From: Methanobrevibacter sp.
GTDB lineage: Archaea; Methanobacteriota; Methanobacteria; Methanobacteriales; Methanobacteriaceae
Reading direction: 5' to 3'
Assembly (NCBI GenBank): GCA_016838945.1
Contig: JADLKP010000003.1
Location: forward strand, 1-40,379
DNA length: 40,379 bases
Position numbers and translations under genes: made by a program. The notes under the pieces are model-generated. The model was not told where the DNA came from, did not search any database, and saw only the letters and a program-made list of their open reading frames with translations. Each line of letters starts with the position of its first letter. The first letter of the stretch is position 1. Below are positions 1 through 40,379 of the stretch, in pieces.

Positions 1-139
1 AATAAAGTGAAGAATATAAATTTTGCAAAGGAAATTGAAACTCAAAATATCCTAAAAAATAATAAATAAAGTGAAGAATATAAATTTTGCAAAGGAAATT
101 GAAACTCAAAATATCCTAAAAAATAATAAATAAAGTGAA
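1..139. repeat. Tandem repeat, 64-bp unit, about 2.2 copies
   Basis: Two essentially identical 64-bp units lie at 1-64 and 65-128, and an 11-base start of a third (129-139) runs to the start codon at 143. Each unit carries a TATA-like AATATAAAT (about 13-21 and 77-85) and an AAAGTGAA segment that, in the last partial copy, serves as the weak ribosome binding site of the next gene. The duplication therefore copies the promoter and leader region of that gene. The array may continue left of the window. Confidence 0.9.
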
Positions 140-142
140 AAC

Positions 143-1084
143 ATGATTATAGATTCACCTCTAAAAATAAGAAACATCACTCTTTCCAATCGTATCGTAT
201 TGCCTCCTATGGCAAGAGAGCTCAGTGAGGAAGGAAAGGTTTCAGATGAATTGATTGACTATTACCAAAAGAGAGCAGACGGAACAGGGCTTATAATAGT
301 AGAGCATTCATATGTCTCTCCTGAAGGAATTGCAAGCAAAAGGCAGTTGTCCATGGCAGATGACAGCGTGATTGATGGATTTAAGAAACTTACTGATGCC
401 ATACATGCTCAAGGCAGCTTTGCAATTGCACAGATAAGCCATGCGGGATTTGAATCAATGAGTGAAGATAAGCTCAATTTAAATGAAATGACTCCTGAAG
501 ATATGGATGAAGTGAGGAATGCATTTATTGAAGCTGCTGTGCGAACTCAAAAGGCAGGTTTCGATGGTGTGGAGATTCACTCTGCACATGGATACTTCCT
601 GAACCAGTTCTATTCACCTTACACAAACAAAAGAACCGATGAATATGGTGGAGACCTTGAAAATAGAATCAGATTGCATAATGAAATAATCCGAGAAGTC
701 CGTGACCGTGTAGGTGAAGACTATATAATAGCCATTCGCTTAGGTGCCTATGACTATTTGGATGATGGATCAAAGCTTGAAGACATTCCAATTGCTGTAA
801 ATTCATTTATAGAAAATGGAGTTGACCTGATAGATATCAGCGGTGGACTCTGCAGATATAGAAGTCCAGTCAGCAAGGAGCCGGGATACTTTAAGGAACT
901 TAGCAAAATAGCTAAGGAGTCATGTGATGTTCCTGTGATTCTCACCGGTGGAGTGAAGAAGGCAAAGGATGCTGAAAGATTGCTTGAAGAGGAATACTGC
1001 GACTTGATTGGAATCGGCAGGGCATTTTTAATGGATGCTGAATGGTCTAAAAAGGCATTGTATAAATTAAGGAAAATAGAATGA
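143..1084 (+). CDS. NADH:flavin oxidoreductase, Old Yellow Enzyme family
   Basis: The 313-residue protein is a complete FMN-dependent (alpha/beta)8-barrel of the Old Yellow Enzyme/YqjM type, expected to be cytoplasmic and to reduce activated C=C bonds or related substrates with NAD(P)H. Visible landmarks are the N-terminal PLKIRNITLSNRIVLPPM segment, the HSAHGYFLNQFYSP motif (His pair that binds the substrate carbonyl), the TDEYGGDLENR signature, and the C-terminal FMN-phosphate segment with TGGVKKAKDAE and GIGRAFL. It lacks the C-terminal iron-sulfur/NADH domain of 2,4-dienoyl-CoA reductases, so it is a short single-domain member. The physiological substrate cannot be told from sequence. It is followed by a 120-bp gap and probably transcribed alone. 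Confidence 0.9.
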   Translation: MIIDSPLKIRNITLSNRIVLPPMARELSEEGKVSDELIDYYQKRADGTGLIIVEHSYVSPEGIASKRQLSMADDSVIDGFKKLTDAIHAQGSFAIAQISHAGFESMSEDKLNLNEMTPEDMDEVRNAFIEAAVRTQKAGFDGVEIHSAHGYFLNQFYSPYTNKRTDEYGGDLENRIRLHNEIIREVRDRVGEDYIIAIRLGAYDYLDDGSKLEDIPIAVNSFIENGVDLIDISGGLCRYRSPVSKEPGYFKELSKIAKESCDVPVILTGGVKKAKDAERLLEEEYCDLIGIGRAFLMDAEWSKKALYKLRKIE

Positions 1085-1204
1085 ACTTCATGATAGATAA
1101 GCATATATGATAAAAAACAAGAAATCATCACAACAAAATAGAAAGATCAAAAAAATTTTAATTTACCAACTGACAAAATTGAAAAAACATATGAGGGCAA
1201 GACA

Positions 1205-2899
1205 ATGAGGAATATTATAATTGTTGAATGCGTTTCTACTGGAATAAACTTTATTCAAGACATTATTAATAGGAATTATAATCCTATAGTATTGCAGACA
1301 AAAAATGAAGAAGGGGAAGCAAATCAAGCTTATGAAAAGCTACTTAAAGACTCTTATAAAAAAATAGAGGCTGATTTTGAACTTATTTATGAAAAAGGTT
1401 CCTATGAAGAAACTCTTGATATGGTAATGAAATATGATCCTCTATTAGTTATTGCAGGATCTGAAAAGGGAGTGATTTTAGCAACCAAATTGGCAAATGA
1501 CTTAAGCCTTAAATGCAATCCAATAGAAAATCTTGATGCAATGACCCTTAAGGATAAGATGCAGGAAAGAATAGCTGAAAAGGGCCTTAGACATATTCGT
1601 GGAAAGGTGATACGTTCAATTGAAGAGGCTATTGATTATTATGATGAATGCGGATTCAAGGAAGTTGTTGTAAAGCCTGTCTACAGTGCAGGTTCTGTTG
1701 GCGTTAGGATTTGCTTAAATAAGGAAGATATGATAAATTCCCTTGAAGAACTCTTCAATGAAGTAAATATATATGGAGACGAAGTAAATGAATTTGTAAT
1801 CCAAGAGAGGATTGACGGAGATGAATATATTGTCAATACAGTTTCCTGCAATGGAGTTCATCGCATAACACTTATGTGGAAGTATACCAAGCGAAAAACC
1901 AATGAAGGTGGGCAAATTTATGATTACCAAGTAACTGTTAATGAATTAGGCCTTGGTGAAGCGAATCTGGTGGAATATGCTTATGATGTGGCGAATGCCA
2001 TAGGCATTAAATACGGACCTATTCATGGAGAATACATGATAGATGAAAATGGCCCTGTATTGATTGAAGTCAACTGTCGTCCATGCGGCTTGAATATGTC
2101 AGCGAAATTTATAGATAAAATATCCGGCCAACATGAAACAGACAGTGCTCTTGATTCCTATTTGAATCCTGAGAAGTTCAATTACGAAAAGAATAAAGGC
2201 TACACATTGTATGAACATGGTGCGATAAAGACAATCGTTGTTCCAAAAGACATCACTGCCGAATCAGCCCCTATGGCTGAAATCAGCAATAGACTGAAAA
2301 GCCATTGTGAAACCAGCATGGACATTATCGAACAGGCGCAATTCTTTACCAAAACACAAGATTTGGAAACAACTGGAGGAACAATTTACTTAGCTCATGA
2401 GAATCCCTACATCCTTCAAAAGGACCTCGATTTTTTATGTGATGTAGAAAAGTATGCATTTCAATTGGTATTGAGCAATCGGGAAGAGAAAAAGACATCC
2501 TTTGATGAAGATGAAAGCTACAATGACCTTAAAAGCATTTTAAATAAAATCCATGCTTATGGATTAACCCTATTTGTAACAGATGAAATCTTTGATGAAG
2601 TAGACTTGATGCAAGTATTGCCTGAAGAAATCAGGGATGTGAAGGGCGATTTTGATTGCGTAGTTGTCAATTTGAATAAAAGCATTACCAATAAAAAGGA
2701 TGACGAAGTGGCAAATCTATTGCTGAACATTATTGATAGGGTAAAGGTCGGAGGATTCATATTCATTCCTCAATCAACCTACCAATATCTTCCTAATGGC
2801 AGAATTGGGGCTGAAGCATTGATAAAGGTTTTAGATTTGAAACTGGAGCTTCCATTGCTGGACTTTAAAAAAGTTGCGATAGCTTCAAAAAGATTATGA
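1205..2899 (+). CDS. ATP-grasp ligase with extra C-terminal domain
   Basis: The 564-residue protein has an N-terminal pre-ATP-grasp Rossmann-like region (about 1-110, starting RNIIIVECVSTG). An ATP-grasp core follows (about 115-330): the KPVYSAGSVGVRI nucleotide-binding loop near 157-169, IQERIDGDEYIVN near 200, and the metal-binding IEVNCRPCG near 290. This architecture is typical of carboxylate-amine ligases such as L-amino-acid or dipeptide ligases and carbamoyl-phosphate-like enzymes; the substrate is unknown. Residues about 425-564 form a further domain with an FDCVVVNLN strand and a VKVGGFIFIPQ segment, resembling the end of a Rossmann methyltransferase but without a visible SAM-binding loop. 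The start is supported by GAGG 8 bases upstream. No neighbour suggests a pathway. Confidence 0.8.
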   Translation: MRNIIIVECVSTGINFIQDIINRNYNPIVLQTKNEEGEANQAYEKLLKDSYKKIEADFELIYEKGSYEETLDMVMKYDPLLVIAGSEKGVILATKLANDLSLKCNPIENLDAMTLKDKMQERIAEKGLRHIRGKVIRSIEEAIDYYDECGFKEVVVKPVYSAGSVGVRICLNKEDMINSLEELFNEVNIYGDEVNEFVIQERIDGDEYIVNTVSCNGVHRITLMWKYTKRKTNEGGQIYDYQVTVNELGLGEANLVEYAYDVANAIGIKYGPIHGEYMIDENGPVLIEVNCRPCGLNMSAKFIDKISGQHETDSALDSYLNPEKFNYEKNKGYTLYEHGAIKTIVVPKDITAESAPMAEISNRLKSHCETSMDIIEQAQFFTKTQDLETTGGTIYLAHENPYILQKDLDFLCDVEKYAFQLVLSNREEKKTSFDEDESYNDLKSILNKIHAYGLTLFVTDEIFDEVDLMQVLPEEIRDVKGDFDCVVVNLNKSITNKKDDEVANLLLNIIDRVKVGGFIFIPQSTYQYLPNGRIGAEALIKVLDLKLELPLLDFKKVAIASKRL

Positions 2900-2910
2900 G
2901 AAGGGTTCAT

Positions 2911-3092
2911 CCCAATTACAAACATGCCAAATAATTTAAATATGGAAAATATATCCCAATTACAAAACATGCCAAATAATTTAAATATGGAAAATATATC
3001 CCAATTACAAAACATGCCAAATAATTTAAATATGGAAAATATATCCCAATTACAAAATATACCAAATATTATTTAAATATGGAAATATAAAG
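2911..3092. repeat. Tandem repeat, 45-bp unit, four copies
   Basis: Four head-to-tail copies begin at 2911 (44 bp, one A shorter), 2955, 3000 and 3045. The first three are nearly identical and the fourth is degenerate. They fill most of the 350-bp gap between the ATP-grasp gene and gatA. The remainder (about 3093-3251) is AT-rich with a TATA-like TATATAAA at about 3102-3109 that could serve gatA; no gene is seen there. A minus-strand open frame through the repeat only reflects the 45-bp period being a multiple of three. Confidence 0.92.
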
Positions 3093-3242
3093 TTAATATA
3101 TTATATAAAAAATAATGAAAATTACTATTTTTTATTAATTATATTTATTAACAGTTGATGACAACAGACTGTTACTACTAACTGGCAGTTGAAGTCTAGA
3201 AACTGTTACTCATAATTACAAATATTCATGAAAGAGAAAAAA

Positions 3243-3246
3243 GGTG
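3243..3246 (+). promoter_or_regulatory. Ribosome binding site fixing the gatA start
   Basis: GGTG lies five bases before the ATG at 3252, matching the archaeal Shine-Dalgarno core. It falls inside the reading frame if the upstream ATG at 3228 were used, so the 3252 start is preferred. Confidence 0.6.
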
Positions 3247-3251
3247 TTTTA

Positions 3252-4637
3252 ATGAATATCCTTGAAAAATTAAATGCAATTAAAAATCAGGAAATTACTG
3301 CAAAGGAAAATGTAGAATCATATTTAAAAGTAATTGAAGAAAAAAATGAAGACATTAACGCTTTTCTTGAATTAAATACCGAACAGGCTATTGCTAAAGC
3401 TGAAGAAATCGATGCTAAAATCAAAGCTGGAGAAGAGGTCGGAGCTCTTGCAGGTTTAGTGTTTGGTATTAAAGCTAACATTAATGTGGAAGACTTAATC
3501 ATTTCCGCTGCATCCAAAACCTTGGAAGACTATATTGGAAGCTATGATGCAACTGTCGTCAAGAAAATAAAGGCAGAGGACGGAATCATCATCGGAATCA
3601 ACAACATGGATGAGTTTGCAGCAGGAAGTTCAACTGAAACCTCATACTATGGAGCGGTAAACAACCCCGCTGCACCTGGAAGAATCCCTGGAGGTTCAAG
3701 TGGAGGAAGTGCAGCAGCAGTGGCAGCAGATATGTGTGACATTGCAATCGGTTCTGACACAGGCGGATCAATCAGAAACCCATCTTCCCACTGTGGTGTG
3801 CTTGGTATGAAACCTACATACGGTGCAGTTTCAAGACAAGGTTTGCTTGACTTGTCAATGAGTTTAGACCAAATCGGACCTATGGCTCGTGACATCACTG
3901 GAATCGCCCTTGCACTTGACACCATCATCGGATATGACCCAACCGAATGCACAACCTTGAAATGGGATGCCCCTAACTTTACAGAAATAGCTGAATCAGT
4001 TAAAGGGGAAGAAAAGCCATTGGCTGGCATGAAAATAGCTACATGTAAGGAATTCAAGGAAGTCACCAGCGATGAGATCAATGGAATCATTGACGAATCT
4101 GTAGCTAAGCTTGAGGAATTAGGTGCTGAAGTAGTTGAATTAAGCTTCGACCACATCGACATCTGTTTACCTACCTACTACCTCATCAACTATGTTGAAT
4201 TCTTCTCTGCAACCAGAAAATACGATGGAAGAAAATACGGTTCAAGAATCGAAGAGGTATGTGGTGCAGAAGTACTTAGAAGAATCCAAATGGGTTCATA
4301 CATTTCACAAAAGGAATTCAGCGGCAAATACTATCAGAAAGCACTTCAAGCTAGGTCCCTCATTAGAAATGAGATCAATAAGATGTTGGAAGGTGTGGAC
4401 TTGATTGTAGGGCCTACCGTTCCTAAATTGCCACACAAATTAGGTGAAGAATTGGAACCTATGGAAATGTATGCATACGACGTCCTTACCGTAATTGCTA
4501 ACTTGGCAGGTATTCCAGCAGCTAGCGTAAAAGCAGGTGAAGTTGAGGGCATTCCTGTAGGATTGCAATTGCAGGCAAAACCTCAAGATGATGCAAAGAT
4601 TGTCAAAGCAATGGCTGCATTCGAGTATGCAAAATAA
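3252..4637 (+). CDS. gatA: Asp/Glu-tRNA amidotransferase subunit A
   Basis: GatA is the amidase subunit of the GatCAB complex, which releases ammonia from glutamine to amidate misacylated Asp-tRNA(Asn) (and Glu-tRNA(Gln) in organisms without GatDE). The amidase signature is intact: Lys74 in FGIKANI, the cis-Ser at 149 in GGSSGGSAAAVAAD, and the nucleophile Ser173 in GSDTGGSIRNPS. The 99- and 24-residue spacings match the family. The protein is 461 residues from the ATG at 3252, about normal length for the family; an in-frame ATG at 3228 would add eight residues but has no binding site. gatB and gatC are not adjacent. A T-rich hairpin terminator follows the stop. Confidence 0.95.
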   Translation: MNILEKLNAIKNQEITAKENVESYLKVIEEKNEDINAFLELNTEQAIAKAEEIDAKIKAGEEVGALAGLVFGIKANINVEDLIISAASKTLEDYIGSYDATVVKKIKAEDGIIIGINNMDEFAAGSSTETSYYGAVNNPAAPGRIPGGSSGGSAAAVAADMCDIAIGSDTGGSIRNPSSHCGVLGMKPTYGAVSRQGLLDLSMSLDQIGPMARDITGIALALDTIIGYDPTECTTLKWDAPNFTEIAESVKGEEKPLAGMKIATCKEFKEVTSDEINGIIDESVAKLEELGAEVVELSFDHIDICLPTYYLINYVEFFSATRKYDGRKYGSRIEEVCGAEVLRRIQMGSYISQKEFSGKYYQKALQARSLIRNEINKMLEGVDLIVGPTVPKLPHKLGEELEPMEMYAYDVLTVIANLAGIPAASVKAGEVEGIPVGLQLQAKPQDDAKIVKAMAAFEYAK

Positions 4638-4647
4638 ATTTAAATCA

Positions 4648-4690
4648 TAATGGCTTTTAGCTATTATTTTACTTTTTTTACTTTTTTTAG
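4648..4690 (+). terminator. Hairpin plus T-tract terminator after gatA
   Basis: A 7-bp stem (TAATGGC/GCTATTA with one G-T pair, loop TTTTA) at 4648-4666 is followed by several T-runs to about 4690. It lies 10 bases after the gatA stop and fits a transcription terminator; T-runs alone can terminate archaeal transcription. Confidence 0.6.
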
Positions 4691-4734
4691 CTATTTTTTA
4701 CTACTATTTTTATTTTAATTTAAGAGGATTTAAA

Positions 4735-5424
4735 ATGACAGACAATTCATCAAATAAGCAGAATTCCAACAGAAGAAACAGAAACAATTCTAAAAATTCC
4801 AACAACAAAAAGCTCATTCAAGAAATAAGCAAACTGAAAGAAGAGCTTGAAATCAAAAATGAAGAGATTCAGGAATTGGAATATGAATTGTCCCTAAAGG
4901 ATGAAAAGATAGAGGACATAAGGAATGACTTGGAATTGAAAGCTGTTGAAATTGATGAATGCAGTCAAAAATTGGATGAAGCGAAAGATAAAATAAGCAA
5001 GCTCAACAATGCTCTTGTCAAATACAAGTTTGAAAGGGAGAAGCTTGACTTGAAGTTGAAAAACGAGATAAACTATGAGAAGTCAAGAATGAAGGAAATG
5101 GATGATTTAGAGAAGAAAATCAATGAGAAGGTAGCAATCATTGATGACAAGCAGGATCAAATCAACTACCTCAGAAGCCTGATCAATGACTATAAGGAGC
5201 AAGTCAAAAGCAATGCAGATAACCTTGAGCTTCAATTGAAGAAAATAACAAAGACTTATGACAATCTATTAAGCCAAAAGGATTCAATAATAGAAAAGCA
5301 GGACAAGACAATTGAAGAGATGATTGAATCTGCAAAGCAAATGGCAAAAGACAATAAGGCTACAATTACAAGCCTTGAATTGCAAATAGGCAATTATAGG
5401 GAATTGCTGAAAAAATATGAATAA
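4735..5424 (+). CDS. Coiled-coil protein of unknown function
   Basis: The 229-residue protein has no recognised enzymatic domain. Residues 1-25 are Asn/Ser/Arg-rich and probably disordered. From about residue 26 to the end it is almost entirely charged heptad sequence (Lys/Glu/Asp with Leu/Ile at a/d positions), interrupted near 140-165 by INYLRSLINDYKEQ. It has no signal peptide or membrane segment, so it is likely a cytoplasmic rod or scaffold. GAGG seven bases before the ATG supports the start. It follows the gatA terminator and is convergent with the EF-hand genes. A role in cell-shape or chromosome organisation is possible but not shown. Confidence 0.7.
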   Translation: MTDNSSNKQNSNRRNRNNSKNSNNKKLIQEISKLKEELEIKNEEIQELEYELSLKDEKIEDIRNDLELKAVEIDECSQKLDEAKDKISKLNNALVKYKFEREKLDLKLKNEINYEKSRMKEMDDLEKKINEKVAIIDDKQDQINYLRSLINDYKEQVKSNADNLELQLKKITKTYDNLLSQKDSIIEKQDKTIEEMIESAKQMAKDNKATITSLELQIGNYRELLKKYE

Positions 5425-5431
5425 AAATTGA

Positions 5432-5458
5432 TCAATACCTATCAATGAAGAGTATTGA
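5432..5458 (-). terminator. Possible terminator between convergent genes
   Basis: A perfect 7-bp inverted repeat (TCAATAC-N13-GTATTGA) lies between the ends of the coiled-coil gene and the convergent EF-hand gene. On the minus strand it is followed by a T-rich stretch, so it may end the minus-strand transcript. The long loop makes this weak. Confidence 0.3.
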
Positions 5459-5504
5459 AAAACACGAATAAAAACAATTAAAAAAAAGTAAATTATTCTA
5501 TAAA

Positions 5505-6185
5505 TCAAACAAGATTCATAGAATAATAGAACGAAGGCAATGTCAACTCATAATATCCTTCTTCATAATTCAAGTTCAAGTCATCCGGATTAGAGATGGT
5601 TGCACCACATTCGCCACATCTGTAGACTCCGCCGGATTCATATATTGCTTCACTTCCACAATATGGACAGGTTTCAGCTCCGTCTCCATCACTTGAACTG
5701 CCGCTTCTTAAAGCAAATGGATTTGAATTTGATGAAGAAGATGAAGAAGATGAAGATTTTTTAGCCCTTTCTTGAGCTTCCCTTTGAGCCTTTTTCTCCT
5801 TATTTTTCAAATCATTGATGAATCCTTTTACTTTTATAACATAATGGTCATATTCTCCACCTATGAGCAGCCCATTATCGTTTTTATCACAATATACAAA
5901 CATTTCATAGAGATCATTTTCACTGATGCTGTATTTTGAAGTATGATCATAGGATTTAACTTCATCAAAGCTTAATCCCCCATCGCCGTTTAGATCCAAT
6001 TGGGTGAAATCAGCATATTTTGTATTGGTATCTTCTGTATAGGAATCATACGGAATTCCTAAAACCAGATTGCCTATAAGACTGATTATAAATAGAACTA
6101 TCCAAACTGCACAGCATCCAACTATGATTCTGCTGATAATGTTCATTTCATTGAACCTATTAATCTTATCCTCTAAACCTGACAT
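5505..6185 (-). CDS. Membrane protein with EF-hands and C-terminal zinc ribbon
   Basis: The 226-residue protein has one strong membrane segment (about 17-42). Two EF-hand-like calcium loops follow (64-75, DLNGDGGLSFDE; 100-111, DKNDNGLLIGGE), then a Lys/Glu-rich helix, a nine-serine run (144-152) and a zinc ribbon formed by CPYC (173-176) and CGEC (190-193). It ends in a short conserved tail containing NPDDL. It is a paralogue of the gene just upstream on the same strand, sharing the TM/EF-hand/Ser-linker/zinc-ribbon order. The ATG at 6185 follows GGGGAT at 6189-6194; a TTG 18 bases further upstream lacks a binding site. Function is unknown; calcium-responsive regulation at the membrane is an inference. 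Confidence 0.75.
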   Translation of the reverse strand: MSGLEDKINRFNEMNIISRIIVGCCAVWIVLFIISLIGNLVLGIPYDSYTEDTNTKYADFTQLDLNGDGGLSFDEVKSYDHTSKYSISENDLYEMFVYCDKNDNGLLIGGEYDHYVIKVKGFINDLKNKEKKAQREAQERAKKSSSSSSSSSNSNPFALRSGSSSDGDGAETCPYCGSEAIYESGGVYRCGECGATISNPDDLNLNYEEGYYELTLPSFYYSMNLV

Positions 6186-6228
6186 AAAATCCCCTTTTCT
6201 CAAGTAATTATTATTTTATGTAAACTTA

Positions 6229-7068
6229 TTAATTAATAGTTATGGTAACTGGAGCTGTCAACTCCATATATCCTTCCCCATATCCCAACTCCAGATCATC
6301 CGGATTGTAGATATTGGAACCGCATGCAGCGCATCTATAATGGCCTCCGGTTTCATAGACAGATTCGCTTCCGCAGTATGGGCAGGTCAAAACATAGCCT
6401 TCGCCACTATCATATTCTTGATCATCTAGACTGTTGGTGGATTTGGAGTTTCCTGAACTGTAATCATGGCCTCCGCTTGATGAGGATGAACTGGAATATT
6501 TGAATTTGTCACTGCCTGAACTGGAAGAACTGGAATCAATGTAATATTTCCTATAAAATTTTAAATCATCATAAAACAGTTCATACTCATGGCCCTTCAG
6601 ATAGCCATTATGATTCGTATCCGCCTCATTGAAATATTTGGTCACGTTTGAATCAGGTATGTTTGGATTTACTTGCAAAGCCTCATCAAGGGATAATCTC
6701 CCATTCCCATCCACATCAAAATATTCATAGGTATGGCCATAGCTTATAGGAAAGCTTTCACCAGCATCATGATAAACAACTGCAACCACAATAAAACCAA
6801 TGAAAAGAATTAAAGGCACATAGCAGCACCACATCTTCATACTGCCATTCCTTTTTGAATCAGGATTGGCATTTGTGCCATTAGAATTAGAACCGAGCGA
6901 TGCAGAAGCGTCAACACTTGAAGTGCCTATGAAACCAAACGATGCAGAAGCGTCAGCACTTGAAGCACCTATGGAATCATTCAAACTTGAATCCAATTTG
7001 AATCCACATTCAGCACAATAAATGGCCTTGTCAATATTTTCCTTTCCACATTTTGCACATTTTTTCAT
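6229..7068 (-). CDS. Zinc-ribbon/EF-hand membrane protein
   Basis: The 279-residue protein begins with a zinc ribbon (Cys4, 7, 18, 21; KKCAKCGKENIDKAIYCAEC). A duplicated 14-residue Ala/Ser-rich linker follows, then one membrane segment (about 80-99), two EF-hand loops (118-129, DVDGNGRLSLDE; 150-161, DTNHNGYLKGHE), Ser-rich linkers, and a second zinc ribbon (Cys229, 232, 246, 249) with an NPDDL tail. The shorter paralogue lies 43 bp downstream and is likely co-transcribed. GAGGGGGG a few bases before the ATG at 7068 gives a strong ribosome binding site. EF-hands imply calcium binding and zinc ribbons imply nucleic-acid or protein contacts; which side of the membrane each faces is uncertain. 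Confidence 0.75.
   Translation of the reverse strand: MKKCAKCGKENIDKAIYCAECGFKLDSSLNDSIGASSADASASFGFIGTSSVDASASLGSNSNGTNANPDSKRNGSMKMWCCYVPLILFIGFIVVAVVYHDAGESFPISYGHTYEYFDVDGNGRLSLDEALQVNPNIPDSNVTKYFNEADTNHNGYLKGHEYELFYDDLKFYRKYYIDSSSSSSGSDKFKYSSSSSSSGGHDYSSGNSKSTNSLDDQEYDSGEGYVLTCPYCGSESVYETGGHYRCAACGSNIYNPDDLELGYGEGYMELTAPVTITIN
6890..6973. repeat. In-gene 42-bp duplication (14-residue linker)
   Basis: Two 42-bp copies within the zinc-ribbon/EF-hand gene share GATGCAGAAGCGTCA (starting at 6899 and 6941). They encode a repeated Ser/Ala/Asp linker between the N-terminal zinc ribbon and the membrane segment. The duplication preserves the frame. Confidence 0.8.
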
Positions 7069-7130
7069 ATTACCCCCCTCAATATAAAAATCAGCTATTT
7101 ATAAAAAAACTTAAAAAAATAGAATAGTCA

Positions 7131-7511
7131 TTAAATGTCAATGGTTATAAGAACCTCATCTCCATCATTAAAATTGTATTTGTCTCTCAATTTGTCCTTT
7201 GCTATGAACTCAAGATAATTTTCGTCATGGGTTGTCTTGTCTGGAAATACGATTGCTCCAACAATCTCATCATTGAGATGAGCTTTGATATACCTTACGG
7301 CACCGAATCCTTGATCTGGCTTTATGACATTCTTGCAGCTGTTTTTCATCAGTCTGATGTCATCAAGCTTATCCTCTTCTACAATAAGATTCAAAGTTCC
7401 GGCAAATGGGGTGAACCCGCATTTCTCTCTGAACTGGTCCTTATAAAAGTCCTGACCTAAAAAATATGCAGCTTTTCCTAAACCTGTTGTAACAATTCCT
7501 GTAATTTCCAT
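7131..7511 (-). CDS. ribK: CTP-dependent riboflavin kinase
   Basis: The 126-residue protein matches the archaeal riboflavin kinase family, which phosphorylates riboflavin to FMN using CTP rather than ATP and is unrelated to bacterial RibF. Landmarks are the N-terminal GIVTTGLGKAAYFL, the GFTPFAGTLNLIVE substrate segment, a GFGAVRYIKAHLN strand, and the C-terminal LRDKYNFNDGDEVLITI, all typical of this small barrel enzyme. Length is normal for a stand-alone member without the N-terminal HTH domain found in some archaea. AGGGA precedes the ATG. The product FMN would serve flavoproteins such as the OYE-type enzyme at the left edge and, after prenylation, the UbiD-family enzyme. Confidence 0.93.
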   Translation of the reverse strand: MEITGIVTTGLGKAAYFLGQDFYKDQFREKCGFTPFAGTLNLIVEEDKLDDIRLMKNSCKNVIKPDQGFGAVRYIKAHLNDEIVGAIVFPDKTTHDENYLEFIAKDKLRDKYNFNDGDEVLITIDI

Positions 7512-7553
7512 TATAATCCCTAAATAAATGTAATACTTATAAATAAATAATTT

Positions 7554-7639
7554 AAAACTATTGTGAAACCAATAATAATTATAGCATGCATAATATAATA
7601 ATTAAAAACTATTGTGAAACCAATAATAATTATAGCATG
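7554..7639. repeat. Direct repeat, 35-bp copies, period 51
   Basis: Two identical copies of about 35 bp (from AAAACTATTGTGAAACC to ATAGCATG) start at 7554 and 7605, in the gap between ribK and the downstream end of the GT2 gene. The intervening 16 bases are AT-rich. No gene or RNA is recognisable there. Confidence 0.88.
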
Positions 7640-7649
7640 AACCGATTCA

Positions 7650-9368
7650 TTAAAGTGAAGTTAACTGAACGAATGCATCCTTGTCATTGGAAACATAGTT
7701 TCTGATGGATGTGCTGTTTCTATCCTCAAATACTATCCGCCCATCTTTTTCTCCATAAGTGAAATCAATACTTCCCTTCTCTACATCATCATAATCGAAA
7801 GTGCAAATCACATTTCCATCATATAAGATTGAATAGCTTGAGTTGTATTTGAAGTTTCCAACTGAAGACAAAATGGATTCGTTATCCAAAGTCAAGTTGA
7901 AGAAAGTGGCATTTTTGGATCTAGGACTAATGCTGAATTCCACAAATCCTTCCAATTCGTCACTTAGATTATTGAATTGAATATTGTGCTTGACTACTGA
8001 TCTTTGGAATATTTCAGCAATACGGCTGTTTGGTATGACTTCACGTTCATCCAAACCTAAACTTTGTCTAGCTTTTGACGGCAACCTGAAGGTATCTGCA
8101 GAATCCCCTTCTCTTGTGGAATTTACATAATACTGCCTGCCATCAATGATCATCGTATCATTCTCAGACATTTCCAATGTGCTTAATGCATCCTGAGGAA
8201 TCCTTAATATGTCTGTCTCATTTTCAATAGCACTGTCAATGGTATATGGGCCTCTAACTGAAATGGTCTGCTGATTAACGTCAGATGGAGCATAAACAAA
8301 GTTTCTGGAAGTGAGCTCAACTGAGATTCTTCCATCGTTGAAGGTAGCTGCGGATAAGAATGTTGAAAGCATTAGAATCAGAATCAATCCTGAAACGATC
8401 ACTGGGAAATGCATCTTTACAAAGGACTGCAAAGAGGTCCGTGTATTGCTTTTCCTTAGGATAGGTATTGATCTTTTAATGATTTTGACTATGTAGAGAA
8501 TTGTCAGCACAACTCCGACAAAGGCTACAAAGACAGATATCAGCAATGGTATGAATGGCACAAAGAATATCATGAAAAGACCTAAGATGATAAGGGACAA
8601 TCCCATAATGGCCATTCTGATATAGTTTCCTAATGTGTCCATCATTGTAACACGGCCGTAATCCACTGCCCTGTCGATGATGGTTCTGACCACTTCATTC
8701 GCCATTTTGTTTAAATCGGCAAGAGGAGACATGTCATGTGAAATATCTCCAATATCAACTTCCAAAATGCTTATGCCATGAACATCAGCATCAAGTACGA
8801 TACCAACATCCACACCATAATCCTTTTCAAATTTAATCTTATTCAATGCAGAACGTTTACCAGCAAATTGACCGCTTAAAGGCTGTTCATAATTAAGCTC
8901 AGGGAAGAAGAAACTTAAAAGAGGCTTTGCTGTAAGCTCTGTTACACGTCCGCTTTCCCTTGCAAATTTGGTTTTTGTTATATCAGTCTTATCCTCTAAA
9001 ATCGGCCTGATGATCTTATCTATTTTGCTTGATGTGAAATTTGAAATGTCTGCATCGATAAATGCTACAATGTCTCCATGGGAATTCTTGAATCCTGTCT
9101 TGATTGCTGAACCCTTACCTTCATTGGTAATATGGCTGATTACAGTAGCTCCTGCTCCTTCTGCCTCTTCTACAGTCCTATCACTGGACCCATCATCAAC
9201 TACTATCACCTCATCGACATAATCGAGCTTGCGCGCAACACTTACAACCTGAGCAACAGTAGCTTCCTCATTAAATGCAGGAATAACAATGGAAACTGAT
9301 TTTTTAGGATCTTTAGTTGATTTGATTGATGCAAGTAAAAATACTAAAATCACCATTAGCCAAGACAA
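7650..9368 (-). CDS. Membrane GT2 glycosyltransferase with long extracytoplasmic tail
   Basis: Residues about 24-240 form a GT-A family 2 glycosyltransferase: SIVIPAFNEE, VVDDGSSDRT near 57-66 and the metal-binding IDADISN near 104-110. The domain resembles dolichol-phosphate-sugar or glucosyl-3-phosphoglycerate synthases (PLSGQFAGKR near 163). A hydrophobic stretch at 3-14 precedes it, and three membrane segments follow (about 251-271, 273-297, 321-341). Residues 345-572 form an unrecognised domain with many N-x-S/T sequons, probably outside the membrane. Translation appears to start at a TTG: a strong TGAGGTG lies five bases upstream, whereas the first ATG is four codons further in and too far from it. 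The likely role is sugar transfer onto a lipid carrier; donor and acceptor are unknown. Confidence 0.82.
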   Translation of the reverse strand: MSWLMVILVFLLASIKSTKDPKKSVSIVIPAFNEEATVAQVVSVARKLDYVDEVIVVDDGSSDRTVEEAEGAGATVISHITNEGKGSAIKTGFKNSHGDIVAFIDADISNFTSSKIDKIIRPILEDKTDITKTKFARESGRVTELTAKPLLSFFFPELNYEQPLSGQFAGKRSALNKIKFEKDYGVDVGIVLDADVHGISILEVDIGDISHDMSPLADLNKMANEVVRTIIDRAVDYGRVTMMDTLGNYIRMAIMGLSLIILGLFMIFFVPFIPLLISVFVAFVGVVLTILYIVKIIKRSIPILRKSNTRTSLQSFVKMHFPVIVSGLILILMLSTFLSAATFNDGRISVELTSRNFVYAPSDVNQQTISVRGPYTIDSAIENETDILRIPQDALSTLEMSENDTMIIDGRQYYVNSTREGDSADTFRLPSKARQSLGLDEREVIPNSRIAEIFQRSVVKHNIQFNNLSDELEGFVEFSISPRSKNATFFNLTLDNESILSSVGNFKYNSSYSILYDGNVICTFDYDDVEKGSIDFTYGEKDGRIVFEDRNSTSIRNYVSNDKDAFVQLTSL

Positions 9369-9373
9369 GTTTT

Positions 9374-9380
9374 CACCTCA
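9374..9380 (-). promoter_or_regulatory. Strong ribosome binding site deciding a TTG start
   Basis: On the minus strand TGAGGTG ends five bases before the TTG at 9368-9366, near-perfect complementarity to the archaeal 16S 3' end. The spacing fits only the TTG, not the ATG at 9356. Confidence 0.7.
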
Positions 9381-9419
9381 TTAAAGTTCTCATGGAAATA
9401 TAAAATCAAATATAATTGT

Positions 9420-9572
9420 ACAATATTGAATATGTTAACAATTTACAATATAGCTAATAAAGCCAATCATATTTCTACAATATTAAATATGTTAACAAAT
9501 TACAATATAACTAATAAAGCCAATCATATTTCTACAATATTAAATATGTTAACAAATTACAATATAACTATT
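9420..9572. repeat. Tandem repeat, 57-bp unit, about 2.7 copies
   Basis: Copies start at 9420, 9477 and 9534 (the last partial). Copies two and three are identical over their shared length; the first differs at a few bases. The array sits just upstream of the GT2 gene, within its probable promoter region, and every copy contains ATATGTTAACA. Confidence 0.9.
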
Positions 9573-9601
9573 ATGTTTTAAGAATGTATAAATTTTGTTA
9601 T

Positions 9602-9704
9602 ATTATTGCGATATAATCATGAAAAATATAGAGAGTTAAAGAAAAATGAAAATTGAATTATTGCGATATAATCATGAAAAATAGAGGGGGTTAAAGAAAA
9701 AATG
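9602..9704. repeat. Direct repeat, period 55, two copies
   Basis: Two copies beginning ATTATTGCGATATAATCATG at 9602 and 9657 each continue into a GTTAAAGAAAAA segment. The second copy lacks a TA and has AGGGGG for AGAGAG. This is a different unit from the adjacent 57-bp array. Confidence 0.88.
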
Positions 9705-9711
9705 CAATAGG

Positions 9712-9721
9712 TCACATGTGA
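9712..9721. promoter_or_regulatory. Palindrome TCACATGTGA
   Basis: A perfect 10-base palindrome in the gap upstream of the GT2 gene. Its half-site TCACA/TGTGA recurs in the longer inverted repeat at 9758-9778. It could be a protein-binding site; nothing else supports this. Confidence 0.3.
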
Positions 9722-9778
9722 AAATAAAAAAGAAAAAATAAGAAAATAAAAAAGTTAGTTATCACATAATGTGATAAC
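9720..9778 (-). terminator. Hairpin and T-rich tail after the purine permease
   Basis: GTTATCACAT-A-ATGTGATAAC (9758-9778) is a perfect inverted repeat with 10-base arms. It lies 49 bases beyond the permease stop, and on the minus strand it is followed by a T-rich run down to about 9720. The position and tail suggest a terminator; the perfect symmetry would also suit an operator. Confidence 0.55.
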
Positions 9779-9827
9779 AATTGATTTTAACTAAAGTCTT
9801 TGATTTGGGTTAACCCTTAAGTTCTCT

Positions 9828-11165
9828 CTAGAGTCCGAAGAACAGGTATAAGAAGAACACAATAGCCAATACCCAAATTCCCCAACTTATTTCTTTGTAT
9901 TTACCGGTAGCAATGGTTGCAACAGTGTAAGTTACGAATCCCCATGCGATACCAAGGGAAATGGAATAGGTTAAAACCATCATGATAATGGTCATGAATA
10001 CAGATGAAGCTACAACCAAGCTGTCCCATTGCACATCTTTCAATTGCATGATCATCAATACACCGACCATAACAAGAGCAGCTGCGGTTACGGTTGATGT
10101 GAATAATGCAAGAACAGTAGGAGCAAAGAATACAGATAATAAGAATAATATACCAGTTACGATTGCAGCAAGTCCGGTTCTACCGCCAGAACCTACACCA
10201 GTAGCACTTTCCACATATGCAGTTAAGGTACTTGTACCGCAAATGGAACCGATTACTCCACTTAATGCATCTACTAAAAATGCTTTTTCAATACCTTCAA
10301 TTTCACCTTTTTCATCGATGTATCCTGCTTGGTTTGCAATACCGAGCAAGGTACCTGTAGTGTCAAAGAAGGTAACGAATACAAGTGAGAAGAGTATCAT
10401 GATCAAGTTTGGAATATTAGAGAACAGCTCTCCAAATCCAGACAGGAATCCACCAACCAAACTGGTGTCAAAGCTGAATGAAATGAATTCAGTAGGTATG
10501 CTAGGCATAAGTGGGTCTCCAGCACCGAATCCGAATACTGTAAAAATCAAACCTAAAATAGCTGTGATGATCAATCCAAAGAATACAGCACCTGGAACTT
10601 TTTGCACATAGAAAATCAAGGTGATCAAGATACCGATTAATGCAAGAAGTGCAGGAGCGGAAGTCATAGCACCTAAAGTTACGAAAGTGGAAGGGTCAGC
10701 AACGATAATTCCAGCACCTTTTAAACCAAGGAAGGCCAAGAAGAAACCGATAGCTGCACCAATACCCAGTTTCAAGTCAATAGGAATGATGTTAAGAATT
10801 GCTTCCCTTAATCCTGAAATGGTAATGATTAAAAAGATTATACTTGACAATACAACAGCTGCCAAAGCAGCGTTCCAACTGCAGCCCATACCTAAAATGA
10901 TAGTATAGGTGAACAATGCATTTAGCCCCATACCTGGAGCAAGTCCAACAGGCCAGTTAGCAACAAGACCCATTATAATACAAGCAATACCTGATGCAAC
11001 AGCGGTAGCAAAGAAAACACCTGTTGCAGGCATTCCACCGTCAGCAAGCATTGCTGGGTTTACCCCTAAAATATATGCCATAGCGAGGAAGGTTGTTAAA
11101 CCTGCAATAAGCTCAGTTTTGGCATTAGTATTTTTTTCATCCAATTTAAAAAGTTTATTTAACAT
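9828..11165 (-). CDS. NCS2-family purine permease (adenine/guanine/hypoxanthine type)
   Basis: The 445-residue integral membrane protein has the NCS2/AzgA-PbuG arrangement of many hydrophobic helices. It shows the N-terminal TELIAGLTTFLAMAYIL, the NPAMLADGGMP segment, the APGMGLNALFTY substrate-site motif, and the DTTGTLLGIANQAG and STLTAYVESATGVGSGGRTGL motifs on the cytoplasmic half. The family takes up purine bases by proton symport. TGAGGTG at 11170-11176 places the start at the ATG at 11165; a TTG 12 bases upstream overlaps the binding site and is rejected. It is divergent from tex. Confidence 0.92.
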   Translation of the reverse strand: MLNKLFKLDEKNTNAKTELIAGLTTFLAMAYILGVNPAMLADGGMPATGVFFATAVASGIACIIMGLVANWPVGLAPGMGLNALFTYTIILGMGCSWNAALAAVVLSSIIFLIITISGLREAILNIIPIDLKLGIGAAIGFFLAFLGLKGAGIIVADPSTFVTLGAMTSAPALLALIGILITLIFYVQKVPGAVFFGLIITAILGLIFTVFGFGAGDPLMPSIPTEFISFSFDTSLVGGFLSGFGELFSNIPNLIMILFSLVFVTFFDTTGTLLGIANQAGYIDEKGEIEGIEKAFLVDALSGVIGSICGTSTLTAYVESATGVGSGGRTGLAAIVTGILFLLSVFFAPTVLALFTSTVTAAALVMVGVLMIMQLKDVQWDSLVVASSVFMTIIMMVLTYSISLGIAWGFVTYTVATIATGKYKEISWGIWVLAIVFFLYLFFGL

Positions 11166-11206
11166 AAAACACCTCAAATATGAAAACTAAAATAAACTAA
11201 GTTTTC

Positions 11207-11221
11207 TTAAATATATATTTA
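11207..11221 (-). promoter_or_regulatory. TATA-box candidate for the purine permease
   Basis: On the minus strand AAATATATATTTAAG lies about 42 bases before the permease ATG. Initiation about 25 bases downstream would give a leader of roughly 20 bases including the ribosome binding site. Confidence 0.4.
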
Positions 11222-11236
11222 ATTAAATTTGCTTAT

Positions 11237-11367
11237 TAAGTTTTTCATAATTTCGTAATAATTAATCTAAAAAATCTTAAGTTTTTCATAATTCTGTAAC
11301 AATAAACCTATAAAAATCAAAAAATTTTAACAATTCTGTAACAATAAACCTATAAAAATCAAAAAAT
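11237..11367. repeat. Degenerate tandem repeat, 41-42-bp unit, three copies
   Basis: Copies start at about 11237, 11278 and 11320 in the divergent gap between the permease and tex. The first two share TTAAGTTTTTCATAATT; the last two share a 36-base block from ATTCTGTAACAATAAACC. The rest of the 315-bp gap is AT-rich and includes three TTAATGAATAAAAA-like elements at about 11410-11465 before tex. Confidence 0.82.
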
Positions 11368-11480
11368 CATATGAAACTTAAATTTAAATAATGAGTCAAA
11401 TAAAAATAACTTAATGAATAAAAAACAATTTAATGAATAAAAAAAAAATAATTTTATGAATGATTACTACAGGTTAAAAA

Positions 11481-13670
11481 ATGATGATAGCAGATACATT
11501 ATCACAGGAACTCAATATAAAAACATCACAAGCTGAAAGCGTTATAAGGCTGATTGATGATGGAAATACAATTCCATTCATTGCAAGATACAGAAAAGAG
11601 GCGACAGGCTCACTTGATGATGAAATTCTTAGAAGATTTGATGCAAGATTGAAATATCTCAGAAACCTTGAAGAGAAAAAGGAGTCAATCTTAAATTCCA
11701 TTGAAGAACAGGGAAAATTGACTGAAGAGCTAAGGAAATCCATTCTTGAAGCCAAGACCCTTGTTGAGCTTGAAGACTTATACAGGCCATATAAGCAAAA
11801 AAGGCGAACCCGTGCAACAATAGCTAAGGAAAAGGGATTGGAAGAACTTGCAAACATTATCCTTGCACAAGATATAGAAGTTCCAATTGAAGAAATAGCT
11901 AAAGACTATGTTACCTCAGACAATGAAGAGATAGATGAGGAATTGAGAGTCAACGATACTGAAGAGGCTATTCAAGGGGCACAGGATATCATAGCTGAGA
12001 TAATATCTGACAATGCAAGTTTCAGATCTCTTATTCGTGAGTTGAGCTATGAAGATGGGAAACTTATCTCTGAAGCAAAGGGCAAGGATGAGGAATCTGT
12101 CTATGACATGTACTATGACTATAGTGAGGAAGTGTCTAAAATAGCAAGCCATAGGATACTTGCAATCAATCGTGGGGAGAAGGAAAAGTTCCTGAAAATA
12201 AAGATAAGCACTCCTGAAGAGGACATAATAGCTTATCTTAGAAGACATGTATTGATTAATAAAGGTGGAAAGCCAACACAACCGATATACAACAAATACA
12301 CTGAAGAGACATTGACCGAAGCGATAGAGGATTCCTATAAAAGACTTATCGCACCAGCTATCGAAAGGGAGTTAAGAAACCAGCTCTTTGAAAAGGCTGA
12401 GGATAAATCCATAAAACTATTTTCTAAAAACCTTGAGCAATTATTGATGCAGGCACCAATCATAAACAAGGTTGTTTTAGGCTGGGACCCTGCTTTCAGA
12501 ACAGGATGCAAACTTGCTGTAGTGGACGAATATGGTAAGGTATTGGAAACTGCACTTGTATTCCCAACAGAACCTCAAAACAAGATATCTGAAACCCGTT
12601 CAACTGTCCGTGACTTGATCTTCAAATATGACATAAATATCATTGCAATCGGAAACGGTACAGCTTCAAGGGAATCAGAAGCTATCGTTGCAGAAATCAT
12701 TAAGGATCTTGATGTCCAATATGTAATCGTCAATGAAGCTGGAGCAAGCGTATACTCTGCAAGTGAACTTGCAAGTGAGGAATTCCCAGATTACAATGTA
12801 GGTGAAAGAAGTGCAATCTCAATTGCAAGACGTCTTCAGGACCCTCTTGCAGAACTAGTGAAGATTGACCCTAAATCCATTGGAGTGGGACAGTACCAAC
12901 ATGACATGAACCAAAAGAAGCTTGGAGAATCACTTGACAATGTTGTTGAAAAATCGGTGAATGAAGTGGGAGTGGATGCTAATACCGCCTCAGTATCACT
13001 TATGGAGCATGTAGCGGGAATAAGTAAAACAGTAGCAAAAAACATTGTAAAGTACCGAGAGGAGAATGGTAGGTTCCACACAAGAGATGAACTTTTAAAG
13101 GTAAACAAACTAGGTCCAAAGGCTTATGAACAATGTGCAGGATTCATGAAGGTTAAAGGTCATAATCCATTGGACAATACAACTGTCCACCCTGAATCAT
13201 ATGATGCAACAATTGCATTTTTAATTTCATTAGGATATTCACTTGAAGACTTGGAAAATAAAAAGATAAAAGAATCCGACCTGGAATTAACGGATGATGA
13301 ATTTAAAAGCCTTGCTCAGGAATTAGAAATTGGGGAAATAACTCTAAAGGACATTGCAAAGGAACTTAAAAAACCTGGACGTGACCCAAGGGATGAAATG
13401 CCTCAACCAATTCTTAGAAAAGATGTTTTGACAATGGAAGACCTAGAAGAGGGAATGGTTTTAAGTGGCACTGTCCGAAATATTGTAGACTTTGGCATAT
13501 TTGTAGATATTGGCGTTCATCAGGACGGTATGGTTCATAAGTCTCAAATAACTGATAGCCAATTCGTTAAACATCCTATGGATTTTGTAAGTGTTGGGGA
13601 CATTATTGATGTCAAAGTACTTGATGTGGACCTTTCCAGATCCAGAATACAATTATCCATGATTATTTAA
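11481..13670 (+). CDS. tex: Tex-family RNA-binding transcription accessory protein
   Basis: The 729-residue protein has the whole Tex layout. An N-terminal helical domain includes NTIPFIARYRKEATGSLDDE and LEDLYRPYKQKRRTRA. A YqgF/RNase-H-like domain begins near 330 (VVLGWDPAFRTGCKLAVVD). A helix-hairpin-helix region spans about 495-560 (GVDANTASVSLMEHVAGIS, LLKVNKLGPKAYEQCAGF), and a C-terminal S1 domain about 652-727 (GMVLSGTVRNIVDFGIFVDIG). The family relates to eukaryotic Spt6 and binds nucleic acid in transcription or RNA metabolism. Length is close to bacterial Tex. Two adjacent ATGs open the frame; the first is used here. Its stop lies two bases from the end of the convergent GT gene. 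Confidence 0.95.
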   Translation: MMIADTLSQELNIKTSQAESVIRLIDDGNTIPFIARYRKEATGSLDDEILRRFDARLKYLRNLEEKKESILNSIEEQGKLTEELRKSILEAKTLVELEDLYRPYKQKRRTRATIAKEKGLEELANIILAQDIEVPIEEIAKDYVTSDNEEIDEELRVNDTEEAIQGAQDIIAEIISDNASFRSLIRELSYEDGKLISEAKGKDEESVYDMYYDYSEEVSKIASHRILAINRGEKEKFLKIKISTPEEDIIAYLRRHVLINKGGKPTQPIYNKYTEETLTEAIEDSYKRLIAPAIERELRNQLFEKAEDKSIKLFSKNLEQLLMQAPIINKVVLGWDPAFRTGCKLAVVDEYGKVLETALVFPTEPQNKISETRSTVRDLIFKYDINIIAIGNGTASRESEAIVAEIIKDLDVQYVIVNEAGASVYSASELASEEFPDYNVGERSAISIARRLQDPLAELVKIDPKSIGVGQYQHDMNQKKLGESLDNVVEKSVNEVGVDANTASVSLMEHVAGISKTVAKNIVKYREENGRFHTRDELLKVNKLGPKAYEQCAGFMKVKGHNPLDNTTVHPESYDATIAFLISLGYSLEDLENKKIKESDLELTDDEFKSLAQELEIGEITLKDIAKELKKPGRDPRDEMPQPILRKDVLTMEDLEEGMVLSGTVRNIVDFGIFVDIGVHQDGMVHKSQITDSQFVKHPMDFVSVGDIIDVKVLDVDLSRSRIQLSMII

Positions 13671-13672
13671 TC

Positions 13673-15400
13673 TCAATTATCAAACAAATGCTTAGATTTT
13701 CTAAGAGGCTCTGTAACTTTCCAACTTGTAGAATTTATAATTTCCTTATTTTTTGCTCTTGATTTAGTTAAAGCCTCTTTTAATTTTATATTTCTCTCTT
13801 TTAGATCGTCATTTTTCCTTTCTAGTCGTCTGTTTTGTCTTTCCAAAGCTTTATTGCGGTCAATCAAGTCTTGGATGCGTGAATACAATTCCTCTCTCAA
13901 TTGATTATATTTTTCAAAAGTAAAAGGAGTGATTATGAAGGAATCATCACTGAATATGAGAATATATTCTTCATTTACCAAGTGATTTACATGATTAAAT
14001 AAAATGGTATCATCTTTAAATCTAATATGATTATTTAAGGCTATTCTATTGGAATCCTCTTCATAAATTAAATTGAAAGCAATTGTAGAATCTTCCTCAA
14101 CCATAGGTATATTAAAGTAAAAATGGTATCTGTAATGCCAATCGATTCCGAATATTCTTCTGACATGGGATTTTTCCAAATCAGTTCCTGCCTTAAAAAC
14201 ATCTTTAGAACCATCTCCATGTGTACGGGTAGCTTCAATGGCTAAAGTATCATAATTACATGAACTGGTAAAGCTTCCATGAACCTTTAAAAATCCATCT
14301 TGAATCATTACATCGTAAAAATATAAATTATGCTTATTCAATTCATTGATGGTAAAATCACCAGTTTTCAAGTTGACAGTTGGTTGGGATAACAATCCAG
14401 AGCCAAACCCATCAACATCAATATAAAAGTCTCTATGATTCTTGATATACATTAAAAAAGACCTTACATAAATCTTTTTAATAATTATCTTATCATTTAT
14501 AACCTCATCATCAATATAAGATAATATTTCATAAAAATACTTCCAAAAATCCTTTATTTCATCTTTTGAGAGGAATTCAGGAAAGTCTGATATATTGTAG
14601 TACCATTGTATGTCATATGCGATAAGGTATTGGATAAAATCTGGTACAAATCCTTCTTTTTCAAGGGAATAATCAATAAGCATTTTAAAATAATCCCTTA
14701 ATCTAGGAACAAAGAATTCCCTTTTGGATTTTGCATTATCAACTGTAGAAGATTCATCCTGTCTTTTTCTATAGAAATATCTGGCTCTGTTTAAAAAAGC
14801 AATTTTTTTCTTATCAAGAAGTATCTTGTTAACAATAATTGAATCTTCACCTGTAACCAAGTTTGTATTGAACCTATAATCCTTAAAGGCTTCCCTTTTA
14901 ATAAAGGATGAATTGATGGCAAGTTGTGGATATTTTGGACTCTCCTCCAGGTCCACTATCCTCTCTGTTTTAAACTTATAATTCAATATATGATCTCCCT
15001 GTATTGCATCGAAGTATACCAATGGAATACTTACAATGTCAATTTGCTCCCCATGCTCTAAAAAGTAGTTATAAACTGCACTTAATGTATTGAGAGAAAG
15101 CTTATCATCACTATCCAAGAATGTGATATATTCTGAATCCACATATTCCAAGCCTAAATTACGGGCTGAACCTTGTCCACCATTTTCTTTGCTTATGGCA
15201 ACTATATTATCTGGATACTTTTCCTTATATCTTTGACAAATTTCAAAAGAATTATCTTTGCTTCCATCATCTATCAAAATAAGTTTAACATTTTCACTAA
15301 AGCCTATATCCTGATTTATAATAGACTCTATTGCCACCTCAAGATATTCTTCAGTATTATAAATAGGCATTATAACAGAAAACTTAAAACCACAATCCAT
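13673..15400 (-). CDS. GT2 glycosyltransferase with C-terminal coiled-coil/SWK tail
   Basis: Residues about 7-220 are a GT-A family 2 glycosyltransferase (FSVIMPIYNTEEYL, LIDDGSKDNS near 42-51, FLDSDDKLS at 94-102). A middle region of about 330-480 (LKTGDFTINELNKHNLYF through LGIDWHY-like IFGIDWHYRYHFYFNIP) is clearly homologous to the GT2-TagF fusion at 22993-25617. Residues about 498-556 form a coiled coil, followed by STSWKVTEPLRKSK, a tail shared with two neighbours. No membrane segment is evident. It is the last gene of the minus-strand GT operon and ends two bases from convergent tex. The role is probably synthesis of a surface polysaccharide or glycopolymer; the transferred sugar is unknown. 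Confidence 0.85.
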   Translation of the reverse strand: MDCGFKFSVIMPIYNTEEYLEVAIESIINQDIGFSENVKLILIDDGSKDNSFEICQRYKEKYPDNIVAISKENGGQGSARNLGLEYVDSEYITFLDSDDKLSLNTLSAVYNYFLEHGEQIDIVSIPLVYFDAIQGDHILNYKFKTERIVDLEESPKYPQLAINSSFIKREAFKDYRFNTNLVTGEDSIIVNKILLDKKKIAFLNRARYFYRKRQDESSTVDNAKSKREFFVPRLRDYFKMLIDYSLEKEGFVPDFIQYLIAYDIQWYYNISDFPEFLSKDEIKDFWKYFYEILSYIDDEVINDKIIIKKIYVRSFLMYIKNHRDFYIDVDGFGSGLLSQPTVNLKTGDFTINELNKHNLYFYDVMIQDGFLKVHGSFTSSCNYDTLAIEATRTHGDGSKDVFKAGTDLEKSHVRRIFGIDWHYRYHFYFNIPMVEEDSTIAFNLIYEEDSNRIALNNHIRFKDDTILFNHVNHLVNEEYILIFSDDSFIITPFTFEKYNQLREELYSRIQDLIDRNKALERQNRRLERKNDDLKERNIKLKEALTKSRAKNKEIINSTSWKVTEPLRKSKHLFDN

Positions 15401-15465
15401 ATTAACACATCTTTAATTAAAATTTTTTTATAATTTTTAACTTTAAATGATTTTATAATTCTTTT

Positions 15466-16977
15466 TTAAATAATAATTTTAAATGACTTTAATTTGCTAA
15501 TAAGAACCTTAATTTTTTTGCTTGGTTTTTTAGACTTTCTAAATACTTTAGTCAATTTCCAGCTATTGGAATTCAATATTTCACTATTCTTCCTTTTCAG
15601 TTTAGCATTTTCCCTTTTCAATTTATCAATCTGATTATCTTTTGCCTTTGCATCATTTTTAGGCATTATCTGATTCAAGTAATTCACTCTTGACTTTAGA
15701 TAATTGTTTTCCTCTATCAATTCCTCTTCTAAGCTTAGATCTATTGCCTTAACATTGAATTTATCTTCAATTATCTTATGCAATGTCTCTTTGGTAGATT
15801 TATAATCATCAATATAGGACTTGTATTTTATATCAAGGTTATCCAAAACACTATTCTCTTCACAAATAGCCCAGATGTCATTGCCGCTTCCCAAATAATC
15901 GGAATATTTGGAAGGGAGAAATGGATTTTTTTCAAAATAGCTTTTAGTTAATGAATCATTTACAATCAAGACATCTAATTTTGTAGTAATGTTTAAGAAT
16001 TCAAAAAGCGGAACCTTATCATTAATTATTATGTCTTTGTGAATATCCAAATTTTTAATGACATTTTTTAGGTTTCCACCGTCTTCATCATCTGATATGA
16101 ATAAATGAAGCTTTACTTTATGTTTTAAATCATCATCTAAAGATTCCATAGAATAGAATAAGGTTTCAAAGTTTCTCTTGGCTAGATAAGTGCCAAAATA
16201 ACCTAGATTAATGCATTCATCATCAACTTCATAGTCTGTTTCCTTTATATGATAATACTCTTCAGATAGGGTAGGATGGATTTTTATTTCGGACTTTTCC
16301 AAAACAAAACCCTCAATGTCATAAGGAAAGCCTGACAACATGATTTCTTGCTGATTTGGATTTGTAAAGATTATCTTATCTGCAAAAAGGTAAGCCAAAT
16401 ATTCTGCAATGAAATAAACGGTTTCTCCTTTTTTAATTAAGGGAAAATTTTTATTGTTGGCTTCATTCAACTCTTGGATTTTGCTATTTACTTGATTTAA
16501 GAATTCCTCATTTTTATAATGGTAAGACTCAGATTTTCCCCTTCTCTTGTTTTCAAGATTTACACGGATAGGATCTGAAAATTCGGCAATCCAAGTGGTT
16601 TCTGGGTGATTCATCTTATATTCGAATGCTAAAAAATGATTGGTTGTAGGGAAGCAGCGGGTTTTTAATGTTTTATATTCCTTATTTAAAGAGTCAATAG
16701 CTTTCATTCCATCTTTTCTAAACTTCTCCGAATTGTCTACAGAATCTGAATAGGGATTCATGTCAATGATGATTCTATTGTCTATCAAATCCTCTAAGAC
16801 TTGATTGAATTCTTCATCCAAGGCTCCTTTAAACTGTCCTTGGACTAAATCTATATCTTTTTTATCATTTAGTATTCTTTTGGCAAATACAATTCCACTT
16901 GTACTGGTTACAGGTGGAAACTTGGCAGCTATGACCAAATCCTCTGCACCTTTTTTATTTTCATCCTTTTTACTCAT
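15466..16977 (-). CDS. Putative GT-B-type glycosyltransferase with SWK tail
   Basis: The 503-residue protein looks like a two-Rossmann-domain (GT-B) glycosyltransferase. It opens with VIAAKFPPVTSTSGIVFAKR. Its second half contains NLGYFGTYLAKRNFETL, KVKLHLFISDDEDGG, and NPFLPSKYSDYLGSGNDIWAI, the last resembling the nucleotide-sugar-binding segment of GT4 enzymes. Identity is low, so the family call is tentative. The C-terminus has a charged coiled-coil stretch and then NSNSWKLTKVFRKSK, matching the tails of two other proteins in the operon. The ATG at 16977 follows a GGGG at 16982-16985; a TTG 15 bases further upstream was not chosen. It lies 84 bp after the preceding GT gene. Confidence 0.7.
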   Translation of the reverse strand: MSKKDENKKGAEDLVIAAKFPPVTSTSGIVFAKRILNDKKDIDLVQGQFKGALDEEFNQVLEDLIDNRIIIDMNPYSDSVDNSEKFRKDGMKAIDSLNKEYKTLKTRCFPTTNHFLAFEYKMNHPETTWIAEFSDPIRVNLENKRRGKSESYHYKNEEFLNQVNSKIQELNEANNKNFPLIKKGETVYFIAEYLAYLFADKIIFTNPNQQEIMLSGFPYDIEGFVLEKSEIKIHPTLSEEYYHIKETDYEVDDECINLGYFGTYLAKRNFETLFYSMESLDDDLKHKVKLHLFISDDEDGGNLKNVIKNLDIHKDIIINDKVPLFEFLNITTKLDVLIVNDSLTKSYFEKNPFLPSKYSDYLGSGNDIWAICEENSVLDNLDIKYKSYIDDYKSTKETLHKIIEDKFNVKAIDLSLEEELIEENNYLKSRVNYLNQIMPKNDAKAKDNQIDKLKRENAKLKRKNSEILNSNSWKLTKVFRKSKKPSKKIKVLISKLKSFKIII

Positions 16978-17061
16978 AAAACCCCTGTCCAAATAAATAC
17001 TTATAATTATTCTTCATTCTTTCTAGCTAAATTATCACTTCTATCTTTTAATGAAAATGAT

Positions 17062-18096
17062 CTATTTTTCAATTCTTTCATAAGGGAAATATTCAAAATT
17101 ATGTTTTTTTACCTCTTCAATGACCTTCTCACGTTCCTCAGGATATTCCCTCAAATATCTCTGCATGAATCCTGATTGGCCTCTCATCAGGATTCTTAAA
17201 AACTTTTTATATTCCTTATCACTCTTTTTGACATTTAAATAACTTTCATTAATATCATCCATGACTTTTAAACGATCCAATACATTGAATTGGAAAGAAT
17301 ATTCCTGTCTTGAAATTGAACCTGACCTTCTAATCCTATAGTAAATGGCCTCTTCTGATTTGTCTACAAAATAAAACTCAAAATGATGCTTAGGATATAG
17401 CCTGGCATAATAAGAAACATCCACACCATTATTGATATTTGGATTGAAGTCCGTTGCCTTAACAGCCATTGTAGGAAGAATTTTGGCAGTGGTTATAATG
17501 CAAAGATCCGCCATGATGGATGGAGCACCTTCAACCACTCCAGAATCATTCATGTCAAAAGGAACAAGAAAAGACTCAATCTCTTCACCGGTTTCCTCAT
17601 CAATATCTATAAAATTAGACATTACAACCCTATTTGGCCCTATATGATTATAAAGAACCTCCAAATATTTTTCACTGATGAAGTCATCATCATCGAGAAA
17701 ACCAATATATTCCCTTTTAGCTATTCTTTTTCCAATATTTCTTGCATTGCACACTCCAGCCTCATTGGTATAAGTTAATGTAATGTTCATGTCTTGATTG
17801 TTTTTGGTGAAATCTGTTAATATGTCCATTGTGGAATCCATTACACCATTTACAACAAATATTACTTCAAACAGGTCTTTTGATAGAGTTTGCTTTTCTA
17901 AAGAATTCAAAATAGGAAGAATATGATTTTCTCCTTTATAACTAGGAATGACTACACTGATTCCCTTTTCCAATTCAGGAGACAATTCATTAATCTCATC
18001 CTTTAATTTCTTATTTTCCTTCTTTAATTGGCTTGTCTTATCTTTGTAATAATTATATTGATTACTTTTAGATAAAATTGAATTCTTTAATGACAT
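17062..18096 (-). CDS. GT2 glycosyltransferase with N-terminal coiled coil
   Basis: The 344-residue protein starts with a short charged coiled coil (about 15-45), unlike its neighbours, which carry theirs at the C-terminus. The GT2 domain follows: ISVVIPSYKGENHIL at 46-60, VVNGVMDSTMDIL in place of the usual DDGS loop near 81-93, EAGVCNARNIGKR, and the metal-binding FLDDDDFI at 133-140. AGGTGA precedes the ATG. The gene starts 15 bp after the stop of the upstream GT2 gene, so the two are certainly co-transcribed. Donor and acceptor cannot be predicted. Confidence 0.85.
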   Translation of the reverse strand: MSLKNSILSKSNQYNYYKDKTSQLKKENKKLKDEINELSPELEKGISVVIPSYKGENHILPILNSLEKQTLSKDLFEVIFVVNGVMDSTMDILTDFTKNNQDMNITLTYTNEAGVCNARNIGKRIAKREYIGFLDDDDFISEKYLEVLYNHIGPNRVVMSNFIDIDEETGEEIESFLVPFDMNDSGVVEGAPSIMADLCIITTAKILPTMAVKATDFNPNINNGVDVSYYARLYPKHHFEFYFVDKSEEAIYYRIRRSGSISRQEYSFQFNVLDRLKVMDDINESYLNVKKSDKEYKKFLRILMRGQSGFMQRYLREYPEEREKVIEEVKKHNFEYFPYERIEK

Positions 18097-18111
18097 TTTT
18101 CACCTGAACTA

Positions 18112-19236
18112 TTATTTTAATTTCCTAAGAGGCTTAGTAATTTTCCAAGACTTAGAGTTTAAGATTTCTTTATTCTTATCTTTAGCCTTATCCAAGTCCT
18201 TTTTAAGCTTCTTGTTTTCATTGCTTAAATCCTTGTTTTTCTTGGATAAGCTATTTACCTTTTTCTCCAATTCATAAATTTCCATTTTATAATTATAAGC
18301 TTCAAGAGAATCTGAATTTAAAATGGTTTCGGCCTTGAACCTGACATTTTTAGCAAGCAAATCATTATTTAAGTCTATGCCAGTTAATCTTTCCTTGGCT
18401 AAATCAAAGTATTCTTCAGGCCTGTCACGTATTTCATAAGTGACCCTGTTTATTACAAAATAATCAAATTCCTTTTTAAATTCCTCAAACAAACCCTCTT
18501 CCTTTAAAAAGTCCTCTATAATATCGATTATATAAAAAATGTCTTTATACCTTTTCAAACGCTTGTTTGAAATGGAATTTGGATTGTCTGTTCTATAATG
18601 GTATAGATATTCTGGAACAAATGATATTTTAGAGGCCTTAAGGATTGTCTTAACATGAAATGGAACATCATTATGATTTAAATTTTCAGGAAATGAAAAA
18701 TAATCCTTGCTATCTAAAAATTCTCTCCTGTATAATTTGTACCAAGGTGCAAATGGACCTTTAAAAGCGATTTTCTTATAATCATAGACATTAAACGTAA
18801 AATTGTTATAATCCTCATTGGGGAACTGTTTTTCCATATCAAGGTCTATATATTCAAAGAATTTATCATCCCTATACTGCTCGTATCTAAAAAGAACAAT
18901 GTCTGAATCGTTGCCTATTGCATTGGAGAAAGCTTTTTCCAATCCATCTTCAACTAAATAGTCATCTGCATCAAAAAAGTAAATATAATCCCCTGAAGCC
19001 ATATCCATAGCTTTGTTTCTTGCAATGCTTGATCCTTGATTTTCCTGACTATAAACGCAAAGGCGGGAATCTGAAGACTCCATTTCTCTTAAAATATTTA
19101 AGGTATTGTCACTGGAACCATCATCAATGGCAATAACTTCAATATCCTTAAAACTTTGATTTAAAATGCTCATAACTGATTCTTCAATATATTCTTCACA
19201 ATTGTACACAGGTATGATAACTGATATTTTAGTCAT
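18112..19236 (-). CDS. GT2 glycosyltransferase with coiled-coil/SWK tail
   Basis: First gene of the operon. The 374-residue protein has a classic GT2 catalytic domain: ISVIIPVYNCEEYIEESV at 4-21, IAIDDGSSDNTL at 36-46, QGSSIARNKAMD, and FFDADDYL at 87-94. Residues about 315-360 are coiled coil, and the protein ends LNSKSWKITKPLRKLK. GGGA precedes the ATG. The promoter lies in the 337-bp divergent gap shared with purE, where a perfect inverted repeat overlaps the TATA candidate. Confidence 0.87.
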   Translation of the reverse strand: MTKISVIIPVYNCEEYIEESVMSILNQSFKDIEVIAIDDGSSDNTLNILREMESSDSRLCVYSQENQGSSIARNKAMDMASGDYIYFFDADDYLVEDGLEKAFSNAIGNDSDIVLFRYEQYRDDKFFEYIDLDMEKQFPNEDYNNFTFNVYDYKKIAFKGPFAPWYKLYRREFLDSKDYFSFPENLNHNDVPFHVKTILKASKISFVPEYLYHYRTDNPNSISNKRLKRYKDIFYIIDIIEDFLKEEGLFEEFKKEFDYFVINRVTYEIRDRPEEYFDLAKERLTGIDLNNDLLAKNVRFKAETILNSDSLEAYNYKMEIYELEKKVNSLSKKNKDLSNENKKLKKDLDKAKDKNKEILNSKSWKITKPLRKLK

Positions 19237-19573
19237 ATAAATCCCAAATAGTTCTTAAATTGAATGATTAACATATAAATTAAAAATCTATACTATTTAT
19301 AGATTTAATTAGATTATTATTTAAATATTGTTGAATTTCAATAAGATTTAAAAATCAATCCTTTTTTAAAAGAAATGGAATTAAAGAAAAACGTCCTTTT
19401 TTATTAAATATTATATAATAGTATCAATAAATATTAAAACATATTGTAAACTTTTGTAAATGAACTTTTGTAAAAAAAGTTTAAGCAAAAAGAACATATT
19501 AAAATTTTAAATTTTATAAAAAATCTCATAATTAAAAAGGCTAAAAATAATTAAAGGGGATTGGGAGGATTAA
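19237..19573. other. Divergent intergenic region, GT operon / purE
   Basis: This 337-bp AT-rich gap holds both divergent promoters and no gene. Visible are the inverted repeat with TATA at 19284-19306 (GT operon), a close direct repeat AACTTTTGTAAA (about 19449 and 19463), and a TATA-like TTTATAAA at about 19514-19521 placed for purE transcription. A strong GGGAGG binding site precedes the purE ATG. Confidence 0.6.
19284..19306 (-). promoter_or_regulatory. Inverted repeat overlapping the GT operon TATA box
   Basis: AAATCTATA-N5-TATAGATTT is a perfect 9-base inverted repeat about 48 bases before the operon start codon. On the minus strand its centre reads CTATAAATAG, a good TATA box. A dimeric regulator bound here would block TBP, so it is a candidate operator for the glycosyltransferase operon. 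Confidence 0.5.
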
Positions 19574-20578
19574 ATGATTCCAAAAGTAATGATAATTCTT
19601 GGAAGCGGATCTGATAAGGACATAGCAATGAAAGCTATTAAAATATTGGAAAAGCTCCAAATTTCATATAGTATAAAAGTTGCATCAGCACATAGAACCC
19701 ATGACAAAGTTAAAAAATTGGTTATAGATGCAACAAAAGAAGGTGTAGAAGTATTCATAGGAATTGCAGGATTGGCAGCTCACCTACCTGGTGCAATAGC
19801 TGCATACACCCACAGACCAGTTATTGGGGTTCCTGTTGATGGTGCAGTTGGTGGTCTTGATGCATTATATGCATGTGTGCAAATGCCCTTCCCTACAGCT
19901 GTAACTACCGTTGGAATCAATAGAGGAGATAATGCTGCAATACTTGCAGGGCAAATCATCGCAAGTTATGACGAAGCTGTTGCAGAAAGAATATCAGACC
20001 TTCGTGTTGAATATCAGAAAAAAGTTGAAAAAGGGGAAAAGGAAATTATAGAAAGCATTGAAGGTGAATTTTTCCAAAAAGACTTTTTAGCTGAAGAAAA
20101 TTATGAAAAAATCGAATTTGAGGAATTGGATGATACACCTGATGTAATGATACTTGCAGGAAGCTATTCAGATATGGAAATAGCTAAAAATGTGGCCATA
20201 TTACTTGAAAGAATGCAGATAGACTACAAACTTGATTATATTTCTCCAATAAGACATGCTAAGGACTTTGAATCTTACATGAGCAAAAGAAACAATGCAA
20301 AGTTATTCATAGCTATCAGTGGATTATCTGCTCTTGTAGCAGGATCTGTTGTTGCCCTTACCGAAAAGCCTGTAATAGGAGTTCCATGCTCTAAGAAATT
20401 AGAGGGCCAAGATGCTCTACTTACAATGGCAAACATGCCTCCAGGAGTACCTGTAGGAACAGTTGGAATCGATAATGGAAGAAATGCAGCAATTGTTGCA
20501 GGTGAAATCCTTGGAATATCCAATAAAAACATTGAAGGAAACCTAAAATGGATTAAATACAAAAATGCGGATTTATAA
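19574..20578 (+). CDS. purE: Two-domain PurE, N5-CAIR mutase type
   Basis: The 334-residue protein is two PurE domains in tandem, acting in purine synthesis at the carboxyaminoimidazole ribotide step. Domain 1 (about 1-155) is canonical: ILGSGSDKDIAMKA, the catalytic SAHRTHDKV, GIAGLAAHLPG, and GVPVDGAVGGLDALYACVQMP. Domain 2 (about 185-330) keeps the fold (ILAGSYSDMEIAKN, ISGLSALVAG, GVPCSKKLEGQDALLTMANMP) but has SPIRHA where the catalytic SAHR should be, so it is probably structural. Fused double PurE proteins are known from methanogens. GGGAGG precedes the ATG. The UbiD-family gene follows within 28 bp, suggesting co-transcription. Confidence 0.95.
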   Translation: MIPKVMIILGSGSDKDIAMKAIKILEKLQISYSIKVASAHRTHDKVKKLVIDATKEGVEVFIGIAGLAAHLPGAIAAYTHRPVIGVPVDGAVGGLDALYACVQMPFPTAVTTVGINRGDNAAILAGQIIASYDEAVAERISDLRVEYQKKVEKGEKEIIESIEGEFFQKDFLAEENYEKIEFEELDDTPDVMILAGSYSDMEIAKNVAILLERMQIDYKLDYISPIRHAKDFESYMSKRNNAKLFIAISGLSALVAGSVVALTEKPVIGVPCSKKLEGQDALLTMANMPPGVPVGTVGIDNGRNAAIVAGEILGISNKNIEGNLKWIKYKNADL

Positions 20579-20605
20579 CAATTATAAAAATCTCCTATAA
20601 GAATA

Positions 20606-21898
20606 ATGACAAATAAAATGATGAGTGGTTTTATGACTAAAGATATTATTAATGTGATTCAAATTGATAAAGAGGTAGATGCAGAATATGAAGCTGCAAA
20701 AATACTTCGTGAATACCCAAAGGAAACTGTAATGTTAAATAATGTGAAAGGATACGATATTCCTGTAGTGTCTGGAATATGCAATACCAGAGAGAAAATA
20801 GCTCAATCCCTCGGTTGTCAGGTTGATGAGATACTTTATAAAATTATTGATGGAATGAACAATCCTACCCCAGTCACAAAATTCATTGACTTGAAGGATG
20901 AATACAATAGCAAAAGAGTGGATTTAGGTAAAATCCCTATTCTAACTCATTATAAACGTGATGGGGGAGCATATATAACTGCAGGAGTTGTATTCGCTAA
21001 AGATCCTGAAACAGGTATTCAAAACGCTTCAATTCATAGAATGCTGGTTCTTGAAAAGAACAAATTGGCTATTCGTATCGTGCCAAGAAACCTTTATACC
21101 TATTTCCAAAAGGCAAAGGATATGGGCAAAGACTTGGACATTTCAATAGCTATTGGTATGGAACCTTCCATTCTTCTTGCTTGTACAACTTCAATACCAA
21201 TAGATGCTGATGAGATGGAAGTTGCAAACAGATTCAAAGATGGAAACCTTGAACTTGTAAGCTGTAAAAATGGTATTAAAGTTCCAGAGGCCGACATAAT
21301 CTTCGAAGGAAAAATCCTAATAGATGAAACCGCTCCTGAAGGTCCATTTGTAGACTTGACCGACACTTATGATTATGTGAGAGAGGAACCTGTAATAAAA
21401 TTAAGCAAGATGTACATTAAAAAGGAAAATCCAATGTACCATGCAATCTTGCCTGCAGGATTCGAGCATAAATTGCTTCAAGGTATGCCACAGGAACCAA
21501 GAATATTCTCTGCAGTGAAAAATACCGTTCCTACCGTACAGAATGTAGTGCTAACAGAAGGAGGCTGCTGTTGGTTACATGCAGCTGTTTCAGTTAAAAA
21601 GCAGACTGAAGGAGATGGAAAAAACATAATTATGGCTGCACTTGCTGCACATCCATCATTAAAGCATGTGGTGGTTGTAGATGAAGATGTGAACATTTTC
21701 GACCCACAGGATATTGAATATGCAATAGCCACAAGAGTTAAAGGTGATGATGATATAATTATCGTGCCTAAAGCAAGAGGTTCCTCTTTAGATCCAAAAG
21801 CTTCTGAAATTGATGGAACAACCACTAAAGTTGGTGTGGATGCTACCAAATCAATTTTAGAGCCTGAAAAATTCGAAAGAGTTAGTTTTAGTGAATAA
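20606..21898 (+). CDS. UbiD-family prenyl-FMN decarboxylase
   Basis: The 430-residue protein is a UbiD-type decarboxylase that would use prenylated FMN. Recognisable parts are the N-terminal [85 protein letters not shown] (active-site Glu region), and the C-terminal [22 protein letters not shown]. In archaea, UbiD relatives include the anhydromevalonate-phosphate decarboxylase of the modified mevalonate pathway; this is a reasonable but unproven assignment. No strong ribosome binding site precedes the ATG at 20606. An in-frame ATG at 20633, behind GTGG, is an equally possible start giving 421 residues. Confidence 0.88.
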
Positions 21899-21939
21899 AT
21901 AATGTTTAAATTAATTGTTAAATTGTTAGTTTTAGTGAA
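21881..21939. repeat. Direct repeat over a gene end, period 44
   Basis: GTTAGTTTTAGTGAA occurs at 21881-21895, coding the last residues of the UbiD-family protein, and again at 21925-21939, after its stop. The same 44-bp period is seen at the end of the GT2-TagF gene. Confidence 0.7.
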
Positions 21940-21995
21940 AATTATATTTCTAATTAATGTATATGTGAACCTTGTGATATTTATTAGGTGAAATA

Positions 21996-22964
21996 ATGGA
22001 AAAAGTAGGTGTTATAGGAGCTGGAAGTTTAGGAACTGCCCTAGCTCAAACAATTTCTGAAAATGTTGAAGAGGTTTATTTGCATCTAAGGAGAGAGGAG
22101 ATAAAAGATGCGATAAATGAAACCGGATACAACAGCGAGTACTATCCCAATACAAAATTGAAGGACAATATAATTGCAACTACTGACTTGAATGATTTGA
22201 AAGATTGCACTATCATATTTTTAGCAATACCATCATCTGCCTTTAGAACATGCCTAGAAAGTCTAAAAGGATTGGTTAAAGATGATGTGATCCTTGTTAC
22301 AACTGCAAAGGGAATAGAATATCCTTCATTGAAAAGCATGGGTAAAATCATAGAGGAATACTTTGATGATAACTATGTAGCATTGTCTGGACCTAATTTT
22401 GCATCTGAAATAGTATTGAACCTTGCAACAGTTTCAAACATTGCATCAAAAAGCAGTGAAAATTCTAAAAGAGTTAAATCCGTATTGGCAACTCCACAGT
22501 TTAAGGTAAAAATCATCGATGATGTCATCGGCCTTGAAATTTGCGGTGTCGTTAAAAACATCAATGCAATAGCTAATGGTATCTGTGAAGGAATGAATAT
22601 CAATGAAAATGCAAGATTTGCTGTTTTGACAAAAGGCTTTGACGAGACAAAAAATATCCTAGGAAAAATTGGAGGCCAGGAATCCACTGCCGGAGAGTAT
22701 TGTGGATTTGGAGATCTGGTAATGACTTCAACATCTCTGGAAAGTAGAAATCATACACTTGGTATGCTATACGGTCAAAGACTTATAGTTGATGAAAAGG
22801 CAAGTGGAATAGTCTTTGAAGGTAAAAATTCAATTATGGCAATAAAGGACATTTGCGACAAAAACAATATTGAAAGCGTTACAGTCAATTTCGTTTATGA
22901 TGTTATCGTTAGGCAGATAAAACCAACAATAGCTTTTAACAGCTTATGGGAAAAAATAGAATAA
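21996..22964 (+). CDS. gpsA: NAD(P)-dependent sn-glycerol-3-phosphate dehydrogenase
   Basis: The 322-residue protein is a GpsA-type dehydrogenase that interconverts dihydroxyacetone phosphate and sn-glycerol-3-phosphate. Seen are the Rossmann GVIGAGSLGTALA at 4-16, TTAKGIE, LSGPNFASEI, the catalytic-lysine segment VVKNINAIANGICEGMN, and GFGDLVMTSTSLESRNHTLG. Length is normal. Archaeal membrane lipids are built on the opposite isomer made by the unrelated EgsA enzyme, so GpsA here probably feeds another pathway. The adjacent TagF-like genes point to a glycerophosphate polymer. AGGTGA precedes the ATG, and the GT2-TagF fusion gene starts 28 bp after its stop. Confidence 0.92.
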   Translation: MEKVGVIGAGSLGTALAQTISENVEEVYLHLRREEIKDAINETGYNSEYYPNTKLKDNIIATTDLNDLKDCTIIFLAIPSSAFRTCLESLKGLVKDDVILVTTAKGIEYPSLKSMGKIIEEYFDDNYVALSGPNFASEIVLNLATVSNIASKSSENSKRVKSVLATPQFKVKIIDDVIGLEICGVVKNINAIANGICEGMNINENARFAVLTKGFDETKNILGKIGGQESTAGEYCGFGDLVMTSTSLESRNHTLGMLYGQRLIVDEKASGIVFEGKNSIMAIKDICDKNNIESVTVNFVYDVIVRQIKPTIAFNSLWEKIE

Positions 22965-22992
22965 AGTTAGAGTTAAAGAAAGGAGAAATTAT

Positions 22993-25617
22993 ATGGTTAA
23001 ATTTTCAATAGTCATTCCTGTTTATAATTCTGGAAAATATCTTAAGGAATGTTTAGACAGCATCATAAACCAAACATTTAAGGATATTGAAATAATCTGT
23101 ATAGATGATGGCTCTACAGACAATTCCCTAAGCATATTAAAGGCATATGAAGAAAAGGACAATCGCATCAAAGTTTATTCTCTAGAAAACAAGGGAGTGG
23201 GTGCAGCAAGAAACTATGGTATGGAACTTGCTAAAGGAGAATACATCAACTTTCTCGACAGTGACGATAAATTATCATCCAATGCTTTAAAGGCTGTGAA
23301 CAAATTCTTTGAAAACAATGAAGACATTGATGTTATTGCCATACCTATACTCTTTTTCAGTGAATACAATCATGAACTAAACTATAAATTCAATTTGGAA
23401 GAGGATTCAAGAGCAATAGACTTGAATAAAAACTATGAAGCTATTCAGGCATCTGTAAGTTCTTCCTTTATTAAAGCTGATTCCATAGGAGATTTAAGAT
23501 TCAATGAAGAATTATCCTACAATGAAGATTTGATATTCATCAATAAGCTTCTGCTTGAAACCAAGAAAATAGGCTTGGTTAAAGATGCAGCATACTTCTT
23601 TAGAAGAGGCAATGAAAACTCATTGACAAACACTGCAAAGGGCAGAAAGAAATTTTTTGTCTACAGATTAAAATGTTTAAGGGAACTTATCGATTATGCA
23701 TTAGAAAAAGATGGTGCTGTTCCTAAATTCATACAAGGCATAATTACATACAGTCTAAAGTCATTTGAATCCATAGCTGATTTACCTGAAATTTTATCAA
23801 AGGAAGAAATTGATGAATTTTGGGAAATCCTATACGATGTTTTGGATTACATTGATGAAGACATTCTTACACACCCCCAAATAATCGGTCCAAAAATAGA
23901 TTATTTCGGTGATTTCCTGGTTTACTTAAAAAATAGAAGGGATTTCCGTATTGAAAAAGATGAAGAAAACTTCACTTGCTTGAAAACAGGTAATTATACA
24001 ATCAATAGACTTGAAAAACATAGAATATTCTTTGACATTATAGAACTTAAAGATGGATTTTTAAACCTATGTGGAAATTATGTCAGCTCTTGCAAAAAGG
24101 ATGTTTTAAGTATAGAAGCAATTAAAGTTCATAAAGGTAAAAAAGAAAGGTTTATTGGAAAATATGTTGAATATCCTAAAACCCCTCGTGAAACAAGAAG
24201 ATTGCTAGGTATTGACTGGAGATTTGACTATGGTTTTGAATTCAAGATACCTATTGACAAAAAAGGAGAAACAAAAATCAATTTCCATATGATTCTTGAT
24301 GAAGATGGCAATAAGGTGCTTATGAAAAACAATATCACATTCAGGAAATTTGCAGAAATATCAAGATTCAGCCATTACTACATTAGAAATTCACAATTAT
24401 TGGCTGCTGTTAACAACTCTTTCCTTATAATGCCATATAGTGCTAAAAAGGCCTTGCGTTATGAATTGACATCTATAAAATCCATGCTTATCAAAAGACC
24501 TAAATACTGGGTAAGGTCAATTTCCTACAGATTATTGTACTTGCTGTCCAGGCCAATAATGAAAAACAAAAAAATCTATTTATTTATGGATAGAAGAGAC
24601 AACACAGGAGACAATGGAGAGCATTTATTCAGATATGCTGCAGATCAAAATGATGGAATTTCAAAATATTTCGCATTGGAAAAGGATTGCAAAGAATTTA
24701 AAAAGCTTAAAAAGGAATATGGAAAGAAAATTCTTAGTTTTGGTTCAGTTAAACATAAATTTATCTACATGTTTACAGAAAAGGTAATCTCTTCACAGGG
24801 TTATAAAAATCATTTGAATCCCTTTGCAGACCTAAATCTAAAATTGGTTCAGGGCATTTCCTCTCCACCTGTTTATTTCCTGCAGCATGGTGTCGGTAAG
24901 TATGATATGCGAAGTTGGCTTAGAAAGTATGACATTAACTTTTCACTCATATTGACAGTTTCAGACTTGGATCAGGAGGCCTTTGTCAAAACATACAATT
25001 ATGATGAGGAAATCATTCAGGAATTGGGTTTTCCAAGATTTGACAATTTGACAAATGAAAACCTTAAAAAGGAAATAGTAGTCATACCTACTTGGAGAAA
25101 GGGAATCAGAGATGAAGAAGACTTTTTAAGTTCTGAATACTTTATGAGATGGAATAATTTATTGAATGATGAGAGATTGATTGAATCTGCCAATGAAAAG
25201 GGTTATAAAATTGTTTTCAAGCCTCATCCAAATTCAATGAAATTTTTGCATTTGTTCAATACTGACAATGTGGAAGTTGATACATATAGAAGATTCCATG
25301 ATATCTTATGTGAATCTGCCTTAATGATTACTGATTATTCATCTGTCAATTTTGATTTCGCATACCTTAAAAAGCCAATAATCTATTATCAATATGGAAA
25401 TGATTACCACTTTGAAGGAGATTCCTTAATTGATGACGATAAAAGTACTTTTGGTGCCATTGAAAAAGATGAAGATGAATTGATTGATAAAGCCATTGAA
25501 TATATTGATAACGATTGTAAAATGGAAGAGGAATATATTGAAAAGGTTGATGGATTCTTTAAATATACTGATAAAAACAATTGCAAGCGTGTTTATGATT
25601 GGATCTTAAAACACTAA
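22993..25617 (+). CDS. GT2-TagF bifunctional glycosyltransferase/glycerophosphotransferase
   Basis: The 874-residue protein fuses two transferases. The GT2 domain occupies about 1-220 (FSIVIPVYNSGKYL, CIDDGSTDNSL, FLDSDDKLS at 88-95). A middle region of about 325-460 (LKTGNYTINRLEKHRIFF, LLGIDWRFDYGFEFKIP) is shared with the GT2 at 13673-15400. Residues about 535-865 are a CDP-glycerol glycerophosphotransferase-like domain: FLQHGVGKYD near 630, IPTWRKGIRD, FKPHPNS and ITDYSSVNFDFAYLKKPIIYY near 779. Known TagB/TagF enzymes move glycerophosphate (or ribitolphosphate) from CDP-polyol to wall teichoic acid at the inner membrane face. GGAG precedes the ATG. It sits directly behind gpsA, the presumed source of its glycerophosphate. 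Confidence 0.88.
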   Translation: MVKFSIVIPVYNSGKYLKECLDSIINQTFKDIEIICIDDGSTDNSLSILKAYEEKDNRIKVYSLENKGVGAARNYGMELAKGEYINFLDSDDKLSSNALKAVNKFFENNEDIDVIAIPILFFSEYNHELNYKFNLEEDSRAIDLNKNYEAIQASVSSSFIKADSIGDLRFNEELSYNEDLIFINKLLLETKKIGLVKDAAYFFRRGNENSLTNTAKGRKKFFVYRLKCLRELIDYALEKDGAVPKFIQGIITYSLKSFESIADLPEILSKEEIDEFWEILYDVLDYIDEDILTHPQIIGPKIDYFGDFLVYLKNRRDFRIEKDEENFTCLKTGNYTINRLEKHRIFFDIIELKDGFLNLCGNYVSSCKKDVLSIEAIKVHKGKKERFIGKYVEYPKTPRETRRLLGIDWRFDYGFEFKIPIDKKGETKINFHMILDEDGNKVLMKNNITFRKFAEISRFSHYYIRNSQLLAAVNNSFLIMPYSAKKALRYELTSIKSMLIKRPKYWVRSISYRLLYLLSRPIMKNKKIYLFMDRRDNTGDNGEHLFRYAADQNDGISKYFALEKDCKEFKKLKKEYGKKILSFGSVKHKFIYMFTEKVISSQGYKNHLNPFADLNLKLVQGISSPPVYFLQHGVGKYDMRSWLRKYDINFSLILTVSDLDQEAFVKTYNYDEEIIQELGFPRFDNLTNENLKKEIVVIPTWRKGIRDEEDFLSSEYFMRWNNLLNDERLIESANEKGYKIVFKPHPNSMKFLHLFNTDNVEVDTYRRFHDILCESALMITDYSSVNFDFAYLKKPIIYYQYGNDYHFEGDSLIDDDKSTFGAIEKDEDELIDKAIEYIDNDCKMEEEYIEKVDGFFKYTDKNNCKRVYDWILKH

Positions 25618-25690
25618 ATAATTACTAAAAATAAGTGTATGACTGAATCTTAAAACATTGAAAAAAAAATAATAATTACTAAAAATTACT
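25592..25690. repeat. Direct repeat copying a gene 3' end, period 44
   Basis: The last seven codons and stop of the GT2-TagF gene plus about 20 bases (from TATGATTGGATCTTAAAACA, 25594) reappear in diverged form at about 25638 (TATGACTGAATCTTAAAACA). Each is followed by AATAATTACTAAAAAT, the second after a 9-base A-rich insertion. The second copy is noncoding. Confidence 0.75.
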
Positions 25691-25706
25691 TAAAAAGAGG
25701 AATAAA

Positions 25707-26474
25707 ATGATTGGTGTGATATTGGCTGCTGGAATGGGTATAAGATTAATGCCACTTACAAAAGACATTCCAAAGGCTTTACTGAAAATTAACGACATGA
25801 CTTTAGTTGAAAGAATGATTAAAAACTGCATTGATGCAGGAATAAGTAAATTCATAGTAGTTGTAGGATATAACAGAGACAAGGTCATTGATTTATGTCC
25901 TGAATTGGAGGAAAAGTATGACATTGAAATAATGGCCGTCATTAACGAAAAGTATGATGTCACCAACACTTCCGTATCAACTTATCTTGCAAGCAAATAT
26001 ATAGAGGAAAATGATTTGGATGACTTCATTTTAGTTAATGGAGATAATGTAGTTGACCCTGAAATCATAAAAAGATTGGCTAAATCCATCAATACTGGAA
26101 TGATAATCGATAACTTTAAGGAACTGAATGAAGAATCATTTAAATTGATTATTGATGATGAATCCTTCAATGAAGATAAAACAATAGCTAACGGTAAAAT
26201 AAATTCAATTGGAAAAGGACTGGACATCCCATCTTCAACAGGGGAATTTATTGGTGTTTCTAAAGTTAAGGCTGATGATGTTGCAGAATTCAATAGAATT
26301 TTAGAGGGATTGATTGAAGAGGACCCTCAAAATTACTATGATTTTGCATATAAGGATTTAAGTCTTATTAAGACCATTGATTTCGTATTGACAAATGGAC
26401 TCAAATGGACTGAAATAGATGATCACACCGATTGGGAAAATGCCCAATTTCTCGTCAAGGAACTTGAAGGCTAA
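25707..26474 (+). CDS. LicC-like nucleotidyltransferase (NTP:phosphate-ester type)
   Basis: The 255-residue protein has the GT-A-like NTP-transferase fold: the signature ILAAGMGIRLMPLTKDIPKALL at the N-terminus, VVVGYNRDKV near 50, YDVTNTSVSTYLASKYI near 90, and the metal-binding VNGDNVVDPE near 112. It ends with WTEIDDHTDWENAQ. The overall plan resembles LicC choline-phosphate cytidylyltransferase and CTP:inositol-phosphate or glycerol-2-phosphate cytidylyltransferases. In this cluster a CDP-activated alcohol is the natural product, possibly CDP-glycerol, since no TagD-type enzyme is present; the substrate is not provable from sequence. A UDP- or dTDP-sugar pyrophosphorylase is the alternative. 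GAGG precedes the ATG. Confidence 0.8.
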   Translation: MIGVILAAGMGIRLMPLTKDIPKALLKINDMTLVERMIKNCIDAGISKFIVVVGYNRDKVIDLCPELEEKYDIEIMAVINEKYDVTNTSVSTYLASKYIEENDLDDFILVNGDNVVDPEIIKRLAKSINTGMIIDNFKELNEESFKLIIDDESFNEDKTIANGKINSIGKGLDIPSSTGEFIGVSKVKADDVAEFNRILEGLIEEDPQNYYDFAYKDLSLIKTIDFVLTNGLKWTEIDDHTDWENAQFLVKELEG

Positions 26475-26516
26475 TCGATATTGAAAAATATCCAAATAAT
26501 CCAAAAAGGTAGAAAT

Positions 26517-27596
26517 ATGATAAAAAACATTGACGGCAGAGACAGAATATTCTATCTAGATGAAGTTAGGGCTTTGGCCATCATATTGGTTATATTATGC
26601 CATATAATAAGAGAATTTTGCCAAATTCGTCCATCAGGATCATTAGGTTGGTTATCTGTAGGAGTATTTATTGATTTGGGAGTTATGGGAGTTCCATTGT
26701 TTTTAATGATAAGCGGTTCACTGCTATTGAACAGAGAATATGACCTGCCAGACTTCCTAAAGAGAAGATTTACAAGAATTTTGATTCCATTCATATTTTG
26801 GGCCTTGCTTCTTCCTGTCTATAAAATGATAGTCAACAACGATCCAACACCTTATCTGACATTGTTCCTTGACAGACAGTACTGGTTCATTTATATGTTG
26901 ATAGGGGTTTATTTGTTCCTGCCTATAATCAACTCATTTATCAGAGAATATAAAATGAAAGGAGTTGAATATTTACTGGTATTGTGGCTAATCACCATTA
27001 CTTTGAATACATTCGGATTATACCCATTCCATGCATTGGAATTAAGCTATTTCGCAGGTTATGTAGGATTTGTCATACTGGGTTATTATTTAACCAATAA
27101 GGAATTCAAATTAAGTGACAAGCATATGATATGGCTAGGCCTGATATTGTTTATAGTCTTTACGCTCATAAATTTACACTTTACCCTAACCCATTACAAA
27201 ATTGGAACTTTCAGTGCTGGTGCATTGAAATACTATCACTATGAAACCCTTGTTGTTGCACTTCAAGCAACCGGCGTATTCCTGATGATTGAATACTATG
27301 CCAAATATTGTTCAAAACATAAAGGCACTTTCAGAAACAAGATCTATTCATTTTTCAAGGATACATTCATGTCTAAAATAATATATTCATTAAGCATCTG
27401 CAGCTATGGTATGTATCTGGTCCACTATTTCGTAATCTATGGAATAAGATGGGTAAGCAACAACATATTCCCTATTTACAGTGCAAAACCTGTCATAATG
27501 CCTTTGGTATGGATTGTAGTTGTATTCTTCAGTTGGCTTATAATATATGTTTTAAGTAAAATCCCTTATTTAAAAGGAATAAGTGGTGCACATTAA
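26517..27596 (+). CDS. Acyltransferase-3 family membrane protein
   Basis: The 359-residue protein has about ten hydrophobic helices and the acyltransferase-3 opening DRIFYLDEVRALAIILVILCH, with its catalytic-type His, then GVPLFLMISGSLLLNREYDL and FLKRRFTRILIPFIFW. It ends with YGMYLVHYFVIYG and FSWLIIYVLSKIPYLKGISG. The family O-acylates (usually acetylates or succinylates) sugars and polyols of surface polymers, moving acyl groups across the membrane. AAGGT lies six bases before the ATG at 26517; a TTG 36 bases upstream lacks one. Its position between the nucleotidyltransferase and a TagB-like gene suggests it decorates the polymer made here. Confidence 0.87.
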   Translation: MIKNIDGRDRIFYLDEVRALAIILVILCHIIREFCQIRPSGSLGWLSVGVFIDLGVMGVPLFLMISGSLLLNREYDLPDFLKRRFTRILIPFIFWALLLPVYKMIVNNDPTPYLTLFLDRQYWFIYMLIGVYLFLPIINSFIREYKMKGVEYLLVLWLITITLNTFGLYPFHALELSYFAGYVGFVILGYYLTNKEFKLSDKHMIWLGLILFIVFTLINLHFTLTHYKIGTFSAGALKYYHYETLVVALQATGVFLMIEYYAKYCSKHKGTFRNKIYSFFKDTFMSKIIYSLSICSYGMYLVHYFVIYGIRWVSNNIFPIYSAKPVIMPLVWIVVVFFSWLIIYVLSKIPYLKGISGAH

Positions 27597-27704
27597 TAAA
27601 TTAAAAAAGTATTAAATATTTGACCAGACCGAGAAAAATAAACTAAAAAATTATTTGAATCTGATTAAAATTCAGAAAAATTTATTAAAAAAAGAGAGGA
27701 TAGA

Positions 27705-28925
27705 ATGGATAAGAAAACTTTAATCAAAGACTTAAAATACATAATACTAACTTGTGCCAAATATAGTGCACGAGCATTATACTACATAGGAACTCATGTT
27801 CTTAGTCCAAAAGACAATATTATCCTCTTTGAATCTAGTAATGGCCGTAATTATACTGGAAATCCGAGATATGTTTATGAAGAAATCCTAAATCAAGGCT
27901 TAGAGAATGAACTTAAGTGTGTATGGGTCTTCATGCATCCGGAAAAACAAAAAATACCTGGAAATGGAATCAAGGTTAAAAGATCCTATTTCAAGTTTTT
28001 ATACTATGCTATTGTAAGTGGTGCCTGGGTATTTGATTCCAGACACCTTTACTATCTCAAGAAAAATAAGAAGACAAAATACATTCAAACATGGCACGGC
28101 ACTCCTCTTAAGAAACTGGGACTTGATATGGATTACATAGACATGAGTGGAAACCAGAACATTGAAAAGTACCATGATGAATTTATTAAAAACAGTGCCG
28201 ACTGGCAATATCTGATTTCACAAAATAGCTATTCAAGCGAGATATTCAAAAGGGCATTTGCCTTTAATGGAGAAATGCTTGAAATCGGATACCCCCGCAA
28301 TGACATTTTGATAAATAACAACAATGCAGATCATATAGATAAAATCAAAAGCAAATTCAATGTTCCAAAGGACAAGAAACTAATTCTTTATGCGCCAACT
28401 TGGAGAGACAATGAATACTATCAAAAGGGAGAATATAAGTTTGCAACCGAAATGGATTTCGATGCCATGAAAGAGGCATTATCCGATGAATATGCCCTTT
28501 TCGTTAAATATCACTATCTTGTCAAGGAAAACATAGACTGGAAAAAATATGATGACTTTATAATAGAATGTGATGCAGAGTGGGACATTCAGGAACTGTA
28601 TTTGATTTCCGATGTTTTAATTACAGACTATTCCTCTGTAATGTTTGACTATGCCATACTTAGAAGGCCTATGATGTTTTTCGCATATGACTTGGAGCAT
28701 TACAAAGACAGCTTGAGGGATTTCTATTTCGATATGTTTGAAGAGGTTCCAGGACCTATTGTTAAAAGTACAGAAAAACTCATTGAAGAAATCAAAAAAC
28801 TAAAAGTGGATGATTATGAACTAAAATATGGTCAAAAGTATGATGATTTCCAAAAAAAGTATAATGAATTTGATAAGGGAATAGCATCTAAAACCATAAT
28901 TGAGTTAATAAGAAATAGAAATTAA
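27705..28925 (+). CDS. TagB/TagF-like glycerophosphotransferase
   Basis: The 406-residue protein is a single-domain CDP-glycerol:poly(glycerophosphate) glycerophosphotransferase homologue. Visible motifs are NIILFESSNGRNYTGNPRYVYEE near 38, the catalytic-type QTWHGTPLKKLG near 128, YPRND, LYAPTWRDNEYY near 225, VKYHYLV, and ITDYSSVMFDYAILRRPMMFF near 304. These match TagB/TagF catalytic histidine and substrate-binding regions. No signal peptide; the basic N-terminus suggests peripheral membrane attachment as in TagF. GAGAGG precedes the ATG. As the smallest of the three relatives in the cluster it may be the primase (one glycerophosphate) rather than the polymerase, but that is inference. Confidence 0.88.
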   Translation: MDKKTLIKDLKYIILTCAKYSARALYYIGTHVLSPKDNIILFESSNGRNYTGNPRYVYEEILNQGLENELKCVWVFMHPEKQKIPGNGIKVKRSYFKFLYYAIVSGAWVFDSRHLYYLKKNKKTKYIQTWHGTPLKKLGLDMDYIDMSGNQNIEKYHDEFIKNSADWQYLISQNSYSSEIFKRAFAFNGEMLEIGYPRNDILINNNNADHIDKIKSKFNVPKDKKLILYAPTWRDNEYYQKGEYKFATEMDFDAMKEALSDEYALFVKYHYLVKENIDWKKYDDFIIECDAEWDIQELYLISDVLITDYSSVMFDYAILRRPMMFFAYDLEHYKDSLRDFYFDMFEEVPGPIVKSTEKLIEEIKKLKVDDYELKYGQKYDDFQKKYNEFDKGIASKTIIELIRNRN

Positions 28926-29013
28926 TGCTTTATATCAAATCAAGGAAAAAAGAAAGAAAATAATGATTAAAAGAATTAATCCGTTAAATAAATAAAATTT
29001 CAGTGATGATAGA

Positions 29014-31194
29014 ATGGATGAAGTGAATTCAATTGATTATAAGGAATATGAATTGGAGAAAGGTTTTTCCGTTAGGAAAAGTAAAGAATATAATGCTCTT
29101 TTTAAAAATGGGAAACCTAATGTTGTATTAAAGGCTAATCAAAATGTCTACAATAGAATATTTGATTTTCAACCTAAGGCCCTATCCATATCCATGAAGG
29201 AAGACAAGGTCATTATAGAGTTTGCCGTTTTAAGCAAAAAATTCCAAAATTATGACTTAAGAAAATACCATGTCAATTTGGGTTACAATAATTACGATTT
29301 TACAAAAAAATCCGAAAACAGATACCTGGTGGAAATACCATACAACAGCATAAACATTTCTGGCCGTTCCGCTGGAGTATATATTGAATACATTGATGAA
29401 AATGGATTCAGCTATAAAAAGAAATTCCTTTCTATGAGAAGTACCTATAAGAGGGGGAAAAACAAGCTTTTCAAAAAGTTAGGCATTTACGATGAACGTA
29501 GAGACCATAACCTATATTACAGTGATTTGATCTACTTTGAAAACCACAGCATATTCCTGTATGAAACCTGGAAGGGATTTTTATCATTGGCATATAGGGA
29601 AATAAATGTGACAGATGATATTGAAGAGCAAAAAAAGATAAGGTCAGCTTATAAGGAATATATGGCCGATTCAAAGAAAGGAAAAAACACTCCTTCAATA
29701 TTGCTATATGAAAAGTTTTGCGGAAAATACGAAGAAAGTGCCAAATATGTTTATGAAAGATTGATAGACGATGGCTGGGAAAACGTCTATTTTATACTCA
29801 GTAAAGACAGCGAATTTCAAAATAAAGTTCCTGAAAAGTATAGGAAGAACCTGATTGAAAAATATTCCAAAAAACATTACTATGAGTACTTTAATGCTAA
29901 GGCATTCATTACTACAGAATCAATAAACCATGTGATTGACTTGACAACATATAATGCATTGACACGTAAAAGGCAGTACTGGAAAGATTATTACTACATC
30001 TTCCTACAGCATGGAGTCATGTATGCCTATTCCTTGAAAGGTAGATGGGACTTTGAAAAAGGTGGAGGATTCGGTGATAATTCTTATGTGGTTGTTTCCT
30101 CTGAAACTGAGGCGAATCATTTTATAGAGGATGGAAATTTCGATAGGGAAGATTTGATTAAATGCGGACTTCCAAAATTCGACCATTCCATACAAAATGA
30201 AGATGCAGATAAGATCCTCATCATGCCAACCTCAAGAAACTTCGAATATTCAACCATAAGAGATGACACTCTAAACTCAACATACTATAATTTTTCAAAA
30301 AACATCATAGAAAGTGTGCCTGATGATTTAAAAGATAAGATAGTGTTCATTCCTCACCCTTTAGTGAATGCAATCTTTGGAGAAACCGATTTGGACAAAT
30401 ATATGCCAGCCGAATACAGTTATGATGAATTATTAAAAAATACCCGTTTGCTAATAACAGATTACTCCTCAATCTCATACGATGCATTCTATAGAGGAGC
30501 CAATGTAATTTTCGCTTGGATGGAAAAGGAAATGTGTCTTGAAAATCTAGGTATAGATTTAAAATTAAATGAGGATAATTCTTTTGCAGACATCGCATAT
30601 GATTATGAAAGCCTGACTGAATTGATTTCAGATAATTATTATGGAATTCATAGCCAGGAAAACATTGAAAAGTACAAGGATATAGTTGAATTCCATGATG
30701 GAAAGAATACCGAAAGATTCATAGGATATGTTTATGATACAAACATATTCAGCGAAAGGGCTGGAAAACATGACATCAACGATGCAATAGTGGAAGGAGT
30801 TGAAGATCGCCCATATACCGGTAAAGCAATAGGAATTCCAAAGATTAAAGTAAGCTTTGATGGTAAAAAACTTATTAAAGGCCTTGATTTTGAAGTAAAA
30901 TATCATGACAACCTATCCATTGGTACTGCCAAGTGCGAAATAAAGGGACTGGGCATATACCATGGAACCAAATTCGTTAATTTTGAAATCAAGAAAAACA
31001 TAAAGAAAACCAAAACAAAACTTGATGAAGACCATTTAACCGTTAAGGATGGAGATAAAATACTTATAGAAGGAGAGGATTACTCTATTGAAAAGATAGA
31101 TTATAGTAGCGTAGGGTTGAAAAAAATAGCTATTAACGGTATGGGAGAATATATCGGCCAAAAGGGTATCCTAATCGATGTATCAAAAAATTAA
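29014..31194 (+). CDS. TagF-like glycerophosphotransferase with C-terminal beta repeats
   Basis: The 726-residue protein has an N-terminal region of about 1-160 without a clear match. A glycerophosphotransferase domain of about 185-560 follows (LLYEKFCGKYEESAKYVYERL, IFLQHGVMYAYSLKG near 331, IMPTSRNFEYSTIRDD, IPHPLVNA, LLITDYSSISYDAFYRGANVIF near 478). From about 600 come two short beta-type repeats. The first (YTGKAIGIPKIKVSFDGKK, KGLDFEVKYHDNLSIGTAKCEIKGLGIYHG) matches a repeat usually seen in secreted bacterial surface proteins; the second, 665-726, is more diverged. No signal peptide is present, so these repeats are probably cytoplasmic. It likely extends or caps the polyol-phosphate chain. 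Confidence 0.82.
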   Translation: MDEVNSIDYKEYELEKGFSVRKSKEYNALFKNGKPNVVLKANQNVYNRIFDFQPKALSISMKEDKVIIEFAVLSKKFQNYDLRKYHVNLGYNNYDFTKKSENRYLVEIPYNSINISGRSAGVYIEYIDENGFSYKKKFLSMRSTYKRGKNKLFKKLGIYDERRDHNLYYSDLIYFENHSIFLYETWKGFLSLAYREINVTDDIEEQKKIRSAYKEYMADSKKGKNTPSILLYEKFCGKYEESAKYVYERLIDDGWENVYFILSKDSEFQNKVPEKYRKNLIEKYSKKHYYEYFNAKAFITTESINHVIDLTTYNALTRKRQYWKDYYYIFLQHGVMYAYSLKGRWDFEKGGGFGDNSYVVVSSETEANHFIEDGNFDREDLIKCGLPKFDHSIQNEDADKILIMPTSRNFEYSTIRDDTLNSTYYNFSKNIIESVPDDLKDKIVFIPHPLVNAIFGETDLDKYMPAEYSYDELLKNTRLLITDYSSISYDAFYRGANVIFAWMEKEMCLENLGIDLKLNEDNSFADIAYDYESLTELISDNYYGIHSQENIEKYKDIVEFHDGKNTERFIGYVYDTNIFSERAGKHDINDAIVEGVEDRPYTGKAIGIPKIKVSFDGKKLIKGLDFEVKYHDNLSIGTAKCEIKGLGIYHGTKFVNFEIKKNIKKTKTKLDEDHLTVKDGDKILIEGEDYSIEKIDYSSVGLKKIAINGMGEYIGQKGILIDVSKN

Positions 31195-31198
31195 TAAA

Positions 31199-31303
31199 AA
31201 AAATAGAAAAAAAATGAAAAAACTAATAAAATAAATGTAAAAAAATAGAAAAAATCCTAAAAAAAATGAAAAAACTAATAAAATAAATGTAAAAAAATAG
31301 AAA
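31199..31303. repeat. Tandem repeat, 52-bp unit, two copies
   Basis: Two copies, about 31199-31250 and 31251-31303, are nearly identical A-rich units containing ATGAAAAAACTAATAAAATA. They fill most of the 167-bp gap before the second acyltransferase gene. Low complexity makes exact borders uncertain. Confidence 0.78.
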
Positions 31304-31361
31304 AAAATATGTAGGACAACACCCAATAAAAAATAACAATTAAAAACACTTATGGAATAAC

Positions 31362-32507
31362 ATGAATAAAAAGAGGATTTTCTATTATGATGCTTTGAGA
31401 GCTTTGGCAATATTTGGGATTATAACATGCCATATGACTGCCAATTTCATCACAAAAATTAATGTTATTTCCATATATAATTTTGATTGGGTCTTTTTGT
31501 TAACTTTAAATCAATTAAGGCAATTTTGCATCCCAATCTTTGTTATGATAAGTGATGCCTTGCTGGTCAATAAAGATTATTCCTTATCAAACTTCATAAA
31601 GAAGAAATTCAATAGAATCTTTATACCTTATATCTTCTGGGCAATTGTTCTGGTCCTTTTCTCATACATACTGATTAATTTGGGCATTAATGCAAACGTG
31701 ATTGACTCCTTCTCAATGGAATATGTCATTAAATCAATATTGGGATTTACCAAAGGATTCCAAAAGGGACGTATCTTTTGGTTCATATGGATGATTTTAA
31801 CTGTATATCTAATCTTGTTTATAATGAATAAGATATTGAAGCCTTTTGAAGAGGAAAAGAAGAAAAAAATAATCGATCTGTTGGTATTCATTTTCACCAT
31901 ATACTGCTTAATTGTCATACCATTCGATTTAATCAACTTAAGTCCTTACAAATCATTCGTGTATTATTATATATCTTTCGCAGGATATGGAATATTGGGT
32001 TACTACTTGGCAAAGACCGACTTTACGAATATAGGTAAACTAAAACTCAGCAACAAAACAGTGCTTTTGGTTTCTTCAGTTTTGTTTATATTGTCATTCA
32101 TCTATTTCCTAATAGATTTGACTAATTTAAGCATTGCATCAAATGAAATTTCAAGTGTAAACTATTTTACTTTTATAACACTATTACTCTCATCAAGCAT
32201 ATTCCTGTCATTCAGGTATTTTGAAGAAGCCAATGAGGATGATGAGGATTCCCTCTTTATGAAAATTAAGAATGGAAAATTAGGCATGCTGATTAATTCC
32301 CTAAGTAAATGCAGTTTTGGAATTTATTTTGTCCATCCCTTGGTTTACATATTCTATAAGGACATAGTGTTTGGTTCAATAGACATATTGAAACATAACC
32401 CTATAAAATGGTCTTCCCTGATGATAGTTTTGGTCCTGTTTACAAGTTGGGGAATAATTTGGATCATGAGCAAAATACCTTATCTTGAAAAGGTATCAGG
32501 TGCATGA
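31362..32507 (+). CDS. Acyltransferase-3 family membrane protein
   Basis: The 381-residue protein is a paralogue of the acyltransferase at 26517. It shows RIFYYDALRALAIFGIITCHM at the N-terminus with the family His, PIFVMISDALLVNKDY, FIKKKFNRIFIPYIFW, a WFIWMILTVYLILF helix, GYGILGYYLAKTDF, and a closing CSFGIYFVHPLVYIFYKD with WIMSKIPYLEKVSGA. About ten membrane helices are expected. The family moves acyl groups onto surface glycans or polyol phosphates. There is no clear Shine-Dalgarno sequence. It is the last gene of the plus-strand cluster and ends eight bases from the convergent amrS gene. Confidence 0.87.
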   Translation: MNKKRIFYYDALRALAIFGIITCHMTANFITKINVISIYNFDWVFLLTLNQLRQFCIPIFVMISDALLVNKDYSLSNFIKKKFNRIFIPYIFWAIVLVLFSYILINLGINANVIDSFSMEYVIKSILGFTKGFQKGRIFWFIWMILTVYLILFIMNKILKPFEEEKKKKIIDLLVFIFTIYCLIVIPFDLINLSPYKSFVYYYISFAGYGILGYYLAKTDFTNIGKLKLSNKTVLLVSSVLFILSFIYFLIDLTNLSIASNEISSVNYFTFITLLLSSSIFLSFRYFEEANEDDEDSLFMKIKNGKLGMLINSLSKCSFGIYFVHPLVYIFYKDIVFGSIDILKHNPIKWSSLMIVLVLFTSWGIIWIMSKIPYLEKVSGA

Positions 32508-32515
32508 GAAAAAGG

Positions 32516-33535
32516 CTATCTTAAAACGAAATTCAGTTTATGGCCACAATTGCTACAATGGCCATCCCTTATTCTATTTTTATCACTGTTGCAATACCTC
32601 TCTCTAGCTATCAATAGCTCACCGCAGTTAGGGCAATAGGTATTGTTGTCCGCTGGCATATTGCCCAAATAGACATATTCCACTCCCATGTCAATAGCTA
32701 TTTCCTTTGCCCTAATCAAGTAGTCAATATCAGTTGGGCTTTTGTCATTCATCTTATGCATTGGGAAGAATCTTGAAAAGTGAAGAGGAACTTCAGGACC
32801 CAACTCTTCTAAAATAAAATTGCAGATTGACCTGATATGACCTTCATCAGTGTTCAAGTCATTGATGAGAAGAGTTGTTATCTCCAGATGGGAACCGCTT
32901 TCATAGATTGCCTTGAGGTTGTCAAGCACGATATCCAACTTGCCGCCGCATATTTTCCTATAGAGATCATCACTCATGAACTTCAAGTCTATATTGAATG
33001 CATCAATGAAATTCAATGTTTCAGCCAATGACTCCTCACTCATATAGCCATTGCTGATGTATACATTCCTGAGATTTTTCTTGCGTGAAATCAAAGAAGT
33101 TTCTCGGGCGAAGTCAAAGTATAGCGTAGGTTCATTATATGTCCAAGAAATCGATAGGCAATTGTCATTAATGGCATTTTTAACGATGGTTTCTGGCAGT
33201 ATTTTACTTGAGTTGTATTCTTCATAAGAATTCATAGATAGCATATAGTTCTGACAGTTCAAACAAGAGAAGTTACACCCAAAACCACCAATCGAGTATG
33301 TTGATGACCCTGGCAAAAAGTGATAGAGAGGCTTCTTTTCTATAGGGTCTATGTGAGAAGAAGCTATTCTTCGATAATTAAGTGAAAATAATTTACCATC
33401 TATGTTCTTTTGAGTGTTGCAGAATCCTAAATCATCTTCAGCTATTTTACACTCTCTTCCACATAGATTGCATTGAACCAGTTTTTTGTCCTCATTCTTT
33501 TGATATAATTTTGTGTAAAAACTTGATTCTTTCAT
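32516..33535 (-). CDS. amrS: AmmeMemoRadiSam system radical SAM enzyme
   Basis: The 339-residue protein is AmrS, the radical SAM member of the conserved AMMECR1-MEMO1-radical SAM trio. An N-terminal cysteine cluster (CNLCGRECKIAEDDLGFC) is followed by the HIDPIEKKPLYHFLPGS segment, the radical SAM cluster CNFSCLNC (CxxxCxxC) after GGFGCN, and ISWTYNEPTLYFDFA. A C-terminal zinc-ribbon extension (CPNCG ... CSNCG) completes it. The other two partners are not in the window, and the physiological reaction is not firmly settled. GGAGTG at 33542-33547, six bases before the ATG at 33535, decides the start over an in-frame ATG 21 bases upstream. It is probably co-transcribed with thiL. Confidence 0.93.
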   Translation of the reverse strand: MKESSFYTKLYQKNEDKKLVQCNLCGRECKIAEDDLGFCNTQKNIDGKLFSLNYRRIASSHIDPIEKKPLYHFLPGSSTYSIGGFGCNFSCLNCQNYMLSMNSYEEYNSSKILPETIVKNAINDNCLSISWTYNEPTLYFDFARETSLISRKKNLRNVYISNGYMSEESLAETLNFIDAFNIDLKFMSDDLYRKICGGKLDIVLDNLKAIYESGSHLEITTLLINDLNTDEGHIRSICNFILEELGPEVPLHFSRFFPMHKMNDKSPTDIDYLIRAKEIAIDMGVEYVYLGNMPADNNTYCPNCGELLIARERYCNSDKNRIRDGHCSNCGHKLNFVLR

Positions 33536-33594
33536 AAAAAACACTCCAATAAGCATTAAATTCTAAAAATCTAAAAGGAAATACAATAAACCAC

Positions 33595-34755
33595 TTATTT
33601 TAGATGCTGGTAACCCTTTGAGCTTATTTTTTCAATTGTGCCATTTGAGAGTACTATTTCAACTGTATTTTTTTCTATGATTTCACCTATTACATAAAAG
33701 TCCAACTCATTTTCCAATTGGTCTTCAAGTTCCCTGTTTATTGTAAATAAAAATTCAAAATCCTCTCCTACATGGAGGAAAAGATCAAGATAATCGAGTC
33801 CTAAGGCATTTGATATTTCCTTGAACTCATCTTCTACAGGCAGCTTGTCTTCATAGATTCTAATTCCTTTTGAATATGAACTGTCTGAATGGGTGCTGAT
33901 TTTCTTATCGCCATTTTCAAATTGATATTGTCTCTTGTCTGAATTCAATATTTCATAGAATTCACTGGCAAGGCCATCTGTAATGTCTGTTGCAGTGATT
34001 CTGTTTTCACCGGTGTTGAGGTCCCTTAGAATATGGCCTTCAACATGCTTCGCTTCTGGCTTCAATGCCTTGAAAAGGGCCATATCACAAAGTGTTGAAT
34101 CAATTTCATAGGCACTATTGATCTTATCTTGAAGGTCAACCATTTCAAAGAGGTTGTTTTTGAGTAGCTGCTTCATGTTCAAGAGCTCAAATCCAAGTGC
34201 TGCTAGACCAAGACCACCTGTCAAGCATACCAAATCCCCTTCCTTGAATCCATATTTCATCAAGACCTTATCCTTATCGACCTCGCCAATGGCTGTGCCT
34301 GAAATAATTATTTCATTTGCCTCGTTTGTATCTCCACCAATCAGCGGAATATGATAATCATCACAGGCCCTGATTACACCGCATATCAAATCATCAAAAT
34401 CATCTAGGAGTGTGTCCTTAGGAATGGCTATGTTCAATAGAAAGCCAATATTGTCTGCACCCATGCTTGCAAGATCGCTTACATTGACTACAACTGATTT
34501 GTATCCCATCTGAAAATAGCTCATTTCAGGTGGAAAATGGCTTGACTGAATCAGCATGTCAGATGATGAGACCAAATAGCTGTTTTCCTTTAGATCTATG
34601 TTTGTAAGTGCAGAATCGTCTCCTATTGATGTGGCAAAACTGGAATCACTATTAAAATCCTCTCCATTGACAGAACAGGTTTTAGACCTTTCTATGATTC
34701 TTTCAATAAGGCCTTTTTCACCAATGCCAGAGACTTTCATTTGGCTTGATTTCAT
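33595..34755 (-). CDS. thiL: Thiamine-monophosphate kinase
   Basis: ThiL phosphorylates thiamine monophosphate to the cofactor thiamine diphosphate. The AIR-synthase-like fold is shown by IGEKGLIERI near the start, SIGDDSALTNI, SSDMLIQSSHFP, MGYKSVVVNVSDLASMGADNIGFLLNIAIP, LIGGDTNEANEIIISGTAIGEV and ITDITDGLASEFYEIL-like ATDITDGLA. At 386 residues it is longer than the usual 300-340. The extra length lies in insertions around 205-235 and 275-310 (charged, low-complexity). A second ATG five codons in is a possible start; neither has a clear binding site. amrS follows about 60 bp downstream on the same strand. Confidence 0.92.
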   Translation of the reverse strand: MKSSQMKVSGIGEKGLIERIIERSKTCSVNGEDFNSDSSFATSIGDDSALTNIDLKENSYLVSSSDMLIQSSHFPPEMSYFQMGYKSVVVNVSDLASMGADNIGFLLNIAIPKDTLLDDFDDLICGVIRACDDYHIPLIGGDTNEANEIIISGTAIGEVDKDKVLMKYGFKEGDLVCLTGGLGLAALGFELLNMKQLLKNNLFEMVDLQDKINSAYEIDSTLCDMALFKALKPEAKHVEGHILRDLNTGENRITATDITDGLASEFYEILNSDKRQYQFENGDKKISTHSDSSYSKGIRIYEDKLPVEDEFKEISNALGLDYLDLFLHVGEDFEFLFTINRELEDQLENELDFYVIGEIIEKNTVEIVLSNGTIEKISSKGYQHLK

Positions 34756-34915
34756 ATGGGAATATTTGTTTTATTTAATATAAAAAATGTTTTGTAGAAT
34801 AAATCCTGAAATAATAAAAAAAGTTATGCTGAAAAACTTCAAGTATAAGATAATTTAAAAAAAGACATGTGAACTATTTATTGATTGAAAATTTAAAAAT
34901 AGCTAATTAAATTTA

Positions 34916-34959
34916 TTAAAAAAAATAAAAAAAGTAAAGAGTTTAAAATTAAACTCTTT
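34916..34959 (-). terminator. Hairpin terminator of the Ig-repeat adhesin gene
   Basis: AAAGAGTTTA-AAAT-TAAACTCTTT (34936-34959) is a perfect 10-bp stem with a 4-base loop. It begins one base beyond the adhesin stop codon and is followed on the minus strand by ACTTTTTTTATTTTTTTT. This is a textbook intrinsic-type terminator. Confidence 0.8.
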
Positions 34960-34960
34960 T

Positions 34961-37900
34961 TTATATAATTTTAAGTTTTAAAGCTGTTCTGTAGTCAACT
35001 TTTCCACTGACTTTTAAATTATGAGCTTTTTGGAACTTTTTGACAGCCCATTTAGTGTACTTGAAGAACCATCCGTCCACTAATAAGTGGTGGCCATTGT
35101 ACCTTATGTAGAAATGGTGCTTTTTCAAAGCCCTTTGAATCTTTTTGACGAAGAGCCTGTTTTTGCTTCCTTGGGAAACAGTATCAAACTTAACAGTTAT
35201 CTTAGCTTTTTTGCTTACTTTGTTGAAGGTTTTGTCTCCAGCATAGGAGATAACTGCATTTTTGGTTCCAACTTTGCTTAATTTAGTAAGTTTGAAAGTT
35301 GCTACACCTTTAGCGTTTGTTTTAGCACTGTATGTTTTGCCGTTGACCTTTAAAGTAACTTTTTTACCTTTCAATGCTTTTCCATTATTGTCTTTTAATG
35401 TTACAGCATAGTTTTTGGTTTTTTGGAAGTACTTAAAGGTTTTAGCTTTTGCAGTTAATTTTACATTGACTTTCTTTACAGTGAATTTTGTGCTTTTTGT
35501 GCTAGCATTGTATTTATCGGTTTGCTTGAAAGTTGCTTTTGCAGTGTAGGTTCCAGCAGCAAGGCCGGAAACTTGTGCACTTCCTTTACCGTTAACAACC
35601 TTTACCTCAATATGCTTACCGCCAATGTCTACACCAACATTTCCGCTGAATCCAGCATCAGTGCCAATGGAGACAGTGGCCTTTTCACCATAGCTAATGC
35701 TTTTGACCTTTATGCTTAATTTAGGATCTGCTGGCTCAGGAGCTTTTGCAACATTGAAGCTTACAGAGCTTTCATCTGCATTAAAGGTATCGTCACCGTT
35801 GAATGTGACGGTAGCAAGATAGTCGCCAGGAGCTATATCATCGCTAATGGTAACATTTCCAGAACCATCTACAATGGTTAATGGGTAAACAGCATTGGAA
35901 TTGTTCAATTTTACATTAGCTTCACCGTTTAAGGTTTCATTAGCATTGATGACAGCAACAGGCTTTTGGCCTTCAGTTACGTTATCAACTTTAATGCTAA
36001 AGTTAGGATTGATCTTGTTTACATTGAAGATTGTGGAAGTTTCGTAAGGAGTGAACTTCTTGTCACCGATGAATTTTACAGTAGCGCTGTATTCACCAGC
36101 AGCTAAACCTTCAAATGTGGTTTTTCCATATCCGTTCTTAACAAGCACCTTTTGAGGCATAGGGTTGCCTTTCACATAAACGCTGACATAACCGCTGAAT
36201 ACCTTATTTCCGGTAATTTCAACGGTAGCCTTATCGCCTACGTTAATATCTTCAACATTAATGCTTAAAGCAGGATCTGCCTTTTTGACATGGAAGATGC
36301 TTGAAGTTTCAACAGGATTGAACTTATCATCTCCAATGAACTTGACAGTTGCCTTATGCACACCAGGGTTTAAGTTTCCGAGTGATGCCTTAGCATGGCC
36401 GTTTTTGACAAAGACCTTTTGAGGCATAGGATTGCCTTTCACATAAACGCTGACATAACCGCTGAAAGACTTTTTGGCAGTGATATCTGCAACAGCCTTT
36501 TCGCCATAAGTGATGTCATCTACATCGATTCTTAAGAAAGAATCGTATCTGTTTACATTGAAGACAGTGGAAGTTTCACCTGGGGTGAACTTATCGTCAC
36601 CAGCATACTTTACAGTAGCAGAGTACTTTCCAGCAGCTAATCTGTTAAAGGTAGCTTTAGCATGCCCCTTTTTAACAAGCACTTTTTGAGGCATAGGGTT
36701 TCCTTTCACATAAACGCTGACATAACCGCTGAAAGACTTTTTGGCAGTGATATCTGCAACAGCCTTTTGACCAACATTGATGTCTTTAACATCAATGCTT
36801 AAAGCAGGATTAATTTTCTTAACATTGAAGACGGTTGAAGTCTCATATGGAACAAACTTATCGTCACCATTAAACTTGACAGTAGCAGAGTACTTTCCAG
36901 CAGCTAAGCCACTGAATGTGGTCTTTCCATACCCGTTCTTTACAAGAACCTTTTGAGGCATAGGGTTGCCTTTCACATAAACAGAAACGTAACCGCTGAA
37001 AGACTTTTTAGCGGTAATCTCTGCAGTTGCCTTTTCTCCTACATTAATGTCTTTAACATCAATGCTTAAAGCAGGATCATATCTGTTAACATTGAAGATA
37101 GTTGAAGTCTCATATGGAGCAAACTTATCGTCACCAGCATACTTGACAGTAGCCCTATGCTCACCAGGAGCTAAAACTCCTAATGACACTTTAGCATGCC
37201 CATTTTTAACAAGCACTTTTTGAGGCATAGGATTACCATTCAAGTATACGCTGACATAGCCAGTGAAAGATTTTTTAGCAGTGATGTCTGCAACAGCCTT
37301 TTGGCCCGCTGCAACATCTTTAATGTCAATGCTTAAAGCAGGATCAATTTTCTTAACATTGAATACAGTTGAAGTCTCACCTGGAGCAAACTTATCATCA
37401 CCATTAAACTTGACAGTAGCAGAGTACTTTCCAGCAGCTAATCTGTTAAAGGTAGTTTTACCATGCCCATTTTTAACAAGCACTTTTTGAGGCATAGGAT
37501 TACCATTCAAGTAAACTGAAACGTAACCGCTGAAATGCTTATCAGCACTGATTTCTGCAACAGCTTTTTCACCAACGTTAATATCATTAACATCAATTCT
37601 TAAAGCTGCATCTTCTCTACCAACATTAAAGGTAGTTGAAGCTTCACTTGGTGCAAATTTCTTATCACCAGCATACTTGACTGTAGCTCTGTGTTCACCA
37701 GGAGCTAAAACACCCAATGACACTTTAGCATAGCCGTTTTTGACTAAGACATTATAAGAAACAGGAGAGCCTTTCACATAAAGACTAACGTGGCCAGTGA
37801 AATGCTTATCAGCACTGATTTCTGCAACAGCATTTTGGCCTTTTTTGACATCTCCAACATGAATGTCTAAAGCAGGGTCTTCTCTGCCAACTTTAAAGGT

Positions 37901-38689
37901 GGTGGAAGCTTCGCCTGGAGCGAATTTCTTATCACCAGCATACTTTACAGCAGCACTATATTCACCAGAAGATAAGCCATTAAAAGTCACTTTTCCATAA
38001 CCGTTTTTAATAAGAACCTTTTGATATTGAGAAGAACCTTTCAAGTAAACAGTGACATAGCCACTTAATTCCTTATCACCAGTGATAATTCCAGTAGCTT
38101 TTTCACCGACATTGACATCAGGTACATCAATGCTTAAAGCAGGATCCATTCTGTTAACCTTAAAGCTTGTAGTTTTAATTTCCGCTTTGTAGCATAAACT
38201 GCCGTAATATACAGCTTTAACAGTGTATTTTCCTTCAGGCAAAGCTTTGCTTAAAGTTATTTTTCCATAACCGTTTTTAACAGATACCTTTTGTGGCAAG
38301 GTGTATCCCACTACATTGACGTAAACATTGCCGCTGAATGATTTTTTAGCATTGATTTCTACAGTTGGCTTTTCACCAATCTTGACATCATTAACTTTAA
38401 TGCTTAATCCAGGGCTTGCTGTATCCAATTTTTCATTTTCGTCATTACTTGGTCTTTGTGTGTCCTTATCTTTGATGTCACCACTTTGAGCGCCATCAGC
38501 ATTCTTAGTCTTTTGGTCCTTATTGCTATCAGTGACATTAACATCTTTCACTTTAATGTCACTGTCAGTGTCGTGGCTAATATATTTAGTATTGTTATGT
38601 TCTGGATTTAGATCAACAGCACTTAAAGGTGCTAAACAGTACATAGCAATAATAAATAGACAAGCAACTTTTACAGCTAATCCTTTCAT
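34961..38689 (-). CDS. Secreted Ig-repeat adhesin-like protein with peptidoglycan-binding-like domain
   Basis: The 1242-residue protein has a signal peptide (cleavage likely after Ala24 in LSAVDL) and a hydrophilic Asp/Lys linker to about 92. Eleven Ig-like repeats of about 89 residues follow (93-1075; core motif SxDVxDINVGEKA...SGYVSVYVKGNPMPQKVLVKNG...GDDKF.P.ETST.FNV), then a different Ig-like domain (1076-1177). Residues 1178-1242 form a peptidoglycan-binding-1-like domain (VKKIQRALKKHHFYI, VDGWFFKYTKWAVKKFQKAH). It has no membrane anchor and no pseudomurein-binding repeat, so the last domain is the likely attachment to the wall. Such adhesin-like proteins are typical of host-associated Methanobrevibacter. 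AAGGTGAT precedes the ATG; upstream inverted repeats may regulate it. Confidence 0.9.
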   Translation of the reverse strand: MKGLAVKVACLFIIAMYCLAPLSAVDLNPEHNNTKYISHDTDSDIKVKDVNVTDSNKDQKTKNADGAQSGDIKDKDTQRPSNDENEKLDTASPGLSIKVNDVKIGEKPTVEINAKKSFSGNVYVNVVGYTLPQKVSVKNGYGKITLSKALPEGKYTVKAVYYGSLCYKAEIKTTSFKVNRMDPALSIDVPDVNVGEKATGIITGDKELSGYVTVYLKGSSQYQKVLIKNGYGKVTFNGLSSGEYSAAVKYAGDKKFAPGEASTTFKVGREDPALDIHVGDVKKGQNAVAEISADKHFTGHVSLYVKGSPVSYNVLVKNGYAKVSLGVLAPGEHRATVKYAGDKKFAPSEASTTFNVGREDAALRIDVNDINVGEKAVAEISADKHFSGYVSVYLNGNPMPQKVLVKNGHGKTTFNRLAAGKYSATVKFNGDDKFAPGETSTVFNVKKIDPALSIDIKDVAAGQKAVADITAKKSFTGYVSVYLNGNPMPQKVLVKNGHAKVSLGVLAPGEHRATVKYAGDDKFAPYETSTIFNVNRYDPALSIDVKDINVGEKATAEITAKKSFSGYVSVYVKGNPMPQKVLVKNGYGKTTFSGLAAGKYSATVKFNGDDKFVPYETSTVFNVKKINPALSIDVKDINVGQKAVADITAKKSFSGYVSVYVKGNPMPQKVLVKKGHAKATFNRLAAGKYSATVKYAGDDKFTPGETSTVFNVNRYDSFLRIDVDDITYGEKAVADITAKKSFSGYVSVYVKGNPMPQKVFVKNGHAKASLGNLNPGVHKATVKFIGDDKFNPVETSSIFHVKKADPALSINVEDINVGDKATVEITGNKVFSGYVSVYVKGNPMPQKVLVKNGYGKTTFEGLAAGEYSATVKFIGDKKFTPYETSTIFNVNKINPNFSIKVDNVTEGQKPVAVINANETLNGEANVKLNNSNAVYPLTIVDGSGNVTISDDIAPGDYLATVTFNGDDTFNADESSVSFNVAKAPEPADPKLSIKVKSISYGEKATVSIGTDAGFSGNVGVDIGGKHIEVKVVNGKGSAQVSGLAAGTYTAKATFKQTDKYNASTKSTKFTVKKVNVKLTAKAKTFKYFQKTKNYAVTLKDNNGKALKGKKVTLKVNGKTYSAKTNAKGVATFKLTKLSKVGTKNAVISYAGDKTFNKVSKKAKITVKFDTVSQGSKNRLFVKKIQRALKKHHFYIRYNGHHLLVDGWFFKYTKWAVKKFQKAHNLKVSGKVDYRTALKLKII
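35465..38413. repeat. Ig-repeat DNA array, 267-bp period
   Basis: The eleven Ig repeats of the adhesin are also tandem repeats at DNA level. Units two to nine (about 36008-38143) are exactly 267 bp each. Several share long identical stretches, for example the segment coding GNPMPQKVLVKNG, which indicates recent duplication or gene conversion. Outer units are more diverged. Confidence 0.85.
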
Positions 38690-38779
38690 TGTATCACCTT
38701 TAATATAGTGTTTAATTTAGTTTTTATTTGTATAAATTCATTTAAACAAGTAATTTTTCCTCAAAGCTAAATTAATGCC

Positions 38780-38796
38780 ATCGGATAAAATCCGAT
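38780..38796. promoter_or_regulatory. Inverted repeat ATCGGAT-AAA-ATCCGAT
   Basis: Perfect 7-base arms with a 3-base spacer, about 90 bases before the adhesin start. It is GC-rich against very AT-rich surroundings. It could be an operator or a leader hairpin. Confidence 0.45.
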
Positions 38797-38923
38797 TGTT
38801 TAACACAATTCTAAAATGAATATAAAGCAAAAAATATTCTTTTTTTTAATTGCAAAATGTTTTTATTGCCATCTTTTTACAAAGGATAAGCCATATCAAA
38901 TTTATATATTTCCTATTTTAGCA

Positions 38924-38988
38924 TGATAAGCAGGTTATAAACCTTATCATAAGCTTTTACATGATAAGCATATCATAAAATCTTATCA
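38924..38988. promoter_or_regulatory. Twin inverted repeats TGATAAG / CTTATCA
   Basis: TGATAAG-N12-CTTATCA (38924-38949) and TGATAAG-N13-CTTATCA (38962-38988) use identical arms and start 38 bases apart. A further TTATCATAAGCTTTTA occurs at 38944 and 39024. They lie just upstream of the TATA candidate of the adhesin gene, where activator or repressor sites are expected. Confidence 0.45.
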
Positions 38989-39054
38989 AATCGTTTAGAA
39001 AAATTAAAACATATTGCAAAATGTTATCATAAGCTTTTAAGCAAAATAAACATG

Positions 39055-39154
39055 ATCAAGATTTTGACATTGCACATAAAGTGAAATTAAAATCATCAAA
39101 AACCATCAAGAATTCGACATCACACTTAAAGTGAAATTAAAATCATCAAAATAT
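39055..39154. repeat. Tandem repeat, 50-bp unit, two copies
   Basis: Copies start at 39055 and 39105 (ATCAAGA...). They share AAAGTGAAATTAAAATCATC and differ at a handful of bases in their first half. Confidence 0.85.
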
Positions 39155-39194
39155 TGACATGTATTTATTCAGCAAATGTTACATTTAATAAAAA

Positions 39195-40184
39195 TCAAAT
39201 ATCCCTTACTTTAAAAAAGTGGGTTTTTAAAACTTTCTTAAAGGTTTTGTCGCTTGAAAAATAAAATAAGTTTGGACAATTTTCAGGAGTTAAATCCTTG
39301 ACTAGTGTTTTATTGCCCATACTGTCAGCTATTGACAGTCCCGCAAAAATAGAATCGTTTAAGTTGACTCTTGATAAATCATCGTCTGTGTTTAATGTGC
39401 TAACATCTAAAGATAAGCCATGATTTCCCTTATTCATATGACCAACACTTGAATCAGATTCTATTAAATCTATTGTTCTTTTCACATCAAAGACTGAATT
39501 ATTCTTCAAATGTTTAAATATGTCTTCAGATTCAATCAAAGAGATTCTAACATAATAGTTATTGAAAAGTATTTTTTGATAGTCCTTTACTTTATCAAAA
39601 GGCAATTTGTTGAAGGAATCGTCTAAAGCATAAGATCCATCATATAAATCATATGATTGAAGTTTAGAGTAATTAGCAGTGTCATCATTATTTCCATCAC
39701 TGCAATCCATTGAATCTGTATTTTTATAAACATTAGAATTATTATCGATTAATGCACTATTGTTGTCGATGATTCCAGAGATAGGTACATCACTAGGGAT
39801 AGCATCATCTGCAGGAACACTATCATCACTAGAAATATCTTCATTAATAGGCCTATCACTCTCAGACCCGTTATCATCACTAGGAACATCGCTAGGAACG
39901 ACATCATCAATAGGTAAATTATTAGCATCATCAGATCCGTTATCATTAAATGGCAATTCTCCATTATCAGACCCATTGTTGTCGCTAGGTATGTCGCTAG
40001 GAATAACATCATCAACAGCGCTGCCACCATCTATAGGAATATCGCTAGGAATAGAATCATCTACAATGACACTATCATCCATAGAGATATTGCTGTCGTG
40101 ATTTAACTCTGCAGCACATGCAGGAGCTAAAAAAACAACGCAAATGAAAAATGTGGCAATCAATATTAAATTCATCCCTTTCAT
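39195..40184 (-). CDS. Secreted Asp/Ser-rich protein of unknown function
   Basis: The 329-residue protein has a signal peptide (NLILIATFFICVVFLAPACAA, cleavage near 25). An acidic low-complexity region of about 30-150 is built from variants of DDxIPSDIPSD and NGSD. A non-repetitive C-terminal domain follows (about 175-329; DKVKDYQKILFNNYYVRISLIES, CPNLFYFSSDKTFKKVLKTHFF). No wall-binding or membrane anchor is seen. The acidic repeats could bind divalent cations, but that is inference. GTGAT six bases before the ATG at 40184 supports this start; that GTG itself would be an alternative start three codons upstream. Confidence 0.72.
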   Translation of the reverse strand: MKGMNLILIATFFICVVFLAPACAAELNHDSNISMDDSVIVDDSIPSDIPIDGGSAVDDVIPSDIPSDNNGSDNGELPFNDNGSDDANNLPIDDVVPSDVPSDDNGSESDRPINEDISSDDSVPADDAIPSDVPISGIIDNNSALIDNNSNVYKNTDSMDCSDGNNDDTANYSKLQSYDLYDGSYALDDSFNKLPFDKVKDYQKILFNNYYVRISLIESEDIFKHLKNNSVFDVKRTIDLIESDSSVGHMNKGNHGLSLDVSTLNTDDDLSRVNLNDSIFAGLSIADSMGNKTLVKDLTPENCPNLFYFSSDKTFKKVLKTHFFKVRDI

Positions 40185-40288
40185 AAAAATCACAATTTAT
40201 ATGTTTATTATTAGTTTAATAATGGATATATAAATAGATTTCCGAAAGCAAGTGATTGCTTGCATTTTAAATTAGCTAAAAATCAATA

Positions 40289-40379
40289 AAAATGCTCAAA
40301 ATGAGAAATAATAAAATAATATTAAATATATGAAAAAAAATGCTCAAAATGAGAAATTAATAAAATAATATTAAATATA
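40289..40379. repeat. Direct repeat, period about 47-48, two copies
   Basis: AAAATGCTCAAAATGAGAAA followed by an AT-rich tail ending ATATTAAATATA occurs at about 40289-40330 and 40337-40379. The second copy has one extra T. Each contains the small palindrome GCTCAAAATGAG-like CTCA/TGAG. The array runs to the window edge and may continue. Confidence 0.85.

Follow-up and report, generated by a model that had tools for sequence, protein, structure and literature searches.

Tandem genes of Methanobrevibacter encode predicted membrane proteins that join an EF-hand pair to zinc ribbons

Introduction

Calmodulin-like EF-hand pairs (EF-hand_7, PF13499) consist of two helix-loop-helix units whose canonical loops follow the pattern D-x-[DN]-x-[DN]-G...E. 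In general EF-hand chemistry, Asn at loop positions 3 and 5 points to modest Ca2+ affinity. Zinc ribbons are likewise found in proteins with a single transmembrane (TM) segment (Zn_Ribbon_1, PF13240; DZR, PF12773). In such proteins, for example staphylococcal TcaA (NF053815), an N-terminal CxxC...CxxC ribbon is followed by a linker, one TM segment, and a domain beyond it. STIM proteins place extracytoplasmic EF-hands beside one TM segment and add a SAM domain and a cytoplasmic coiled coil. Other fusions are given in a review of prokaryotic EF-hand architectures (PMC7016017), none of which, in the accessible part of that source, has the domain order described here. A literature search also found no paper describing the architecture ribbon, TM segment, EF-hand pair, ribbon.

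Methanobrevibacter is a genus known for methane production in the rumen and gut. The stretch of DNA analyzed here (termed the “window”) is 40,379 nucleotides long and comprises positions 1 to 40,379 of contig JADLKP010000003.1 from the Methanobrevibacter sp. assembly GCA_016838945.1. Two adjacent open reading frames (ORFs) on its minus strand, gene A and gene B, occupy positions 5505-7068. Both encode EF-hand pairs of the calmodulin-like kind, with two helix-loop-helix units and canonical loops, and A begins as the ribbon/TM proteins do.

The A/B gene pair

A first-pass annotation of the letters had described these genes as tandem paralogues with one membrane segment, two EF-hand loops, a Ser-rich linker, and a C-terminal ribbon. 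The two ORFs are indeed related, and this domain order is confirmed in both proteins (Table 1), with B having the order of A minus the N-terminal ribbon. The NPDDL ending is present in A and B, as claimed. The motif CPYCGSE...CGxCG, assigned to both, is exact in B (CGECG), but A reads CAACG. In B, the EF-hand pair is followed by a basic helix.

Table 1. Features of the A/B gene pair, in window coordinates.
Feature	Position	Strand	Description
Gene A	6229-7068	-	279 aa; zinc ribbon, Ser/Asn linker, TM, EF-hand pair, Ser linker, zinc ribbon
A N-terminal zinc ribbon	7006-7059	-	Cys 4/7/18/21; Pfam Zn_Ribbon_1
A transmembrane segment	6769-6831	-	residues ~80-100; hydropathy 2.65; helix 80-104 in AlphaFold model
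A EF loop 1, DVDGNGRLSLDE	6682-6717	-	residues 118-129; Pfam, sequence, AlphaFold model
A EF loop 2, DTNHNGYLKGHE	6586-6621	-	residues 150-161; Pfam, sequence, AlphaFold model
A C-terminal zinc ribbon, CPYCGSE...CAACG	6319-6384	-	residues 229-250; Cys 229/232/246/249; then NPDDL
Gene B	5505-6185	-	226 aa; TM, EF-hand pair, long helix, Ser linker, zinc ribbon
B transmembrane helix	6063-6140	-	residues ~16-41; sequence and AlphaFold model
B EF loop 1, DLNGDGGLSFDE	5961-5996	-	residues 64-75; Pfam, AlphaFold model, homologue alignment
B EF loop 2, DKNDNGLLIGGE	5853-5888	-	residues 100-111; Pfam, AlphaFold model, homologue alignment
B C-terminal zinc ribbon, CPYCGSE...CGECG	5604-5669	-	residues 173-194; Cys 173/176/190/193; then NPDDL
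TATA-like, TTTATAAATA	7096-7105	-	before gene A; putative, read by eye
Shine-Dalgarno, strong, GAGGGGGGT	7072-7080	-	before gene A; putative, read by eye

Gene B probably starts at the ATG at 6185 (MSG...) rather than at the TTG at 6203 given in the ORF list. The ATG is preferred because an MSG/MSS start is conserved in orthologues and a Shine-Dalgarno-like AAAAGGGGAT precedes it; the frame from the TTG is most likely a mere mechanical extension. Given the TATA-like box and strong Shine-Dalgarno before A, and T-runs read by eye downstream of B, the pair probably forms a small operon of its own.

Close relatives keep the order gatA, a convergent coiled-coil gene, B, A, the riboflavin kinase gene ribK, a GT2 glycosyltransferase gene, and a permease gene, some of them with only one copy of the A/B pair. 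In the sister genus, the neighbors of the A/B relatives differ. The conserved neighborhood (gatA, ribK, glycosyltransferase, permease) offers no clue to function, and a functional link to riboflavin kinase or the other neighbors is unsupported because the arrangement, although kept within the genus, is not shared by the sister genus. The GT2-family glycosyltransferase beside the pair (window 7650-9368), conserved in the genus, has hydrophobic segments and a C-terminal extension. Elsewhere in the window, two secreted-looking proteins with apparent signal sequences (34961-38689 and 39195-40193) contain few Cys residues (3 and 4, respectively).

The EF-hand pair

The EF-hand_7 model matches A at E=6e-6 and B at E=6e-5. 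Scored alone, the proteins reach 26.9 and 23.8 bits against a curated cut-off of 30, A rising to 30.4 bits in the whole-frame genome search; EF-hand_1 in A lies over its own cut-off (25.7 vs 25.4 bits). EF-hand_7 also matches each of the 23 sequences in the first alignment, and the profile built from this alignment retrieves EF-hand proteins of solved structure at E 1.5e-13. The strict PROSITE pattern PS00018 matches none of the four loops in the window, though every chelating position is canonical and conserved.

The ligand positions of the EF-hands are the best conserved feature of the family. Across 27 homologues, a set that takes in sister-genus members and members with an exchanged C-terminal domain, D1 and E12 are invariant in both loops, and only D or N occurs at positions 3 and 5. 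Gly6 is present in every loop 1 and in 24 of the 27 copies of loop 2. Loop 2 carries Asn at position 5 in all 27 and at position 3 in 25. By analogy with characterized EF-hands, these Asn residues would give a modest affinity, fitting millimolar external Ca2+.

AlphaFold predicts the EF-hand pair in both proteins (local pLDDT ~72-88), with short beta pairing between the loops; overall confidence is low owing to the disordered linkers. The top Foldseek matches are Ca2+-bound EF-hand domains with a probability of ~1. No E-value falls below 0.001, as is to be expected of an alignment that spans only ~60 residues of a mostly disordered model. Orthologue pairs have a dN/dS of ~0.17-0.32, a sign of purifying selection. 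Together, the ligand conservation, the AlphaFold EF-hands, and the dN/dS indicate that the architecture is selected rather than accidental. Chance EF motifs are ruled out by dN/dS and by ligands kept in every homologue. The earlier reading of canonical EF-hands therefore stands, and the loss of loops from orthologues, which it had named as its refutation, was not found.

EF-hand pairs look uncommon in the window's genome, where the EF-hand-pair model matches at four places only, two of them being A and B; among 14 control genomes, it matches in only 2. In the same genome, contig C93 encodes a 218-aa protein (L005/L006 in G000) with an N-terminal zinc ribbon, a TM segment, one EF loop (DKNGDGLLTGNE), and a C-terminal CPYC motif. 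Its general order is like that of A (N-terminal ribbon, one TM, EF loop); it differs from A and B in having one EF loop instead of two and in its C-terminal Cys motif. Other members of the genus also have EF-hand matches in frames of similar size, among them G012, a genome without A and B.

The zinc ribbons

The ribbons contain the CxxC-x(n)-CxxC knuckle pair. The N-terminal ribbon of A is narrowly above the Zn_Ribbon_1 cut-off (25.6 vs 25 bits), and no single Pfam ribbon model reaches its cut-off on the C-terminal ribbon of A or B. The four C-terminal Cys are kept in 25 of the 27 homologues. Within the genus, the C-terminal ribbon and its NPDDL/GY tail are conserved beyond the metal ligands, and the linkers are long, variable, and Ser/Asn-rich.

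The N-terminal ribbon had been described as an extra element of one protein. It is present in A and absent from B, as stated, but probably was not added. The ribbon, together with a B-like core, is found in single-copy forms (G013, G018), in sister-genus forms, and in G003's downstream copy. This distribution disfavors a gain in A and suggests that the ancestor probably had the order ribbon, TM segment, EF-hand pair, ribbon, with most B copies having since lost the N-terminal ribbon. Many genomes of the family also encode ~86-aa proteins, such as L004 (G000 contig C91:1444-1689), with an N-terminal ribbon, a linker, and a TM segment only; these can be aligned to the first part of A.

At the other end, NPDDL is ruled out as a special signature of the A/B pair because stand-alone ribbon proteins of ~41 residues (CPRCGSE...CHECG...NPDDLEL), encoded in 13 genomes of the window's genus, carry it too. 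Three homologues (L022, L023, and L024, from G010, G008, and G009, respectively) have a WEEEEIVDYDEYGYPVYVCIYYTSGDKYFEPGVYTA-type domain in place of the C-terminal zinc ribbon, and no Pfam match was seen for this domain in the G010 protein. Such an exchangeable domain is as expected of an interaction tip.

Distribution and history

At E 1e-15, a search of 152 genomes of the phylum found relatives of A and/or B in 17 of the 19 belonging to the window's genus, in 5 belonging to the sister genus, and in no others. The named relatives are Methanobrevibacter metagenome-assembled genomes (MAGs), and the family is apparently confined to Methanobrevibacter. A Ruminococcus match covers a 25-residue ribbon only. 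Relatives were not found in plasmids, phages, or viral contigs, on which basis a mobile or viral origin is rejected. Two nearly complete genomes of the window's genus (G001 and G012) lack the family, so it is dispensable.

Two trees, one built from the TM-EF core and the other from the C-terminal ribbon, place A-like and B-like copies mostly apart. They disagree over gene A of G006 (L016/L036), whose core groups with B-like copies and whose C-terminal ribbon groups with A. This suggests recombination between the tandem copies, though the branch is long.

Membrane topology and possible function

The 15 residues on either side of the TM segment differ in charge. Lys and Arg average 3.0 on the N-side and 0.66 on the C-side, whereas Asp and Glu average 1.9 and 4.1, and K+R is higher on the N-side in 29 of 32 proteins. 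This bias predicts an N-in/C-out orientation, which would place the EF-hand pair and the C-terminal ribbon outside the membrane and the N-terminal ribbon of A in the cytoplasm. For B alone, the net charge of the N-side is ~0 and the positive-inside signal is weaker. With the EF-hand pair and C-terminal ribbon predicted to lie outside, an adaptor or structural function is favored over the sensing of Ca2+ in the cytosol. The calcium-responsive membrane regulator or assembly factor that the first-pass annotation thought conceivable is neither backed nor dismissed by these results.

From the predicted fold and topology, we tentatively propose that A and B may be calcium-loaded envelope adaptors, the reading we prefer and consider quite possible; metal binding, the adaptor role, and A-B pairing are what we infer in it. 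Both would be single-pass envelope proteins expressed from a small operon, with the N-terminus in the cytoplasm and the remainder outside. The membrane-proximal EF-hand pair would bind Ca2+ from the surroundings and fold into a rigid head, from which a Ser-rich stalk would carry the C-terminal zinc ribbon into the cell-wall zone as a protein-binding tip. The cytoplasmic ribbon of A, and of the ancestral form, may link the assembly to a partner inside. B, having lost that ribbon, may partner with A or serve as an exclusively external copy. In favor of the adaptor reading are the conserved EF ligands, the EF-hand pair seen by AlphaFold and Foldseek, the charge bias, the Asn residues of loop 2, the exchangeable C-terminal domain, and the conserved A-B order. 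Against it stand the weaker positive-inside signal of B, a neighborhood that gives no functional hint, and the dispensability of the family. A further point against is the external ribbon: as a rule, zinc ribbons lie in the cytoplasm, and an external one would be unusual, although a strict anaerobe could tolerate it.

The usual location of zinc ribbons is equally an argument for the reverse topology, with the EF-hand pair and C-terminal ribbon in the cytoplasm and the proteins, bound to the membrane and using Ca2+ or Mg2+ as cofactor, acting as assembly factors, chaperones, or RNA/protein adaptors. The occurrence of the C-terminal ribbon subfamily as ~41-aa proteins without a TM segment and the basic helix of B would fit this arrangement. 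It is nevertheless unlikely, as the charges flanking the TM segment favor N-in/C-out in all but three of the homologues compared and the N-terminal ribbon of A would then lie outside. If the orientation is as predicted, the external EF-hand pair could instead belong to a transmembrane Ca2+ sensor, changing shape with outside Ca2+ and passing the signal along the single helix to A's cytoplasmic ribbon. The short spacer between the EF-hand pair and the TM segment is consistent with such a sensor, as is the cytoplasmic domain of A and of the presumed ancestral forms, which is able to receive a signal; the loop composition suggests a millimolar range. Against a sensor, the cytoplasmic part of B amounts to only ~15 residues, the neighborhood links the pair to no output domain, kinase, or DNA-binding partner, and external Ca2+ in the gut may vary too little. 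A sensor of this kind, which would work much as STIM-type or zinc-ribbon/TM envelope regulators do, has a low probability.

An archaeal, lineage-specific transmembrane Ca2+-sensing pair, whose external EF head would control both the cytoplasmic ribbon of A and the external ribbon tips of A and B, appears decidedly unlikely. If true, methanogens of the gut would be able to sense or use the Ca2+ of their environment at the cell wall. Much the same doubt attaches to a metal-stabilized stalk, in which Ca2+ and Zn2+ would just hold the folds of passive envelope spacers or glycosylated anchors. The length and variability of the Ser/Asn-rich linkers and a conservation that is strictest at the metal ligands agree with a passive stalk, but the conservation of the C-terminal ribbon and NPDDL/GY tail beyond those ligands suggests a specific partner.

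Comparison with known systems

The first-pass annotation knew no named family with this domain order, and Pfam and NCBIfam scans bear this out: their models match separate parts only, and none covers the whole order of ribbon, TM segment, EF-hand pair, and ribbon. Calmodulin-like EF-hand pairs differ from A and B, which have one pair only, anchored in the membrane and joined to zinc ribbons, with Asn at positions 3 and 5 of loop 2. In TcaA-type ribbon/TM proteins, the N-terminal arrangement resembles that of A, but in A and B EF-hands follow the TM segment, and B is without the N-terminal ribbon. Residues 1-34 of A weakly match the TcaA model (E 0.0065; 15.3 bits vs a cut-off of 550). Membership of that family is ruled out, as the match covers the ribbon only and lies far below the cut-off. 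The stand-alone ~41-aa Methanobrevibacter proteins share the ribbon and NPDDL tail and are ~53-62% identical to the C-terminal domains of both proteins, but have neither a TM segment nor EF-hands. STIM proteins are a candidate parallel in way of working only, and no sequence relationship is claimed; their SAM domain and cytoplasmic coiled coil are absent from A and B.

As a conserved, unnamed EF-hand membrane family, A and B are a concrete target for asking whether Methanobrevibacter use calcium at the envelope. Compared with the known systems, their parts are ordinary known folds, and their order is that of an unnamed, lineage-specific EF-hand/zinc-ribbon membrane family.
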